A DNA stretch of 64,000 nucleotides from Casimicrobium huifangae (GTDB taxonomy: Bacteria; Pseudomonadota; Gammaproteobacteria; Burkholderiales; Casimicrobiaceae), in the NCBI RefSeq assembly GCF_009746125.1, contig NZ_CP041352.1, positions 1,019,847-1,083,846 of the forward strand, given 5' to 3'. Position 1 is the stretch's first letter. Each line of letters opens with the position of its first letter. Shown piece by piece: positions 1 to 64,000 of the stretch. The translations under genes and the position numbers were made by a program. The notes below the pieces were generated by a model. It saw only the letters and a list, made by a program, of their open reading frames with translations, was not told the origin of the DNA and made no database searches.

Positions 1-266
1 GCGCCCCGGTGATCTCCGAGAAGAGCACCTTTGTCGCCGAAAAGAACGAACAAGTCGTTTTCGAAGTGTTGCAAGATGCAACAAAACCCGAAGTCAAGGC
101 AGCCGTCGAACTGCTCTTCAAGGTTCAGGTCGAGAGCGTGCAGATGCTCAACCGCCCTGGTAAGGTGAAGCGCTTCGGCCGCACCATGGGGCGTCGCAGC
201 GATAGCCGTCGCGCCTATGTGTCGCTCAAACCCGGTCAAGAGATCAACTTCGGCGGGGAGGCGTAA
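1..266 (+). CDS. rplW: 50S ribosomal protein L23, 5' end outside the window
   Basis: L23 binds 23S rRNA domain III at the exit of the peptide tunnel and is the docking site for trigger factor and SRP. The reading frame is already open at base 3 (A-P-V-I-S-E-K-S) and ends at TAA 264-266, so about the first dozen residues lie upstream of the window. The visible part carries the conserved VEVLF-like and basic [16 protein letters not shown] segments of the family. It is followed after 6 bases by rplB, the normal S10-operon order. Confidence 0.95.
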
Positions 267-272
267 TCCATC

Positions 273-1109
273 ATGGCACTCATTAAAGTCAAACCGACCT
301 CTCCGGGCCGTCGCTCGCTGATCAAGGTTGTCAATCCGGACCTGCACAAGGGCGAGCCCTATGCGCCTTTGCTGGTTCCACAGAAACGTGGTTCTGGCCG
401 CAACAACAACGGCCACATCACTACCCGTCACAAGGGCGGCGGTCACAAGCATCACTACCGCATCGTCGACTTCCGTCGCAACAAGGACGGCATCCCGGCC
501 AAGGTGGAGCGTCTGGAATATGATCCAAACCGCAGCGCGTTCATCGCCTTGGTTCTTTACGCTGATGGCGAACGTCGTTATGTGCTGGCCCCGAAAGGCC
601 TGACTGCAGGCGATTCGATCCAGAGCGGCGCCGAGGCAGCGATTAAGGTAGGTAATGCCCTGCCGATCCGCAATATCCCGGTGGGCACGACGATTCATGC
701 GATCGAACTGCAACCTGGCAAGGGAGCCCAAATTGCCCGATCGGCTGGTGCTTCGGTGCAGCTGATGGCTCGTGAAGGTATCTATGCGCAGATCCGTTTG
801 CGCTCAGGTGAAGTTCGCAAGGTGCACGTTGACTGCCGAGCCACGATCGGTGAAGTCGGCAACGGTGAGCACTCGCTCCGTGTCATCGGCAAGGCTGGTG
901 CCAATCGCTGGCGTGGTATTCGCCCGACGGTGCGCGCCATCTCGATGAACCCGGTGGACCACCCGATGGGTGGTCGTACCAACGGCGGTGGCGGACGTCA
1001 TCACCCGGTATCGCCGTGGGGTCAGAAGGCCAAGGGTCTCAAGACGCGCACCAACAAGCGCACTGACAGCATGATTGTCCGCACCCGTCATGCGGCCAAG
1101 AAGGGTTAA
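273..1109 (+). CDS. rplB: 50S ribosomal protein L2
   Basis: L2 is a primary 23S rRNA-binding protein needed for subunit association and for the peptidyl-transferase centre. The 278-residue product has the family length, a [19 protein letters not shown] segment near residue 43, and the C-terminal [15 protein letters not shown] region that contains the conserved histidine near the catalytic centre. It starts 6 bases after rplW and ends 5 bases before rpsS. A very confident call by sequence and by context. Confidence 0.99.
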
Positions 1110-1114
1110 TCACA

Positions 1115-1393
1115 ATGGCACGTTCCGTTAAGAAAGGCCCGTTCGTCGACGGGCATCTGGCGAAAAAGGTCGAAGTGGCCCTCGCAAAAAATGACAAGAA
1201 GCCGATCAAGACCTGGTCGCGCCGGTCTACCGTTACGCCTGACTTCGTCGGGCTTACGATCGCCGTTCACAACGGCAAGGCGCATGTTCCGGTCTACGTG
1301 TCGGACCAGATGGTCGGTCACAAGCTTGGCGAATTCGCGCTGACCCGCGTGTTCAAAGGGCATCCGGCCGACAAAAAAGTCGCGAAGAAGTAA
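1115..1393 (+). CDS. rpsS: 30S ribosomal protein S19
   Basis: S19 sits in the head of the 30S subunit and, with S13, contacts the A-site tRNA. The 92-residue product begins [15 protein letters not shown] and contains the family block [20 protein letters not shown] and the basic C-terminal tail. It is inside the S10 operon between rplB and rplV. The antisense open frame over this gene is a coding shadow. Confidence 0.99.
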
Positions 1394-1402
1394 GGGGCTG
1401 TC

Positions 1403-1732
1403 ATGCAAACTGTTGCCATCATGAAAGCCGCGCCAGTATCCGATCAAAAGGCCCGTCTGGTTGCAGACCAGGTCCGCGGCCTGCCAGTCGGCAAGGCGCT
1501 TAACCTGCTCGCGTTCAGCCCGAAGAAATCTGCGGTGCTGATCAAGAAAGTGCTTGAGTCGGCTATCGCCAACGCCGAGCACAACGACGGCGCCGACATC
1601 GACGAACTGAAGGTCAAGTCGATTTACGTCGACAAAGCCGTCGTCATGCGTCGTTTCGCTGCACGCGCCAAGGGCCGCGGTGCACGCCTGCTCAAGCAAA
1701 CCTGTCACATTCACGTGACCGTCGGGAACTAG
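1403..1732 (+). CDS. rplV: 50S ribosomal protein L22
   Basis: L22 contacts all domains of 23S rRNA, and its beta-hairpin lines the exit tunnel, where erythromycin-resistance changes occur. The product is 109 residues, the usual size, with the motif [21 protein letters not shown] and the hairpin [20 protein letters not shown] near the C-terminus. It is separated by 8 bases from rpsC. Confidence 0.99.
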
Positions 1733-1740
1733 AGGTTCGT

Positions 1741-2469
1741 ATGGGTCAAAAAATCAATCCGACCGGATTCCGCCTTGCGGTGTCCCGCGCCTGGACCTCG
1801 AAGTGGTACGCCAACAGCAAGAACTTCGCGGACAAGCTGAACGAAGACTACAAGGTTCGCACCTTCCTTCTGAAGAAGCTGAAGAACGCGAACGTCAGCA
1901 AGGTCACCATCGAGCGTCCGGCGAAGAATGCCCGTATCACCATTCACAGCGCCCGTCCAGGTGTCGTGATCGGCAAGAAGGGTGAAGATATCGAAGCACT
2001 GCGCGCGCAACTTCGCAAGATGATGAACTGCGAAATCGCACTCAACATCGAGGAAGTGCGCAAGCCGGAAATCGACGCGCAGTTGATTGGCGACTCGATC
2101 GCCCAACAGCTCGAAAAGCGCATCATGTTCCGCCGTGCCATGAAGCGTGCGATGCAGAACGCCATGCGTCTCGGTGCGCAGGGCATCAAGATCATGAGCT
2201 CGGGCCGTCTGAACGGTGCCGAAATCGCGCGCACCGAGTGGTATCGCGAAGGCCGCGTGCCACTTCACACGCTGCGTGCTGATATCGACTATGGCTTCTC
2301 GGAAGCCAAGACGAGCTACGGCATTATCGGAATCAAAGTTTGGGTATTCAAGGGTGAGAACCTCGGCTTGGCTGCTGCTGACAATGCAGCAGGTGCGCCG
2401 GCCGAAGAGCCGTCGCAACCGCGCCGTCCGCGTCGCCCCGCAGGAGTGAAAAATGCTACAGCCGGCTAG
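1741..2469 (+). CDS. rpsC: 30S ribosomal protein S3
   Basis: S3 forms part of the mRNA entry channel and helicase site of the 30S subunit. The 242-residue product starts [12 protein letters not shown], carries a KH domain with the loop [14 protein letters not shown] near residue 80, and ends in a lineage-specific Pro/Arg-rich tail ([14 protein letters not shown]). Its last 17 bases overlap the start of rplP, which suggests translational coupling. Confidence 0.99.
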
Positions 2470-2866
2470 AAGAAAGTACCGCAAGGAACAAAAAGGCCGC
2501 AACAAGGGCCTGGCGACCCGCGGCAACAAGGTGAGCTTTGGCGAATTTGGCCTCAAAGCGACCAGCCGCGGTCGCTTGACCGCGCGCCAGATCGAGGCGG
2601 CTCGTCGAGCGATCAGCCGTCACATCAAACGCGGTGGCCGCATCTGGATCCGCATCTTCCCGGACAAGCCGATTTCCAAGAAGCCGGCCGAAGTCCGCAT
2701 GGGCAACGGCAAGGGCAACCCGGAGTACTACGTCGCTGAGATCCAGCCTGGCAAGGTGCTCTACGAAATGGACGGCGTTGAAGAGACTTTGGCGCGTGAG
2801 GCATTCCTGCTCGCGGCAGCCAAGCTCCCCATCGCAACCACGTTCGTACAACGTCTGGTGGGCTAA
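2453..2866 (+). CDS. rplP: 50S ribosomal protein L16
   Basis: L16 helps position the aminoacyl-tRNA acceptor arm in the A site of the 50S subunit. The 137-residue product begins [19 protein letters not shown] and contains the conserved [25 protein letters not shown] block split around residue 65-85. It overlaps rpsC by 17 bases and is followed after 2 bases by rpmC. Confidence 0.99.
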
Positions 2867-2868
2867 TC

Positions 2869-3063
2869 ATGAAAGCAAAAGAACTCTCCGCGAAGTCGGA
2901 AGCCGACCTCAATAAAGAGCTCGGTGAACTCTACAAGACACACTTCAGCCTGCGCATGCAGAAGGCGACCCAGCAGCTCACCAACACGAGCCAGCTCGGC
3001 AACGTCCGCCGCGACATCGCGCGCGTGAAGACTGTGCTCGCACAGAAGGCAGCAAGCAAATGA
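2869..3063 (+). CDS. rpmC: 50S ribosomal protein L29
   Basis: L29 is a small two-helix protein near the tunnel exit, next to L23. The 64-residue product [18 protein letters not shown]... has the family signature around residues 45-60 ([13 protein letters not shown]). Its stop overlaps the rpsQ start in an ATGA arrangement (3060-3063), indicating tight coupling. Confidence 0.98.
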
Positions 3064-3335
3064 GTGATGCAGCAGCAACCGCAGCAAAGCAACCGCTGAT
3101 CGCCACCGAAACCGGTCGTGTCGTCAGCGACAAGATGATCAAGACGGTAACCGTCCTGGTTGAGCGTCGCGTCAAGCACCCGCTTTATGGCAAGGTGGTT
3201 ACCAAGTCGCAGAAGTACCATGCTCACGACGAAAGCAGCACCGCAAAGATGGGCGATCTGGTCGAAATCAAGGCCTGTCGTCCCCTTTCCAAGACAAAGT
3301 CTTGGGCTGTATCGAAAGTGATCGAGAAAGCCTGA
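3060..3335 (+). CDS. rpsQ: 30S ribosomal protein S17
   Basis: S17 is an OB-fold primary binder of the 5' domain of 16S rRNA. The 91-residue product contains [19 protein letters not shown] and the YHAHDE / GDLVEI motifs of the family. It is the last gene of the S10 transcription unit here: a hairpin with a T-run follows within 16 bases, and rplN starts more than 500 bases later behind its own promoter. Confidence 0.98.
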
Positions 3336-3350
3336 TTGCGGCCTATCGAA

Positions 3351-3382
3351 CAAAAAGGGGCGGCTTTGGCTGCCCTTTTTTG
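3351..3382 (+). terminator. intrinsic terminator after rpsQ
   Basis: An A-run and GGGG (3352-3360) pair through a GC-rich stem with GCTGCCC and a run of six T (3370-3381), around a TTTG-type loop. The hairpin plus T-tract starts 16 bases downstream of the rpsQ stop and is the expected end of an S10 transcript. Confidence 0.8.
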
Positions 3383-3451
3383 TTTCGACGCAGCGGAACC
3401 CAGAGACAGCGCAGGCGAAGCGACGCTTGCGACGCGCAATATGGGCAATAA

Positions 3452-3561
3452 CTTTTCGCCGAAAAGCCCATCTACTAGGGGCTCGCGCCGTAAAATTACG
3501 AATGTCGCCTTTCAAACTTTCTCTTTCCCAAGCCGCATGCACAGGGATTTTCCGCAAAAAG
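3452..3561. repeat. dyad-symmetric dispersed element, copy A (degenerate)
   Basis: Order seen: CTTTT at 3452; first hairpin GCCCATCTACTAGGGGC at 3466-3482; 19 nt; ATGTCGCCTT at 3502-3511, which matches the AAGTCGACTT centre of other copies at 8 of 10 positions; 20 nt; second arm starting GCCG at 3532; and the mirrored end CCGCAAAAAG finishing at 3561. The midpoint of the whole element (3506.5) is exactly the midpoint of the central decamer. It is the most diverged of the six copies and lies between rpsQ and rplN. Confidence 0.65.
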
Positions 3562-3674
3562 TTAAGAGCCGCTGGCATGCTGGTAGTCGTTTTTGGCTTC
3601 CAGCGCAGTGGCTGCGCAGGTGAGGCAGAAGACGGTTTTCCACGGAGCACATGCCAAAAGATGTTCTCAGGTAG

Positions 3675-3703
3675 TTGACACACACAAAAAGTGGTGTAAT
3701 AAT
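3675..3703 (+). promoter_or_regulatory. promoter for the spc operon (rplN onward)
   Basis: A consensus TTGACA at 3675-3680 is followed 16 bases later by TAATAAT at 3697-3703, a near-consensus sigma70 pair. It lies 155 bases upstream of the rplN start and downstream of the rpsQ terminator, so it is the natural driver of the rplN-rplQ series. Confidence 0.75.
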
Positions 3704-3857
3704 AATTGGCTTCGCATTGTGTTCGGTCATTCGAAAGCAATGCTAAATACGAAGTGCCCAAACGCCTTTTGCCGCTGAACGTTGTACTTGGCGGGGCCCC
3801 AAGACTTCTCGGGACCTAAATGAATCAGGTTTCGAGGCAAGTTGGAGAAAGAGAAAA

Positions 3858-4226
3858 ATGATTCAAATGCAGTCGATGCTCGACGTCGCCGACAACACGG
3901 GCGCTCGCCGCGTCATGTGTTTCAAGGTGCTCGGCGGGTCGAAGCGCCGTTACGCCAGTATCGGTGACGTGATCAAGGTAAGCATCAAGGATGCGCAGCC
4001 GCGTGGTCGCGTTAAAAAAGGCGAGGTCTACAACGCCGTGGTCGTGCGGACAGCAAAGGGTATTCGTCGCAATGACGGCTCGCTGGTCAAGTTCGACAAC
4101 AACGCCGTTGTCATTCTCAATGCAAAGCTCGAGCCGATCGGCACGCGCATCTTCGGACCGGTCACGCGTGAATTGCGTACCGAAAAGTTCATGAAGATCG
4201 TGTCGCTTGCGCCCGAAGTGCTCTAG
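3858..4226 (+). CDS. rplN: 50S ribosomal protein L14
   Basis: L14 lies at the subunit interface and forms bridges with 16S rRNA. The 122-residue product starts [17 protein letters not shown] and contains the signature region [20 protein letters not shown] and a C-terminal [11 protein letters not shown]. It is the first gene of the spc unit, behind a promoter at 3675-3703, and is preceded by the purine-rich AAGAGAAAA. Confidence 0.99.
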
Positions 4227-4243
4227 GCGAGGTCGAGGCAATC

Positions 4244-4549
4244 ATGCAGAAGATTCGCAAAGGCGATACGGTCATTGTGACGACTGGTCGCGACAAGGGC
4301 AAGCGCGGTGAAGTGGTTCGCGTCCTTGAGGGCTCCGTGCTCGTCGCCGGCATCAATCAGGTCAAACGCAATGTGCGTCCGAACCCCATGAAGAACGAAG
4401 TGGGTGGCATCGTGACGAAGGAAGCGGCCATCTCGGCGGCCAACGTTGCAATCTACAACGCAAGCACGCAAAAGGCCGATGCCGTGGCGATCAAGGTCGT
4501 CGACGGTCGCAAGCAGCGCGTGTTCAAGTCGACCGGTCAAGCGGTCTAG
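4244..4549 (+). CDS. rplX: 50S ribosomal protein L24
   Basis: L24 is an assembly initiator of the 50S subunit. The 101-residue product has the KOW motif near its start ([21 protein letters not shown], residues about 5-25). Order and spacing (17 bases after rplN, 14 before rplE) match the spc operon. Confidence 0.98.
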
Positions 4550-4563
4550 GCGGGAGAGAACAC

Positions 4564-5103
4564 ATGGCTCGTCTAAAAGAGCAATATCAAAAGGAAATCG
4601 TTCCCGCGCTGGTCAAACAGTTCGGTTACAAGTCCGTCATGCAGGTGCCGCGCCTGACCAAAATTGTGGTCAACATGGGTGTTGGCGAGGCGGTCGGTGA
4701 CAAGAAAATTCTTGAGCACGCCACCAAGGATCTGACCGCTATCGTCGGCCAGAAGCCGGTCATCACCAAGGCCAAGAAAGCTATCGCGAACTACAAGATT
4801 CGTGAAGGCTACCCGGTTGGCACGATGGTAACGCTGCGCAACAAGCAGATGTACGAATTCCTCGACCGTTTCGTCAACGTCGCGCTGCCGCGCGTGCGTG
4901 ATTTCCGTGGCATTTCGCCGCGTGGTTTTGACGGTCGCGGCAACTTCAATCTCGGTGTGAAAGAGCAGATTATTTTTCCCGAGATCGAGTACGACAAGAT
5001 TGACGCGCTGCGCGGCATGAACATCACGTTCACGACCACCGCGAAGACCGATGACGAAGCGAAGGCCCTGCTGGCCGCGTTCCGTTTCCCCTTCCGCGCT
5101 TAA
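4564..5103 (+). CDS. rplE: 50S ribosomal protein L5
   Basis: L5 binds 5S rRNA and contacts the 30S head and P-site tRNA. The 179-residue product has the family's [13 protein letters not shown] block near residue 38 and [20 protein letters not shown] near residue 130. It is in the spc unit between rplX and rpsN. Confidence 0.99.
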
Positions 5104-5123
5104 CAGGGACTGCGAGAACAAAA

Positions 5124-5429
5124 ATGGCAAAACTCGCCACTATCAATCGCGAACAAAAACGTCGTGACCTCGTCGCCAAGTACGCCAAGAAGCGTGCCGC
5201 CCTCGAGGCCATCATCGCTGACAGCAAGGCCGGTGAAGAAGCGCATGCAGATGCACGCGCCAAGCTCCAGGCGCTGCCCCGCAACTCGAACCCGACCCGT
5301 CTGCGCAATCGTTGCGAACTGACCGGTCGTCCGCGCGGTGTGTTCAGCAAATTCGGTCTCGCCCGCCACAAGGTGCGCGAGCTCGCATTCCGCGGTGAGA
5401 TCCCTGGTCTCACCAAAGCAAGCTGGTAA
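5124..5429 (+). CDS. rpsN: 30S ribosomal protein S14
   Basis: S14 is a late-assembling protein of the 30S head. At 101 residues it is the long form without the zinc-binding CXXC pairs: the segment [20 protein letters not shown] has only one Cys. So this is the zinc-independent type normal for proteobacteria. It starts 20 bases after rplE. Confidence 0.98.
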
Positions 5430-5441
5430 GGAGATTCGGCA

Positions 5442-5840
5442 ATGAGCATGTCCGATCCCATCGCAGATATGTTGACCCGCATTCGCAATGCGCAGGCCAT
5501 GGAGAAGACGTCGGTGACGATGCCGGCTTCCAAGGTCAAGACCGCTATTGCGCGCGTGTTGAAAGACGAAGGCTATATCGAAGACTTCAAGATCGCTGGT
5601 GACGTCACCAAGGTCGCGGAGCTCGAAATCGGCCTCAAGTACTATGCTGGCCGTCCAGTGATCGAGTCGATCGCCCGCGTCAGCAAGCCTGGCCTGCGCA
5701 TCTATCGCGGCAAGGATGAGCTGCCCAGCGTGATGAACGGTCTTGGCGTAGCTATCGTTTCGACGCCGAAGGGTGTCATGACCGATCGCAAAGCGCGCAG
5801 CCTGGGTATGGGCGGCGAAGTGCTTTGCACCGTCGCGTAA
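5442..5840 (+). CDS. rpsH: 30S ribosomal protein S8
   Basis: S8 binds helix 21 of 16S rRNA and in enterobacteria represses the spc operon by binding its own mRNA. The 132-residue product starts [17 protein letters not shown] and ends with the family motif [28 protein letters not shown] ribosome site lies just upstream of the ATG. Confidence 0.99.
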
Positions 5841-5851
5841 GGGGAAGCAAG

Positions 5852-6385
5852 ATGTCACGTATTGCTAAATACCCCGTTGATATTCCGGCCAAGGTCGAGG
5901 TTGCCCTCAAGGGTGGCCTGATCGAAGTCAAGGGCCCGCTCGGCTCCCTCTCGCGCGATTTTGGTGGTTCAGTCAAGATCGAGCGCAAAGACAATCAGAT
6001 TCTGTTCAGCGCCGCCAATGGCGACCAGCACAGCCGCGCAATGTCTGGTACTTGCCGCGCTCTGGTCAACAACATGGTTCGCGGTGTGTCCGAAGGCTTC
6101 TCCAAGAAGCTGACGCTGGTTGGCGTGGGTTTCCGCGCGCAGGCAGCCGGTGACACGCTGAACCTGTCACTCGGTTTTTCGCATCCAGTCGCACACAAGA
6201 TGCCGGCTGGAGTGAAAGTGGTGACGCCGACGCAAACGGAAATCCTGATTTCCGGTGCTGATCGCCAGCAGGTTGGTCAGGTGGCTGCAGAAGTCCGCGC
6301 TTACCGTCCGCCGGAGCCCTACAAGGGCAAGGGTGTGCGCTACGCCGACGAGGTGGTCACCCTCAAAGAAACCAAGAAGAAATAA
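5852..6385 (+). CDS. rplF: 50S ribosomal protein L6
   Basis: L6 binds near the sarcin-ricin loop and the factor-binding site. I start it at ATG 5852 ([12 protein letters not shown], 177 residues) rather than at the upstream in-frame start, because AAGGGG lies at the right distance and L6 proteins begin this way. The C-terminal signature [15 protein letters not shown] is present near residue 153. Confidence 0.97.
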
Positions 6386-6399
6386 GGCAGGGCTCAGCG

Positions 6400-6759
6400 A
6401 TGAACAAAAGCAAAGAAGCCTCCCGTACCCGCCGCGCTCGGCAGACGCGTCTGCGTCTGACCGCACTTGGCGCGACGCGCCTGGCGGTGTTCCGCACCAA
6501 CTTGCACATCTACGCGCAGGTCATTTCTGGCGACGGCAGCAAGGTGCTTGCCAGCGCCTCTACCGCCGAGAAGGAAGTGCGCGCGCAGTTGAAGAATGGC
6601 GGCAACAAGGCTGCCGCAGAAGCTGTTGGCGCACGCATCGCGGAGAAGGCGAAAGCCGCCGGCATCGACGTCGTTGCGTTCGACCGTTCGGGTTACCAAT
6701 ATCACGGCCGTGTGAAGGCGCTTGCAGAAGCAGCCCGCGCCGGCGGTCTCAAGTTCTAA
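6400..6759 (+). CDS. rplR: 50S ribosomal protein L18
   Basis: L18 binds 5S rRNA together with L5 and L25. The 119-residue product has the basic N-terminus [15 protein letters not shown], the segment [16 protein letters not shown], and the terminal [20 protein letters not shown]. It sits between rplF and rpsE as expected. Confidence 0.98.
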
Positions 6760-6771
6760 AGGAGTACTCGG

Positions 6772-7290
6772 ATGGCACGCCCCCAAGTACAAAAGACCGA
6801 AGAGCCGGGTGACGGCCTTCGCGAAAAGATGATCAGCGTGAACCGCGTCACCAAAGTGGTGAAGGGCGGTCGCATCATGGCGTTCGCGGCGCTGACCGTT
6901 GTTGGCGACGGCGATGGCCGCGTCGGCATGGGCAAAGGCAAATCGAAAGAGGTGCCGGTTGGTGTCCAGAAAGCGATGGAGCAAGCTCGTCGTCAAATGA
7001 TCAAGGTCAGCCTCAAGTCGGGCACGGTGCACCACGCCGTTACCGGCAAACACGGCGCGACGACGGTGCTGATCCAGCCCGCGTCGGAAGGTACCGGCGT
7101 GATCGCCGGTGGCGCGATGCGCGCTGTGTTTGAAGTCGTTGGCGTGACCAATGTGCTCGCCAAGTGCTTCGGCCCGACCAACCCGTACAACGTCGTCCGC
7201 GCTACGCTCAATGCGCTTGAGCGTGTATCGACACCTGCTGAAATTGCCGCGAAGCGCGGACTCAGCGTCGAGCAGCTGTCGGAGGCCTGA
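6772..7290 (+). CDS. rpsE: 30S ribosomal protein S5
   Basis: S5 contributes to decoding accuracy and mRNA entry-channel helicase activity. The 172-residue product contains [19 protein letters not shown], a double-stranded RNA-binding-like S5 N-domain, followed by [13 protein letters not shown] and a C-domain with [15 protein letters not shown]. It begins after GGAGTACTCGG. The family length is normal. Confidence 0.98.
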
Positions 7291-7292
7291 TC

Positions 7293-7475
7293 ATGGCAGC
7301 CAAGATGTTCAAAGTAAAACTGGTCAAGTCGCCGATTGGCGCCAAGGCTGAACACGTCGCAACCGTCAAGGGTCTCGGCCTGAAACGTATGGGGCAAATC
7401 CGCGAGCTCGTCGACACGCCGTCGACGCGTGGCATGGTGAATGCCGTTCGCCACCTCGTCGTTGCAGTTGCCTGA
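7293..7475 (+). CDS. rpmD: 50S ribosomal protein L30
   Basis: L30 is a small peripheral protein of the large subunit. The 60-residue product [18 protein letters not shown]... has the family motif [22 protein letters not shown] near residue 30-50. It starts two bases after rpsE ends. Confidence 0.98.
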
Positions 7476-7491
7476 TCAAAGGTTTATCGAT

Positions 7492-7980
7492 ATGCAACTC
7501 AATACGATCAAGCCCGCTGAGGGCTCCAAAAAAAATCGCCGTCGCGTCGGTCGCGGCATCGGCAGCGGCCTCGGCAAGACCGGCGGCCGTGGCATGAATG
7601 GCCAGAAGTCGCGTTCGGGGTATGCCCAGAAGGTTGGCTTCGAAGGCGGCCAAATGCCGCTGCAACGTCGTTTGCCGAAGCGTGGCTTCACCTCGCTGAT
7701 GCGCGACTTCCGCGCCGAAATCACCGTTGGCACTCTGGCCAAGCTCGGTCTTGTCGAAGTTGACCTGCTGGCGTTGAAAGCAGCCAAAGCGATCGCAAAT
7801 GACGCCAAGACGGTGAAGATCATCGGCGGCGGCGAGATCAAATCGGCTGTCACGCTGAATGGCGTTGGTGCAACCGCGATGGCCCGCAAGGCTATTGAGA
7901 CCGCTGGCGGCAAAGTGGTTGAGGCGCCGGAAGCCCCCAAGGGCAAGCTGAAGCCGAAGACCCCGGCCAAGGCCAAGTAA
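7492..7980 (+). CDS. rplO: 50S ribosomal protein L15
   Basis: L15 is a glycine- and lysine-rich assembly protein of the 50S subunit. I use ATG 7492 ([14 protein letters not shown], 162 residues), which is the family N-terminus; the in-frame start at 7441 lies inside rpmD. The [20 protein letters not shown] segment (about residues 21-40) is diagnostic. The C-terminus is extended by a Lys/Pro/Ala tail. Confidence 0.97.
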
Positions 7981-8013
7981 CGACCGCTTGACTGACCCTT
8001 TCAGGAAGTACGC

Positions 8014-9330
8014 GTGGCGCTGAATCCAGCACAGAAAACCGGCGACAAGTATGGCGACCTCAAGCGTCGCCTTTTCTTCTTGTTGGGCGCATTGATCGTT
8101 TACCGCATCGGCACCCATGTGCCGGTGCCAGGCATCAATGCATCCGTACTTGAAGAGATTTTCAAGTCGCAGCAGGGCGGCATTCTTGGTTTGTTCAACG
8201 TGTTCTCGGGCGGCGCGCTACAGCGCTTCTCAATCCTCGCGCTGGGCATCATGCCGTACATCTCGGCATCCATCATCATGCAGTTGGCATCGGTCGTCGT
8301 ACCGTCGCTGGAGGCATTGAAGAAGGAGGGCGAAGCCGGTCGTCGCAAGATCACCCAGTACACGCGGTACGGCACACTGGTACTGGCGTTTTTCCAGGCT
8401 ATGGGTATCGCCATTGCATTGGAAAGTCAGCCGGGTTTGGTCATGGATCCAGGCATCGCATTCCGTCTCATCACGGCGATTACGCTGGTGACGGGCACGA
8501 TGTTCCTGATGTGGCTTGGCGAGCAGATTACCGAACGTGGTCTTGGTAATGGTATTTCGCTGTTGATCTTTGCCGGTATCGCCGCAGGGTTGCCAGCTGC
8601 GTTGAAGAACACGCTTGAACTGCAGTCGTCGGGCAATCTGAGTATTCTGAAACTCCTGTTCCTGATCGCCCTGGTGATCGTAGTTACTGCTGCGGTAGTG
8701 TTCTTCGAGCGTGCACTGCGCAAGGTCCTGGTGAACTATGCCAAGCGGCAGGTTGGCAACAAGGTGTACGGTGGCCAAAGCTCACATCTGCCCTTGAAAC
8801 TGAACATGGCCGGTGTCATCCCGCCGATCTTCGCATCGAGCCTTATCCTGTTCGTGCCGACCATCCTCGGCTTCATGGGGCCAGGCGCCGGTCCGAACTG
8901 GCTGCGTGATGTGGCCAATGCACTCGGTCCCGGGCAGCCGGTGCACATGATTGTCTATGCGGCGCTGATCATCTTTTTCTGCTTCTTCTACACGGCGATT
9001 CAGTACAACCCGAAGGAAACAGCAGAGAACCTGAAGAAGGGCGGCGCGTTCATCCCCGGGTATCGTCCGGGCGACCAGACGGCGAAATATATCGAAAAGA
9101 TCACCACGCGACTGACGCTCATTGGAGCGATCTACATCACGGTCGTGTGTCTGATTCCGGAATTCCTGATCAGCGCGTGGAACGTCCAGTTCTACTTTGG
9201 CGGCACCTCGCTGCTGATCGTGGTGGTAGTAACGATGGACTTCATGACCCAGGTTCAGGCCTACATGATGTCGCAGCAATACGACTCACTACTCAGGAAG
9301 GCCAATCTGAAGGGTGGATTAAAAGTCTAA
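8014..9330 (+). CDS. secY: preprotein translocase subunit SecY
   Basis: SecY is the channel of the Sec translocon, working with SecE, SecG and SecA in the inner membrane. The 438-residue product starts at GTG 8014 ([19 protein letters not shown]) behind AGGAAG and has ten hydrophobic segments. It carries the plug and gate region [20 protein letters not shown] near residue 68 and the cytosolic loop [19 protein letters not shown]. The next gene, infA, starts 5 bases after its stop. Confidence 0.99.
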
Positions 9331-9335
9331 AGCGC

Positions 9336-9554
9336 ATGGCGAAAGAAGACACCATCCAGATGCAGGGCGAGATTCTCGAAATGTTGCCGAACGCGACATT
9401 CCGGGTTAAGTTGGAAAACGGGCACGTTGTCCTAGGGCACATCTCCGGCAAGATGCGCATGAACTACATAAAGATATTGCCGGGTGACAAGGTAACGGTG
9501 GATATGACGCCGTATGACTTGACACGGGCACGGATCACATTCCGCGCCAAATAA
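9336..9554 (+). CDS. infA: translation initiation factor IF-1
   Basis: IF-1 is a one-domain OB-fold protein that occupies the 30S A site during initiation. The correct start is ATG 9336 ([14 protein letters not shown]), giving exactly 72 residues, the family length; a longer in-frame start lies inside secY. Motifs include [12 protein letters not shown] and [18 protein letters not shown]. Confidence 0.98.
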
Positions 9555-9573
9555 CCAGAAACAGGAAACGACA

Positions 9574-9687
9574 ATGAAAGTCAATGCTTCGGTAAAGAAG
9601 ATTTGCCGTAACTGCAAGATCATTCGCCGTAAAGGCGTGGTCCGCGTGATCTGTACTGATCCGCGTCACAAGCAGCGCCAGGGTTAA
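9574..9687 (+). CDS. rpmJ: 50S ribosomal protein L36
   Basis: A 37-residue gene: [20 protein letters not shown] and then [17 protein letters not shown]. It carries the zinc ribbon of the C+ paralogue, with Cys11, Cys14, Cys27 and His32 as likely ligands. AGGAAACGAC precedes the ATG. It lies between infA and rpsM, its usual place in proteobacteria. Confidence 0.97.
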
Positions 9688-9705
9688 TAGGGAAGGAGAC
9701 CAGAT

Positions 9706-10071
9706 ATGGCACGTATCGCCGGGGTCAATATCCCCAACCACAAACATGCCTGGGTTGCGATGACTGCAATCTTCGGCATCGGCAACACCCGCGCCCGCAA
9801 GATCTGTGACGACGCAGGTGTCGCCCAGACCAAGAAAGTCAAGGATCTCACCGACGCCGAACTTGACAAACTGCGTGAGCAGGTTGGCAAGTTCACAGTC
9901 GAGGGCGACCTGCGCCGTGAAGTCACGATGAGCATCAAGCGCCTCATCGACCTCGGCTGCTACCGCGGCACCCGCCATCGCAAGGGCCTGCCGGCCCGCG
10001 GCCAGCGCACGCGCACCAACGCCCGCACGCGCAAAGGTCCGCGCAAGGCGATTGCAGGCAAGAAAGGCTAA
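9706..10071 (+). CDS. rpsM: 30S ribosomal protein S13
   Basis: S13 lies in the 30S head, bridges to L5 and contacts P-site tRNA through its basic tail. The 121-residue product begins [22 protein letters not shown] and ends with [25 protein letters not shown] split over residues 93-117. GGAAGGAGA lies upstream of the ATG. It is the first gene of the classical alpha-operon block. Confidence 0.99.
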
Positions 10072-10081
10072 GGGTTAAGAC

Positions 10082-10489
<408 letters not shown>

Positions 10490-10507
10490 TCACACTGGAG
10501 AAAACAC

Positions 10508-11131
10508 ATGGCACGTTATACCGGCCCCAAGTGCAAGCTCTCCCGTCGTGAGGGCACCGATCTATTCCTGAAGAGCGCACGTCGCTCGCTCGACAGCAAG
10601 TGCAAACTGGCCGCAGCGCCGGGCCAGCACGGCGCCAAGTCGGGTCAACGCATGTCGAACTACGGCCTGCAACTGCGCGAAAAGCAGAAGCTGCGTCGTA
10701 TCTACGGCATCCTCGAACGTCAGTTCCGCCGCACGTTTGCCGAGGCAGCACGTCGCAAGGGCTCGACGGGTGAAAACCTGCTCAAGCTGCTTGAGTCGCG
10801 TCTTGATAACGTCGTCTACCGCATGGGCTTCGGCTCCACGCGCGCCGAAGCCCGCCAGCTGGTGAGCCACAAGGCGATTCTGGTCGACGGCAAGATGTGC
10901 AACATTCCCTCGGCCATCATTGCGCCGAACGCGGTGATCAGCGTCTGCGACAAGTCGAAGGCGCAAGCGCGCATCATCGACGCTGTTGCGCTGGCCGAGC
11001 GTATTGGCTTCCCTGGCTGGGTTGACGTGAACACCAAAGAGATGAAGGGCACGTTCAAGCACGCCCCTGATCGCAGTGAGTTCGCCTCCGACATCAACGA
11101 GAGCCTGGTCGTCGAGTTGTACTCGAAGTAA
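10508..11131 (+). CDS. rpsD: 30S ribosomal protein S4
   Basis: S4 nucleates 30S assembly and in E. coli represses the alpha operon through its mRNA. The 207-residue product has the N-terminal [16 protein letters not shown] and an S4 RNA-binding domain (about residues 97-160: [20 protein letters not shown]). The N-terminus has no zinc-cysteine cluster, which is normal for proteobacteria. Confidence 0.99.
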
Positions 11132-11158
11132 TCCCATCCCTCACTGTAAAGGACGCGT

Positions 11159-12142
11159 ATGCAAAGTACTGCTTTTTTGAAACCGCGCAACATTGAGGTT
11201 CAAGCGACCAGCCCGTCGTCCGCTCGCGTGGTGATGGAGCCGTTCGAGCGTGGCTACGGCCACACGCTGGGCAATGCGCTTCGTCGCGTGCTGCTGTCGT
11301 CGATGCCAGGTTATGCCCCAACCGAGGTGTCGATCACCGGCGTCGTCCACGAGTACTCCACGCTGGAAGGCGTGCAGGAAGACGTGGTTGACCTGCTGCT
11401 CAATCTCAAGGGCGTGGTCATCAAGCTGCACAACCGCGACAACGCCGTGCTGACGCTGAAGAAAGAAGGCGCCGGCCCGGTCACCGCAGGTGACATCGAG
11501 TCGTCGCACGAGGTTGAGATCGTCAATCCGGAGCACGTCATCGCCAACCTCACGCAGGGTGGCAAGCTCGAGCTCGAGATCAAGGTCGAACGTGGCCGTG
11601 GTTATGTGCCGGCAACGGTGCGTACGGCGGCTGGCCAGACTGGCAACCGCAAGGTCGGCTCGATCCTGCTCGACGCATCGTTCAGCCCGGTCAAGCGTGT
11701 CAGCTATCTGGTCGAATCGGCCCGCGTTGAACAGCGCACCGACCTCGACAAGCTGGTGCTCGACATCGAGACCAATGGCGCGATCGAGCCGGAAGGCGCC
11801 GTTCGCTACGCAGCGAGCATCCTCGTGGATCAGCTCTCGGCGTTCGCTGACCTCAAGGGTACCGACATGCCGGCCCTCGAACGCGCCACGGCGTCGTTTG
11901 ACCCGGTGTTGCTGAAACCGGTGGACGATCTCGAACTGACCGTCCGCTCGGCCAACTGCTTGAAGGCAGAAAACATTCACTACATCGGCGATCTCGTGCA
12001 ACGCACCGAGACCGAGTTGCTCAAGACTCCGAACCTCGGCCGCAAATCGCTCAACGAAATCAAGGAAGTTCTCTCGCAGCGCGGACTCGCGCTGGGCACC
12101 AAGATCGACAACTGGCCGCCGGCTGGTCTTGATCGCGGTTAA
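11159..12142 (+). CDS. rpoA: DNA-directed RNA polymerase subunit alpha
   Basis: RpoA dimerises to scaffold the beta and beta' subunits, and its C-terminal domain contacts UP elements and activators. The 327-residue product has the N-terminal assembly domain ([22 protein letters not shown] near residue 26) and the C-terminal domain with [19 protein letters not shown] and [19 protein letters not shown]. It is flanked by rpsD and rplQ. Confidence 0.99.
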
Positions 12143-12163
12143 CCGAGAGACAGGAGAAGAATC

Positions 12164-12568
12164 ATGCGTCACGGTCACGGACTGCGCAAACTCAACCGCA
12201 CCAGCGAGCATCGTCAAGCGATGCTGCGCAACCTCTCAACCGCATTGCTTCGTTATGAAGTGATTCGCACCACGCTGCCGAAGGCCAAAGAGCTGCGCCG
12301 CGTTGTCGAACCGCTCATCACGCTCGGCAAGAAGCCCACGCTGGCCAACCGCCGCCTGGCGTTCGATCGCATCCGCGATCGCGACATCGTCGGCAAGGTG
12401 TTCAACGAACTGGGCCCGCGTTACGCCAACCGCAACGGCGGCTACGTGCGCATCCTGAAGTACGGCTTCCGTCAGGGCGACAATGCTCCGATGGCGCTCG
12501 TGCAGCTGATGGATCGCCCGGAAGTCGCTGCCGAAGCGCCTGCCGCTGAGGAAGCAAAAGCAGAATAA
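12164..12568 (+). CDS. rplQ: 50S ribosomal protein L17
   Basis: L17 lies near the tunnel exit. The 134-residue product starts [20 protein letters not shown] and contains [14 protein letters not shown] and [21 protein letters not shown]; an acidic Ala/Glu tail follows. AGGAGA precedes the ATG. It is the last gene of the series, with a perfect terminator 18 bases after the stop. Confidence 0.99.
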
Positions 12569-12586
12569 TCCAGTTCACTGGAAAAC

Positions 12587-12614
12587 AAAAAAGCCGGGAT
12601 TTCCCGGCTTTTTT
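12587..12614 (+). terminator. intrinsic terminator after rplQ
   Basis: A perfect 13-bp inverted repeat (six A, then GCCGGGA; loop TT; then TCCCGGC and six T). With A-runs and T-runs on opposite sides it could work on both strands. It ends the alpha-operon transcript. Confidence 0.9.
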
Positions 12615-12633
12615 GTTGCTGTCGAAGTACTGG

Positions 12634-12745
12634 CTTTATGCTGAAAGCCGCATGCCATATGGGCTCAGCTTATAAAAGAGCGGACAGTCGACTTGGCCTC
12701 ATTTCGCCATCGAAACCCAGTGGATACGCCATTTGATCGACAAGG
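12634..12745. repeat. dyad-symmetric dispersed element, copy B
   Basis: CTTT at 12634; first hairpin GCCGCATGCCATATGGGC at 12647-12664; exactly 20 nt; CAGTCGACTT at 12685-12694; exactly 20 nt; second arm starting ACCC at 12715; mirrored end CAAGG near 12741-12745. It lies between the rplQ terminator and the stop of the convergent GlsB gene. The second arm is more degenerate than the first. Confidence 0.75.
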
Positions 12746-12751
12746 CTGCTA

Positions 12752-13009
12752 TCAGCTCGCGTCCGATTTTTTGGTGATCAGGCTGTACACAAACACCACT
12801 ACGATTGCGCCGACGACTGACGCGATCCAGTGCGTACCCGCCGCCTTCGAGACAATGCCAAGCTGCTGTCCGCCAATGGTGCCAAGCAGTGACCCGATGA
12901 CGCCGAGGATGGCGGTCACGATGATGCCGCCTCCCTGCTTGCCGGGGACGATGAACTTTGCAATGGCGCCGACGACCAGACCAACCAGTGCCAAAATGAT
13001 GTAATCCAT
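12752..13009 (-). CDS. GlsB/YeaQ/YmgE family membrane protein
   Basis: An 85-residue, glycine-rich protein of three hydrophobic segments (about residues 3-20, 28-48 and 60-78) with the family motif GGGIIVTAILGVIGSLLG. Members (also named transglycosylase-associated proteins) are small inner-membrane proteins often induced by stress; no biochemical activity is established. AAGGAGGTT precedes the ATG, a strong ribosome site. It is convergent with rplQ. The plus-strand frame opposite is a shadow. Confidence 0.9.
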   Translation of the reverse strand: MDYIILALVGLVVGAIAKFIVPGKQGGGIIVTAILGVIGSLLGTIGGQQLGIVSKAAGTHWIASVVGAIVVVFVYSLITKKSDAS

Positions 13010-13115
13010 GCAACCTCCTTGTGGAACAGCGCGAACTGTACACCAATAGGGGTTATCCCGCGTTGCCAGAACGGTCTGGAAATTTTGCGGCTGTCCGCAT
13101 AGAGGAGAACTTGGG

Positions 13116-13730
13116 ATGGGCTGGCTGCAAAGTCACTTGCCGGAACTTGCGATGTCTGCTGCGATGGCTTGGGGCGCCGGGCTTCGCCTCTACCTCGTGG
13201 TGTTCGTTGTTGGCATGCTCGGCAAATTTGGCTACGTTCCGCTGCCCGAGACGTTGAAAATTCTCACCAATCCGATCGTCCTTGGCGCCGCCGGATTTAT
13301 GTCGTTCATCGAATTCTTCGCGGACAAGATCCCGTGGCTGGATAGTCTGTGGGATGCGGTACACACGTTCCTGCGCATCCCCGCGGGTGCCGCGCTGGCT
13401 GCCGGAATGCTCGGTGATAGCGGCGAAGGCTTGGCAATGGCGGCTGCAATCATCGGAGGCACGCTGACAGCGGGCACTCACTTTGGCAAGGCTGGCACAC
13501 GAGCGGCGGTTAACACGTCGCCGGAGCCCTTTACCAACATTGGCGTGTCGGTCGCCGAAGACGCCGCGGTTGCGGGCGGTCTTGCGCTGGCAATCGCCAA
13601 TCCGCTGGTCTTTCTGGTGGTGTTGCTCGTGGTTGTCGTGGCGTTGGTCTTCCTGATCCGTTTTATCCTGCGTGGCCTTCAGGCCACCATTTCGCGGCTG
13701 GCATCGCGGCGCACCGCAGCAGCCTCATGA
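13116..13730 (+). CDS. DUF4126 domain membrane protein
   Basis: A 204-residue membrane protein with several hydrophobic helices, an internal GTHFGKAGTRAAVNTSPEPF segment, and a strongly hydrophobic last helix followed by a basic tail. This matches DUF4126 proteins as I know them; no function is established. Start chosen at ATG 13116 after GAGGAGAACTTGGG. It could be cotranscribed with the acyltransferase downstream. Confidence 0.75.
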   Translation: MGWLQSHLPELAMSAAMAWGAGLRLYLVVFVVGMLGKFGYVPLPETLKILTNPIVLGAAGFMSFIEFFADKIPWLDSLWDAVHTFLRIPAGAALAAGMLGDSGEGLAMAAAIIGGTLTAGTHFGKAGTRAAVNTSPEPFTNIGVSVAEDAAVAGGLALAIANPLVFLVVLLVVVVALVFLIRFILRGLQATISRLASRRTAAAS

Positions 13731-13791
13731 CTGCATCGAAACTGGCGATCATCTCCGACGTATCAGCCTGTCGCATCCACCCGTATCGCAC

Positions 13792-14967
13792 GTGATCGAC
13801 AACAGGTCCTGGGACGATGCGCTGACCGGGCTGCGCGGGCTGGCGGCAAGCTGGGTGTTGCTGTTCCACCTGTTCGGGGTGGTTGGACCGCGCGCGCTGT
13901 TTGTTCCGGGCACCTCGATCGAGTTGCACTGGCTGCTCACGTCGGGCGGCGCCGGCGTCTGGGTGCTCTACACGCTTTGCGGATACCTGCTGGCGGGCCC
14001 ATTCGTTACGCGCGAAAACTCGCGTCAAGTGCCACACATTCGTCGCTACCTGCTCCGTCGGCTGTGGCGCATTCTTCCACCCCTATGGGTGCAGATATTG
14101 GTGCTGTCGATCGTGGCTGGTTGGGCAGATGGGCAGATGCTGATTCGTCTCAAGGAGATGCTGCCATACGCCTTGCTCGTTCAGAATCTCGTACTGCCAT
14201 TGTCAGCTCCTGCTGCCAACGCAGTGTGGTGGACACTGCCAGTCGAGTTCGACTTCTACCTGCTGCTGCCATTGCTTTTTGCAATCGTCGGCCCCCATCT
14301 GGCGCGCCGCCCCCGTATGGCAGCGATGTGGATACTGCTGATCGCAGTCGCCGTCGAGATCGCCTGGCGCCAACACTGGCTCAAGGTCATTGATCCGCAG
14401 CGTGTCGCCGATCTGGTTGCCGTTGCTGGTCAATTGCCGGGTGTTCTGTCCTGCTTTGCCATTGGCATCGCGACCCGTCTGCACCAAGCTACGGCAGCAC
14501 GCGGCGACTCTCGCGGCATCGCTGCCAACGGACTTTTCCTTTTGGGCATCGTCATTGCGGTGGCAGCCATCGTGGCTGCCCATCTCACAGCAGCTACTTA
14601 CTGGCGCGGGTCGTTGATGTATTACCTGCTACAGCCAGCGGTCGCAACGGGCTGCGCGCTGATCATTCTTGCTTGTGAACGAGGTGGCGCAATGGCCCGC
14701 GCGCTGCTTGCCAACCCGATTAGCCGCTGGCTGGGCCTGATCAGCTACAGCCTTTATCTCTGGCATCTGCCGATATTCGACTGGCTCGCGCCAGCGTCCC
14801 GCGTGACGCCACTGCAGGGCACTGAACTTTGGACGTACATTGCACTCGCCATGACTGCCACGCTTTTGGTGGCTAGTGCGTCCTATCTGCTTGTCGAGAG
14901 GCCGGCGCTGGCGATGATGGGGCGCTACCGCGCGCGTAAGTCGAATCAGGCTTCCACGGCTGGCTAG
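13792..14967 (+). CDS. acyltransferase 3 (OafA/YrhL) family membrane protein
   Basis: A polytopic membrane acyltransferase of the family that O-acetylates sugars in cell-surface polysaccharides. Near the N-terminus it has the family signature LRGLAASWVLLFHLFG, with the catalytic-type His of the first helix, followed by about ten hydrophobic segments and the late SLYLWHLPIF motif near residue 320. I prefer the GTG start at 13792 (391 residues); a GTG at 13672 would add 40 residues that overlap the DUF4126 gene and look non-family. The substrate is unknown. Its stop overlaps the dnaE stop by 4 bases, convergently. Confidence 0.85.
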   Translation: MIDNRSWDDALTGLRGLAASWVLLFHLFGVVGPRALFVPGTSIELHWLLTSGGAGVWVLYTLCGYLLAGPFVTRENSRQVPHIRRYLLRRLWRILPPLWVQILVLSIVAGWADGQMLIRLKEMLPYALLVQNLVLPLSAPAANAVWWTLPVEFDFYLLLPLLFAIVGPHLARRPRMAAMWILLIAVAVEIAWRQHWLKVIDPQRVADLVAVAGQLPGVLSCFAIGIATRLHQATAARGDSRGIAANGLFLLGIVIAVAAIVAAHLTAATYWRGSLMYYLLQPAVATGCALIILACERGGAMARALLANPISRWLGLISYSLYLWHLPIFDWLAPASRVTPLQGTELWTYIALAMTATLLVASASYLLVERPALAMMGRYRARKSNQASTAG

Positions 14968-17900
14968 AACTCCAGTTCCGCCTTCAGCTTGGCAAGCAGG
15001 TCAGAGTGCGGTCGGACGCGCCACTCGTCGCCGAGCGCCACATCACCGCGGTAGCCCTTTTTCAGCACTTTGATGTACACCGGGATCGGTCCGGGGCGAT
15101 AGGCTTTCAGCGTCGCCAGTACTGCGCTGGCCTCGCCAGCCGCACTGCTGCCATTGAGCGGCACCACCAGGCGCCGGGCGAACTGTTCGCGCGCCTTTTC
15201 GATGTCGTAGATGGCATCGGCAATCACGCGGGTGCCGCCATCGCGGTTGCTGGTGACCCGCGCTTCGATCACCACCGGGATGTCTTCCTTTAACCAGTGC
15301 CGGTGCATCTCGAACACCGTCGCCGGCAGCATGATTTCATAGACGGCCGTACGGTCGTCTATGGCGAGGAAGCACATGCGGCCATTCTTGCCGTTGATCA
15401 CGCGTACCGCGTTGACAATGCCGGCGAGGCGCTGCTTGTTGTCGCTCGGCGCGACGTTGTCCAGCCGCATGGTGGTCACTGGCTGCAGATGGCTGCGATA
15501 AGCCTCGTAGGGGTGCCCGCTGAGGTACAACCCCAGCGCGGTCTTCTCGTAGGCGAGCGATTCCAGCAATTCCCACGGTCGGGCGTCGACCAGCGGTACG
15601 TCCTGCACACTCGGCTCGTCGCCGAACAGGCTGTTCTGCGACGCATTGGCCTGCGCGCGCTCGGCCTCCGACAGCGCTGCCGCCACGGAGGCGAATGCGC
15701 TGGCGCGGTTCGGATGCAGCTTGTCGAACGCACCGGCCTTGATCAGCGCTTCAACGGTGCGACGGTTGACCGTCTGCGTATTGACGCGACGACAGAAGTC
15801 GAACAGATCCCTGAACGGACCGCCTTCGCTGCGCGCGCGCAGGATCTCGATCACCGCGCCCTCGCCAGTGCCCTTGACGCCGCCGAGACCGTAGCGGATG
15901 GTCTTGCGATCAATCGGCACGAAGCGGTATTCACCGAGGTTCACGTCCGGCGCTTCGAACTTGAGCCCGTTGGCGAATGAGTCCTCCAGCAGTTGCCGCA
16001 CCTTGTCGGTGTCGTTCATCACCGCGCTCATATTGGCGGCCATGAACGCTGCGGTGTGGTGGCGCTTGAAGTACGCCGTCTGATAGGCGAGCAGGGCGTA
16101 GGCGGCCGAGTGCGACTTGTTGAAGCCGTAGCCTGCGAACTTCTCCATGTCGTCGAACAACACGGTCGACTGTTTTTCTGTGAGCCCGTTCTTGCTGGCG
16201 CCTTCGTTAAAGATGACGCGGTGCTTCGCCATCTCCTCGGGCTTCTTCTTGCCCATTGCGCGGCGCAGCAGATCGGCGCCACCGAGCGAATAACCGCCGA
16301 TGATCTGCGCAGCCTGCATCACCTGTTCCTGGTACACCATGATGCCGAAGGTCTCTTCCAGCATCGGCTTCAGGCGGTCGTCGTAATACTCCGCCGTCTG
16401 GGTGCCGTTCTTGCGCGCGATGTAGTCCGGGATCAGATCCATCGGACCCGGACGGTACAGCGCGTTGAGCGCGGTCAGGTCTTCCAGCCGCGACGGCTTG
16501 GCCTTCGCGAGCAGGTCCTTCATGCCTGTCGATTCAAACTGGAAGATGGCGACGGTATTGGTGTCGCGGAAGATCTGGTAGACCGACTGATCGTCGAGCG
16601 GCAAAGTCTGCAGGTCGATCTCGAACGTCGGATCGAGCCGCTTGCAGAAGCGGATCGTCCAGTCAAGGATGGTCAGCGTGGTGAGGCCGAGGAAGTCGAA
16701 CTTGACCAGACCGACCGCTTCAACATCATCCTTGTCGTACTGGCTCACCATCGCAGAACCTTCGTCCTGCGAGTAGAGCGGGCAGAAATCGGTGAGCTTT
16801 CCCGGTGCGATCAGCACACCACCCGCGTGCATGCCGACGTTGCGGGGTAACCCCTCCACTTGCGCCGCGAGGTCAAGCAGCTCGGCCACTTCCTCCTCGT
16901 TGCGCTCGCGGTCCACGAGCAGTGGCTCCGCCTCCTTGGCGTAGATGGTGTTGGCTTCTCTCTTCTTCGGGTCGTCCGGCGCCGGCGCCAGTGTCGTCCA
17001 CTTGCCCGGCGCGAACGGGATCAGCTTGGCGACGCCGTCGACAAAGGTGTAGGGCATGTCAAGCACACGGCCGCAGTCGCGCACCGCCGCCTTGGCTGCC
17101 ATGGTGCCAAAGGTGGCGATCTGGCCGACACTTTCCTCGCCGTACTTCTTGCGCACGTAGTCGATCACGCGATCGCGACCATCCTGGCAGAAATCGATGT
17201 CGAAGTCAGGCATCGATACCCGTTCCGGGTTCAGGAAGCGCTCGAACAGCAGGTTGTACTTGAGGGGGTCAAGATCGGTAATTCCCAAGCTGTACGCCAC
17301 CAGCGAGCCCGCACCTGAGCCACGTCCCGGCCCGACGGGCACGCCGTTGTTCTTGGCCCAGCCAATGAAGTCCGCCACGATCAGGAAGTAACCCGGAAAG
17401 CCCATCTTGATGATGACGCCGATCTCGAACTCGCAGCGCGCCACATAACGCGGGCGCTCGGCATCACGTTGGGCTACGTCAGGGTAAAGCACTGCCAGGC
17501 GCTTTTCGAGCCCAGCCATCACCTCGTTGTGCAGGTGCGTCTCGATGGTGACGCCTTCTGGCAGCGGAAAGTTCGGCAGGTAGTTCGTGCCGAGTGTCAT
17601 CTCCAGATTGCAGCGTTTTGCGATCAGCAACGTATTCGCCAGTGCCTGCGGATAATCGGCGAATTTCTCGACCATCTCCGCCTGCGTGAGAAATCGCTGC
17701 TGCTCGGTGAACTGCCGGGGTCGACGGCCATCGCCCAGCGTATAGCCCTCGGCGATGCAGACACGCGCTTCATGCGCCTTGTAGTCTTCTACCGTCGCAA
17801 ACTGCATCGGGTGCGTTGCGACCACTGGCAGGCCCGCCTCCGTTGCCAGACGAACACTGTGCTCGTTCAGATGATGTTCGTTCTCGAAGCCGGCCCGGTG

Positions 17901-18416
17901 AATTTCCATCGCGAAGCGGTTCGGGAACGCCTGCGACCAGAAAGCTGCTGCCCGCTGGGCCGTCGCCAGCTGCCCGTTGCGCAGCGCGATGCCGATTTCG
18001 CCATACCAGCCACCGCTCAGGCAGAACACTCCTTCAGTCGCGGCAGCGTCGGCAATCCACTCGCGCCGGATCAGGGCGCGCCCGCGATGCTGGTTTTCGC
18101 GGAAGGCACGGGTCAACCAGTCGCAGAGCTTCAGATAGCCAGCATGTGTCTCCGCAAGAAAGAGCAATCGCGCCGGCTCGTGTGCCGGATCAACTGCCTC
18201 AATCCAGGCATCAACGCCGCAAACGGGCTTGATGCCCTTGGCGCGAGCAGCCTTGTAAAACTTGACGAAGCCGAACAGGTTGTTGAGGTCAGTGATCGCC
18301 AGTGCGACCTGCTCATCAGCTGCCGCCAGCTTCACCGCATCGGCGATACGCAGCGTCGAATCGACGATCGAATACTCGCTGTGCAGGCGCAGATGGACAA
18401 AGGACGGCGCGGTCAT
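14964..18416 (-). CDS. dnaE: DNA polymerase III subunit alpha
   Basis: DnaE is the replicative polymerase catalytic subunit. The 1150-residue product has the N-terminal PHP domain (FVHLRLHSEYSIVDSTLRI), the polymerase palm with GPGRGSGAGSLVAYSLGITD near residue 362 and the catalytic aspartates D404 and D406 in PDFDIDF, the third acidic site in VKFDFLGL, and a fingers region FGIMVYQEQVMQ. The tau-binding and OB regions follow. Length is normal for a beta-proteobacterial DnaE1. No replication partner genes are adjacent. Confidence 0.98.
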   Translation of the reverse strand: MTAPSFVHLRLHSEYSIVDSTLRIADAVKLAAADEQVALAITDLNNLFGFVKFYKAARAKGIKPVCGVDAWIEAVDPAHEPARLLFLAETHAGYLKLCDWLTRAFRENQHRGRALIRREWIADAAATEGVFCLSGGWYGEIGIALRNGQLATAQRAAAFWSQAFPNRFAMEIHRAGFENEHHLNEHSVRLATEAGLPVVATHPMQFATVEDYKAHEARVCIAEGYTLGDGRRPRQFTEQQRFLTQAEMVEKFADYPQALANTLLIAKRCNLEMTLGTNYLPNFPLPEGVTIETHLHNEVMAGLEKRLAVLYPDVAQRDAERPRYVARCEFEIGVIIKMGFPGYFLIVADFIGWAKNNGVPVGPGRGSGAGSLVAYSLGITDLDPLKYNLLFERFLNPERVSMPDFDIDFCQDGRDRVIDYVRKKYGEESVGQIATFGTMAAKAAVRDCGRVLDMPYTFVDGVAKLIPFAPGKWTTLAPAPDDPKKREANTIYAKEAEPLLVDRERNEEEVAELLDLAAQVEGLPRNVGMHAGGVLIAPGKLTDFCPLYSQDEGSAMVSQYDKDDVEAVGLVKFDFLGLTTLTILDWTIRFCKRLDPTFEIDLQTLPLDDQSVYQIFRDTNTVAIFQFESTGMKDLLAKAKPSRLEDLTALNALYRPGPMDLIPDYIARKNGTQTAEYYDDRLKPMLEETFGIMVYQEQVMQAAQIIGGYSLGGADLLRRAMGKKKPEEMAKHRVIFNEGASKNGLTEKQSTVLFDDMEKFAGYGFNKSHSAAYALLAYQTAYFKRHHTAAFMAANMSAVMNDTDKVRQLLEDSFANGLKFEAPDVNLGEYRFVPIDRKTIRYGLGGVKGTGEGAVIEILRARSEGGPFRDLFDFCRRVNTQTVNRRTVEALIKAGAFDKLHPNRASAFASVAAALSEAERAQANASQNSLFGDEPSVQDVPLVDARPWELLESLAYEKTALGLYLSGHPYEAYRSHLQPVTTMRLDNVAPSDNKQRLAGIVNAVRVINGKNGRMCFLAIDDRTAVYEIMLPATVFEMHRHWLKEDIPVVIEARVTSNRDGGTRVIADAIYDIEKAREQFARRLVVPLNGSSAAGEASAVLATLKAYRPGPIPVYIKVLKKGYRGDVALGDEWRVRPHSDLLAKLKAELEF

Positions 18417-18432
18417 CCTGCAATTTTACGAA

Positions 18433-18451
18433 GGCCGGGACGATCCCGGCC
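18433..18451. repeat. perfect 8-bp inverted repeat between two minus-strand genes
   Basis: GGCCGGGA and TCCCGGCC separated by CGA form a stable hairpin between the binding-protein stop (18533) and the dnaE start (18416). No T-run follows on the minus strand, so an intrinsic terminator is only a weak possibility. Confidence 0.55.
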
Positions 18452-18532
18452 CAAGGGAGCCGGGATCCGCGCCGCTGCACGCTCGCAGCCGGACGCACTT
18501 CTTCGCGGTCCGGCTGGGCGTCTGGGAACGTG

Positions 18533-19726
18533 CTACTGTCCCGAGCGCAGCCGCTTCACTTCCTCGTCGGTCGGCTGTACGTCCTTGCCGTCCACGTAGC
18601 GCCAGTTGACCATCACACCCTTGCCGTCCTTTTGCGCCAGGCGGCCAACGTAGGCACCCATCGTCGACTGGTTGTCCTGCGCGCGCCAGGTGATCTTGCC
18701 GAACGGGCTTTCGACCGTCAGGTTCTTCATTGCGGCCTGCATCTTCGCCACGTCGGTCGAGTTCGACTTTTTCAGCATGGCGGCGATTGACTTCATCGTT
18801 GCGTAGCCAACTACCGAGCCCAGACGTGGGTGATCCTTGTACTTCGCCAGATACGCCTCGCGGAACGCCTTGTGCTCCGGCGTATTGATGTCCTGCCACG
18901 GGTAGCCGGTCACCAGCCAGCCGTTCGGCGTTTCGTCCTTCAGCGTGTCCAGATACTCCGGCTCGCCCGAGAGCAGGCTCACCACCGGGCGATCCTTGAA
19001 CAGGCCGCGCGTATTGCCTTCGCGCACGAACTTCTGTAGATCGGTGCCGAAGGTCACGTTGAAGATGGCATCCACCTTTGCATCCAGCAGCGCCTGCGTC
19101 ACCGCGCCAGCATCAATCTTGCCAAGCGGCGCTGCCTGCTCGACAAACTCCACGCCGCCGGCCGGTTGCGCCGCGATCAGCAGCTTCTTGAACGAATTGG
19201 CAGCGGATTGGCCGTATTCGTAGTTCGGGTAGACGATGCCCCAGCGCTTCTTGTTCAGTTTGGCGGCTTCGGGCACCAGCATGGTCGTCTGCATGTAGGT
19301 GGAAGCGCGCAGGCGGTACGTGTAGGCGTTGCCGTTTCCCCACGTCACTTTGTCCGACAGCGGCTCGCTGGCGACGAACAACACCTTGCGCTGCTTGGCG
19401 AAATCGCCCACCGCCAGACCGATGTTGGAGAGGAAGGTGCCCGACAGCACGGCCACCTTCTCGCGCGAGACCAGCTCCTCTGCCACGCGCACGGCGTCGC
19501 CGGGGTTGGCGTTGTCGTCACGGAACACAGTCTCAAGCTTCTTGCCATTGACGCCGCCCGCCTTGTTGATCTCGTCTTGCGCCAGCTCCCAGCCCTTCTT
19601 GTACGGTTCCAGGAAGGCCGGCTGCGCCTTGTAGCTGTTGATCTCGCCGATCTTGATGGTGGATTGCGCTATCGCCGCGCTGGCGGCGAGAGCAGAAAGC
19701 GTGATGGCAAGCAGGGTGCGTTTCAT
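18533..19726 (-). CDS. LivJ/LivK-type ABC transporter substrate-binding protein
   Basis: A periplasmic binding protein of the type I fold used by branched-chain amino acid and related transporters. The 397-residue product has a signal peptide (MKRTLLAITLSALAASAAIAQ, cleaved after AIAQ), then STIKIGEINSYKA and LAQDEINKAGGVNGKKLE, which match family 4/6 receptors. No permease or ATPase gene lies nearby, so it is an orphan component here and its ligand cannot be assigned. It lies upstream of dnaE in the same direction, with a hairpin between them. Confidence 0.9.
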   Translation of the reverse strand: MKRTLLAITLSALAASAAIAQSTIKIGEINSYKAQPAFLEPYKKGWELAQDEINKAGGVNGKKLETVFRDDNANPGDAVRVAEELVSREKVAVLSGTFLSNIGLAVGDFAKQRKVLFVASEPLSDKVTWGNGNAYTYRLRASTYMQTTMLVPEAAKLNKKRWGIVYPNYEYGQSAANSFKKLLIAAQPAGGVEFVEQAAPLGKIDAGAVTQALLDAKVDAIFNVTFGTDLQKFVREGNTRGLFKDRPVVSLLSGEPEYLDTLKDETPNGWLVTGYPWQDINTPEHKAFREAYLAKYKDHPRLGSVVGYATMKSIAAMLKKSNSTDVAKMQAAMKNLTVESPFGKITWRAQDNQSTMGAYVGRLAQKDGKGVMVNWRYVDGKDVQPTDEEVKRLRSGQ

Positions 19727-19920
19727 GGTCTGTCCTCAGTAATTGGCCGGTAGGCCACTGCCGCCGGCACCTGCCGGTCGGGCGCGTCGATAACGCGGAT
19801 GTCGCCGCACGGTTTACACAACGATTCATCGCGCGTGCGGCGCCGCAGCAATGTAGCGCATCGTGTGCGTTCTGCGCGACAATTGCCGGTCACTCATCCA
19901 TATGATTTGAAGGGCTTGCC

Positions 19921-20448
19921 ATGAAACTGGCTCTGAAAGTTCTGAAGTATCTGGTCGGCCTGATCGTTGTGTTGCTGGCGGCAGGTTTTCTGCTGCCGGC
20001 TGAATATTCGGCGCAGCGCAGCGTCACCATCAACGCCCCGGTCGACAAGGTGTTCCCGCTGGTTGCCAACCAGAAGGAATGGAAACGCTGGAGCGTGTGG
20101 AACCAGCGTGACCCAAACATGACGATGACTTACGCTGGCCCCGAGGCCGCCGTCGGCTCCAAATGGACCTGGACGAGCAAGAGCGAGGGCAATGGCGGCA
20201 TGGAATGGTCCGCGCTCGACGCCAACAAGCGCGTCGGGTTTATCCTGCGCATGGAAGACATGACGCCGGCCACCGGTGAGCTGACCTTCGCCGCCGAAGG
20301 TAATGGAACCAAAGTGGTGTGGACGATGAACGGCAACGCCGGCATGAACCCGATCTTTCGCTGGTTCGGCCTGTTCATGGACAAGATGGTCGGCCCCGAT
20401 TTCGAAGCCGGCCTGAAAAATCTCAAGAAACTTGCAGAGGCATCGTGA
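19921..20448 (+). CDS. SRPBCC (START/polyketide-cyclase-like) family protein
   Basis: A 175-residue protein with an N-terminal hydrophobic segment (residues 5-24, probably a membrane anchor or signal), then a SRPBCC helix-grip domain starting at SAQRSVTINAPVDKVFPLVANQ. This superfamily binds hydrophobic ligands; no specific reaction can be named. Its TGA overlaps the ATG of the inositol oxygenase by one base (20446-20450), so the two are probably translationally coupled, which hints at a shared context. Confidence 0.85.
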   Translation: MKLALKVLKYLVGLIVVLLAAGFLLPAEYSAQRSVTINAPVDKVFPLVANQKEWKRWSVWNQRDPNMTMTYAGPEAAVGSKWTWTSKSEGNGGMEWSALDANKRVGFILRMEDMTPATGELTFAAEGNGTKVVWTMNGNAGMNPIFRWFGLFMDKMVGPDFEAGLKNLKKLAEAS

Positions 20449-21260
20449 TGAGTGAAACCTTGTTGGCCACCGAAGAAAAGCAATCCGCCTATCGCGACTA
20501 CGCGGCGCCGCAGCGCGTCGACGGGTTCGACACTGTGCGTGAGTTCTACCGTCTGAACCACATGAACCAGACCTACGACTTTGTGCGTGCGAAGAAGGCC
20601 GAGTTCCTGCAGTTCAACCGCCGCACCATGACACCATGGGACGCGCTTGATTACCTCAACACCCTGGTCGACGACAGCGACCCCGACATCGCGCTGCCGC
20701 AGATTGATCACCTCATCCAGACCGGCGAGGCCATGCGCGCCAACGGCGAGCCGGAGTGGATGGTGCTAACCGGTTTTGTGCACGATCTTGGCAAAGTGCT
20801 CTGCCTGTTCGGCGAGCCGCAATGGGCCGTGGTGGGCGACACCTTCCCCACTGGCTGCGCCTATTCCAACAAAGTGGTGTGGAGCGAATTCTTCGCCCTC
20901 AACCCCGACATCAAGCGCCCTGAGCTGCAGACGAAGTACGGCATGTACGAACACGGCTGCGGGCTCGACGCCGTGCAGATGAGCTGGGGGCATGACGAGT
21001 ACCTCTATCACATGCTCAAGCCCTACCTGCCGCTGGAAGGGCTCTACATGATCCGCTACCACAGCTTCTACGCGTGGCACCGCGAGAACGAATACCAGCA
21101 CCTCTGCAACGCGCAGGACGACGCCATGAAGCCCTGGGTGCAACGCTTCAACCCGTACGACCTCTACTCAAAGAATCCGAACCGGCCGAGCCTGGCAGAG
21201 GTGAAGCCGTACTACGAGGATTTGCTGGCCAAGTATTTGCCGGGGGAGCTGAGGTTTTAG
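20448..21260 (+). CDS. myo-inositol oxygenase
   Basis: This enzyme class oxidises myo-inositol to D-glucuronate at a mixed-valent di-iron site. The 270-residue product aligns closely from memory with the mouse enzyme, including GEPQWAVVGDTFPTGC, MSWGHDEYLY and YHSFYAWH. All six di-iron ligands known from the mouse structure have counterparts: H88, H112, D113 (VHDLGK), H182, H205 and D238 (NPYDLYSK). The family is best known from eukaryotes and is uncommon in bacteria. No uronate-catabolism genes adjoin it; the upstream SRPBCC gene overlaps by one base. Confidence 0.93.
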   Translation: MSETLLATEEKQSAYRDYAAPQRVDGFDTVREFYRLNHMNQTYDFVRAKKAEFLQFNRRTMTPWDALDYLNTLVDDSDPDIALPQIDHLIQTGEAMRANGEPEWMVLTGFVHDLGKVLCLFGEPQWAVVGDTFPTGCAYSNKVVWSEFFALNPDIKRPELQTKYGMYEHGCGLDAVQMSWGHDEYLYHMLKPYLPLEGLYMIRYHSFYAWHRENEYQHLCNAQDDAMKPWVQRFNPYDLYSKNPNRPSLAEVKPYYEDLLAKYLPGELRF

Positions 21261-21392
21261 GGAGGGGCTAGACCGGGTCCGTAGCCTCGACGCAGCTACG
21301 TGGAATCAAGGGGGCTTGGTGGCGAGCGAGTGTCATCAATATGGCCTCTGATTCGTTCGTCACCAAACCGCCGTAACGCAGGCAAGAGCGTG

Positions 21393-21683
21393 TCACCTGA
21401 GTAGCGATTCGCGTGGCACGAACCCCGTGGCTTGGGTGCGATTTGCGTTATCACCGGCAAGGAGCATCGCGAACATCTTGTCTGCACGCCGTTCTTTGGC
21501 GGCTTCGTGGTAACGCTGCATTTCACTGACATGCGCTCGCAGTTTCCCGAACATGGTGTCGCCGATGCAATATTCGGCCCCCGAGCTGCACCGGACATGT
21601 GATTTCGAGTCGCCGTCGACGCGAGCGACCGTAGCCGGTTCTGTGCAAACGGGACATTTCTCGTGAGATTGATAGATCGTCAT
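21393..21683 (-). CDS. small protein with a four-cysteine zinc-ribbon-like motif
   Basis: A 96-residue hypothetical protein. I start it at the ATG ending at 21683 (MTIYQSHEKCPVCTEPATV); an upstream extension would add unlikely residues. Cys10 and Cys13 (CPVC), with Cys31 and Cys38, could bind one zinc, and a charged helical region (EMQRYHEAAKERRADKMFAM) follows. I do not recognise a family. It is a lone gene downstream of the inositol oxygenase on the opposite strand, with no clear partner. Confidence 0.55.
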   Translation of the reverse strand: MTIYQSHEKCPVCTEPATVARVDGDSKSHVRCSSGAEYCIGDTMFGKLRAHVSEMQRYHEAAKERRADKMFAMLLAGDNANRTQATGFVPRESLLR

Positions 21684-21888
21684 CGTCGTCTTTCGTGGTG
21701 GTTGTGAGGAGTCGAATTGACACGTCAACGATGCCAGAGCCATCTTATGCCCACAAGTGACGTTCAAAATCCATAACCAACCTCTTGATCTCGCAAGGCT
21801 TTGCAGGAAGGTTGTTCGTGGTTGGACGGGCTGAATGCGAGCGTTTGTGCGTTCGCTCAACGGCGGAAGCGACCTGTTTGTCTGTAGA

Positions 21889-22299
21889 TCAGAGCAACTG
21901 CTCCGCTGCCATCCGCGGCGACAGAATCAGCACGCCTCCGAACTGCTTGCCGTAGCCGCTTCCAAAGTGCGTCTTGTCGCCAGTAATCAGCGCATTGCAT
22001 TTGAGTGCGATGGCAGCCGCTAGGACATGCCGGTCTTTCTCGGGGAGCCATTGAGTGAGCGCGCCGTCACGGTCGGCGACGTCACCGCCTGAGATTTCAA
22101 TTCGGGACTGAAGTTCGCCGAGCGCAGTTTGCGCCTCGGGTCTGGCTTTGCGCTCCAGGTTTCGGCTTGCTTCAATCAATACGCTCGGACTGGCGACGAG
22201 TTGATGCCCGCTGCCACGAAGCAGTTCAAGTAGCGTGTGCATAGCGCCCGCCGAACGCGCAGCAGAAAACAGGATGTTCGCATCCAGAAAAATGCGCAT
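21889..22299 (-). CDS. PIN-domain toxin (VapC-like)
   Basis: PIN proteins of this type are Mg2+-dependent ribonucleases that act as type II toxins. The 136-residue product has the four acidic positions expected for the active site: D6 (MRIFLDANIL), E43 (SVLIEASRN), D89 (PEKDRHVLAAA) and D108 (LITGDKTHF). It starts 8 bases after the stop of the AbrB-type gene upstream, forming an antitoxin-toxin operon. No solo-gene context argues against this. Confidence 0.88.
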   Translation of the reverse strand: MRIFLDANILFSAARSAGAMHTLLELLRGSGHQLVASPSVLIEASRNLERKARPEAQTALGELQSRIEISGGDVADRDGALTQWLPEKDRHVLAAAIALKCNALITGDKTHFGSGYGKQFGGVLILSPRMAAEQLL

Positions 22300-22307
22300 C
22301 GTGGTGC

Positions 22308-22595
22308 TCAGGCTTTGCGGCTGGCGTTGCGCTTCTTTTGCCCTGCGTTCACCTTGCTTCGCGTAGCCGCCCGTTTCGCGAGAACGGCGGCGAGATCAGC
22401 CTCGGCTACATCGAACTCTGCAATGCGGACGTCGGTGTATATCTCGAGCGGCACTGTGACAGCGGGACGCAGCAAGATACCCTCCGCAGTGGCCTCGGCG
22501 ATCAGTTGATCGTTGGGTTTGAGGCCGATCGCTTTTCGCAACGCTGCGGGCAGGCTGATGACGCCTCGGTTGCTAATGGTCAGGGTGGTGCTCAT
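22308..22595 (-). CDS. AbrB/MazE/SpoVT-type antitoxin
   Basis: A 95-residue protein with an N-terminal swapped-hairpin AbrB domain (TLTISNRGVISLPAALRKAIGLKPNDQL, residues about 4-31), which binds DNA, and a C-terminal charged tail that normally neutralises the toxin. I start it at the ATG ending at 22595 since longer frames read into the promoter. The 17-bp palindrome at 22614-22630 lies just upstream, so autoregulation is likely. Confidence 0.88.
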   Translation of the reverse strand: MSTTLTISNRGVISLPAALRKAIGLKPNDQLIAEATAEGILLRPAVTVPLEIYTDVRIAEFDVAEADLAAVLAKRAATRSKVNAGQKKRNASRKA

Positions 22596-22613
22596 GGGTG
22601 AAGAATAACTGCA

Positions 22614-22630
22614 TTGCAGAATTTCTGCAA
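22614..22630. promoter_or_regulatory. palindromic operator candidate of the toxin-antitoxin operon
   Basis: TTGCAGAA, one central T, TTCTGCAA: 8-bp perfect arms, 18 bases upstream of the antitoxin start. AbrB-type antitoxins commonly bind such dyads over their own promoter. No other copy was noticed in the window. Confidence 0.6.
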
Positions 22631-22944
22631 ATGTGGTGTTGCCTTCAACACGCGGGAGCGAGGGCGAGCCCACGCCTACCGTTCGCGCGTCAGAGTCGGC
22701 GACCGGGTCGGTTTGGCTGGTGCGCGGCATCCGGACCAACGTTGGCTTGATGACAACGGCCCCGATTCCGCTGCGCTGCATCGCGGCTATGGCCGACATT
22801 TGGTGTGCACTCCGCCGCAGTACGCTGACTGCACGCATCGCCGCCACGACACACGTCAAATTTGACGCCCCTCAAGCAAACCCTTTCGCGTTGGCATAGA
22901 CTCACTCACGACTCCTGCTTTGTGCACTGCGGCATAGCTTGACA

Positions 22945-22993
22945 GCGTGCAGGGCCGGGGCCGACGAAGACCCTGCACGCCCGAGTTCACTCG
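22945..22993 (+). other. tandem hairpins in the leader of the oxidoreductase operon
   Basis: GCGTGCAGGG (22945-22954) and CCCTGCACGC (22971-22980) are perfect complements around a 16-nt loop; the next bases form a 5-bp hairpin with a 2-nt loop (22982-22993). They lie 56-104 bases upstream of the TTG start at 23049. No T-run follows. They could be part of the mRNA leader, an mRNA stabiliser or a protein site. Confidence 0.5.
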
Positions 22994-23048
22994 TTCCTGT
23001 AGTTGTTGTTAGTCGGACGGCAGCGGCCTTCAGCGAAAAGGAGGCAGC

Positions 23049-24884
23049 TTGCAACGCACGGATACCGCTAATCCGGCCTGGTTTCACAAGGTCGTTGATT
23101 GTCAATGGGCATGTCCCGCCCACACCCCCGTTCCTGAATACATTCGCCTGATCGCGCAGGGTCGTTATGACGACGCCTACATGATCAACTGGGCGTCCAA
23201 TGTGTTCCCCGGAATTCTTGGCCGCACCTGCGACCGCCCCTGCGAGCCGGCGTGCCGGCGCGGGCGGGTGGAGGAGAACAACGGTGCCCACCCTGAGCCA
23301 GTCGCCATCTGCCGCCTGAAACGCGTGGCGGCGGACATGAAGAACGGCGTGCAGGCGCGCATGCCCTCAGTCGCCGCGAAAAACGGCAAGCGCGTCGCCT
23401 GCATCGGGGCCGGTCCGGCGTCGCTCACCGTGGCGCGCGATCTGGCGCCGCTTGGCTATGACGTCACCGTGTACGACGGCGAGGCGAAAGCGGGTGGCTT
23501 CATCCGCTCGCAGATTCCGCGCTTCCGCTTGCCGGAATCGGTGATCGACGAAGAGACTGGCTACATCCTCGATCTCGGCGTCACGTTCAAGTCCGGTCAG
23601 CGCATTGATTCAATGAAGGCGCTGCTGGCGGAGAACTACGACGCCGTGTTCGTGGGCTGCGGCGCACCGCGCGGACGCGACCTCGACGTTCCCGGTCGCA
23701 AGGAAGCCGCTGCAAACATCCACATCGGGATTGACTGGCTGGCCTCGGTGTCGTTCGGGCACATCACCAGCATCGGCAAACGCGTGATCGTGCTTGGTGG
23801 CGGCAACACGGCGATGGACTGCTGCCGGTCGTCACGACGCCTCGGTGGTGCCGATGTGAAGGTGATCGTACGCAGCGGCTTTGAGGAGATGAAGGCCTCG
23901 CCGTGGGAGAAGGAAGATGCCATGCACGAGGGCATCCCGATCATCAACTTCCACGTGCCGAAGACCTTCGTGCACGAGAACGGCAAGCTCACCGGCATGA
24001 CCTTCGAGATCGTGCGCGCGGAGTACGACGCGAAGGGCCGCCGCTCGCTGGTGCCCACCGGCGAGCCGGATGCGTTCTTCCCCTGCGACGATGTGCTCGT
24101 GGCGGTCGGGCAGGAGAACGCTTTCCCGTGGATCGAGCGTGATTGCGGCATCGAGTTCGACCAGTGGGGCTTGCCCAAGCTCGGTGCCGAGACGCATCAG
24201 TCCACCGTCAGCAGAGTTTTCTTCGGCGGCGATGCCGCGTTCGGCCCGAAAAACATCATCACCGCTGTCGCGCACGGGCATGAGGCAGCGGTGTCGATTG
24301 ACCGCTTTCTGCATGGCGAGGACGTGACGCAGCGCCCATCGCCGCTGACCAATCTGGTGTCGCAGAAGATGGGCATCCACGAGTGGAGCTACGACAACGA
24401 CACCTCCAACGACACCCGCTACAAGGTGCCGTGGGCCAAGGCCGAAAAGGCGCTGGCCAGCATCAAGGTAGAAGTGGAGTTGGGCTTCGATGCTGCCACC
24501 GCGTTCAAGGAGGCTGAGCGCTGCCTGAACTGCGACGTGCAGACGGTGTTCACCGAGACGGCCTGCATCGAATGCGATGCCTGCGTCGACATCTGCCCGA
24601 CTGATTGCCTGACCATCACAAAGAATGGCGATGAGGCCGACCTGCGCACGCGCCTGACGGCGCCAACGAAGCACCTTGATCAGGGCCTGTATGTGTCCGG
24701 CGAACTCAAGACCGGCCGCATCATGGCCAAGGACGAGGATGTGTGTCTGCACTGCGGCCTCTGTGCCGAACGCTGCCCGACCGGAGCGTGGGACATGCAG
24801 AAGTTCCGGCTTGACACCACCAAGGCGGGCGCAGCCTGCCGCAATGGTGCGCAGGTGAAGGCACGTGAAGAGGTGGCGGCATGA
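23049..24884 (+). CDS. GltD-like flavoprotein with two [4Fe-4S] clusters, electron-transfer subunit of the 2-oxoacid oxidoreductase
   Basis: A 611-residue flavoprotein that probably passes electrons between NAD(P)H and ferredoxin. The TTG start at 23049 is favoured by AAGGAGG at 23038-23044. An N-terminal Fe-S region has C18, C22, C61, C65 and C69. An FAD-binding motif follows (CIGAGPASLTVARDL, residue 118 on), then a second nucleotide site (VIVLGGGNTAMDC). At the C-terminus is a double ferredoxin domain (CIECDACVDICPTDC and CLHCGLCAERCP). The layout resembles KorC of the Thauera aromatica 2-oxoglutarate:ferredoxin oxidoreductase, as I recall it. The next gene overlaps by 4 bases. Confidence 0.85.
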   Translation: MQRTDTANPAWFHKVVDCQWACPAHTPVPEYIRLIAQGRYDDAYMINWASNVFPGILGRTCDRPCEPACRRGRVEENNGAHPEPVAICRLKRVAADMKNGVQARMPSVAAKNGKRVACIGAGPASLTVARDLAPLGYDVTVYDGEAKAGGFIRSQIPRFRLPESVIDEETGYILDLGVTFKSGQRIDSMKALLAENYDAVFVGCGAPRGRDLDVPGRKEAAANIHIGIDWLASVSFGHITSIGKRVIVLGGGNTAMDCCRSSRRLGGADVKVIVRSGFEEMKASPWEKEDAMHEGIPIINFHVPKTFVHENGKLTGMTFEIVRAEYDAKGRRSLVPTGEPDAFFPCDDVLVAVGQENAFPWIERDCGIEFDQWGLPKLGAETHQSTVSRVFFGGDAAFGPKNIITAVAHGHEAAVSIDRFLHGEDVTQRPSPLTNLVSQKMGIHEWSYDNDTSNDTRYKVPWAKAEKALASIKVEVELGFDAATAFKEAERCLNCDVQTVFTETACIECDACVDICPTDCLTITKNGDEADLRTRLTAPTKHLDQGLYVSGELKTGRIMAKDEDVCLHCGLCAERCPTGAWDMQKFRLDTTKAGAACRNGAQVKAREEVAA

Positions 24885-26716
24885 AGTGCATCGAAGCAGT
24901 CAACGATTTCGTCATCAAGTTTGCCAACGTCAACGGGTCCGGCTCGGCGTCGGCCAACGAGCTGTTCGCCAAGGCGATCATGCGCATGGGGGTGCCCGTC
25001 GCGCCGCGCAACATCTTCCCGAGCAACATTCAGGGCCTGCCGACGTGGTACGAGGCTCGTGTTTGCGAAAAGGGTTACTCCGGGCGGCGCGGTGGCGTCG
25101 ACATGATGGTGGCGATGAACCCCCAGACTTGGGACGCCGATCTCGCCGAGATCGAGCCCGGCGGCTATCTGTTTTACGACAGCACGCGCCCTCTGCCAGC
25201 GTCAAAGCTGCGCAGTGACGTGCAGGTGATTGGCGTGCCGTTGACCGAGATCACCAACGCCACCTACACCGATCCGCGGCAGCGGCAGCTGTTCAAGAAC
25301 ATCATCTACGTCGGCGCGCTCTCGGTGCTGCTCGATGTCGATGCCGCCGTGTTCGAGAAGCTGTTTGCCGAGCAGTACAAGGGCAAGGAGCGCCTGCTCG
25401 ACTCCAACGTGAAGGCGCTGCACCTCGGACGCGACTACGTGCGCGAGCACCTCGGTGGGCGGCTCGGCATCCGTGTTGAAAAGCGTGACAACGTGGGCGA
25501 CCAGATCTTCATTGATGGCAACAGTGCCGTCGGGCTCGGCATGGTCTACGGCGGTGCCACCGTGGCGGCGTGGTATCCGATCACCCCTTCCACCTCGGTC
25601 GCCGAGGCGTTCCAGAAATACTGCGACAAGTTCCGCGTCGATGCGGTCACCGGTCGCCAGAACTATGCCATCGTGCAGGCCGAGGATGAGCTGGCTTCGA
25701 TCGGCATGGTCGTCGGTGCCGGCTGGAACGGTGCCCGTGCCTTCACCGCCACCTCCGGCCCCGGCATTTCGCTGATGACGGAATTCATCGGGCTCGCCTA
25801 CTTCGCCGAGATTCCGGTGACGATTGTTGATGTGCAGCGCGGTGGACCCTCCACCGGCATGCCCACCCGCACCCAGCAGTCGGACCTGTTCGCGGCAGGT
25901 TACGCGTCGCACGGCGATACCAAGCACGTGCTGCTGTTCCCGCAGGACCCGCACGAATGCTTCGTGCATGCGGCCGCGGCGCTCGATCTCGCGGATCGCC
26001 TGCAGACGCCGGTGTTTGTGATGACTGACCTGGATATCGGCATGAACCAGCGCCTGTGCAAACCCTTCGCGTGGGACGACAGCAAACAGTACGACCGCGG
26101 CAAGGTGATGACGGCTGAGGAGCTGGAGGCGGGCAAGGACTTCGGCCGCTACAAGGATGTCGATGGGGACGGCATTCCGTGGCGCACGCTGCCGGGCACC
26201 CACGCCACCAAGGGCAGCTACTTCACGCGCGGCACCACGCGCGACCCGTATGCACGGTACTCCGAGCGCGGGCCCGATTACATCTACAACATGGAGCGTC
26301 TGCGCCGCAAATTCAAAACGGCCGCCAATCTGGTGCCGCAGCCAGAGGTTTGCGCCGCGAAGCAGAAGACCAAGTTCGGGGTCATCTATTTCGGCTCCAC
26401 CACGCCCGCCATGCACGAGGCATTGGAGGTGCTGGAGGAGGGCGGCATTCACCTCGACGCGATGCGGCTCTGCGCCTTCCCGTTCCCCGACTCGGTGCCG
26501 AAGTTCATTGCTGCGCACGACAAGGTGTTCGTCGTCGAGCAGAACTGTGATGCGCAGATGCGCGCCATGCTGGTCAACGAGCTGGAGATCAACCCGGCGC
26601 AACTGGTCAAGGTGCTGCACTACGACGGCACGCCGATCACTGCGCGCTACATCACCCGCGCCATTCGCGACACATTGCAACCGGCGGCTGCGGATAGCCA
26701 GAAGGAGGCCGCATGA
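24881..26716 (+). CDS. korA: 2-oxoacid:ferredoxin oxidoreductase, fused gamma-alpha subunit
   Basis: This subunit carries the gamma domain that takes CoA and acyl transfer steps (residues about 1-190, with GYSGRRGGVD) and the pyrimidine-binding alpha domain with the signature YPITPSTS at 232-239. The product is 611 residues. The enzyme oxidatively decarboxylates a 2-oxoacid to an acyl-CoA while reducing ferredoxin. 2-Oxoglutarate is the most likely substrate by fusion type, but I cannot exclude another 2-oxoacid. It overlaps neighbours on both sides by 4 bases. Confidence 0.88.
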   Translation: MKCIEAVNDFVIKFANVNGSGSASANELFAKAIMRMGVPVAPRNIFPSNIQGLPTWYEARVCEKGYSGRRGGVDMMVAMNPQTWDADLAEIEPGGYLFYDSTRPLPASKLRSDVQVIGVPLTEITNATYTDPRQRQLFKNIIYVGALSVLLDVDAAVFEKLFAEQYKGKERLLDSNVKALHLGRDYVREHLGGRLGIRVEKRDNVGDQIFIDGNSAVGLGMVYGGATVAAWYPITPSTSVAEAFQKYCDKFRVDAVTGRQNYAIVQAEDELASIGMVVGAGWNGARAFTATSGPGISLMTEFIGLAYFAEIPVTIVDVQRGGPSTGMPTRTQQSDLFAAGYASHGDTKHVLLFPQDPHECFVHAAAALDLADRLQTPVFVMTDLDIGMNQRLCKPFAWDDSKQYDRGKVMTAEELEAGKDFGRYKDVDGDGIPWRTLPGTHATKGSYFTRGTTRDPYARYSERGPDYIYNMERLRRKFKTAANLVPQPEVCAAKQKTKFGVIYFGSTTPAMHEALEVLEEGGIHLDAMRLCAFPFPDSVPKFIAAHDKVFVVEQNCDAQMRAMLVNELEINPAQLVKVLHYDGTPITARYITRAIRDTLQPAAADSQKEAA

Positions 26717-27768
26717 CCTGGATTGCCAAACCCAAGCTGCATCACCCGACGCTGACCAAGAACAAGGTCGGCTATACGCGGCGTGACTACGAAGGCCGCA
26801 TCTCCACGCTCTGCGCCGGCTGCGGGCACGATTCGATTTCGGCCGCGATCATCCAGGCCTGCTGGGAGCTGGACATTCAGCCGCATCGCGTCGCCAAGCT
26901 TTCGGGCATCGGTTGCAGCTCGAAGACGCCGGATTACTTCTTGGGTGCGTCGCACGGCTTCAACACCGTGCACGGCCGCATGCCCTCGGTGCTGACCGGC
27001 GCCAATCTGGCCAATCGCGATTTGCTTTATCTCGGCGTGTCGGGTGACGGTGACTCCGCCTCCATCGGCCTCGGCCAGTTCGCCAATGCCATGCGGCGCG
27101 GCGTGCGCATGGCCTACATCGTCGAGAACAACGGTGTGTACGGCCTTACCAAAGGCCAGTTCTCGGCAACCGCGGATCGTGGCTCGAAAAGCAAGAAGGG
27201 CGTGGTCAACAGCGATAGCCCGGTTGATCTGGTGGGGCTTGCGCTGCAACTGGGTGCGACTTACGTCGCGCGCAGCTTCTCCGGCGACAAGGAGCAACTG
27301 GTGCCGCTGATCAAGGGCGCGATGGAGCACGGCGGCGCCGCGTTCATCGACGTCATCAGCCCCTGCGTCACCTTCAACAACCACAGCGGCAGTACCAAGA
27401 GCTACGACTATGTGCGCGAGCACAACGATGCGGTGAGCCGCATCGACTTCATCACCTCGAAGAGCGAGATCACCACGGCCTACGCACCCGGCGAGGTGGT
27501 GGAGGTGCAGCAGCACGACGGCAGCACGCTGCGGCTGCGCAAGCTGCATCAGGACTATGACCCGACCGACCGGCTCGCCGCAATGACCTACATGCACAAG
27601 CAGCAGGCGCGCGGCGAAATCGTCACTGGCTTGCTGTATGTCGATCCACTCGCGACTGATCTGCACACGGCACTCAACACCAGCGATAACGCGTTGAACA
27701 CACTGAATGCAGCGCAACTGTGCCCGGGGTCGAAAGCGCTGGAGAAGATCAACGCGGCATTACGTTAG
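26713..27768 (+). CDS. korB: 2-oxoacid:ferredoxin oxidoreductase, beta subunit
   Basis: The beta subunit binds thiamine diphosphate and a [4Fe-4S] cluster. The 351-residue product has CAGCGHDSIS at 34-43, GIGCSSKTPDYF near 66, and the ThDP/Mg site GDGDSASIG at 111 on, continued by ENNGVYGLTKGQFSAT. A further Cys (SPCVTFNNHSGSTKSYDY) supplies the cluster. It completes the operon; a REP-type hairpin follows 11 bases after its stop. Confidence 0.9.
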   Translation: MTWIAKPKLHHPTLTKNKVGYTRRDYEGRISTLCAGCGHDSISAAIIQACWELDIQPHRVAKLSGIGCSSKTPDYFLGASHGFNTVHGRMPSVLTGANLANRDLLYLGVSGDGDSASIGLGQFANAMRRGVRMAYIVENNGVYGLTKGQFSATADRGSKSKKGVVNSDSPVDLVGLALQLGATYVARSFSGDKEQLVPLIKGAMEHGGAAFIDVISPCVTFNNHSGSTKSYDYVREHNDAVSRIDFITSKSEITTAYAPGEVVEVQQHDGSTLRLRKLHQDYDPTDRLAAMTYMHKQQARGEIVTGLLYVDPLATDLHTALNTSDNALNTLNAAQLCPGSKALEKINAALR

Positions 27769-27778
27769 CGCTTACGAT

Positions 27779-27845
27779 GTAGGAGCGGCTCCGCCGCGAC
27801 CCCCTGGCAACCGCGTCGTGCAGTTCGCGGCAGAGCCGCTCCTAC
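27779..27845. repeat. REP-type hairpin between korB and the CBS gene
   Basis: Arms of 21 bases (27779-27799 and 27825-27845) are complementary except for one mismatch, around a 25-nt loop. The left arm starts GTAGGAGCGGCTCCGCCGCG. GTAGGAGCGGC-type palindromes are familiar as repeated extragenic elements of proteobacteria. In this place it could lower downstream transcription or stabilise the kor mRNA. Only this copy was seen in the window. Confidence 0.75.
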
Positions 27846-27878
27846 GAACCGAAACCACGATTGGAAGGAGGCAGCACC

Positions 27879-28319
27879 ATGTCCGAGCGAACCGTATTCC
27901 AGTCCATGTCCCGCAAGCATGTGGTGAGCCTCGGTGCCACCGCGACCGTGTGGGAGGCGGCCTGCCTGATGACCGGCGCCAACTGCGGTAGCGTGCTGAT
28001 CGTCGAGCCACCCGGCAAGCTGCTGGGCATCGTCACCGAGCGCGACCTGATGACCCGTGTGCTCGCCAAGGCCCTGCCGCCTGACCGCACGCTGGTCTCC
28101 GAAGTGATGACGCGCAACCCCTACTGCGTGACGCCGGAGACGCTGGTGTCGGATGCTGTGCTGATCATGATCGAGCGTGGCTTCCGGCATCTGCCCATCG
28201 TCGGCCCGGCGGCCAAGATTCTCGGTGTGTTCTCAGTGCGCGACGCGTTGCCGCGTGAGATTGGCGCCGCCGTGAGCATGGCCGAATTCAACGAACAAGT
28301 GAACGACGCACGGGGTTAG
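27879..28319 (+). CDS. CBS-domain protein
   Basis: A 146-residue protein made of a tandem CBS pair (Bateman module): VSLGATATVWEAACLM ... LLGIVTERDLMTRVL and VTPETLVSDAVLIMIERGFRHLPIVG ... ILGVFSVRDAL. Such modules bind adenine nucleotides or S-adenosyl compounds and regulate partners. I choose ATG 27879, since AAGGAGG lies at 27865-27871; an upstream TTG frame adds nothing. It follows korB, so it may sense energy state for that enzyme, which is inference. Confidence 0.88.
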   Translation: MSERTVFQSMSRKHVVSLGATATVWEAACLMTGANCGSVLIVEPPGKLLGIVTERDLMTRVLAKALPPDRTLVSEVMTRNPYCVTPETLVSDAVLIMIERGFRHLPIVGPAAKILGVFSVRDALPREIGAAVSMAEFNEQVNDARG

Positions 28320-28431
28320 CTTTTTGCTGAAACCCTTATTGGATAAGGGCTATGAAGTCATTTGCCGACGAAGTCGACTATTGGCAGAATCAGGCGTCTA
28401 GCCCCTTATAAGTAAGGCTTTCAACCGGAAG
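28320..28431. repeat. dyad-symmetric dispersed element, copy C
   Basis: CTTTTT at 28320; first hairpin CCCTTATTGGATAAGGGC at 28333-28350; exactly 20 nt; AAGTCGACTA at 28371-28380; exactly 20 nt; second hairpin from GCCCC at 28401 (CCTTATAAGTAAGG inside); mirrored end GGAAG near 28427-28431. It fills the whole gap between two convergent genes: it begins right after the CBS stop codon, and its last bases are the final codons of the ligase gene. Confidence 0.85.
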
Positions 28432-30340
28432 CTGATTCGTCCTGAGCCGTGACTGGCGCTGCGTCTGGCTCAGCCCTGGCCAGCAGCGCCCGCAGATCGG
28501 CAAGGCAATTGGCCTCATGCAGCGGTTTGTCGTCGCGGATTCGCAGCATGCGCGGGAAGCGTACGGCGACGCCGCTCTTGTGTCGCCGGCTTTCGGCAAT
28601 CCCCTCAAAGCCCAGCTCGAACACCAGAGCCGGCCGCACCGCGCGCACCGGGCCAAAGCGGTTCAGCGTGGTTTTGCGGATCACGGCGTCAACGCGCTTG
28701 AACTCCTCGTCAGTCAGGCCGGAATAGGCTTTGGCAAATGGCACCAGCATCGGCAGTGCACTGGCACCGCGCGGTGCGATATTTGCCGTAGCCTTGTCTG
28801 GCCCCTGCCCGGCATCAGTGTCTTCGCCGTCGCTCGCCGCGCCGGCACCACCCTTCGTCGCTGCCTGCGCGACCAGCGCGTCTATCGCTGCCGCCGCTTC
28901 TGCACCATCGCGTGGTGGCTGCGACCACACCGCAAAGGTGTAGTCGGTGTACAGACTAGCCCGTCGTCCGTGTCCGGCCTGCGCGTAGACCAGCACGCAG
29001 TCCACGCTCATCGGGTCGATCTTCCACTTCCACCACACCCCGTCCGCCTTGGTGCGCCCGCTGCCGTAGGCCGCATCGCGCGCTTTCAGCATGAAGCCTT
29101 CGACGCCACGGCCCCGGCTCTGCTCGCGCAATTGGGCGAATTCCGCCCAGCTTGCGGCAGTCACCACCGGTGACAAGCCGATGCCGCTGGCGCCCGCTGC
29201 CGGCAAGGCGTCAATCGTCGCTTGCAGTCGCTCACGCCGGTCCGCCTGCCCGCGAGTGCGAACGTCGATTCCGTCCGCCTCCAGTACGTCATAGGCGAGA
29301 AAGCGCACCGGGGCGTCGGCCAGCACCTTCTTGCTCAGCGTCTTGCGAGCGATGCGCGTCTGCAGCAGCGCAAACGGTGCCGGGCGATCATCGCGCCAGA
29401 CCAGAATTTCGCCGTCCAGCACGGTGCCGTCCGGCAGGTGTTCCGCTGCCGCGACCAGCTCGGGGAAGCGCTCGGTCACCAGCTCCTCGCCACGCGACCA
29501 GATGAAGGTTTGCCCACCACGCCGCACGATCTGCGCGCGGATGCCGTCGTATTTCCACTCCACCAGCCACCCGGTCACCGGGCCCAGTACGCGGTCAAAT
29601 TCCTCTGCGGCAATCTGCAGCGCATGCGCCAGGAAGAACGGATAGGGCTGGCCGGAGACGACCTTTGGCGTGTCGCCATCGCCCGCCGTCGCGGCGTCAT
29701 CCCGGCCGCTGCTTCCTTCTGCCCGCGCGGGTTCGATCAGCCGGAGAAAGCCCTCAGCCGAGGGCGCACGGGTGGCGTCCACATAGCCCATCATGCGCTC
29801 GGCGACCACCTTGGCATCGACGTCAGCGATCTCCGCCAGTGCACGCTGCACCAGCAGTTTGCTGACACCAACCCGAAAACCGCCACCGATTAGTTTGGTC
29901 AGCAGAAAGCGGCCACGCGCATCAAGGCTGGCCCAGCCCGCCAGCACCCGCTGTCGCCGCATCGTCTCGTCCATCGTGCGCAAGGGCAGCAGGCGCTCGG
30001 TGATCCACGTCGCGAGCCCGGACTCCGGCAACCTGTCCGCATCCGCGCTGGCAATCGGCAGTGCATCGGGCAGCACCAGCGCGATGGTTTCTGCGAGGTC
30101 CCCCACCGCCTGATAGCACTCCTCGAACAGCCAGTCCGGCAGCCCGGCGGCCTGTTGCGCCCAAGCGCGAAGCTCCGCTGTGCGGACGGTTTGTCGCGGT
30201 TTGCCACCGGCAAGGAAGTAGGCGGCCCAGGCGGCGTCGCTGGCGGGCGTTGCAGCAAAGTAGCTGCGCAACAGCGCCACCTTTTCGCTGGTGGCCGTGG
30301 TCGCGTCGAGCGCGTCGAACAGTTCGGCAAAGCGCTTCAT
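28421..30340 (-). CDS. ATP-dependent DNA ligase
   Basis: A 639-residue ligase with an N-terminal DNA-binding region, an adenylation domain whose nucleophile is K263 in EWKYDGIRAQ, the motif GEILVW (motif III region), GVEGFMLK (motif IV) and KWKIDP (motif V), then an OB domain ending in RFPRMLRIRDDKP. It matches the bacterial ligase type encoded with an MBL-fold exonuclease in a repair cluster. Its start overlaps the exonuclease stop by 4 bases. Two poorly conserved inserts (residues about 206-229 and 500-530) are low-complexity. Confidence 0.93.
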   Translation of the reverse strand: MKRFAELFDALDATTATSEKVALLRSYFAATPASDAAWAAYFLAGGKPRQTVRTAELRAWAQQAAGLPDWLFEECYQAVGDLAETIALVLPDALPIASADADRLPESGLATWITERLLPLRTMDETMRRQRVLAGWASLDARGRFLLTKLIGGGFRVGVSKLLVQRALAEIADVDAKVVAERMMGYVDATRAPSAEGFLRLIEPARAEGSSGRDDAATAGDGDTPKVVSGQPYPFFLAHALQIAAEEFDRVLGPVTGWLVEWKYDGIRAQIVRRGGQTFIWSRGEELVTERFPELVAAAEHLPDGTVLDGEILVWRDDRPAPFALLQTRIARKTLSKKVLADAPVRFLAYDVLEADGIDVRTRGQADRRERLQATIDALPAAGASGIGLSPVVTAASWAEFAQLREQSRGRGVEGFMLKARDAAYGSGRTKADGVWWKWKIDPMSVDCVLVYAQAGHGRRASLYTDYTFAVWSQPPRDGAEAAAAIDALVAQAATKGGAGAASDGEDTDAGQGPDKATANIAPRGASALPMLVPFAKAYSGLTDEEFKRVDAVIRKTTLNRFGPVRAVRPALVFELGFEGIAESRRHKSGVAVRFPRMLRIRDDKPLHEANCLADLRALLARAEPDAAPVTAQDESASG

Positions 30341-31431
30341 GCCGTGTCGCCTTTCGTGCGCTGACTGTCCAGCACGGCATCGGCATCACTGGCTGTGCCT
30401 GGTGCTTCGATGGCCGCCGCGTCGTCCTTTGCGTCGTCGCCGTACTCGGTACGAAAGCTGCCGGCTTCCAGCCCCTGCTCGGTGAGCCAGCGTGTCATTA
30501 CCGCTTCGTAGCCGTGGGTGACGATGACCCGCGAGGCACCGGTCGCGCTGATCGCCTGCTGCAAACCAGGCCAGTCGGCGTGGTCGGAGAGCACGAAGCC
30601 GCGGTCATAGCCACCGCGTCGCCGTGCACCGCGCAGTTGCATCCAGCCGCTGGCAAACGCGACCTGCGCGCTACGAAAGCGCCGCGCCCACGGGCTCGCG
30701 GTGGCCGACGGCGGGCAGATGACCATGGCGCGACCGATGGCGTCGCGAAGGGCCGCGCCGCTGAGCTCGCTGACCTGATGGGTAAGTGGCAGCGTGACAC
30801 CTGCAGCGCGATAGGCCTGATTCAACGGCTCCACTGCGCCGTGCACGATGATTGGTCCGACGCTGGCATCCAGCCCCGCCAGGATGCGCTGCGCCTTGCC
30901 GAAGCTGTAGCAGGCGAGCATGCTCGGCCGTCCGAGCGCGGCATTGGCCGCCCACCACGCGTTGATCTGCGCAAAGACCATGGTATCGTCGGCCCAGCGG
31001 TACACCGGCAAGCCAAAGGTGCTCTCGGTGATGAAGGTGTCGCACCGCACCGGCTCGAAGGCCGTACAGGTGCGATCAGCGGCCACCTTGTAGTCGCCGC
31101 TCGCTATCCACACGCGGCCGTGATGCGCGACGCGCACCTGCGACGAGCCAAGCACATGACCCGCCGGGTGCAACGAGATCTCAGCGTCGCCGACGCGCAT
31201 GCGCTCACCGTAGGCGAGCGTCGTGAGTGATATGTCGCCGAGTCGCGTGCGCAGCACGCCTTCGCCCGCTGCGCTGGCCAGATAGTGCTGGTGCCCTGTA
31301 CGGGCATGGTCGGCGTGTGCGTGTGTGATCACGGCCCGTTCGACGGGGCGCCACGGATCGATGAAGAAATCGCCGGGCGGGCAGTAGAGCCCTTGTGGCC
31401 GCAGCACGATCAGGTCGTCGTCGTGCGCCAT
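30337..31431 (-). CDS. ligase-associated MBL-fold DNA exonuclease
   Basis: A metallo-beta-lactamase/beta-CASP protein of the Pso2/SNM1 type that is named for its gene linkage to an ATP-dependent ligase. The 364-residue product has the metal motif THAHADHART near residue 35, a HPAGHVLGSSQV motif, and late LSDHADWPG and THGYEA motifs of the beta-CASP domain. It lies directly upstream of the ligase with a 4-base overlap. Its role is probably to trim DNA ends or crosslinks before sealing. Confidence 0.9.
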   Translation of the reverse strand: MAHDDDLIVLRPQGLYCPPGDFFIDPWRPVERAVITHAHADHARTGHQHYLASAAGEGVLRTRLGDISLTTLAYGERMRVGDAEISLHPAGHVLGSSQVRVAHHGRVWIASGDYKVAADRTCTAFEPVRCDTFITESTFGLPVYRWADDTMVFAQINAWWAANAALGRPSMLACYSFGKAQRILAGLDASVGPIIVHGAVEPLNQAYRAAGVTLPLTHQVSELSGAALRDAIGRAMVICPPSATASPWARRFRSAQVAFASGWMQLRGARRRGGYDRGFVLSDHADWPGLQQAISATGASRVIVTHGYEAVMTRWLTEQGLEAGSFRTEYGDDAKDDAAAIEAPGTASDADAVLDSQRTKGDTA

Positions 31432-31437
31432 GCGTTG

Positions 31438-32244
31438 CTATCCGGCGATCAGGCGGCCGGCAATGGGATCGACGCGGAACCAGCTTTGCAACTGCTCGTA
31501 GTACGCCGGGTACTCCTCGCGCAGAAGCTCGGGCTCGGCAAAAAACACTTCACAGCTCACCGCGAAGAACTCGTCAATGTGTTCGGCGGCGTAAGGGTCA
31601 ATGGCCGTGTCTTCATCCGCATCTACACGGCGGCAAAAGTCGTCGTAGGCGGCCTGCTGCGCCTCGGCAAATACCTTTCGTGCAGCGCCAGCGAGCGGTG
31701 GCAGGCCATCCACCTCGCCATCCAGCATGTCAATCTTGTGCGCAAACTCATGGATCACCAGTGCCATGCCGGTCTCGTCGTACCCGGCCTCGACGGCAGG
31801 CCATGACAGCAGCACCGGGCCGTTGTACCAGCTCTCCCCGGCAATGGGCTCATCAAGCTGGTGCACCACACCGGCTTCGTCCTCGTAGTCGTAGGAGCGC
31901 GGAAAATCGCCGGGGTGCACCACCACGTTGTCCCAGCCCTCGAAGTCGCGCATCGCGGCCATCACCGTATCGCCACGGCCGAGGATCAGCAGGCAGGCCT
32001 GCACGGCGATCAGCACCCGCATGTGCGGCGTCACTTCAAGCGCGTGCGCACCGTCCTCGGCGCCGGTCACGATGTTCTTTTCGACGAGAAACGGTGTTGT
32101 CAGCTCGCGCAGCCTTGCCAGTGCGGTGTCGTCGTAGTGGTCGAGAAAGGGCAGTTCGTGCAGTGCGGACGTCCACTCATCGTCAGGAATCGAGTGACTC
32201 GCGAGAGCGCGTTCGCGGCGTTTCGTTTTTAGCCAGTCAAACAT
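31438..32244 (-). CDS. mtfA: MtfA-family zinc peptidase
   Basis: MtfA proteins are M90 aminopeptidases that in E. coli bind the repressor Mlc and thereby affect the glucose PTS. The 268-residue product carries the metal motif HEFAH (H165, E166, H169) and a downstream glutamate region, AEHIDEFFAVSCEVFF. It lies 6 bases upstream of the exonuclease. Function in this organism is inferred from the family only; a metal-dependent peptidase is well supported. Confidence 0.9.
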   Translation of the reverse strand: MFDWLKTKRRERALASHSIPDDEWTSALHELPFLDHYDDTALARLRELTTPFLVEKNIVTGAEDGAHALEVTPHMRVLIAVQACLLILGRGDTVMAAMRDFEGWDNVVVHPGDFPRSYDYEDEAGVVHQLDEPIAGESWYNGPVLLSWPAVEAGYDETGMALVIHEFAHKIDMLDGEVDGLPPLAGAARKVFAEAQQAAYDDFCRRVDADEDTAIDPYAAEHIDEFFAVSCEVFFAEPELLREEYPAYYEQLQSWFRVDPIAGRLIAG

Positions 32245-32250
32245 CTAACT

Positions 32251-32367
32251 CCCTCCCCCCTCGTGGGGGAGGGCGGGGGAGAGGGGGAATGCGACGGAAG
32301 AAAAGCCGTTGATCGGGCAAGCAACCATATCACCCTCTCCCTAGCCCTCTCCCCTCAAGGGAGAGGG
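32251..32367. repeat. paired CT-rich hairpins between mtfA and rmuC
   Basis: Two 9-bp perfect stems with 5-nt loops: 32251-32259 with 32265-32273 (CCCTCCCCC/GGGGGAGGG), and 32345-32353 with 32359-32367 (CCCTCTCCC/GGGAGAGGG). The arms differ by one base. Similar paired CT-rich hairpins occur as dispersed repeats in many proteobacteria. They lie in the 97-base gap between the two minus-strand genes, just after the rmuC stop. Confidence 0.75.
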
Positions 32368-33717
32368 GACAGAACGGGCACTCGCATCGTCAATCTCCAC
32401 CGCCTTGATCCGCTCAAAATGCCCGCTGATCTTGCGGCTGGAAATCTGCACTTGCTCGGCATCGTCATGCGCCTGCTTGATGTGTGTCGCGAGCTTGTCC
32501 ATGCGTTCCTGAAAGCGCCCGAAGTCACCCCCGAGCTTGCCCAGCTCGGTCTTCATCACGCCGAGCTGTTTGCGCATTTCGGCGTCACGGATCACTGCCC
32601 GCACCGTGTGCAGCACCGCCATCAGGTTGGTGGGCGAGGTCATCCACACCCGCTGCGCCTGCGCCTGGGCGACGATGTCCGGGTGGTTGCCAACAATCTC
32701 GGCGAATACCGCTTCCGACGGAATGAACATCACCGCCGAATCCGCGCCAGCGCCCGGCTGGATGTATTTGCTGGCAATGTCGTTGATGTGTTTTTTCACG
32801 TCATTGGCGAACTGCTTGCGCGCAGTATTGCGCTCGGCTTCCGCCAGCGTCGCGTCAATCGCCGTGCGGTAATTCGACAGCGGAAACTTGGAATCAATCG
32901 CCATGCGCGACGCACCGTCCGGCATGGTCAGCACGCAGTCCGCCTTTTCGCGGCCCGAGCCAACAGCCGCCTGAAACTCGTAGACGCCGGGCGGCAGCGT
33001 GTCGCGCACCAGCGCCTCCAGTTGCACTTCACCAAAGGCACCGCGCGCCGATTTGTCGGAGAGCACCTGCTGCAAGCTGACCACGTTGGTGGTGAGGCCG
33101 TCGATCTTCTTCTGCGCTTCGTCGATGACGGCCAGTCGCGCCATCACGCTGGCAAAGGTTTCGTTGGTCTTCTTGAAGCCTTCGTCGAGACGTTCGTTGA
33201 CCTTGCCGCTGATCTGCTCCAGCCGTCCGTCGACCGTTTTGGTCATCGTCTCGGCCTGCTGCGTGATCTGCGCGCTCATATTGCGCAACGTGTTCTGCAG
33301 CAGCTCCTGATTCGCCCGCGTCTGCTCGGCCATTTTGCCGAGCATGCCTTCCAGCACGTCGCGCTTCAGCGCATCCTGTTGCGACGACAGCGTCTGCTGC
33401 AGCAGCGCCAGCTGCTTCAGCGAGGCTTCTGTCTGCTGCGACAGCGTGTGCACCACTTGCACCTGCAGCGTGCCGATCACTTCGCGCGTGCCACTACTGG
33501 CGGTGGTGAGTTCGCGCCCGACGCGCTCGCTGACCTGATTGAACATGCCGCCCACATCGCCGATCATCGCGCGATGCTTGGTTTCAAGCTGGCTGCCCAG
33601 CTCGCCACTCATGCGGCGCACGATGCCGCCTTTCTGCGTCGCGACCAGAATCAGGATGACGATGAGCAGAACGACAATGAGCGCGAGTGCCAGCTCGACA
33701 AGGCTCACGAGTGCCAC
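32341..33717 (-). CDS. rmuC: DNA recombination protein RmuC
   Basis: RmuC-type proteins limit recombination at inverted repeats and carry a predicted PD-(D/E)XK nuclease core. The 458-residue product has one N-terminal membrane helix (residues about 5-27), a long coiled coil (residues about 40-210), and the core SGRGAFGEVQLEALVRDTLPPG-like region, ending LGVMKTELGKLGGDFGRFQERM. Family length and order of parts are normal. Its 5' end overlaps the DUF2891 gene by 13 bases. Confidence 0.93.
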   Translation of the reverse strand: MALVSLVELALALIVVLLIVILILVATQKGGIVRRMSGELGSQLETKHRAMIGDVGGMFNQVSERVGRELTTASSGTREVIGTLQVQVVHTLSQQTEASLKQLALLQQTLSSQQDALKRDVLEGMLGKMAEQTRANQELLQNTLRNMSAQITQQAETMTKTVDGRLEQISGKVNERLDEGFKKTNETFASVMARLAVIDEAQKKIDGLTTNVVSLQQVLSDKSARGAFGEVQLEALVRDTLPPGVYEFQAAVGSGREKADCVLTMPDGASRMAIDSKFPLSNYRTAIDATLAEAERNTARKQFANDVKKHINDIASKYIQPGAGADSAVMFIPSEAVFAEIVGNHPDIVAQAQAQRVWMTSPTNLMAVLHTVRAVIRDAEMRKQLGVMKTELGKLGGDFGRFQERMDKLATHIKQAHDDAEQVQISSRKISGHFERIKAVEIDDASARSVPSPLRGEG

Positions 33718-34730
33718 TCCGTCTCGGCCAGCAACGCAAAGGAGATCAGCCAGTGCGTGCTCACGTAGTCGCCACCGGTGATCGCCGCTTCGGCCGCGCG
33801 CAGATGATCGCCAGAGAGTTCGCCAAAGCGCTGCCAGCGCGGGTCATCGCCCGGCGCGAGCATCTGCATTAGCCCGCGCATGCACCACGCGCGTGACAGG
33901 TTGAGGCCATGGTTGTGAACCTGCTTCGCGTCCTTCTCATTGGTCACCCGTGCCGGCTCAAGTCGCGCAAAGTCGCCGTGGGCGATCTCCGGCAGGAAGG
34001 CGTTGAACCACGGCAGAAATTCATCGCGCGGCAAAACCAGCGCCATCAGCAGCGCTTCGGTGAGGGCCGGAGAAAGAAAGTCCTCGCCGGAAAAGTCGTA
34101 AGCAAGCGCATAGTTGCGATCTGTCGAGAACCACTTGCGGGCGGTCTGTGCAATCAGTGCTGCGAATTCGTCATCTCCCACCGTGCGCGCAAACTGCAGT
34201 GCGTGGATCATGCCGAATGAGGTGTTGGAGTGCACACCGTGGCGGACCGGTGCCGGCGCTGTCTGCATGTGCTCAAACATCGCGTCCGACAGGCGATCGG
34301 CCAGCGGTGTGAGTGCCACACGCCAGCGCGCTGCGTGAGGATGGCCGCAGACGGCGATCTCGGCGTAGAGCTTGAGCAGCCAGCCCCAGCCATAGGGACG
34401 CTGCCAGTGCGCACCACCGTCGCGGTCAAAGTAGGCCGCTTCGCGGCGTGCCTTGCCTTCATCAAACTGCCGGTCGAACCACGATACGATCGCCCGCGAA
34501 TGGGTGGCTTCGGAATCGAGATTCAAGAGCCGCGCCAGCGACCAGTGCATGTGCACGCAGGAATGCCAGTCGTAGCTGCCGTAAAAGATCGGATGCAGCG
34601 CCGAGGGCACACAGCCCTGCGCTTCGGTCGCCGAATGCACAAAGTGCATGATGAAATTCGGATACTCGCGGCGCACGTTGTCGAGCGCGGTGCGGGCGTA
34701 GCTGGCGTGGGTGGCATTGATGTCCGGCAT
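33705..34730 (-). CDS. DUF2891 domain protein
   Basis: A 341-residue protein with the pattern I associate with DUF2891: FYGSYDWHSCVHMHWSLARLL near residue 50, ERPYGWGWLLKLYAE-like (QRPYGWGW), HSNTSFGMIHAL and HWLISFALLAETEW at the end. It looks like an alpha/alpha-toroid fold rich in conserved aromatic and histidine residues, but no activity is established. It is the first gene of the minus-strand group leading to rmuC. Confidence 0.8.
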   Translation of the reverse strand: MPDINATHASYARTALDNVRREYPNFIMHFVHSATEAQGCVPSALHPIFYGSYDWHSCVHMHWSLARLLNLDSEATHSRAIVSWFDRQFDEGKARREAAYFDRDGGAHWQRPYGWGWLLKLYAEIAVCGHPHAARWRVALTPLADRLSDAMFEHMQTAPAPVRHGVHSNTSFGMIHALQFARTVGDDEFAALIAQTARKWFSTDRNYALAYDFSGEDFLSPALTEALLMALVLPRDEFLPWFNAFLPEIAHGDFARLEPARVTNEKDAKQVHNHGLNLSRAWCMRGLMQMLAPGDDPRWQRFGELSGDHLRAAEAAITGGDYVSTHWLISFALLAETEWHS

Positions 34731-34755
34731 AAGCCGAAGTCTAGCTTTTCATTCC

Positions 34756-34819
34756 TATAATCTCGTGCAACCAAGCGGGGTTGCCACCGAACGAGAGTTT
34801 GCCGGCGCCCCGCTTTTTT
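34756..34819 (+). promoter_or_regulatory. guaC promoter -10 box and structured leader with terminator
   Basis: A perfect TATAAT at 34756-34761 predicts transcription from about 34767. The first bases form GCAACC (34767-34772) with GGTTGC (34779-34784). The alternative is AAGCGGGG (34773-34780) with CCCCGCTT (34808-34815), followed by a run of six T to 34819, which is an intrinsic terminator. The two pairings exclude each other. Inside the terminator loop CCG-AAC-GAGA-GTT-CGG forms a small nested stem with a GNRA loop (34787-34805). This is the layout of a riboswitch or attenuator; the ligand is unknown. Confidence 0.6.
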
Positions 34820-34842
34820 GTTGCTGCCGCGATTTTGCTTAC

Positions 34843-34917
34843 CCGTTCGTCCTGAGCCTGTCGAAGGATGCACCTGCAACGTCTGCGTTCATGGTTCGAC
34901 AGGCTCACCACGAACGG
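34843..34917. repeat. dispersed hairpin repeat with TGAGCCTGTCGAA arms
   Basis: Arms of 23 bases (34843-34865 and 34895-34917) are complementary except at two positions, around a 29-nt loop. The arms contain TGAGCCTGTCGAA and its complement TTCGACAGGCTCA. From general knowledge, this sequence is a frequent extragenic repeat in many proteobacterial genomes and is often mistranslated as part of proteins. It occupies the guaC leader, ending 8 bases before the ATG. Confidence 0.8.
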
Positions 34918-34925
34918 TGATCACA

Positions 34926-35975
34926 ATGCGTATCGAAGAAGAACTGAAACTTGATTTCAAGGACGTTTTGTTCCGTCCGAAGCGCTCGACACTCGGCTCG
35001 CGCGCCAAGGTGGAACTTAAGCGCACCTACAAGTACCGCCACTCTGGCCGCAGCAGCGAAAGTGTGCCGATCATCGCCGCCAACATGGACACGGTAGGCA
35101 CCTTCGAGATGGCGGTCGCGCTGGCGAAGCACGAGATGCACGTGGCGCTGCACAAGCACTACCCGGTGGAGGACTACGTCACCTTCTTCAACGATAACAA
35201 CCATCCGGTGCACCGCTACGCGTTCTATTCACTTGGAATCACTGACCCGGATCTCGAAAAATTCCGCGCAGTACGCAACGACACCGGCAGCAACATCGAG
35301 TTTGTCTGCATCGACGTTGCCAATGGCTACACCGAGACATTTCTCGACTTCGTCAAGCGCTTTCGCGAGTCTTACCCGACCGTTACGATCATGGCCGGCA
35401 ATGTGGTGACGGCCGACATCACCGAGGCACTGATTCTTGCTGGTGCTGACATCGTGAAAGTGGGCATTGGTCCCGGCAGCGTGTGCACCACGCGCAAGAT
35501 GACCGGCGTTGGCTACCCGCAGTTGTCCGCGATCATCGAATGCGCCGACGCAGCGCACGGCCTGGGTGGCCACATCTGCGGTGACGGTGGCTGCACGGTG
35601 CCTGGCGACGTGGCCAAGGGCTTCGGCGGAGGCGCGGATTTCATGATGCTCGGCGGCATGTTCGCCGCGCACGATGAATCAGGCGGTGAGATCGTGCACC
35701 AGCACGGCAAGACGTATCGCCGCTTCTACGGCATGAGCAGCGACGTCGCGATGGAGAAGTACGCCGGCGGCGTCGCCAAATACCGCGCATCAGAAGGTAA
35801 GGAAGTCATCCTCGAAGCGCGCGGCCCGGTCGAACACACCATACAGGAAATCCTCGGCGGCCTGCGCAGCACCTGTACCTACGTTGGCGCCCGCACGCTC
35901 AAGGCGCTGTCAAAGTGCACGACGTTTGTGCGGGTGACGCAGCAGATCAATGAGGTGTACGGGAGGGCGGTGTAG
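34926..35975 (+). CDS. guaC: GMP reductase
   Basis: GuaC converts GMP to IMP with NADPH, recycling guanine nucleotides. The 349-residue product matches the E. coli length, with [15 protein letters not shown] at the start, [27 protein letters not shown] split around residue 165-190, and the catalytic Cys in [14 protein letters not shown] choose ATG 34926; an upstream in-frame start at 34818 would translate the repeat. An IMP dehydrogenase is less likely because no CBS insert is present. The structured leader at 34767-34819 may control it. Confidence 0.95.
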
Positions 35976-35990
35976 CCATCGAGTCTCCTT

Positions 35991-36005
35991 CAGAAACTAT
36001 TTCTG
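35991..36005. terminator. small hairpin between guaC and the MscS gene
   Basis: CAGAAA-CTA-TTTCTG, a perfect 6-bp stem in the 47-base gap between two convergent genes. Low GC and no long T-run make its terminator role uncertain. Confidence 0.35.
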
Positions 36006-36022
36006 CAAAGAACCGCCGCCGG

Positions 36023-36841
36023 CTACACCTGCCGCTGCACCTGCGGCGTCGCCGGCACCGGATAACCGGCCTTGCCGAATTCGTAAGCAATGGTTTTATT
36101 GATGTCGAAGTAGACCTGCCAGTAGTGGTCGGTGTGGGCGTAACCGCGCACGGTAAGCAGCGGGCCTTCGGCGGTGAACTTGACGATTTCGACCTCCGGC
36201 GGTGGGTCAGCGAGCACGTTCTTGATGCCGGGCAAGGCAGCTTTCAATCGTTTCACTGCATCGTTGATATCGACGCCGTTGGCCACCTTGGCTTCGCAGT
36301 CCACCCGTCGCTGCGGCAGCGTGGAAAAGTTCTTGATGGTGTCGCTGAAGATCTTGTTGTTGCCGACCACGTGCGTCACGCTGTCGCCGGAGACGATGGT
36401 GGTGCCGAACAGGCCCAGCTCTTTCACCGTGCCTTCCACACCGCCCGCACTGACGTAATCGCCCACCTTGTAGGGGCGCAGCACCTGCAGGAACACCCCG
36501 GCTGCAAAGTGCGAGAGCAGACCACCCCACGCCGTGCCGATGGCGAGGCCGGCACCGGCCAGCAGCGCCGCGAAGCTGGTGGTATGGACGCCGAAAATAT
36601 CGAGGATCGCGAGTATCAGGATGATATTGAGGACCACTCCGATGATCGACACCAGATAGCGCGCCAGGGTGGGCTCGATCCTGCCCGTCCTGTTGATTGC
36701 CTTTTCCACCAGTTTCAGTACGGCGCTGATGATCCAGCGGCCGATGATCCAGGTGGCGATGGCGGCCAGCACCTTGAGTCCGAAGTCGGCGCCTTTGGTG
36801 GCGAGCCAGTCCATGATTTGTGCGGTATTGAGGCTTCCCAT
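36023..36841 (-). CDS. MscS-family mechanosensitive channel
   Basis: Small-conductance channels of this family open under membrane tension and release solutes on hypo-osmotic shock. The 272-residue product has three membrane helices with the pore helix AALLAGAGLAIGTAWGGLLSHFAAG near residue 95-120, then a beta domain beginning RPYKVGDYVSAGGVEGTVKELGLFGT. I start it at the ATG ending at 36841, preceded by GGAG; a longer frame adds an unlikely Cys-rich leader. The family type is simple MscS, without large extensions. Confidence 0.92.
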   Translation of the reverse strand: MGSLNTAQIMDWLATKGADFGLKVLAAIATWIIGRWIISAVLKLVEKAINRTGRIEPTLARYLVSIIGVVLNIILILAILDIFGVHTTSFAALLAGAGLAIGTAWGGLLSHFAAGVFLQVLRPYKVGDYVSAGGVEGTVKELGLFGTTIVSGDSVTHVVGNNKIFSDTIKNFSTLPQRRVDCEAKVANGVDINDAVKRLKAALPGIKNVLADPPPEVEIVKFTAEGPLLTVRGYAHTDHYWQVYFDINKTIAYEFGKAGYPVPATPQVQRQV

Positions 36842-37029
36842 GTGGTCTCCGTTGCGCAAAGTTCGCGATATGCAGCAATTCGTAGCACTGCACCGCCGCG
36901 CTGACCAGCGTGCGGTTATCACTTGCACCCAAAATCAGAGCATTGCCGTTGTCGGCTGGCGGTCAACCCGCAGGCTACAACGCGCTCCGCGTCCTATACT
37001 GTCCCGGTACTTACGAAGGAGGACTCCAC

Positions 37030-38064
37030 ATGCGTACATCGCACGCACTCACGCTCGTCGCGGCCGCTCTCGCCGCTGCGGCTTCGCAATCCGCGCTGGC
37101 CCAGGACAAGGGGCATCTCAATATTTACTGCTCGATGCAGATCGAGTGGTGCACGCTGGCGGCCAATGAGTTTGCCAAGCAGACCGGCGTCAAGGTCAAC
37201 ACCTCGTTCAAGGGCTCGGGCGAGACCTTCGCGCAGGTGAAGGCCGAGGCGAGCAACCCGAAGGGCGACGTCTGGTTCGGTGGCACCGGCGACCCACACC
37301 TGCAGGCTGCGGAAGAGGGCCTGAGCGAGATGTATCAGTCGCCCAACATGAAGGACCTGCACAACTGGGCGCAGTATCAGGCACAGATCTCGGGCTACAA
37401 GACCGTCGGCATTTACGCCGGCGCGCTGGGCTTCAGCTACAACACCGAAGTGCTCGGCAAGAAAAAACTTCCGCCACCGGCGTGCTGGGCGGACATCATC
37501 AAGCCGGAGTACAAGGGTGACGTGCAGATGGCCAACCCGGCGGCGTCCGGCACCGCCTACACGGCGCTGGCGACGCTGGTGCAGGTGTTCGGCGAAGACA
37601 AGGCCTTCGACTACCTGAAGGCGCTGCACAGGAATATTTCGAACTATCCGAAGTCGGGCACCGGACCGGTGAAGGCCGCTGCACGCGGCGAGACTGCCAT
37701 CGGTGTGAGCTTCATGCATGACGTGCCCGGCGAGAAGAAGAATGGCTTCCCGGTGGAGATGGCGGCTCCCTGCGAAGGCACCGGCTACGAGGTCGGTTCG
37801 ATGTCGATCCTCAAGGGTGCCCGCAATCTGGAGAACGCGAAAAAGTTCTACGACTGGGCACTGACGCCCGACGCGCAGAAGCTCGCCGCCCAGGCCAAGC
37901 AGTACCAGCTGCCGTCCAACAAGAACGCGCCGCAGCCGCCAGAAGCGCCGCGCTTCTCCAGCATCAAGCTGATCCAGTACGACTTCAAAAAGTACGGCTC
38001 GTCGGCGGAGCGCAAGCGTCTGCTCGAAAAGTGGGAGAAAGAGGTCAACTCGATTCCGCGCTGA
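37030..38064 (+). CDS. family 1 extracellular solute-binding protein
   Basis: A 344-residue periplasmic receptor of the iron(III)/polyamine-type ABC class. The signal peptide runs to SALAQ (residues about 1-25), followed by GHLNIYCSMQIEWCTLAANEF. I start at ATG 37030 because AAGGAGG lies at 37016-37022; the earlier in-frame start is unlikely. No permease or ATPase genes adjoin it, and the ligand is unknown. A palindromic terminator-like structure inside repeat copy D follows. Confidence 0.88.
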   Translation: MRTSHALTLVAAALAAAASQSALAQDKGHLNIYCSMQIEWCTLAANEFAKQTGVKVNTSFKGSGETFAQVKAEASNPKGDVWFGGTGDPHLQAAEEGLSEMYQSPNMKDLHNWAQYQAQISGYKTVGIYAGALGFSYNTEVLGKKKLPPPACWADIIKPEYKGDVQMANPAASGTAYTALATLVQVFGEDKAFDYLKALHRNISNYPKSGTGPVKAAARGETAIGVSFMHDVPGEKKNGFPVEMAAPCEGTGYEVGSMSILKGARNLENAKKFYDWALTPDAQKLAAQAKQYQLPSNKNAPQPPEAPRFSSIKLIQYDFKKYGSSAERKRLLEKWEKEVNSIPR

Positions 38065-38079
38065 TCTGCCGGCCAGCAG

Positions 38080-38191
38080 CTTTAGTTGAAGAAGCCCATT
38101 GGATATGGGCGAAAGATCAAAAAACGGCTCAAGTCGACTTGAGCCGTTTTTATTTGCCGAGCCCAATGCGGTCAATGGTTTCGGTAAAAAG
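38080..38191. repeat. dyad-symmetric dispersed element, copy D
   Basis: CTTT at 38080; hairpin GCCCATTGGATATGGGC at 38094-38110; exactly 20 nt; AAGTCGACTT at 38131-38140; exactly 20 nt; second arm from GCCC at 38161; mirrored end AAAAAG at 38186-38191. Copy D is unusual because its centre is extended into a perfect 32-bp palindrome, 38120-38151, with A and T runs at the ends. It lies between the binding-protein gene and the cytochrome gene, both on the plus strand. Confidence 0.88.
38120..38151. terminator. bidirectional terminator-like palindrome in repeat copy D
   Basis: A perfect 32-bp palindrome: five A, CGGCTC, the repeat core AAGTCGACTT, GAGCCG and five T. A GC-rich stem with a T-run on either strand, 56 bases after the binding-protein stop, fits an intrinsic terminator. 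Confidence 0.7.
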
Positions 38192-38353
38192 CCAATACGA
38201 TCGTAGCAACGAATGAGCCGCTTTTGCGAAGCGTGCGCTACTACCTCCATCCCGTAAGGAATTTCGCGGCATTTATCGCCCGATTGTTGGCAACTCGCGT
38301 ATTGCGCCGTACAGTCCGCCCTTACGAAAACATCAAGACCGTTAGGGGTAGAC

Positions 38354-39253
38354 ATGAAAACCTGGATCAAGTGGACGGCCGGCGTGGTCGGCGTCCTTGT
38401 TGTCGCTGCGGCCGCAGCAGCCATCGTTGGCACCCAGCTTGCTGAGCGCAAACGCAACCGCGTCATCGACATCAAGGTGAAGGCGGTCGCCATTCCGAGC
38501 GATGCTGCGGCCATCGAACGCGGGCGTTACCTGTACGCATCACGCGGCTGCGCCGATTGCCACGGCGCCAATGGCGCGGGCCGGGCGTTCATCGACAACG
38601 GTGACATGAAAGTTGCCGGCCCCAATATCAGCCCGGGGCCGGGCAATGTCGTGGCCAGCTACAAGCCGGAAGACTGGGTACGCACGTTACGCCACGGTGT
38701 AAAGCCGGATGGCAAACCGCTGTTCATCATGCCCAGTGAAGACTACAACCGCTTGACCGATGACGATACCGGCGCGCTGATCGCCTATGTCAAGAGCCTG
38801 GCACCAGTGCCGGGCGGTGAGGCCGTGGTGAAGCTTCCGCTACCGGTGAGGGTGATCTATGGTTTCGGTGGCATTCCGGAGCCGGTGGAGAAGATCGACC
38901 ACAGCCTGCCGCCCTCGCAGCCAGTTGCGGCCGCGTTGAGTGTGGAGCACGGCAAATACGTGGCTGCCATGTGCATCGGATGCCATGGCGCCACGCTCTC
39001 CGGCGGCAAGATTCCTGGTGGGCCACCGGATTGGCCGGCAGCTGCCAACATTACGCCGGGCGACAAGAGCGTTATGCCTGCATACAAGGACGCGACCACT
39101 TTCGCGACGATGATGAAGACCGGCAAACGCCCTGATGGCAGCGCAATCAAAGTGATGCCGTTCGAATCGCTGCGCGAGATGAACGAGATCGATGTGCAGG
39201 CGCTGTACGCCTATCTGAAGACTGTGCCGGCGAAGCCGTTCGGGCAGCGCTGA
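38354..39253 (+). CDS. di-haem c-type cytochrome
   Basis: A 299-residue secreted or membrane-anchored cytochrome with an N-terminal hydrophobic helix (residues about 7-25). It has two CXXCH haem sites: CADCH near residue 71 and CIGCH near residue 213. Distal Met ligands are likely in FIMPSEDY and KVMPFESL, which are typical of this class. It resembles the cytochrome c subunit of alcohol/aldehyde dehydrogenase complexes in part but is shorter (two haems rather than three). Its partner is unknown; no dehydrogenase adjoins it. Confidence 0.9.
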   Translation: MKTWIKWTAGVVGVLVVAAAAAAIVGTQLAERKRNRVIDIKVKAVAIPSDAAAIERGRYLYASRGCADCHGANGAGRAFIDNGDMKVAGPNISPGPGNVVASYKPEDWVRTLRHGVKPDGKPLFIMPSEDYNRLTDDDTGALIAYVKSLAPVPGGEAVVKLPLPVRVIYGFGGIPEPVEKIDHSLPPSQPVAAALSVEHGKYVAAMCIGCHGATLSGGKIPGGPPDWPAAANITPGDKSVMPAYKDATTFATMMKTGKRPDGSAIKVMPFESLREMNEIDVQALYAYLKTVPAKPFGQR

Positions 39254-39278
39254 TCAGCACTGCCCGTGCAAGGCAGCA

Positions 39279-39437
39279 CTACTTGCTGAACAGGGAACCG
39301 GTATCACCCCGCTTGAGTCGAGTGACCTGCTCCTGATAGTTGGCGTTGGTCAGCGGCACGAAGCGGGCGTAGGATGCAAAACGTCCGGCGCCCTCGATGA
39401 CGAAGTTGGCGAAGTCACGCACCTGTGGGCGTCCGTC
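39279..39437 (-). pseudogene. orphaned C-terminal coding segment of the PstS-like gene
   Basis: Read on the minus strand, skipping one copy of the 19-bp duplication, the PstS-like frame continues as VRDFANFVIEGAGRFASYAR and ends in TAG at 39279-39281 after TGSLFSK. The present gene instead stops at 39415 in another frame. These about 46 residues are the normal C-terminal helix region of the binding protein and are now out of frame. Confidence 0.8.
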
Positions 39438-40230
39438 GCACCTGTGGGCGTCCGTCATAGGCAGCTTTGTTCACATACAAAAAGGTGAGGCGTGCCAGCT
39501 TGCCGTATTGCCCGGAGATCACGGATTGACTGGAGGGAATCACCGGGCCGCCGCCTTCGTCCACGGCCAATGCGGCGACTTTGCTCGCATTTTCCGCGTA
39601 CGCTGCCATGCTGACAAAACCGATTGCGCCGGGCGTCTTTGAGACGCGATCAATCACCGCAGCATGTTCGGTGGCGTCCTGAAAGTCTGAGCGCATCACC
39701 TTCGGGCTGCCCGAAATCACCGTCGAAAAGAAATCGAAGGTGCCGGATTTCTGGTCGAGACCAAACAAGGCGACGGGAGTTGCCGGGTAAGCGGCGCGGA
39801 TCTGGTTCCACGCCAGCTTCTTGCCGTTCGACTCAGGGCCCCAGATCAGGCGCAACTCCGCCAGATTGATGTCGCGCAGCCAGCCGTCATTACGGTTGGC
39901 GACCAAAACCACGGCATCCCACGCGACAGGCATTTCGACGAAAGCGACGTTCTTGCTGCGACACGCCGCCAGCTCTTTGCCATTGATGGGGCGCGATGCC
40001 ATCGCTAAATCGGTGCGATTCTCGCAAAGCTGGCTGAACCCGGTGGAGGTGCCTTTCGCCTCCATCACCAGCGCAGCGTCGGCGTGCCCTTTTTTGTACT
40101 GTGCAACGGCGGCCTCCAGCAAAGGTTCAAGCGTGTCCGAACCAGAAATGCGGATGCCGGCCTGTCCTTGCGCGATGGCAGAAACAGGCAACACCAATGA
40201 AAGCGCCAGCAGGCGAAATAGTCTCTTCAT
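39415..40230 (-). CDS. PstS-like phosphate-type binding protein, C-terminus frameshifted
   Basis: A periplasmic binding protein of the PstS fold. The signal peptide (MKRLFRLLALSLVLPVSAIAQ) is followed by IRISGSDTLEPLLEAAVAQY, the anion-loop type motif (SGS near residue 29), and AKGTSTGFSQL, LAMASRPI and LDQKSGTFDFF. After YDGRPQV the frame is disturbed by a 19-bp tandem duplication (39419-39456) and ends after RRTPTGA, at 271 residues instead of 310. A Pho-box-like site lies upstream at 40359-40376. There are no transporter partners. Confidence 0.85.
   Translation of the reverse strand: MKRLFRLLALSLVLPVSAIAQGQAGIRISGSDTLEPLLEAAVAQYKKGHADAALVMEAKGTSTGFSQLCENRTDLAMASRPINGKELAACRSKNVAFVEMPVAWDAVVLVANRNDGWLRDINLAELRLIWGPESNGKKLAWNQIRAAYPATPVALFGLDQKSGTFDFFSTVISGSPKVMRSDFQDATEHAAVIDRVSKTPGAIGFVSMAAYAENASKVAALAVDEGGGPVIPSSQSVISGQYGKLARLTFLYVNKAAYDGRPQVRRTPTGA
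39419..39456. repeat. 19-bp tandem duplication that frameshifts the PstS-like gene
   Basis: GCACCTGTGGGCGTCCGTC occurs twice in a row (39419-39437 and 39438-39456) with no mismatch. Because 19 is not a multiple of 3, one copy shifts the frame. Removing either copy restores a 310-residue product with a family-like C-terminus. Confidence 0.95.
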
Positions 40231-40358
40231 ATCAACCTCGGTCAGTATTTTTTTGCCGCGCTGCGGTGTTGCTGATGCTGGTGCGCGGAGCGTTCTTTTG
40301 ACGCACGCGTGGCAGCGTGTGCTTTACGGTGCGTAGATGACAACGCTATTGCCGGCAT

Positions 40359-40376
40359 ATGTCCGTTTTGTGACAG
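40359..40376 (-). promoter_or_regulatory. Pho-box-like site upstream of the PstS-like gene
   Basis: On the minus strand the site reads CTGTCAC AAAA CGGACAT, agreeing at about 14 of 18 positions with two CTGTCAT repeats four bases apart, the PhoB binding pattern. It lies 129 bases upstream of the start codon. PhoB control would fit a phosphate-type receptor, but the second half-site is weak. Confidence 0.4.
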
Positions 40377-40517
40377 GCCGTCGAACTTGTTTCATTTTCA
40401 TTAGTAAATGACATTTTTTTGGGAATAGTCTTGTTGTCGTTGCGTCACTGTGAAATCCAGGCCTGCACGCAGCATGTGCTAAGGTGGATCGATCAGACAC
40501 TACCTGCGGCGAGTCGA

Positions 40518-41753
40518 ATGGAAGCACTGAACGCAATGGACAGCGACCCGCGCCAGCTTGGCTGGATGCAGGGGTTTCCACCGCCGCCAGACAAGACCAT
40601 CCGCTTCGCCGACGGTTCGTACTACGAGTTTCCGCAGCGGCGCTGGGCCTTCAGCCACGTGCGCGAGCTGGTACCAACCGCTTGCGTGTCACGCGGTGAT
40701 GGTGCGGTGGCGATGCTGCCGCGCGCCGAACGTGATGATCTCGACGATGTCGCGTTCACCACGCTCGACGGCCGCGCCATGACCTGGGGCGAGGCATTCG
40801 CCGCCAACTACACGGACGGCGTGGTGGTGCTGCACCGTGGCCGCATCGTCTACGAGAAATACTTTGGCGCGCTGGAGCCGGCGCTGCCGCACAGCGCCTT
40901 CTCGGTCACCAAATCCTTCGTTGGCACGCTGGCGGCCATGCAGGTGCACGCGGGCGCGCTCGACGAACAGGCGCAGGTGACGCACTACGTCCCCGAACTC
41001 GCCGGCACCGCGTACGCGGATGCCACGGTGCGCCAGGTGATGGACATGACGATCGGCGTCAAGTACTCCGAGGTGTATGCCGATCCGAAGGCGGACATCT
41101 GGGCCTACGCGTGGGCAGGCGGCACGCGGGCGCGGCCGCCCGACTACACCGGGCCGACGACGTTTTACGACTATCTCGTGACGCTCAGGAAAGAAGGCGA
41201 ACACGGCGCCGGCTTCACCTACAAGACAATCAACACCGAGGTGCTGGCGTGGGTCGTCAAGCGCGTGGCAGGCTTGCGGCTGGCCGATCTCACCTCACAG
41301 CAGATCTGGGCGAAACTGGGTTGCGAGCATGATGCCCTCTATCAGGTTGACAGTGTGGGTACCGAGTCCGGTGGTGGCGGGCTGTCCACCACGCTGCGCG
41401 ATCTGGCGCGCTTCGGTGAGGCGATGCGCTGCGACGGCAGCTTCAACGGCCAGCAGGTCGTGCCGGCTTCCGTGGTGGATGACATTCGCCGAGGTGCCAG
41501 CCGCGATCAGTTCGCGACGGCCGGTTACGCCACGCTGCCCGGCTGGTCCTACCGCAACATGTGGTGGGTGACGCATGACGCGCACCATTGCTTCACTGCG
41601 CGCGGCATTCATGGGCAGCTGATCTGGATTGATCCGCTGGCTGAGATGGTGATTGCCCGCTACGCCTCGCACCCGATGGCGGCGAACGTGTATCTTGATC
41701 CGACGTCGTTACCCGCCTATCGCGCGCTGGCGGAGCATTTGTTGCGCGGGTAA
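40518..41753 (+). CDS. beta-lactamase-family serine hydrolase
   Basis: A 411-residue protein of the class C beta-lactamase/penicillin-binding fold, commonly esterases or peptidases rather than drug-resistance enzymes. The SxxK motif is SVTK (in AFSVTKSFVG). The region VDSVGTESGGGGLSTTLRDLARFG is a family hallmark and GIHGQLIWI supplies the HxG third motif. I use ATG 40518 (MEALNAMDSDP); upstream in-frame codons are less likely. No signal peptide is visible, so it is probably cytoplasmic. Confidence 0.85.
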   Translation: MEALNAMDSDPRQLGWMQGFPPPPDKTIRFADGSYYEFPQRRWAFSHVRELVPTACVSRGDGAVAMLPRAERDDLDDVAFTTLDGRAMTWGEAFAANYTDGVVVLHRGRIVYEKYFGALEPALPHSAFSVTKSFVGTLAAMQVHAGALDEQAQVTHYVPELAGTAYADATVRQVMDMTIGVKYSEVYADPKADIWAYAWAGGTRARPPDYTGPTTFYDYLVTLRKEGEHGAGFTYKTINTEVLAWVVKRVAGLRLADLTSQQIWAKLGCEHDALYQVDSVGTESGGGGLSTTLRDLARFGEAMRCDGSFNGQQVVPASVVDDIRRGASRDQFATAGYATLPGWSYRNMWWVTHDAHHCFTARGIHGQLIWIDPLAEMVIARYASHPMAANVYLDPTSLPAYRALAEHLLRG

Positions 41754-41822
41754 TTTCGCAGGTCTTTTGTTTTCTTCCCCCGTGGGTGCGTCGGGTGCCA
41801 CCAGGATTTCCTGCGTGCAGGA

Positions 41823-43325
41823 TTAACCGGGCGCAACAGTCATGCCGCACTGGGTGACCAGGTAGTCTCGAATCAGAGGCCAGCTGTTGCGAGTTGCATG
41901 GCTCGCGAACGTGATTCCCGCGAGCACCGATGACCCCGACATGCCAAGAGATATTCGCGTGTAGATCAGCGCATCGGTGGTCGCCAGAACGCGGTTGTCG
42001 CCGTCGATATCGAGCGTGCAGATGCGCGCCTCGTTCGGACCGCCTTGGTAGCGGGCAAGGCATACGCTGAGCGAACTCGCATCGCTGGGCGACGGATTGC
42101 AGGCTCCGGCGACGACGATATTGCCATCGGGCTGAAGCGCGACACCTCCGGCAACATCAAAGCCACTGATATCAGTTGTGACTTTTCCATCGGCGCTAAA
42201 CGACGTATCGAGACTGCCATTTGGCAGATAGCGAGCTCCGCAAAAATCGTTGCTGCAGGTGCCGACTGCGACGAGCTTGCCATCGGGTTGGACGACAAGT
42301 CCGGATGCCGAATCTGCACCCGCACTCATCGCGGTGAGCACGCGCCCTGTCCCGTTAAAGCTCGTGTCCAAGGTGCCGTTTTCCAGATAGCGGGCAAGGC
42401 AAAAGTCGTTGCTGCCGTTCACACAGGTGCCGGCAACCACTACGCGCCCGTCGTGCTGGAGCGCGACCGCATGGGCGCTCGCATCAGCCGAGCCCATTGT
42501 GGTGATGAGTTTGCCGTCACCACTGAAGGAGCCGTCAAGCGCGCCACTGTTGTGATACTGCGCAACACAAAATCGACTGATTGAATCGTTAACGCATGCA
42601 CCCGCCACCACAATCCGGCCATCTGGCCTCAAGGCGATTGCACGAGCGGTATCGTTGCCGTTTCCGATGGCGGTGAACACGCGTCCCCCCACCCCAAAAT
42701 CGACATCGAGTGCTCCATTTGACAGGTAGCGAACCACGCAAAAGTCATCGCTAAAGACGTTATCGCAGGTACCCGCCACCAAGATCTTCCCGTCAGGCTG
42801 CAAGGCAACGGCATGAGCTCGCTCCCTTCCAGTCACGATGTTTGACACGAGCGTGCCCGTCACGTTGAAGCTGGTATCAAGTGTGCCGTTCGACAGGTAC
42901 CGCGAAAGACAGAACTCGGTTGCGTTAGAGGTGCCGATGGGGAGGCAGCTGCCAGTGACCAGGATCTTCCCATCCGGCTGCACAGCGACCCCAGATGCCT
43001 CGGCGGAGGCGGCGCCAATCATCGTACTCACGACGCCGTTATTGCCGAAGCTCGTATCGACCGCTCCGCCTGGCGTAAAGCGAACCAACAAGAACAGGTT
43101 TTTGCTGCTTCCTGCGGTGTCCCACCAATAGCCGGCCACCAACACCTTGCCGTCCGGCTGCAAGGCAATCGCCCGACCGTTGGGGTCGGTAAGCGCCAGC
43201 TGTGCCTGGACATTGACTTTGCCGCTTGTCCCAAAGCCGGCATCAAGATCGCCCGGCGCGGCCCGACAGAGCGCCGTGGCAGCCCAAACCATCACGCAAA
43301 AAATTTGCCAGAGCCTTTTGGACAT
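41823..43325 (-). CDS. secreted delta-60 repeat protein with a dockerin-like tail
   Basis: A 500-residue protein starting at the ATG ending at 43325 (MSKRLWQIFCVMVWAATALC, signal peptide). It has about eight imperfect repeats of about 55-60 residues, each of the form GRAIALQPDGKVLVAG ... RFTPGGAVDTSFG. These are delta-60 repeats, likely a beta-propeller. The C-terminus, CTLDIDGDNRVLATTDALIY, has a calcium-loop-like pattern shared with dockerin-type tails. No ligand is known. The repeats also show at DNA level, so recombination between them is possible. Confidence 0.85.
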   Translation of the reverse strand: MSKRLWQIFCVMVWAATALCRAAPGDLDAGFGTSGKVNVQAQLALTDPNGRAIALQPDGKVLVAGYWWDTAGSSKNLFLLVRFTPGGAVDTSFGNNGVVSTMIGAASAEASGVAVQPDGKILVTGSCLPIGTSNATEFCLSRYLSNGTLDTSFNVTGTLVSNIVTGRERAHAVALQPDGKILVAGTCDNVFSDDFCVVRYLSNGALDVDFGVGGRVFTAIGNGNDTARAIALRPDGRIVVAGACVNDSISRFCVAQYHNSGALDGSFSGDGKLITTMGSADASAHAVALQHDGRVVVAGTCVNGSNDFCLARYLENGTLDTSFNGTGRVLTAMSAGADSASGLVVQPDGKLVAVGTCSNDFCGARYLPNGSLDTSFSADGKVTTDISGFDVAGGVALQPDGNIVVAGACNPSPSDASSLSVCLARYQGGPNEARICTLDIDGDNRVLATTDALIYTRISLGMSGSSVLAGITFASHATRNSWPLIRDYLVTQCGMTVAPG

Positions 43326-43548
43326 ATCTGCGTCGCCCCCCGCCTTTGCTGCATTGTCAGTATCGATCAATCAAATACGATCATACTGAATTCCGGGGGT
43401 AAAAAACACGGAGGCCCTGCCCGCGCGTGAGCCGAGCGCCGCTGGTGTCGCCGTCGCTTAACCGCTGATTCGAGTTGTCCTGGCGAGTCGGGTATGGTGA
43501 GCGCCCCGTGCCCACCCAATACAAAGATGAGGAACTCGGCCGCAGGCG

Positions 43549-44325
43549 CTACACCGCCACGAACGCTGGCCGCAATGCGACGCTGCGGCCGTAACACGCT
43601 GACAGGTTCGCCTCGGTCAGGGCTTCATTTGCTTCAGCAAATGCCAGCACCTCGCCCTTTTGCAATAGCAACGCATGATCCGCGATCAACTGGGCTTCCA
43701 TCGGATCATGGGTGGAGAACACCACCGCCCATTCGCGTTCCCTGGCGATCCGCGCGATGAGCGTCAGAACGAAATGCCGCTGCGCCATGTCGAGGTGCGC
43801 ACAGGGTTCGTCCAGCAACCACAGGCAGCGTGACTGTGGTTCAGTGCTGCTGAGTGGACGGCCGAGCTGATACAGCGAGCGCGCAAGCTGCACGCGCATT
43901 TGCTCGCCGAGCGAGAGCGTCGCGTAGTCGCGCCCGCGCCACTCGGCAGCATGACATTCGGCCAGCGCGGCAGCGACAGCCTCTGCGTCCGGCGCATCAA
44001 AAGGCTGGCCGAGCGCGACGTAATCGGCCACGCTCAGCGCAAATGGCACCGCTGGCTCACTCGCGTTGAGTGCTCGTCGCCCGGCAAGCTCCGCAGCAGA
44101 CCATGCTGTGAGTGGACGGCCGTGCAGTTCGATGCACCCGCCGGTCAGTGGCAGCTCGCCTGCCAGCGTTGCCACCAGCGTACTCTTGCCAGCACCGTTG
44201 GCGCCGAGCAGCGCGAGAATTCGTCCGCTGCGGAGAGCGAAACTGATGTTCCGCAACAGCATTGTGCCGCCGACGCGCACGCCGATCGCGTCAACCGTCA
44301 GCAGTGGTGTTACCAATGCGCTCAT
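43549..44325 (-). CDS. FecE/HmuV-type ABC transporter ATPase
   Basis: An ATP-binding protein of 258 residues with Walker A GANGAGKST, signature LSLGEQMRVQ (a variant of LSGGQ), Walker B LWLLDEP and the H-loop STHD. It most resembles haem/siderophore/B12 importers. Its start overlaps the permease stop by 4 bases. A region of low identity (residues about 150-170) precedes Walker B. The substrate cannot be told from sequence; no receptor gene lies next to it. Confidence 0.88.
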   Translation of the reverse strand: MSALVTPLLTVDAIGVRVGGTMLLRNISFALRSGRILALLGANGAGKSTLVATLAGELPLTGGCIELHGRPLTAWSAAELAGRRALNASEPAVPFALSVADYVALGQPFDAPDAEAVAAALAECHAAEWRGRDYATLSLGEQMRVQLARSLYQLGRPLSSTEPQSRCLWLLDEPCAHLDMAQRHFVLTLIARIAREREWAVVFSTHDPMEAQLIADHALLLQKGEVLAFAEANEALTEANLSACYGRSVALRPAFVAV

Positions 44326-45317
44326 GCGCGCTCCACCCTGCGCGTGACCAGTGACACCAGTAGCGGTACGCCGAGCACGGCCGTGATGGCACCGACGGGC
44401 AACTCAATCGGCGGTGCGATGGAGCGCGCAATCACATCTGCCAGCACGCAGAGCAGCGCACCGATCAGCGTCGCCAGTGGCAGCACGACACGCGGCGAAG
44501 AGCCGGCCGCGAGCCGCGCGATATGCGGGGCCGCAAGCCCGACAAAGCCGACGCCGCCGCAAAACGCGGTGATCACCGCGACCATCGCGGCGGTGATGAG
44601 TGCGACGCGAACGCGCAGCTGTTGAACGTTGACGCCCACGGTTCGCGCCGCGCGCTCGCCGAGCGCGAGTGCCGCCAGCGCATTGGCCTGAACCCCCAGC
44701 GCAACGCCGCCGAGCGCCGTGCAGACAACCATCGCTATGACCACTGGCCAGTCAAGCGACGCAAAGCTGCCCAGCATCCAGAACGAGAGTGTTTTCAGTT
44801 GCCCTTCGGAGGCCAGCGCTGTCAACAGCGCAAGGCCGGCGGCGCAGGCCGCATTGATCGCGATGCCCAGCAGCAACAGCGTCACGGTGCCGCCAGCCAT
44901 CGGCGCCGCCCCACGATGTACAACCAACAACATGCCGGCAATCGCCACGCCTGCACCGATCAGGGCGCCAATCCAGAGGGCTGCCCCCGCGCCGACAACG
45001 ATCAGCGCGATGGCCGCGCCCAGCCCGGCTGCCGCCGGTACCCCGAGCAGGCCGGGGTCAGCGAGAGGGTTGCGGAACAGCGCCTGCAGCGCCGCGCCCG
45101 CCAGTGCGAACGCCGCACCGCCAGCGCAGGCCGCGATCACACGCGGCGCGCGAAGTTGCGTCAGAACCGACCATTCAGCCTCGTTCAGGTGCCCGCTCAG
45201 CAGTTTGCCAATCGCCAGCGGATAGGCACCGACCACCAGTGACAGTAGCATTGCGGCCACGAGCAACACGGCTACGACCAGCGCGGCGCGGGGCAAGGTA
45301 TTTCCGCCAGGCGTCAT
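44322..45317 (-). CDS. FecCD-family ABC transporter permease
   Basis: A 331-residue inner-membrane permease with about ten helices, the pattern of BtuC/HmuU/FecD. Diagnostic blocks are LRAPRVIAACAGGAAFALAGAALQALFRNPLADP (split over residues about 53-86) and FCGGVGFVGLAAPHIARL near residue 245. It transports iron chelates, haem or cobalamin in the family. It begins 24 bases after the stop of the alpha/beta hydrolase gene, with which it is probably cotranscribed. Confidence 0.92.
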   Translation of the reverse strand: MTPGGNTLPRAALVVAVLLVAAMLLSLVVGAYPLAIGKLLSGHLNEAEWSVLTQLRAPRVIAACAGGAAFALAGAALQALFRNPLADPGLLGVPAAAGLGAAIALIVVGAGAALWIGALIGAGVAIAGMLLVVHRGAAPMAGGTVTLLLLGIAINAACAAGLALLTALASEGQLKTLSFWMLGSFASLDWPVVIAMVVCTALGGVALGVQANALAALALGERAARTVGVNVQQLRVRVALITAAMVAVITAFCGGVGFVGLAAPHIARLAAGSSPRVVLPLATLIGALLCVLADVIARSIAPPIELPVGAITAVLGVPLLVSLVTRRVERA

Positions 45318-45341
45318 GTGGTCCGACGAGTGTCGTGTGAC

Positions 45342-46274
45342 CTACCCCGCAAGATGCGCCTCTACCTTCGCCGCGACGAGCTCCGGCTGGTCGTGCTGCA
45401 GCATGTGGCCAGCGCCAGCGATGACTTCAAAGCGGATGTCGTGGAAGGCCGCCAGGCGCGAGGCGAAGCTGCCTGGCGCATGACCGTCGCGTGTCTCCGG
45501 CACAAAGCTCTCGTCGGAGTAGCCCACCCACTTCTTGGCGTCCGATTCGCTGGCACCGAGCCAGAGCGTTGGTGCAGTAACCCGCTGCCAGATGCTGATC
45601 ACTTCGTCGAGCCGGTAGACGGTCGGGAACGGCAACTTGTGTGCTGGGTCGGCACGCAAATGCCAGCGACCGTCGTCCTTCTGTTCGGCCCAGTGCGCGG
45701 CGAGCCACAAGGCACGCTCACGAGTCAGGCGGGCATTGTTCTTCTGTAAGCGGTCGGCGACGCGCTCCAGTGTTTCGTAAGACGACAGCGTGGCGCCCGT
45801 CTTGATGGCGTCCAGCCATTCGACATACCGCGCCGCCGCCTTTGACGGCGGCGTTGACGGAATGCCGAAGCCGTCGAGCGAGACCAACCGCTTGACGCGC
45901 TCGGGCCGCAGGCCGGCGTAGAGGCAGCACACGTTGCCACCAAGGCTGTGGCCGACCAGATGCATCGGCGCGTTCGGGCTGAAGTGATCCAGCACCGCCT
46001 CAAGATCGGCGACGTATTCCGGGAACCAGTAGCCGCCGGCGGCTTCACGCGACGGCTCGGTGCCGCCGTAACCGCGCTGGTCGGGTGCGATCACGTACCA
46101 GTCGCGTGCCATCGCATCCACCAGAAACTGAAACGAAGCCGCCACATCCATCCAGCCGTGCAGCATCAGCACTGGCTCATGGGCGGGGTTGCCCCAGGTC
46201 AGCACCTCCGCAGTGTGGCTGCGGACCGGGATACGGTGGCGGGTGAAGGGTTTGTGGGCTTGGTACTCAGACAT
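45342..46274 (-). CDS. alpha/beta hydrolase
   Basis: A 310-residue alpha/beta-fold hydrolase with MLHGWMDVAASFQFLVDAM, the oxyanion-type HGW, the nucleophile elbow GHSLGG (Ser near residue 109) and the late His in AGAGHMLQHDQPE. I use the ATG ending at 46274; the longer frame would add seven residues. It could be a carboxylesterase or an epoxide-hydrolase-like enzyme. Its place at the head of the FecCD/ATPase operon suggests, as inference only, processing of an imported chelate. Confidence 0.88.
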   Translation of the reverse strand: MSEYQAHKPFTRHRIPVRSHTAEVLTWGNPAHEPVLMLHGWMDVAASFQFLVDAMARDWYVIAPDQRGYGGTEPSREAAGGYWFPEYVADLEAVLDHFSPNAPMHLVGHSLGGNVCCLYAGLRPERVKRLVSLDGFGIPSTPPSKAAARYVEWLDAIKTGATLSSYETLERVADRLQKNNARLTRERALWLAAHWAEQKDDGRWHLRADPAHKLPFPTVYRLDEVISIWQRVTAPTLWLGASESDAKKWVGYSDESFVPETRDGHAPGSFASRLAAFHDIRFEVIAGAGHMLQHDQPELVAAKVEAHLAG

Positions 46275-46370
46275 CCCCGAAGCGTAGCAGCGCACACCGC
46301 GCTTGATTGGAGCGGCTGCTTGAGTCGCGCCGCGTCAAAACCTTTAGTTGTTACTACAGGTACGCATCGG

Positions 46371-46482
46371 CTTTTTTGTCAAGGCCTTATTGCTATTGGG
46401 CACACGGTCGAAAAGTGCAGTAAGTCGACTTCTGGATGAATGTCATGCTAAGCCCAACTGTAATGCGGGTCTAGATGAAAAG
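46371..46482. repeat. dyad-symmetric dispersed element, copy E
   Basis: CTTTTTT at 46371; hairpin GCCTTATTGCTATTGGGC at 46384-46401; exactly 20 nt; AAGTCGACTT at 46422-46431; exactly 20 nt; second arm GCCCAACTGTAATGCGGGT from 46452; mirrored end AAAAG at 46478-46482. The geometric centre (46426.5) is the centre of the palindrome. Confidence 0.88.
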
Positions 46483-46552
46483 ATGAAAAGCCCGGCCCCC
46501 AGTCCTGTCGATCACCGAAAGTCATTGCGAATCACGTAAAAATTCTGTAATC

Positions 46553-46564
46553 TCATAATTATGA
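46553..46564. promoter_or_regulatory. palindrome upstream of the malonate-operon regulator
   Basis: TCATAATTATGA is a perfect 12-bp dyad about 130 bases before the GntR gene start, in an AT-rich segment. FadR-type regulators of this kind bind short dyads upstream of their own operons, so it is a candidate operator. Confidence 0.4.
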
Positions 46565-46694
46565 ACGTTTGGGCGTACTACTGTTGTGCCGCTTCGGTTG
46601 CCCGTTGGAGTGGCGACGACGGCGGCGATCGCCTCGCCGTGGCGCGTCGTCCTTTCGCCCCTGCCGCCGCCTACGGGCAAAAGGGTGGCGCACA

Positions 46695-47414
46695 GTGAGC
46701 GAAGTAATCCCCTTCCGCAGCGTCTCCCTGCACGATCAGGTCGCCGAGCGCCTGCGCTCGCTGATCTTCGACCGTCAGCTGGCGCCGGGCGACTTCATTG
46801 ACGAGGTCACGCTGGCCGAGCGCTGGCAGATCAGCCGCACGCCACTGCGCGAGGCGCTCAAGGTGCTCGTCTCCGAAGGGCTGGTCGAGCCGGTGCCGCG
46901 GCGCGGCTGCCGCGTGATCGAAATGACGGCGACTGACGCCGACGAGTTGTTCCCGATCATGGCGATGCTCGAAGGCCGCTGTGCTTTCGAGGCGACGCAA
47001 CACGCCACCGACGCCGACCTGCGCGAGCTGCGCCGCCTGCACGACGAACTGGAGCGCACCGCTGCCGCGCACGACGTGGACGGCTACTACCAGGCCAATC
47101 ACGGCTTTCACAGCTTTGTGCAACGCCTCGCCGGCAACCGCTGGCTAGATCGCGTGACCGCTGACCTGCGCAAGTTCGTGCGCATGCTGCGCGGCCGTCA
47201 GCTCATCCTGCCGGGGCGCATCGACGCCTCGATCAACGAACACCGCGTCCTGCTCGCGGCCATGTTCGAGCGCGATGCCGCGCGCGCCGAGCGAGCCATG
47301 CACGATCACCTGCTGGCACAACATGCGGCGCTAAAGACACTGAGAAAAATCGAATCCGGGGACTCCGTTCAAGCCGAACCTCACCCATTCGCCAAGGAAG
47401 CCTCAAGTGCCTAA
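46695..47414 (+). CDS. GntR/FadR-family transcriptional regulator of the malonate operon
   Basis: A 239-residue regulator with an N-terminal winged helix (LHDQVAERLRSLIFDRQLAPGDFIDEVTLAERW ... SRTPLREALKVL) and a C-terminal FCD all-alpha domain with metal/ligand positions such as HSFVQRLAGN and INEHRVLLAA. It starts at GTG 46695 behind AAGGGTGG; the longer frame adds an Arg-rich leader. By position it is the counterpart of MatR, which represses malonate catabolism genes and is relieved by malonate. It overlaps the next gene by 8 bases. Confidence 0.87.
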   Translation: MSEVIPFRSVSLHDQVAERLRSLIFDRQLAPGDFIDEVTLAERWQISRTPLREALKVLVSEGLVEPVPRRGCRVIEMTATDADELFPIMAMLEGRCAFEATQHATDADLRELRRLHDELERTAAAHDVDGYYQANHGFHSFVQRLAGNRWLDRVTADLRKFVRMLRGRQLILPGRIDASINEHRVLLAAMFERDAARAERAMHDHLLAQHAALKTLRKIESGDSVQAEPHPFAKEASSA

Positions 47415-48750
47415 CGTGCTGGCCGAACTCTCCCCCGTCCCTGCGCTGCGCAAGGCGGCACAGCAAATCTCGCAGCTCTCCAGCGAGCGTCGCGTTGCCA
47501 AACTCGTGCGCGAGTGCCACCGCCTGCTCTCGGTGCGTGCCGAGGCCAACTCACCGGTGATCGCGCAGGCCATCATCGGCGAGATCGAAACGCTCGCCGA
47601 GAGCGAATACGACGCCCTGTTCGAGGCGCTCGCGCGGCAGTTCTCGCCGGAGCCGGACGCAGTGCTCAACGCGGCGCAAGCCTACGCGGCCGGCCCTTCC
47701 GCCATCACGCTGGCTGCGCTGTCGGCCGTGGCCGAACCGCCACGACAGGAACTCTTCCGCCGCCTCAACCGCGCGCCGGGCGGTACGGCGGCGCTGGTGC
47801 GCCTGCGCCGCCGGATGCTCAAGCGGCTGCGCGAGCACAGTGAGTGGCAATCGGTCGAGGCCGATCTGCTGCATCTGCTGTCGTCCTGGTTCAACCCCGG
47901 CTTTCTTGAAATGCGGCGCGTTGACTGGAGTTCGCCAGCGCACCTGCTCGAGCAGATCATCCGGCACGAGGCGGTGCATGCAATCGACGGCTGGGACGAT
48001 CTGCGCCGGCGCCTGCAACCCGACCGCCGCTGCTTCGCGTTCTTTCATCCGCAACTGGCGGAAACGCCGCTGATCTTTGTCGAGGTGGCGCTGGTCGCAG
48101 CGATGCCGGACGCCATCGCGCCGCTGATCGACAAGAATTCGCCGATCACGTCACCAAAGCACTTCCGCGTTGCGGCGTTCTATTCAATCAGCAACTGCGA
48201 GCCGGGTTTGCGTGGCGTGTCGCTGGGCAACTTCCTGATCAAGCGGGTGGCCGAGGCACTTCAGGCGGAACTGCCGCAACTGAAGACCTTCTGCACGCTG
48301 TCGCCGATCCCCGGCTTCATGGCGTGGCTGTCGCGCGGCAAGGCGGCGCTGGTCTACGATGGTCTGAAACCGGCAACGCTGAAGCGGCTCAACGCCGCAC
48401 TCGATATCCTGGCCAAAGCCACGCAATCCGATTTTTCGCGCCTGGCAAACCGGGACCTCGTCAGCGGTCTCGACGAGTCAGCGCGTGAAGCACTGCTTGC
48501 GCTTGCGGGAGCCTATCTGATCCACGAGTCACCGCGCACCCAGGGTGACCCGGTGGCGCGCTTTCACCTCGATAACGGGGCGCGACTGGAGCGACTGAAC
48601 GCGCTCGCCGACCTGTCGCCCAAGGGGCTCAGGCAGTCCGCCGGACTGATGGTGAACTATCTCTACAACCTCGATCGTGTCGAGCAGTCGCACGAGGATT
48701 TTGTCAACGGCACCGTGACGCACGCGCGGGCGGTGTCGTCGCTGCTGTGA
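47407..48750 (+). CDS. matA: malonyl-CoA decarboxylase
   Basis: Catalyses malonyl-CoA to acetyl-CoA plus CO2. The 447-residue product contains HPQLAETPLIFVEVAL, TFCTLSPIPGF and, near residue 380, VARFHLDNGARLERLN, which includes the catalytic His known from the human enzyme. The start is GTG 47407, overlapping the regulator by 8 bases. Together with matB it would convert malonate to acetyl-CoA. A Correia-like repeat follows the gene. Confidence 0.95.
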   Translation: MPNVLAELSPVPALRKAAQQISQLSSERRVAKLVRECHRLLSVRAEANSPVIAQAIIGEIETLAESEYDALFEALARQFSPEPDAVLNAAQAYAAGPSAITLAALSAVAEPPRQELFRRLNRAPGGTAALVRLRRRMLKRLREHSEWQSVEADLLHLLSSWFNPGFLEMRRVDWSSPAHLLEQIIRHEAVHAIDGWDDLRRRLQPDRRCFAFFHPQLAETPLIFVEVALVAAMPDAIAPLIDKNSPITSPKHFRVAAFYSISNCEPGLRGVSLGNFLIKRVAEALQAELPQLKTFCTLSPIPGFMAWLSRGKAALVYDGLKPATLKRLNAALDILAKATQSDFSRLANRDLVSGLDESAREALLALAGAYLIHESPRTQGDPVARFHLDNGARLERLNALADLSPKGLRQSAGLMVNYLYNLDRVEQSHEDFVNGTVTHARAVSSLL

Positions 48751-48775
48751 ACAGAAACTGTCACTGAAACACTGG

Positions 48776-48875
48776 TTCCGTTTTCAAATCAAAAAGGACG
48801 CGAAGTCGAGCCGCAGACAGTGCAAATGCACGGCAAGGCGAAGACGACAAAGTAATTTTTGATTTGGAAACGGAA
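48776..48875. repeat. Correia-like inverted-repeat element
   Basis: Two 20-base ends, TTCCGTTTTCAAATCAAAAA (48776-48795) and TTTTTGATTTGGAAACGGAA (48856-48875), are inverted with one mismatch. The interior contains GCCGCAGACAGT and CGGCAAGGCGA around GTGC-AAAT-GCAC. As I remember it, the Neisseria Correia/NEMIS element has the same interior order. It is about 100 bp and has no coding capacity, so it is MITE-like. It lies in the malonate operon between the decarboxylase and the binding protein. Confidence 0.75.
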
Positions 48876-48925
48876 TGACAGGCGCCGCACAGCGACGGCA
48901 CTTACATTTTCAACAAGGAGGCCCC

Positions 48926-49921
48926 ATGTCCGATCAATTCACGCGCACGTCCCGTCGTGCACTGGCGACGCTGTTCACCGGCGCGGTCGCAGCAGTCACA
49001 GCGACGATGTCCCATGCCGACGCTGGCTGGCCCACCAAACCAGTCACCATCGTGGTGCCGTTTCCGGCTGGTGGCGGCACCGACGCTTTTGCCCGCCCGT
49101 TGACGGCGACGCTCAGCAAGAACACGGGCAAACAGTTCATCATCGACAACCGCGGTGGCGCGGGTGGCACCGTAGGCGCATCGATCGCCGCCAAGGCGAC
49201 ACCGGATGGCTACACCTTCTTCATGGGGGCGGTGCATCACGCGATCGCGCCGTCGATGTACCCGAAGCTCGACTATGACATCGAGAAGAGCTTCGTGCCG
49301 GTGGCACTCGTCTCGTCGGTGCCACAGGTGATCGTTGTCAACCCGCAGCGAGTAGCTGCTAACGATCTCAAAGGCTTCATCGAGGCGGCAAAGAAGGCCG
49401 ATGGCAAGATGAATTACGGCTCGGCCGGCAATGGCTCGTCGCATCATCTGGCCGGAGAACTGTTCAACGGCCTTGCTGGAACGAAGATCGCGCACGTCCC
49501 CTACAAGGGCGCAGGCCCGGCACTGACCGACCTGATGGGTGGCCAGATCGATGCGATGTTTGACGGCATGGGTTCCAGCGCGGGCCACATCAAGGGCGGG
49601 CGCATCAAGGCCATCGCCGTGGCGAGCGACAAGCGCGCGCCCGGCTTCCCGAATATCCCCACAGCGGCTGAATCGGGGCTCAACTACAAGGTGTCAACCT
49701 GGTACGGCCTGTGGGCGCCGAAAGGCACGCCACCGGACGTGATTGCCAGGATGCAGGCTGAGCTGAAAAAGGCGTACAACTCCGACGAGCTGAAGACCAT
49801 CTGGAACGGGCTGGGCGCCGAAGTGCCCGACCTCTACGGCGATGCCTTCGGCAAATTCGTCACCAGCGAAATCAAGCGCTGGGGCGATGTGGCCAAGGCT
49901 TCGGGGGCGAAGCTCGACTAG
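48926..49921 (+). CDS. Bug/TctC-family tripartite tricarboxylate transporter receptor
   Basis: A 331-residue periplasmic receptor with a twin-arginine-like or Sec signal (TSRRALATLFTGAVAAVTAT), then WPTKPVTIVVPFPAGGGTDAFARPL, the family signature. Bug proteins are expanded in Burkholderiales and bind carboxylates and other anions. Start ATG 48926 is backed by AAGGAG at 48915-48920. Its place inside the mat genes suggests malonate or a related dicarboxylate as ligand, but no TctA/TctB membrane partner is adjacent. Confidence 0.92.
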   Translation: MSDQFTRTSRRALATLFTGAVAAVTATMSHADAGWPTKPVTIVVPFPAGGGTDAFARPLTATLSKNTGKQFIIDNRGGAGGTVGASIAAKATPDGYTFFMGAVHHAIAPSMYPKLDYDIEKSFVPVALVSSVPQVIVVNPQRVAANDLKGFIEAAKKADGKMNYGSAGNGSSHHLAGELFNGLAGTKIAHVPYKGAGPALTDLMGGQIDAMFDGMGSSAGHIKGGRIKAIAVASDKRAPGFPNIPTAAESGLNYKVSTWYGLWAPKGTPPDVIARMQAELKKAYNSDELKTIWNGLGAEVPDLYGDAFGKFVTSEIKRWGDVAKASGAKLD

Positions 49922-49981
49922 CGATTGCGCGATCATCGCGGGCTTGCACGCGATGATGACGATGTCACGACAGAGATGCTG

Positions 49982-51535
49982 ATGAACAACGAAAACCTCT
50001 TCGCAGCGCTACGCGCCGCATTCCCGGATGACCTCGATGCCACCGCGATCGACGCGGCGGATAGCGCGACTGGCGCCAATCTCAAACGTCACTCCTGGCG
50101 CGACATGGATGAGGCGACAGCGCGTATCGCCAACTTGCTGACCAGCATGAATCTGCCTGCTGGCAGTCGCGTCGCAGTGCAGACCGAGAAGAGCGTCGAA
50201 GCGCTGATGCTGTACCTCGGGGTATTGCGGGCGGGCTATGTTTATCTGCCGCTCAACACGGCGTACCAGGCGGCGGAGATCGAATACTTCATCGGCAACG
50301 CCGAGCCCGCGGTGGTCGTCTGCGCGCCGAAATCGCTTCCTTGGGTGCAGCCGATCGCCGATGTTGCGAAGGTCGCCAAAGTGTTCACGCTGGATGAGAA
50401 CGGTCAGGGCACGCTGACCGAAGCCGCTGCTACGCAGTCGACAGTGCACACGGTCGCCACGCGCAAAGCGGATGATCTCGCCGCGATCCTTTACACCAGC
50501 GGCACCACCGGGCGCAGCAAGGGCGCGATGCTGTCGCACCGCAATCTGCTGTCGAATGCGCAGACCCTTCTTGATTACTGGGGTTGGTCAAGCAAGGATG
50601 TGCTGATTCACGCGCTGCCGATATTTCATGTGCACGGACTGTTTGTGGCCTCGCATTGCGCGCTGCTCGCGGGCGCACGGATGATCTGGTTCGCAAAGTT
50701 TGATCCGACGGCAGTCATCAAGCGCCTGCCCGAGGCGACGGTGTTCATGGGCGTGCCGACGCTCTATGTGCGCCTGCTGGCCAACGCGTCGCCGCAGCTC
50801 ACTCGCGAGGCCTGCGCCAACATGCGGCTGTTCGTCGCGGGATCGGCGCCGCTGCTGATCGAAACCTTCAACGAGTTCCACGAGCGGACGGGTCACACCA
50901 TTCTCGAACGTTACGGCATGAGCGAAACCTGCATGCTGACCTCGAATCCCTATCGCGCGGCCGAGGGCGAACGGCGCGGCGGTACGGTCGGCTTTCCGCT
51001 ACCGGGCGTCAGCGTGCGCGTCGCTGATGACAAGGGCGGTACCTGCGCGGTGGACGAGATCGGCGGCATTGAAGTGCGCGGCCCCAATGTGTTTGGCGGC
51101 TACTGGCGCATGCCGGAAAAGAACAAGGAAGAATTCACGGCCGATGGCTGGTTCAAGACCGGTGACGTCGGCAAGATCGATGCGCGCGGCTACGTGACCA
51201 TCGTTGGCCGCAGCAAGGATCTGATCATCAGCGGCGGTTACAACGTCTACCCTGCCGAGATTGAGGGTTACATCAACGAGATGCCCGGCGTCGCCGAATC
51301 AGCGGTGGTCGGCCTCCCACACCCGGATTTCGGCGAAGGTGTCATCGCTGTCGTGGTGGCCAAAGCCGGGACCATGCTGGATGGCGACGCCATTGTTGCC
51401 GCATTGAAAGGCAAAATCGCCAACTTCAAGGTGCCGAAACGCGTCTTCATCGCAGCGGACCTGCCACGCAACGCGATGGGCAAGGTGCAGAAGAACCTGC
51501 TGCGGCAGGAGCACGCGAAACTGTTCGAATCATAG
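49982..51535 (+). CDS. matB: malonyl-CoA synthetase
   Basis: An acyl-adenylate-forming enzyme that makes malonyl-CoA from malonate, ATP and CoA. The product from ATG 49982 (MNNENLFAALRAAFP) has 517 residues; ATG 49976 is an alternative. Motifs are the AMP-binding loop YTSGTTGRSKGA near residue 165, ERYGMSETCM, GWFKTGDVG, SGGYNVYPAEIE, and the C-terminal catalytic lysine in NAMGKVQKN. The context with the decarboxylase, the receptor and the regulator confirms the malonate role. Confidence 0.93.
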   Translation: MNNENLFAALRAAFPDDLDATAIDAADSATGANLKRHSWRDMDEATARIANLLTSMNLPAGSRVAVQTEKSVEALMLYLGVLRAGYVYLPLNTAYQAAEIEYFIGNAEPAVVVCAPKSLPWVQPIADVAKVAKVFTLDENGQGTLTEAAATQSTVHTVATRKADDLAAILYTSGTTGRSKGAMLSHRNLLSNAQTLLDYWGWSSKDVLIHALPIFHVHGLFVASHCALLAGARMIWFAKFDPTAVIKRLPEATVFMGVPTLYVRLLANASPQLTREACANMRLFVAGSAPLLIETFNEFHERTGHTILERYGMSETCMLTSNPYRAAEGERRGGTVGFPLPGVSVRVADDKGGTCAVDEIGGIEVRGPNVFGGYWRMPEKNKEEFTADGWFKTGDVGKIDARGYVTIVGRSKDLIISGGYNVYPAEIEGYINEMPGVAESAVVGLPHPDFGEGVIAVVVAKAGTMLDGDAIVAALKGKIANFKVPKRVFIAADLPRNAMGKVQKNLLRQEHAKLFES

Positions 51536-51548
51536 ATAGCCACCCACC

Positions 51549-52676
51549 GTGCAGGAGTTTGACGTTCTCATCGTTGGTGCAGGTATCGCCGGTGCGTCGC
51601 TGGCGTGGCGACTGGCGGCGAGACGCAAGGTGCTGCTGATCGAGCGCGAGGCTTTCCCAGGCATGCACTCCACCGGCCGCTCGGCGGCGATGTTCATGGA
51701 GAGTTACGGGCCACCGGGTGTGCGTGCGCTGACGCGTGCGAGCCGCGCCTTTTATGAGCATCCACCATCAGGCTTTTGCGATACGCCGCTGTTGTCCCGA
51801 CGCGGCGCACTGTACGTCGCGATGCACGGGCAGGAGGAACTGCTGGCGGACACCGCCCGTGAACTGACCACGCACGGAGGTGCGATTGAGCAACTCGACG
51901 CAGCAGCGACGCTCGCGCGGGTGCCCTGCCTGCGGCCGGAGCTCGTTCACGGCGCGCTGTACGAAGCGGCGGCTGAAGATATCGACGTGCATGTGCTGCA
52001 TCAGGGCTTCCTGCGCGGCTTCAAATCGCAGGGCGGTACGTTGCATACGGAGACCCAGGTGAGCACCGCAGCACACAACGCTGGTGGTTGGGACATTGGG
52101 CTGAGCAGCGGTGATGCGATTCGTACGACGGTGGTGGTGGACGCGGCGGGCGCCTGGGCAGACGAGGTGGCAGCGCTGTTTGCAGCGCCTGCGGTTGGTC
52201 TGGTGCCGCGCCGCCGCAGCGCCTTCACCTTCAAGACGCCGGATGGCATGGATGTGACGTCATGGCCGGCGGTGGTCGGCGTTGACGAGGGCTGGTACTT
52301 CAAACCGGATGCTGGCCGCCTGCTTGGCTCCCCGGCGAATGCTGACGACACGGTGCCGCACGACGTGATGCCCGAGGAGCTCGACATCGCAATTGGCATT
52401 GACCGTCTGCAAACCGCGACGACGTTGACCATCCGCCGGCCAGAACGCACGTGGGCCGGCCTGCGTTCGTTCGTTTCCGACGGCGAACTGGTGATCGGTT
52501 TTGACAATCACGCGCCCGGCTTCTTCTGGCTCGCCGCGCAGGGCGGCTATGGCATCCAGAGTGCGGCTGGCGCGAGTGAGCTGGCAACGGCGCTCATCTG
52601 CAGCGAGCCCCTGCCAGACTCGCTTCGCGTCGCGGGGGTTGACCCCACCGTGTTTCGCCCCGGCCGCTTGCGTTGA
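51549..52676 (+). CDS. FAD-dependent oxidoreductase (DAO family)
   Basis: A 375-residue flavoenzyme of the D-amino-acid oxidase/glycine oxidase group. It starts at GTG 51549 (MQEFDVLIVGAGIAGASLAWRL), with the dinucleotide-binding GAGIAGAS, then HSTGRSAAMFMESYG and a late FWLAAQGGYGIQSAAGASEL segment. It lies 13 bases after matB and is probably the last gene of that operon. Whether it acts on a malonate-derived compound or an unrelated amine is unknown. Confidence 0.87.
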   Translation: MQEFDVLIVGAGIAGASLAWRLAARRKVLLIEREAFPGMHSTGRSAAMFMESYGPPGVRALTRASRAFYEHPPSGFCDTPLLSRRGALYVAMHGQEELLADTARELTTHGGAIEQLDAAATLARVPCLRPELVHGALYEAAAEDIDVHVLHQGFLRGFKSQGGTLHTETQVSTAAHNAGGWDIGLSSGDAIRTTVVVDAAGAWADEVAALFAAPAVGLVPRRRSAFTFKTPDGMDVTSWPAVVGVDEGWYFKPDAGRLLGSPANADDTVPHDVMPEELDIAIGIDRLQTATTLTIRRPERTWAGLRSFVSDGELVIGFDNHAPGFFWLAAQGGYGIQSAAGASELATALICSEPLPDSLRVAGVDPTVFRPGRLR

Positions 52677-52712
52677 GATAAGTGGCGCCCGCGCCGTGCC
52701 GCACCGACATGG

Positions 52713-53822
52713 TCAGCGCGCCTTTTCGAAGCGTTCGATCCGGCGTTCGATGTCGGGATGGGTGCTCAGGAACTCGGGAATCGAGAACAGCGGGCCGCTT
52801 CGCTTCGTTTTGTTCGCCGACTTTGGGTCGGTATCGCCGGTGGATTTTTCTTTTGGCTCGTCATCATCGAATGGGCCGCGGTCACGCATGCGGCGGAACA
52901 ATTCGGCGATTGAGCGTGGATCAACGCTGTTGGCCCGCATCCCGGCGATCGCCTCGTCATCGGCTTCGGTCTCAAAGTCACGCGAATAGCTCAGCTGACT
53001 CATGATGATCGCGGCGTTGGCCAACGAGGTGAAGTCTCCGAAGTACCAGGCGGCGACCGCCGATACAGCGGCGGTACGGATCAGCGTGCGCAGGCCATGC
53101 CGGTGCTGCACGTGGCCCAGCTCGTGGGCGAATACCCCGGCGAGCGCGGCGTCGTCCGGCGCCATGTTGACGATGCCGTCGAGAAAGACGATCGTGCCGC
53201 CGGGTAGCGCGAACGCGTTGGCCATGTTGCCAATGCGCTGGAAGCGGATATCCACCACCGGGCTGCCCGCAGTGCTCGCGGCGATCTGCTGGAACCTGGC
53301 GCGCAAGCGGGCCTGTGTTTCAGCGTCCAGCTTGCTCGGCTCCAGGCTGCCCTGCGTCGTCAACTGCGCGATGACGGCACGATCAAGCGCTTTTGACCAT
53401 GAATCCGGTACCCGCCGCGCCAACACATCTGCTGCAACTGGCAACCCCCACAGGTAAGCCGCCACACCAATCACAAGGCTCGCGATCAACGAAAACGCGA
53501 CCATGTGCAGACTGTGTTGCCAGCGGGTCACTAGTGCATCGGGCTTGCCGGCTGCGGTCAGCAAACGGGAGAGTTGCGCGCTGTCGTCCACTTCCAGCAT
53601 GTCGCCATTGGCGAGATGGACGGTGCGCGTAGCGGTGGCGAAGCGCTCCGAAGCGCGCAGCTCACTCACTGCGATATCGCGCGCAGCGCTTTCGCCGTCC
53701 ACGCTCAACCTGAGGGTGCCGATTTGCTCTGCAAGCGTGAGGGTTGCAGCGCGGGCGCGAACGCTGCCCTCTGCCGGGAAGTAGCGTGCGCTGACGGGGG
53801 CAATGTCAGAGAGCAATATCAA
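52713..53822 (-). CDS. M48-family membrane metalloprotease
   Basis: A 369-residue zinc protease with the metal motif HELGH (H233, E234, H237) and the downstream glutamate in SRDFETEADDEA. One membrane helix lies near residues 106-125; the N-terminal part (1-100) contains a domain with many beta strands. Proteins of this type degrade or process membrane or periplasmic proteins. Its 5' end overlaps the DUF898 gene by 17 bases, so both are cotranscribed in the SPFH operon. Confidence 0.92.
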   Translation of the reverse strand: MILLSDIAPVSARYFPAEGSVRARAATLTLAEQIGTLRLSVDGESAARDIAVSELRASERFATATRTVHLANGDMLEVDDSAQLSRLLTAAGKPDALVTRWQHSLHMVAFSLIASLVIGVAAYLWGLPVAADVLARRVPDSWSKALDRAVIAQLTTQGSLEPSKLDAETQARLRARFQQIAASTAGSPVVDIRFQRIGNMANAFALPGGTIVFLDGIVNMAPDDAALAGVFAHELGHVQHRHGLRTLIRTAAVSAVAAWYFGDFTSLANAAIIMSQLSYSRDFETEADDEAIAGMRANSVDPRSIAELFRRMRDRGPFDDDEPKEKSTGDTDPKSANKTKRSGPLFSIPEFLSTHPDIERRIERFEKAR

Positions 53823-54957
53823 CGTCCATCAGATCGGCAACCTCGGAGCCCACGGCACGCTGCGAGCCTTCGCGCAGCACGGCAACCAGATCATCGGCAG
53901 TTCCAGTCCACGACATCGCCTCAATCCGCATGCGCGCCAGCGTCATGGCCGCGAACGGACGGTAGAGGCCGAGGGTGATGATGGTCAACAGCGTCAAACC
54001 AAGCCAGTTCAGCATGAAATTGGGCACTGCGAGATCAGAGTGGAAGCGCTGCCCGGCCAGCGAGGTACCGCGCCAGACGGTGTTTTGCAACATGGCAAGA
54101 ATCAGCGGACCGACCGCCAGCAGGGCCACGTAGAAACCACCGACCATGATGATGACTGCTGCCAGTTTGCCGATTGGCATGTCACCCTTGGTAGCGATGG
54201 TTGCGATGTCCACGCCAAGTGTCATCGCGATCAGCACCGAGGCCACCGCACCGATTGCCATCATGTACCCGACCGCGACGAGGTAAACCAGGTAGTACTG
54301 TCCGACGCCAATATGCAGGCCGAATTCGCTGGTACCGGCACGGGCGCCCGCCGTGTAGTAGCGGCGCAGACGATACTGGATGTAGGGCCCGATGCCATAG
54401 AAGCCCAGCATGGTCAGGATCAGCAGGCCCATGCCGAGAAACGGCGAAATCAGCATCGACAGCCCGCTCACTGCTCCGGCCGCGACCACAATGCCAATCG
54501 GCAGCAAAAGTGCCGAGTAAGCGCCTTTGGCATCGCCCAGAAATGCGAAGCGCAGATTGCGCCACGTGGTGTTCGACAGATGGAATCGCATTGAACGGTA
54601 AAGCAGCCAGGGCAACGCCAGCAGGTACGCCAGCAATACCGCAATGCCAAGAAAGGGCACATTGATCAGCAGGATCAGCAGCACCGCAATGATGCGGCCC
54701 TTGAGGATGGCAATGGGCGAGCCATGAAAGTCGAAGCTTGATCCGGCAAAGCGCGTGTTGTTGTAGAAGTAACGCAGCCGCCGCACTTTGGCCCACGCTG
54801 AGTAGATGCCGAGCGTGACGATCGTCAGCAGTACGTTGACGATCCATATCTTGAAGTATTCCGACCCGGAGCCGGTGAATTCGAATCGCTGCGGTTCGCC
54901 TGCAGGCGCCGCGGTTGTCGATCCCGGCGACGCCGGTACTGATGCAATGTCAGACAT
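53806..54957 (-). CDS. YjgN/DUF898-family membrane protein
   Basis: A 383-residue inner-membrane protein with paired hydrophobic blocks separated by the DUF898 pattern: FEFTGSGSEYFKIWIVNVLLTIVTLGIYSAWAKVRRLRYFY (split around residues 24-65) repeated later in form (LPNFMLNWLGLTLLTIITLGLYRPFAAM). I begin at the ATG ending at 54957, because the longer frame adds a leader of 35 unlikely residues. YjgN genes are often next to M48 protease genes, as here. Function unknown. Confidence 0.88.
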   Translation of the reverse strand: MSDIASVPASPGSTTAAPAGEPQRFEFTGSGSEYFKIWIVNVLLTIVTLGIYSAWAKVRRLRYFYNNTRFAGSSFDFHGSPIAILKGRIIAVLLILLINVPFLGIAVLLAYLLALPWLLYRSMRFHLSNTTWRNLRFAFLGDAKGAYSALLLPIGIVVAAGAVSGLSMLISPFLGMGLLILTMLGFYGIGPYIQYRLRRYYTAGARAGTSEFGLHIGVGQYYLVYLVAVGYMMAIGAVASVLIAMTLGVDIATIATKGDMPIGKLAAVIIMVGGFYVALLAVGPLILAMLQNTVWRGTSLAGQRFHSDLAVPNFMLNWLGLTLLTIITLGLYRPFAAMTLARMRIEAMSWTGTADDLVAVLREGSQRAVGSEVADLMDVDIAL

Positions 54958-55074
54958 GAGCTGTACCGCCGAAGCGCCCCCGTGTTTTTGATCACCGCCA
55001 ACAGGACGGTAGTGGATAGACGGGATTGTGCATGAGCTTGCGACATTTGTGCATGACCCCAATCTCCCGGCAGT

Positions 55075-56502
55075 TCAGCGCAAACTGACGGTAAGCTTTT
55101 TCCATTGCGCGTCCTGCCAGCGATAGAAAGTGCTCAATGACGACGGTTCTTCGGCCTTTTTGTCGGTCAGCAGCGAATCGAGACGGACAGTTTCAAAGCT
55201 GCGACGCATACGACCATCCTGGCGAACCTCCCGTGCCACCAGCATCTGTGTGCCGCCGGGCACCCAGCCTGCAAATTCAACGTAACCCAGGTCCGGGGCG
55301 TTGCCGGATGGCGGCAGAACATCGACCGTCCATCCAGCTTCGTTGCGCCGCAGTACCCACATTTCGCGCCAGCCGTCGAGCGGCTGTACGGCAAGGGCGG
55401 CGATGTTGCCCGCCGGGTTGACGCTGAGCGACTGCGGCCAGACAACGCCATAGGTGCAACGCAGCGGTTGCGCGCTTGCGGCAGCGGGTGTGGCGGCGAC
55501 AGACAGACAGGTCTGGCCGTTCTCGCCAGCGGCAGCACGAAGCGTCAGGCGGCCGACGGGACGCATGCCGGTCTGCGCACCCCAGCGGACGGCGCCTGTG
55601 CGAATCGCCGCTTCAGCATAGGCGGACTGGTCGTCTTCGCTCAGCTCCGCCTTGTTGACCGACGCCAGCGCATCGAGCGCACGTTGCGCTGCGGTGTTCG
55701 TCGCAATGCCGTCGACTGTTGCTGTGCTCTGCTTTGCCTCATGGAACGCCAGACTTGCCCAGACCGAGGCTCGCCGCGCGTGCATACGGTTTTTCAGGTA
55801 CTCAGGCAGTTTGCTGATGTCAACCCGATCCAGCACCTCGGCACGCCACTGGTCAACGGCCTGGCGCTTTGACGGCAGCAAGGTCGGGTCAATGCAGTCG
55901 CTGCGGGTGATCGCGAGTGCTGCGTGGGCGCGCTGGACATCCTGCTTCGACAGCGCCAGTACCCGACGGAATGCTTCGCCTTCGTAGCACAGGCGCACGC
56001 GACCGTCGCGTTCGATATCGATGAACCCGATGCCGTAGTGCCGCGCGGTATCGACCTGAGTCGACAGCAGGGCCTCTTGCGCCTTGCTGGCGCCCGATGC
56101 GCGCCGTGCCAGACGGTCGGCCAGCGTGCCAAGAATGTCGAACGGTTCGGCATCGATGGCGGTCGCCGGTGCTGCCTTCAGATAGGCCGCGACGAATGCG
56201 ATACCCATCGCCTCGGTGCCCGGTGTGTCGCGAACAAACCTGGCGACCGCCAGCAACTCGGGGGCTTCGCTGGCAGACAGCGTCGTTTGCCGCACTTGCG
56301 ACGTGCGCACGTAGCCGGAGCGCTCACGACGATGGTCATAGACCTGCAGGAAATCCATCTTTTCGCCGCGTACTTCCAGCGAATCTCCCTGGCTCAACAT
56401 GGTTTGCTGCTGCGCTGAATCGCGCGGTGCGGCACGCAACACCACCTGATCCTGAGCGACGATGGCCAGTGCGGCGGCAGCGAGGGTAGAGCTGAGCAGC
56501 AT
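55075..56502 (-). CDS. SH3-like domain protein of the SPFH operon, unknown function
   Basis: A 475-residue protein with a short N-terminal hydrophobic segment (MLLSSTLAAAALAIVAQ, probably a signal peptide) and then a bacterial SH3-like domain (VVLRAAPRDSAQQQTMLSQGDSLEVRG). The central and C-terminal parts look like a lipid-free periplasmic globular protein with a beta-rich end (MWVLRRNEAGWTVDVLPP). I do not recognise a family for residues 90-475. Its start and the SPFH stop share one base (56502). Confidence 0.72.
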   Translation of the reverse strand: MLLSSTLAAAALAIVAQDQVVLRAAPRDSAQQQTMLSQGDSLEVRGEKMDFLQVYDHRRERSGYVRTSQVRQTTLSASEAPELLAVARFVRDTPGTEAMGIAFVAAYLKAAPATAIDAEPFDILGTLADRLARRASGASKAQEALLSTQVDTARHYGIGFIDIERDGRVRLCYEGEAFRRVLALSKQDVQRAHAALAITRSDCIDPTLLPSKRQAVDQWRAEVLDRVDISKLPEYLKNRMHARRASVWASLAFHEAKQSTATVDGIATNTAAQRALDALASVNKAELSEDDQSAYAEAAIRTGAVRWGAQTGMRPVGRLTLRAAAGENGQTCLSVAATPAAASAQPLRCTYGVVWPQSLSVNPAGNIAALAVQPLDGWREMWVLRRNEAGWTVDVLPPSGNAPDLGYVEFAGWVPGGTQMLVAREVRQDGRMRRSFETVRLDSLLTDKKAEEPSSLSTFYRWQDAQWKKLTVSLR

Positions 56503-57836
56503 TATTCGCCCTCCTTGTCGCTGCCGTTGGCCACACGTGACACCTGTTCTTCGCGGTCATTGCCGGCCTTGCCATTGCGCGTCGTGCCAAGCAGGCTGGC
56601 ACCGATGAAATCGCCATTGGTGGAAGGGGGCGCGATGATTACCGAGATCTTGTCGGAGAGTTTGTCGGCCATGGTCTTCTGGATCAGCAGCGGGTGCTTG
56701 CTGATCAAGGCACCTTCGCGCGCCATCTGTTCACTGGCCACCTTGCCAACGCGATCCAGGCGATAGGCCTCCGCGTCGGCGAGCTTTTGCCGTGAATCCG
56801 CTTCGCCATTGGCCTCGATGCGGCGGGCCTGTGCGGCGCCTTCGGCCGACTTGATGCGTACCAGCCGCTCGGCTTCGGCCTCGAGCTGGCGTTGTTCGAT
56901 CTGCTTCTGCTTGAACGGCAGCACGTGCTTCATCGCTTCTTCCTGCGCGCGGGCGGCGATGATTTGCTCATTGGCCGCGGCTTCTGCTGCCTTCTCGCGA
57001 CGCACCTTCTGCGCCTCGGCTTCGAGGGCCGTCTCCTTGACTCGCTTGTCTTTCAGCTCAAGCGTGAAGCGCATCTTCTCGGACTCCAGTTCCTCCGCCA
57101 GCAGCTTTTCCATGCCGCGACGGTAGTCATCCGGCAGATCGACCTTGCCCATCTGCACGGCGCGCAGCACGATGCCATCGGCAGCGAGACGTGGCTTCAA
57201 TTCGGATTCGATCGTTTGCTGGATTTCGGCGCGTTTCGACGAGAAGATTTCGCGTACCGTGTAACGTGCCAGCACCTTAAAGATCACGCCCTGCACTGCG
57301 GGCTCCACGATCTCGCCTTCGATGTTGTCGGGCAGCTTGCTGGCAAGGGCTGCAATCTGGTTGCTGTCAACGGCGTAGCGCACCACGAGATCGGCGCCGA
57401 ACGAGAGGCCTTCAACCGACTGGAAGGGCGCGTCCCCGGCCTTCGCACCCGGCCGATAGGTTTGATCGCGCAGTTGCAGCGTCCGCCACTGATGTAGCGC
57501 AGGCAGCACCAGCACGGTGCCATCGCGCCACTCGCTGACATCACCTGTCATGCGGTTGATGCGAATACCGGTTTCCCCCGCTTCCACGGTACGCACGGGC
57601 GGATGGCTGTAGAGACCGTAGCCAATGCCGCCAGCCACCAGCACGCCCAAGGCGACCCAACGATGGCGACGCAGGCCGTCGCCAATGCGCTGCCCGAGGC
57701 CCGGGCCACGATAGGGGGCAGGTGCCACGACTGTCTCGGCGAGTGTGTCATCGCCGATGATTGGCTCGCGGCGCGACGTGATGCGGGCGAAGCCGTTACG
57801 GATGGCCTGAATGAGGGATTTGATGCGATTGGACAT
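56502..57836 (-). CDS. SPFH/band-7 domain membrane protein
   Basis: A 444-residue prohibitin/flotillin-like protein that probably oligomerises at the inner membrane. One membrane helix lies at residues 60-77; the band-7 domain follows (TVEAGETGIRINRMTG ...), then a long charged coiled coil (residues about 270-370: EELESEKMRFTLELKDKRVKE, EAEAERLVRIKSAEG). I start at the ATG ending at 57836, since the upstream frame is non-family. SPFH proteins regulate membrane proteases such as FtsH. This is the first gene of the four-gene unit. Confidence 0.92.
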   Translation of the reverse strand: MSNRIKSLIQAIRNGFARITSRREPIIGDDTLAETVVAPAPYRGPGLGQRIGDGLRRHRWVALGVLVAGGIGYGLYSHPPVRTVEAGETGIRINRMTGDVSEWRDGTVLVLPALHQWRTLQLRDQTYRPGAKAGDAPFQSVEGLSFGADLVVRYAVDSNQIAALASKLPDNIEGEIVEPAVQGVIFKVLARYTVREIFSSKRAEIQQTIESELKPRLAADGIVLRAVQMGKVDLPDDYRRGMEKLLAEELESEKMRFTLELKDKRVKETALEAEAQKVRREKAAEAAANEQIIAARAQEEAMKHVLPFKQKQIEQRQLEAEAERLVRIKSAEGAAQARRIEANGEADSRQKLADAEAYRLDRVGKVASEQMAREGALISKHPLLIQKTMADKLSDKISVIIAPPSTNGDFIGASLLGTTRNGKAGNDREEQVSRVANGSDKEGE

Positions 57837-58096
57837 GCTGTGCTCCGATGGGTTGGGTGACGTGGTGGTGAGCGATCGGCAGTCCGGCGTGTTGCGTTTG
57901 GGTACTGTTTCGCTCTGGTGGTCATTCTGGAAACAGGCCCGTAGAACGAACAAGCGCGACGCGGGGCGACTTTGCGGCTCCGGGGTTCGCAGGCGCTCGT
58001 ACGTGTGAGGCCGGGCTCCTCGAACGGAAGAAAAACTCACACCGGGAAGCTGGCGCCGCGCCGATAATTGCCGGCATCAATCGTTTGCGTACAGGA
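57837..58096. other. divergent promoter region, SPFH operon and two-component system
   Basis: No gene is supported in these 260 bases. The interval must hold promoters for both directions, but I could not identify a clear consensus pair. A GC-rich, low-complexity stretch lies nearest the response-regulator start. Confidence 0.5.
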
Positions 58097-58840
58097 ATGC
58101 AGGTGCTGACAGTTGCCGTGATCGAAGACGATCCGCCGATGAGTGCGCAGTTGCGCGGCTGGATCGAGGCTGCGCGCCCGGACGTCAAGGTCGAGCAGTG
58201 GTACACCCGCGACGACGCCGAAGCGGCGATCGCCCGGCAGCGCTACGACGTCGTGGTGATGGACATCGAACTGGGTCGCGAGCGTCACGCTGGCGTTGCC
58301 CTGATCAACGCCATCAACAAGCAGCATGCCACGCCAGTGCTCGTCGTGTCGGCAATGCCAGCCACCATTTATCGCAGCATCATGAAGGCGCTCGACGCCT
58401 GGGACTACCTGCAGAAGACGACCTTTGAGGAATCCGATTTCGTCGATACCTTTCTGGAAATCCTGCGCGCGTCCCGTGCACAGCGCGAGCAGGAGGCAAA
58501 GGTACCCGCAGCGAGCGGCGACGAACTGTCTCTGGACCCGCTGCGTCAGGGCTCGCCACGCTGGCGCGGGCAACGCATCAACCTGCCACTGACCGCACAG
58601 CGCATTCTCGCCGCGCTGCATGAACATCGTGGACAAGTGGTGTCCTATGACGACCTGTTTCAGGTGGTGAAGAGCGGTCGCAATCGCGATAACGTGCGCA
58701 AGCACATCAGCACCATCCGTGATGCTTTTCGCGAGATTGATCCAGAGTTTGATGCCATCGAGAACGTGCCGATGCGGGGATTCCGTTGGGTTGCCGCCGC
58801 GTTGCCTGCGGACATGGCAACTCCGGCGCGCAAACGCTGA
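58097..58840 (+). CDS. response regulator with receiver and winged-helix output
   Basis: A 247-residue two-component regulator. The receiver domain has acid pocket E10, D11, D12, the phosphate-accepting D56 (YDVVVMDIEL) and the conserved Ser/Lys positions (VSAMPAT, YLQK). The C-terminal winged helix (LPLTAQRILAALHEHRGQVVSYDDLF ... VRKHISTIRDAFREIDPEF) is of the OmpR type. Start: ATG 58097; the frame's TTG at 58085 is an alternative. It is divergent from the SPFH operon and overlaps the kinase start by one base. Confidence 0.88.
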   Translation: MQVLTVAVIEDDPPMSAQLRGWIEAARPDVKVEQWYTRDDAEAAIARQRYDVVVMDIELGRERHAGVALINAINKQHATPVLVVSAMPATIYRSIMKALDAWDYLQKTTFEESDFVDTFLEILRASRAQREQEAKVPAASGDELSLDPLRQGSPRWRGQRINLPLTAQRILAALHEHRGQVVSYDDLFQVVKSGRNRDNVRKHISTIRDAFREIDPEFDAIENVPMRGFRWVAAALPADMATPARKR

Positions 58841-60981
58841 TGGTCGCAAGCCCTTCCGTGCTTGAACGGGTGGCGAGCCTGCCCTGGGCTGGCATTGCGT
58901 CGTTCCGCCAGCGCATACTGTTGCGTAGCGTATTTCTGCTGCTGGCGGTGGCGACGCTTGCGATGGCAGTGACCTTGCTGCAAGAGGAGAAGGCGCTCAG
59001 TTATCGCGGCTATCAAACGAACTTCCGCAAAACGCAGGAGCAGGTGTCATCGCGCCTGCATCATCCCGCCGGGCAACTGGCGCTGCTGAACCCGGCTGCG
59101 GCCAGCGTGCCCGTGACGCCGCTGCATCCGTATGTGTTGCCCTACGCGGCGATCGACTTCGACGATGCAAGCAAGGTGCAGCAGGCCGTTGAAACCACCG
59201 GCTGCCTGGTGCAGTACCGGCAATACGGCGCGGTGTGCGTGGCGGTTGGCAGCAATCCCTGGACGGGGGGCTTCATTTATGTGGCCGGGCGCTTTGCCAG
59301 TGACGATCTGGTCGGCCGCAAACCCGGTGAGCGCGACTTGCGCGGCACCCACCGTGTGCGCGTGACGCTCGACATGCGCGGGCAGACGTGGCGATGGGTC
59401 GCGCCCTTCGAGCGGATGGAACGCAGTGACGGTGGTGGTGCTATTTCGCCGAGCGCCGGCATTCGGGGCCGTCTGGCCGGATTCGTCGACACCGACGGGC
59501 CTGACATGCTGGGCGTGGGTCGGCCGGTGCGCGATTTTCGTGGGTGGGCCTGGCAGTCGTCGCCCTGCATAGATGCAGCGGATTCCGCGACTTCCGTACG
59601 ATGCCGCAAGGGCACGTTCTTCTCGATCCGCCTGCCAGTCGAAGTGTTTCGCGAGGCGCTATTTCGCGAGCCGCGCCCCGAGTGGCCTCCGGCCGACCTT
59701 GACAAGACGTTGCTGCGAATCGAGGTGTTCGCGCCCGGCGGTGATGCCGGTACACCGATCTTCGACAGCAACGCCGCTGGCGCCACGCCACCGTTCTCGC
59801 TGAATGATCTGCGCGGCCTGCTGCTGCCCGGGGAGACTCTGCGCGTGAAGAAGGTTGGCGGCAGTGCCGATCTGGTCAAACTCGCTGCGGTCACCGACGA
59901 CGCGCCGGAGGCGTGGCCGTGGATTGATCGCCTGATTCGACAGCTGCCGGTGGAAGGTTTTGACACTGCGCTGGAGGCGAAGGACGTTGTCTCGACCGCG
60001 CTTGGCAGCTATGAGGTCACCCTCACCGGGGATGTACGCGGCGTAAACCGTGCGCTCGCCTCGGTAGCGACGCGCATGTCCTGGTTTGTTGGTGCCATGC
60101 TGACGGCTCTGGCCGTGGCCTGGCTGGTGGTTGAGGTGGGCATCATTCGGCGCATTGCGGAGCTGACGCGGCGCGCACGGGCGGTGTCGGCAGAGGTGCG
60201 CAGCGAGGACGGTGTGCGCCACTTCAACGTGGCGGATTTGCGTGGCAAGGATGAACTCGGCATCCTCGCCAGTTGCCTGCACGATCTGCTGCAACGGGTG
60301 AATGAAGACGTGCGCCGCGAGCATCTGCGCGCTGAACGCGAACGCGATACGTGGCACGCGGTCGGCCACGAAATCATGTCGCCGTTGCAGTCGCTGATGG
60401 TGCTGCATGGCGAGGCAGATGACCCGAGTGCGCGCTACATCCACCGCATGCAGCAGGCGATCCGGGTGCTTTACGGCAGCGCATCGCCCAGTGAGGCGTT
60501 CCAGTCGTCGCAGTTGCGGCTCGATACGCTGGACCTCAACGAATTTCTGGCGCACGTTGCCACCAACGCGCAGGAGGCGGGCGTCGCCAGCGTGCGCTTT
60601 GTTGCCGGCAGCAGTGCGGGTGCCGTCAAAGTGCGTGCCGACGAGTATTCGCTGGAGGACGTGCTGACCCATCTGCTCACCAATGCTGACCGTCATCGTG
60701 CGCCAGGCAGTGACATCACCATTACGCTTGAAGTCACCGGAGACCGTGCGAGCGTTCGCGTGCACAACGCCGGCGAGCAAATTCCGGCAGAGCTGTTCGA
60801 GCGCATCTTCGAATACGGGGTGTCGGACCCGAAAGCGGCGACCGGCGAAGCCGGCAACACCACTCGCGGCCAGGGCCTGTTCGTGGCCCGCACCTACATG
60901 GCCAAAATGGGTGGCACCGTCACCGCGCGCAACGAGGACGGCGGCGTAACGTTTGAGTTGCTGTTCCCGCTTGCAGGGTAG
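58840..60981 (+). CDS. sensor histidine kinase with a large novel periplasmic domain
   Basis: A 713-residue membrane kinase: first helix about 27-46, a periplasmic region of about 370 residues (47-414) with two disulfide-compatible cysteine pairs and no recognised fold, second helix about 415-434, a HAMP-like linker, the phospho-accepting H510 in GHEIMSPLQ, N-box N615, and the ATP-binding G-box region GQGLFVARTYMAKMGG. Its start overlaps the regulator stop (TGATG at 58838-58842). The stimulus is unknown; a membrane or envelope stress role is inferred from the neighbours. Confidence 0.88.
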   Translation: MVASPSVLERVASLPWAGIASFRQRILLRSVFLLLAVATLAMAVTLLQEEKALSYRGYQTNFRKTQEQVSSRLHHPAGQLALLNPAAASVPVTPLHPYVLPYAAIDFDDASKVQQAVETTGCLVQYRQYGAVCVAVGSNPWTGGFIYVAGRFASDDLVGRKPGERDLRGTHRVRVTLDMRGQTWRWVAPFERMERSDGGGAISPSAGIRGRLAGFVDTDGPDMLGVGRPVRDFRGWAWQSSPCIDAADSATSVRCRKGTFFSIRLPVEVFREALFREPRPEWPPADLDKTLLRIEVFAPGGDAGTPIFDSNAAGATPPFSLNDLRGLLLPGETLRVKKVGGSADLVKLAAVTDDAPEAWPWIDRLIRQLPVEGFDTALEAKDVVSTALGSYEVTLTGDVRGVNRALASVATRMSWFVGAMLTALAVAWLVVEVGIIRRIAELTRRARAVSAEVRSEDGVRHFNVADLRGKDELGILASCLHDLLQRVNEDVRREHLRAERERDTWHAVGHEIMSPLQSLMVLHGEADDPSARYIHRMQQAIRVLYGSASPSEAFQSSQLRLDTLDLNEFLAHVATNAQEAGVASVRFVAGSSAGAVKVRADEYSLEDVLTHLLTNADRHRAPGSDITITLEVTGDRASVRVHNAGEQIPAELFERIFEYGVSDPKAATGEAGNTTRGQGLFVARTYMAKMGGTVTARNEDGGVTFELLFPLAG

Positions 60982-61023
60982 GCTCAAAGCCGATCAAACG
61001 GAGAGCAGGGTACCGCCAGCCGG

Positions 61024-61419
61024 TCACTTGCGCATGCCAATCAGCCATGGCCTGACCTCGGCGCGCAATAGACCCGAGCGCACGGCGGGATCATCCTGCG
61101 CGAACTTTCTGATCTCATCCTCGCCAAGCCCCGCCGCCGGGATCATCATGCCGCCGGCAGCCGAATCCATGAACGGCCCGCCCAGCTCGAGCTTGCCGTC
61201 CTGCAGCAGCTTGCGGTAATGATTGATGTGTTCCTGCAAGCCGGGTTGCTCGAACGGCCCTTTTGCCTTGTCCCACTGCGGGCCGGGGTTATGCAGTACC
61301 ACGTAGCGTACATCACGGCGTGGTGGCGTCTTGCCGGTAACTGCCGCAGCCTCTTGTGCCATCACCGTCGGTGCGAAACAGAAGAGAAGGGACGCGAGGT
61401 ACCACGAACGCAGCTTCAT
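61024..61419 (-). CDS. secreted YciI-like protein
   Basis: A 131-residue protein with a signal peptide (cut near MAQEAAAV), then the dimeric alpha+beta YciI-like fold: RYVVLHNPGPQWDKAKGPFEQPGLQEHINHYRKLLQDGKLELGGPF split over residues 38-80 and DDPAVRSGLLRAEVRPW. YciI-type proteins are small enzymes or regulators; an exported form is less common. No neighbour suggests a role. Confidence 0.82.
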   Translation of the reverse strand: MKLRSWYLASLLFCFAPTVMAQEAAAVTGKTPPRRDVRYVVLHNPGPQWDKAKGPFEQPGLQEHINHYRKLLQDGKLELGGPFMDSAAGGMMIPAAGLGEDEIRKFAQDDPAVRSGLLRAEVRPWLIGMRK

Positions 61420-61566
61420 CGATTGAGCCTCCCAAGCCAGTTAGACGACGCGCGGCGCTGGTGCCGCGCATCGGGATTCCAGCATGGTTCGGCTGGCTGG
61501 CAGCCCGCATTGCGACCGGTGGCCGGAATGCTGCGTCAGGTTACGCAGACTGCTACCGGCGTGGAC

Positions 61567-61941
61567 TCAAGCGCCAGCCGTGTCTGGCACCACCGAGAAC
61601 ATCCGGCGCAGCGTTGCCTCCAGCGCTAGCCGCCGCTTGAGCGGGCTTTCGTATTCCCACCATTGCAGCACCATGATGGCGCCAGCGCCGCCGAGACGGC
61701 TGGCAGTGACTTTGCCATGCAAGCGTCGGACGCGCGCCGGCATGCTAGGGTGCGCAAGTGCCGTCGCAACACGCGCACGCGCGATCCAGTCCGCCAGCAG
61801 ACGCTCACGGGCGGCCAGCCATTGCTGGGCACGTCGCAGTAGCGAGCCACGTGCGCGGGGTTCGGCGCTGCTGTCATTGGCACTGCCCGGTCGTCGCAGT
61901 TTGCGCCGCAGGCTGGCGCGCAGCCGGCTACGCCGCGACAT
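61567..61941 (-). CDS. small basic protein overlapping the bactofilin gene, unknown function
   Basis: A 124-residue Arg-rich protein (MSRRSRLRASLRRKLRRP at the start, and an alpha-helical middle with QQWLAARERLLADWIARARVATALAHPS). I start it at the ATG ending at 61941, giving a 14-base overlap with the bactofilin stop, consistent with coupling. No known family is recognised. The overlap and the codon-like structure support a real gene, but a shadow cannot be excluded. Confidence 0.5.
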   Translation of the reverse strand: MSRRSRLRASLRRKLRRPGSANDSSAEPRARGSLLRRAQQWLAARERLLADWIARARVATALAHPSMPARVRRLHGKVTASRLGGAGAIMVLQWWEYESPLKRRLALEATLRRMFSVVPDTAGA

Positions 61942-62626
61942 GTTCCACTCCTGCCAGCTTGCCGGTGGTGGTGCGGGCCGACGGGTAGCCGGCGAACAAC
62001 GCCCCCTGACTGTCACCCTTGCCATCGATGGCGGCGATGTCGCCGCTCACCACGCCGCCCTCGCTGACCAGTAGTGAGCCGTAGCGCACGGTGCCCGACA
62101 CGCAGCCCGAGGCGTGCACGATCAGCTTCTTGCGGGCGGTGAGGTTGCCTTCGAACTTGCCGTGAATTTCGGCGATGTCGATGGTCACGGTGCCGGCGTA
62201 GGAGCCAGTTTTCAGGATCTCCAGCGTTTTGCTGTCCATCGACGCTTCGACGTGGCCTTCGACCACCAGCGTGTCGCAATCATTGATCTCGGCGCCTTTC
62301 AGTTTGATATTGGGGCCGACCGTGAGCCTTGGCGAGCCGTTGTTGGTGCTGCCGCTGGTCGTTGCTGCGTTGCTGACCGGTGCGGCAACGGTGGTGGCCG
62401 CTGGCGTTTCGCGCAGCAGATCGCTGCCTGTGGTGCCTGTCGTGCTCTTCACTTCAGTGGCGCGTGCACCCACCGGTGCCGAACTTGCCGCCGGGTGCGA
62501 CACCGCGACGGCAGACAGCGGGGGCGCATCCGGTTGCGGTGCGTAGCGTGGCGAATCCGGCGAAGCGCGCCCGCCAGCGGGCGTTTGCGGTTCATCGCGG
62601 CGACCGAGAAATCCATTCTTCAGCAT
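61928..62626 (-). CDS. bactofilin
   Basis: A polymer-forming cytoskeletal protein that assembles without nucleotide and organises envelope enzymes. The 232-residue product has a disordered Pro/Thr/Ala-rich N-terminal region (about 1-100) and the bactofilin beta-helix repeats: TVGPNIKLKGAEINDCDTLVVEGHVEA, LTARKKLIVHASGCVSGTVRYGSL, VSEGGVVSGDIAAI. It may be coupled to the small basic gene that overlaps its stop. Confidence 0.92.
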   Translation of the reverse strand: MLKNGFLGRRDEPQTPAGGRASPDSPRYAPQPDAPPLSAVAVSHPAASSAPVGARATEVKSTTGTTGSDLLRETPAATTVAAPVSNAATTSGSTNNGSPRLTVGPNIKLKGAEINDCDTLVVEGHVEASMDSKTLEILKTGSYAGTVTIDIAEIHGKFEGNLTARKKLIVHASGCVSGTVRYGSLLVSEGGVVSGDIAAIDGKGDSQGALFAGYPSARTTTGKLAGVEHVAA

Positions 62627-63247
62627 CAGTGTCTCCTCTCAAGAGTGTGTCCGTTCAGACGTGGATGCGTGCAGCGCGCGGCGATGCCGATGACGCTGCG
62701 GCGTCTGAATGCCCCGACCTCCTCCCCCGAAGCTGCGTGCGAGCGATGCTCGTGCCAGCACACACAAAGTGCAGAGTATTCAATGATCTATGACGACGTC
62801 ATTGGCCGAGAGTTCGGCGAAAGCGGCGGATTTCTTGTCCGGGCTGTCACCCGTTGGCGACCGCTGACCTGCCGCTTCTCGTTAAGTAATTGATTGCTAA
62901 AGAGATTTCATGTCTCCGATGGCAGACAGCGATCACTGCGGTGACGATTAGTTTCAGATCATCTTTTCTCGGGAAGCCTCATTTGAATTGGGCTTTAAGG
63001 CAGATTTATCATGAAGTCGACTTACAAAAGAAATTAGGTGTAAGCCCAATTGGAATAGGGCTCTTGCTAAAAAGGTGATCCTCTGAATCATGGGAAAGTG
63101 CTCGGTGCAGACGCCTTGATTCGGGCAGCCTTATCCGCTTCGTCGCCGGTTCTCGCGGCTCGTCGCGCGCCGGTTTCGACGCCGCGGCGCTCGACTTAGC
63201 ATCCCGACATCGCGTGGCTCAGTGCCGCATTCCAGGAGTCGATTGGC
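62627..63247. other. 621-base intergenic region
   Basis: No gene is supported. The frames on both strands lack family features. The stretch contains dispersed repeat copy F (62963-63074) and GTCACC-like short hairpins near 62930. AGGAG at 63234-63238 is the ribosome site of the next gene. Confidence 0.6.
62963..63074. repeat. dyad-symmetric dispersed element, copy F
   Basis: CTTTT at 62963; hairpin GCCTCATTTGAATTGGGC at 62976-62993; exactly 20 nt; AAGTCGACTT at 63014-63023; exactly 20 nt; second hairpin GCCCAATTGGAATAGGGC at 63044-63061; mirrored end AAAAAG at 63069-63074. Here the two inner half-arms also pair with each other (AATTGGGCTT near 62987 with AAGCCCAATT near 63042), so one large hairpin is an alternative to two small ones. 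It is the clearest copy. Confidence 0.9.
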
Positions 63248-64000
63248 ATGACCAAACCGCACGAGTCGCAGCATCAAACTGCCATTGCGCGCCCGCACGG
63301 CGGCGTCGGGTTCGCCGCACTGTTGCTTGCGGCGCTGGTCAGCCTGGGCGGGCAAACTGCATCGGCGCAGACGACGCCGACCGACGAGCGCATCCGCGAG
63401 ATATTGGTCAAGCGGATTGACGAGGAGAAGCGCGCGGTCGGCATGGCCGCCGTGGTGGTGCAGGGTGAGCAGGTGCGCATCGTCACCGCCGGGCACACTG
63501 CGCTCGACAAGGCGACGGCGGTGACGCCCGACACTCTGTTCGAAATTGGCTCGATTACCAAGACCTTCACTGCGCTATTGCTGGCCGACATGGTGAACCG
63601 GGGCGAAGTCAAACTCGACGACCCGGTGGAGAAATATCTGCCGCAGGGGTTGCGCGGCCTCACGCTGCGTGACCACACCGGCGCACCGATCCGGCTGGTC
63701 GATCTGGCGACGCATCGCTCGGGCCTGCCGCGACTGCCCGACAACATGCCCTACGGAACCCGCGCCGATCCCTACGCGGACTATCGCGAGCAGGAGCTGT
63801 TGCAGTACCTCAAGCGCCGCGAGGAGTTGACCGCAAGCGACGGCGGCAAGAGCACCCGCAAGCGCGACGAGCGCTACGAATACTCAAACCTTGGCTTCGG
63901 CCTGCTCGGCTACGTGCTCGGGCGCGCGGCGGGCAGTTCATATGCCGATTTGCTGCAAAAGCGGGTGCTGACCCCGCTTGGACTGGCCGCGAGCTGGCTC
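63248..64000 (+). CDS. class C beta-lactamase-family serine hydrolase, 3' end outside the window
   Basis: The frame begins at ATG 63248 (MTKPHESQHQTAIARPHGG), with AGGAG at 63234-63238, and stays open to the window end (251 codons). A signal peptide (about residues 20-41, ending SASAQ) suggests export. The SxxK motif is SITK (FEIGSITKTF), and the second motif YSN appears in RYEYSNLGFGLLGY. The rest lies beyond the window, so peptidase, esterase or lactamase roles cannot be separated. Confidence 0.9.
   Translation, partial: MTKPHESQHQTAIARPHGGVGFAALLLAALVSLGGQTASAQTTPTDERIREILVKRIDEEKRAVGMAAVVVQGEQVRIVTAGHTALDKATAVTPDTLFEIGSITKTFTALLLADMVNRGEVKLDDPVEKYLPQGLRGLTLRDHTGAPIRLVDLATHRSGLPRLPDNMPYGTRADPYADYREQELLQYLKRREELTASDGGKSTRKRDERYEYSNLGFGLLGYVLGRAAGSSYADLLQKRVLTPLGLAASWL

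Follow-up and report, generated by a model that had tools for sequence, protein, structure and literature searches.

A dyad-symmetric intergenic element, repeated hundreds of times in the Casimicrobium huifangae chromosome, looks like a chromosome-organising site

The 4.47-Mb chromosome of Casimicrobium huifangae carries an estimated 360–410 copies of an intergenic, dyad-symmetric element of about 120 bp (112–124 bp). Its existence as a repeated element is confirmed here, and it appears to belong to a so far undescribed system of chromosome organisation and not to be mobile DNA. The bounds of the estimate are extrapolated from 43 copies in 464 kb (~410) and from 42 copies in a contiguous 523 kb (~360) of the genome (hereafter G000), which is a single contig of 4,465,898 bp. 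Judging by the patterns of sequence described below, we lean towards the view that the element is a host chromosome-organising site, at which a putative DNA-wrapping protein would dock.

Six copies are located within the window, the stretch of 64,000 nucleotides that was analysed (coordinates refer to the window, and the symmetric copies are given without a strand). Copy A (3448–3564; profile E 2e-10) is of the 110-bp form, with each outer part positioned one base inwards (shift +1/−1). The centre of copy B (12631–12749; 7e-9) lies 124 bp beyond the end of the match to rplQ, encoding ribosomal protein L17 (12164–12568, forward strand; PF01196, 5.6e-37), and copy C (28317–28436; 4e-17) lies 3′ of a CBS-domain protein gene (27861–28319, forward strand; PF00571); both genes flank loci that were footprinted across species. 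Copy D (38075–38196; 4e-13) is followed by copy E (46366–46487; 1e-14), which resides within a divergent gap, and by copy F (62958–63079; 4e-23), the site under which the element had been reported in a sequence-only reading of this DNA. The profile used sequence only and was trained on 68 copies from seven species, namely those of the 72 highest-scoring per-species copies that were unshifted in one locus; of the window copies, only copy F was a training sequence. It detects all six copies on both strands, with E values from 4e-23 to 2e-8, and finds nothing beyond them in the window up to E 1.

The sequence-only reading described six sites with a common layout and a shared midpoint, and all six were found where it had placed them. 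The midpoint position holds in each, but the central decamer AAGTCGACTT that was assigned to it is exact in only three of the six copies (38131, 46422 and 63014, the last being the core dyad of copy F at 63014–63023). Those at 12634 and 28320 depart from it by a single base each and retain GTCGAC, and copy A reads GTCGCC. Likewise, the proposed CTTTT and AAAAG ends are present but variable (CTTTA, GGAAG, CAAGG), and the conservation of the ends reaches 3–5 bases further, as CAGCTTTT...AAAAGCTG. We note that the centre of copy D (38119–38151) is also a perfect inverted repeat between A and T runs, resembling a bidirectional terminator, and that similar centres occur in G306:C41 and at G000:835439.

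Beside the central dyad, local dyads are located near ±34 bp. The half-site consensus reads approximately WW-CAGCTTTT-n4-GAAA-n-CCnCATT-nn-AWWW-GGGCT-n9-AWWt-n6-AAAGTC and is mirrored at the centre. In a column profile of 63 copies (41 unbiased, the rest found by pattern), nearly fixed columns are interleaved with free ones; columns −14 and −13 are A/T in 100% and 97% of half-sites, respectively, with A and T about equally frequent. The conserved geometry that was proposed in place of a conserved sequence is present, but the sequence is also conserved, with ~75 bits over 124 columns (42 columns exceed 0.8 bit and 40 are nearly free) compared with the ~13 bits needed for marking 400 places. The A/T blocks recur approximately every 9.75 bp and, within the range of 8.75–12 bp, the best half-site period is 9.6–10.1 bp in eight species (bootstrap), 10.75 bp being weaker in each. 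Tested against block shuffles, the period band yields p values of 0.021 in G000, <0.0005 in G307, 0.004 in G312 and 0.004 in G309. Outside of this range, a period of 8.0 bp slightly outscores 9.75 bp in the G000 half-site; the G000 arms alone have their strongest period at 7.5 bp, and the arms of G083 fit 10.25–10.75 bp.

The dyad is a property of the shared sequence and not of a fold, because complementarity between the left and right halves within one copy does not exceed that between halves drawn from separate copies (z −1.6 to 2.0). The arms had been interpreted as hairpins, and the consensus does have a local dyad there. It is centred on −34 in six of the eight species and fits marginally better at −34.5 in G000 and G313. 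Covariation among the copies, however, is lacking (550 complementary cells versus 558 expected), and arm covariation at dyad −34 was absent in all eight species (z −0.4 to 2.4). Thus, the compensatory changes looked for in the whole element and in the arms were found in neither, which rules out a paired-hairpin or RNA model and indicates that the element, as judged from covariation, is a DNA site rather than an RNA or a hairpin. The earlier option of a structured RNA is similarly opposed by the absence of mirror pairing within copies. A search of the window against Rfam returned 0 gathering-level matches to a described structured-RNA family.

Copies beyond chance, by which the first report of the six sites could be checked, are present throughout the genome. 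The decamer AAGTCGACTT occurs 101 times in G000, compared with twice for the reversed pattern, and the spaced pattern CTTT-N47-AAGTCGACTT-N47-AAAG, with ≤3 mismatches, occurs 195 times compared with once. The 43 copies in 464 kb (the window and 20 stretches of 20 kb) were found with a symmetric position matrix made from 30 copies, the outer parts of which were allowed shifts of ±2. They include the six copies of the window, and the reversed sequence of the same 464 kb yielded 0 copies.

Of 17 genomes in the genus, the profile matches 16 at a threshold of E 0.001, including nine that were untrained, and it matches 0 of 47 genomes from other genera of the same family. Under strict candidate filters, and with one place being able to match on both strands, at least 55 matches were found in 14 genomes, 54 in G198, 21 in G125 and 0 in G258. 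The latter two, whose genomes are the smallest in the genus at 2.5 and 2.6 Mb, have few or no elements, as though genome reduction had been accompanied by decay of the system. An exact core pattern, applied to a collection of 84,980 species that may omit the genome of the window itself, identified 93 stretches in five assemblies. Four of these (JAFEDD, JAPUER, JANXNO and CALDYQ) are Burkholderiales or Proteobacteria metagenome assemblies; the fifth, JALGYY, has a single core-pattern match with no matrix score, which was taken as chance. Among 399 genomes of the order outside the genus, matches to CAGCTTT...AAAGCTG were at control level (≤5 versus ≤7 in controls), and the five in G421 and four in G117 were judged from their spelling to be chance. 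One exact-pattern scan of IMG/VR gave 0 matches. On the sequence matches obtained, the element family is confined to one genus within its family in the genomes searched.

Each species has its own dialect of the element. The spacing of G312 is that of a 110-bp geometry, with one base fewer per side, and is likewise shorter in G310; G307 has arms of the form AACGACC..GGTCGTT, and G309 has the tight arms GCATCCATAACGGGCTTG. G163 has a TTTTNNAAAA core, G083 combines GCCCAATTTAATTGGGC arms with a TCGA core, and the core of G198 also differs from that of G000. The impression from a strict pattern that many members of the genus are devoid of the element was an artefact of dialect, since the pattern misses the shorter spacing of G310 and G312, the arms of G307 and the cores of G163, G083 and G198. 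Indeed, an iterative procedure identified 29 copies in G083 and 13 in G198, compared with 0 in each when the whole procedure was run on the reversed sequence.

The element resides almost without exception between genes. The gene calls were made with a simple caller trained on G000 and are poor in G083, G198 and G163 (coding 0.57, 0.37 and 0.61), so that spacing tests are weak in these three genomes. The centre lies between called genes for all 43 matrix-found copies of G000, as well as for 27/27 copies in G313, 16/16 in G312, 10/10 in G309 and 8/8 in G307:C1, and copies within called genes were encountered only in the poorly called G083 (1/26) and G198 (2/13). The comparison of intergenic with genic hits, suggested alongside the original six sites, thus came out entirely intergenic for the 42 copies in 523 kb of G000. 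Among the gaps of 90–3000 bp within this stretch, the element is present in 11 of the 30 convergent, 19 of the 138 co-directional and 12 of the 59 divergent ones, a convergent excess (11/30 versus 31/197 in the others) with a p value of 0.009. In G000, the element centre has a median distance of 100 bp to flanking 3′ ends and 229 bp to 5′ ends.

The copies are also spaced more evenly than expected. In the 523 kb of G000, the mean interval is 11.9 kb and the minimum 3.57 kb, with a coefficient of variation (CV) of 0.55 compared with 0.92 when eligible gaps are drawn randomly at the observed rates per gap class (0 of 5000 draws as extreme), and with 0 intervals below 3 kb where 8.2 were expected. 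Similarly, the 27 copies in 359 kb of G313 have a CV of 0.51 versus 0.88 (p 0.0004), with 0 intervals below 3 kb versus 4.5 expected (p 0.004). Among 135 places in G000 taken from the pattern searches, a subset of all copies from which place 2569063 and the decamer places were left out, the minimum interval is 3160 bp, and 0 fall below 3 kb versus 11.0 expected after jitter. The remaining species are mixed: G307 has a p value of 0.02 from only eight copies, G312 is borderline (p 0.06) with one pair 1.6 kb apart, G083 has 0 intervals below 2 kb versus 4.7 expected (p 0.004) with a CV that is not significant, and no regularity was detected in G198, in G163 or in G309 (p 0.59), the last of which has one pair 1.2 kb apart. 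In one sampled stretch of G000 (L036), a weak copy lies 1.1 kb from another. The largest element-free interval in the 523 kb spans 36 kb (L182–L183, G000:C1:1103024–1138993) and contains apparent core housekeeping genes, among which a protease/chaperone cluster was recognised by eye; with a GC content near the average (0.607 versus 0.621), it bears no obvious mark of an island gained by horizontal transfer.

Copies are retained at orthologous places in many species. With a footprint matrix pooled from seven species, an element was found 3′ of rplQ in 12 of the 15 genomes in which rplQ was found (11 besides G000), and in none of G306, G125 and G258. The centre lies 124–143 bp beyond the matched stretch, or 191 bp in G163, and the scores range from 28 to 74, compared with a highest reversed-sequence score of 11.5, with 10 of the 12 copies being outside the training set. 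The weakest copy, that of G198 (28), scores little more than the 26 reached off-target by a terminator-like sequence next to the copy of G310. At the CBS-gene locus, all eight close orthologs (seven besides G000) have an element, with scores of 49–87 versus ≤15 for reversed sequence. At both loci the copies are spelled in the dialect of each species. Orthologs of copy E were found in G313, G307, G312, G310 and G311, and that of copy F in G312. Copy D has an ortholog in G312 and a weak counterpart in G311, and none was found in G313, G307, G309 and G310. In the search for empty sites at orthologous loci, the place at 38080 thus lacks the element in these four genomes, but the divergence there is too great for the ends of a clean empty site to be read.

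Gap-by-gap comparison supports this retention for two of three species. For gaps matched by both flanks (G163 not included), G000 and G307 share two occupied gaps, with none occupied in G000 only, one in G307 only and 22 in neither (p 0.01); G000 and G312 share two, with no discordant gap and eight in neither (p 0.02); and for G309 0 of 9 gaps are occupied. Counts from one flank, which cover 80 of 93 named loci and in which one element may count at both flanking genes, agree for G307 and G312 and are weak for G309, with 1/3 and 0/2 gene-end positions shared. Across eight hand-picked ortholog pairs, taken in the better of two orientations, identity is 0.79 in motif columns and 0.37 in free columns, compared with 0.75 and 0.29 for paralogs, and the vertical signal in free columns is therefore weak, orthologs being little above paralogs. 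The 74 G000 copies compared with one another behave as independent sequences in the 40 free columns (mean identity 0.286, SD 0.072 versus 0.071 for a binomial). The closest of 5402 comparisons matches in 24 of 40 free columns, a level that chance can give (0.18 expected), so that no recent duplicates are seen; full-length identity averages 0.49 and has a maximum of 0.68.

A fixed geometry with changing spelling and phased A/T blocks, together with consensus dyads that do not pair and copies that are kept in place, argues for a symmetric protein–DNA complex over ~120 bp, and the even spacing and near-absence of close neighbours in G000 and G313 suggest that the sites act over a distance along the chromosome. 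The favoured docking site would be occupied by a putative multimeric, genus-specific DNA-binding protein that wraps or bends the whole site symmetrically, with shifts in its specificity driving the dialects and with even spacing reflecting selection to keep a single site in each stretch of the chromosome. The sites would then most likely serve supercoil domains as anchors or barriers, or contribute to the architecture of the nucleoid in another way; the protein, its wrapping of the site and a role in architecture are all inferred. Among the options named in the sequence-only reading, it is the multi-site binding element that gains support. Counting against a docking site, ~75 bits far exceeds ~13 bits, and a simple binding site would not need them; G309 has irregular spacing and few positions shared with G000, and no copy D was found in four relatives. 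Palindromic sites of architectural proteins, such as matS for MatP and parS for ParB, are 13–16 bp long and regional, whereas the candidate docking site is ~120 bp long and has near 400 copies genome-wide. A bolder version, which we regard as possible but doubtful, is a genus-specific chromatin scaffold of ~400 regularly spaced nucleosome-like particles, in each of which a protein would wrap ~120 bp symmetrically, the whole delimiting ~12-kb domains. In such a scaffold, the A/T blocks near ±5, 14, 24, 31–37, 45 and 54, with a period below 10.5 bp, would lie in the minor groove, and the protein and its sites would co-evolve, the sites of a species following each new dialect.

At strong DNA gyrase sites, like those of BIME-2 or the Mu SGS, the enzyme wraps ~130 bp with a cleavage at the centre and, if acting here, would absorb positive supercoils at gene ends. 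According to one source (PMC6379681), the E. coli gyrase motif is symmetric over 130 bp, with two 47-bp arms of period 10.75 bp separated by a centre of 36 bp (a further source on the motif is PMC12393610). The resemblance to gyrase sites, as known from E. coli Topo-Seq and Mu SGS, extends to a length of ~120–130 bp, symmetry, helix-phased A/T blocks and proximity to gene ends, the last seen in the convergent excess, the nearness to 3′ ends and the copy 3′ of rplQ; moreover, in G083 no period close to 10.75 bp suits the arms better than 10.75 bp itself. Compared with the 10.75 bp of that source, however, the half-site period of 9.6–10.1 bp in eight species and the 7.5 bp of the G000 arms are shorter, although arms of 44 bp give too little resolution for gyrase to be excluded by period alone. 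Gyrase occurs universally and recognises a degenerate GC phasing, whereas many bases are nearly fixed here and change by species, in one genus only, with 0 of 47 sister-genus genomes matching the profile. The fit to the gyrase motif therefore appears poor, and we regard gyrase sites as unlikely. Bidirectional terminators or 3′-UTR RNA elements seem very improbable: a preference for gene 3′ ends, the perfect repeat with A/T runs at the centre of copy D and a terminator-like hairpin in an arm of one copy (L044/L127) would suit them, but 12 of 42 G000 copies are in divergent gaps, the G000 rplQ copy lies past a separate, terminator-like GCCGGG/CCCGGC-T repeat and covariation of pairs is absent. 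This bears out the earlier judgement that a plain terminator role is inadequate.

An old non-autonomous transposable element, MITE- or REPIN-like and moved by a transposase with target immunity, is improbable as well. Immunity would set the minimum spacing and host-safe gaps would explain the intergenic location, and the high copy number, the restriction to one genus within the family, the terminal inverted repeats (CAGCTTTT/AAAAGCTG) expected of a MITE and the Y1_Tnp genes in 15 of 17 genomes of the genus are all consistent with it. However, the copies lack a target-site duplication (|z| ≤2.2 at the five boundaries tried in 69 copies) and near-identical relatives (the maximum of 0.68 among 74 copies), stand at orthologous places in many species and carry the dialect of each species at shared places; duplicates missing together with such dialects sit badly with a target-immune transposon, and even spacing in G000 and G313 further opposes the mobile element proposed earlier. 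REP/BIME sequences are hundreds of intergenic, species-specific palindromic units with inverted arms around a spacer and a 3′-end preference, and the element resembles them, and REPINs with their RAYT (TnpA-REP), in its hundreds of intergenic copies, two inverted arms with a spacer and 3′-end preference. It differs from REPINs in that the centre and ends are conserved besides the arms, the arms do not covary, the copies fall short of near-identity and occupy orthologous positions, their spacing is even in two species, and no element flanks the Y1_Tnp genes examined. Indeed, no element lies within the 4-kb regions of five such genes (three of the four in G000, one in G313 and one in G309), and G125 has elements and no Y1_Tnp match. 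REPIN/BIME, which had also been considered, was accordingly rejected on arm pairing, RAYT association and near-identity. The MITEs ERIC, Correia and CIR are imperfect palindromes of ~100–130 bp in intergenic regions, alike in length, palindromy and location, but the element lacks target-site duplications and recent copies, has been retained in place from species to species and is evenly spaced; a MITE was rejected on the first two points. Uptake sequences (DUS/USS), which are ~10 bp long, genome-wide and evenly spaced with clade dialects, suggest instead a self-recognition or transfer signal, of uptake or packaging type and spread by molecular drive, in which a fragment-length scale would even the spacing and dialects would follow the receptor. 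The even spacing, dialects and intergenic location are in line with such a signal, but the element is a 120-bp composite of fixed geometry, far longer than known uptake sequences, which are also far denser, and the IMG/VR scan gave no exact-pattern match, so that we hold this to be quite improbable.

No published family was recognised in the sequence-only reading, and likewise none was met here: the top-ranked matches of a literature search, with most subscription literature outside its coverage, contained no description of the element, and a decamer-based search returned no paper on it, as judged by title and abstract opening. A MITE review (PMC10969869) names CIR and ERIC and, in its accessible part, no family of this geometry was encountered.

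In the current view, supercoil domains of ~10 kb partition bacterial chromosomes, and we know of no fixed, evenly spaced sequences that form the boundaries of such domains. Should the sites prove to be such anchors, one could test directly how many domain boundaries there are, where they lie and how they evolve. Even with another function, they amount to ~400 sites fixed in place, geometry and spacing with a spelling that varies by species, and would represent an unusual instance of a DNA site and a putative factor co-evolving in concert.

Two further observations concern individual copies. In the orthologous pair formed by the copy at L044 (14484–14595) and that at L127, one arm is nearly identical between the two species and is a terminator-like GCCCCGC..GCGGGGC-TTTT hairpin, which shows descent of that copy. 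In addition, the ATP-dependent DNA ligase gene beyond copy C (28421–30340) and the cytochrome c gene beyond copy D (38354–39253) are missing at these positions in several relatives, placing the elements at edges of gene gain or loss.
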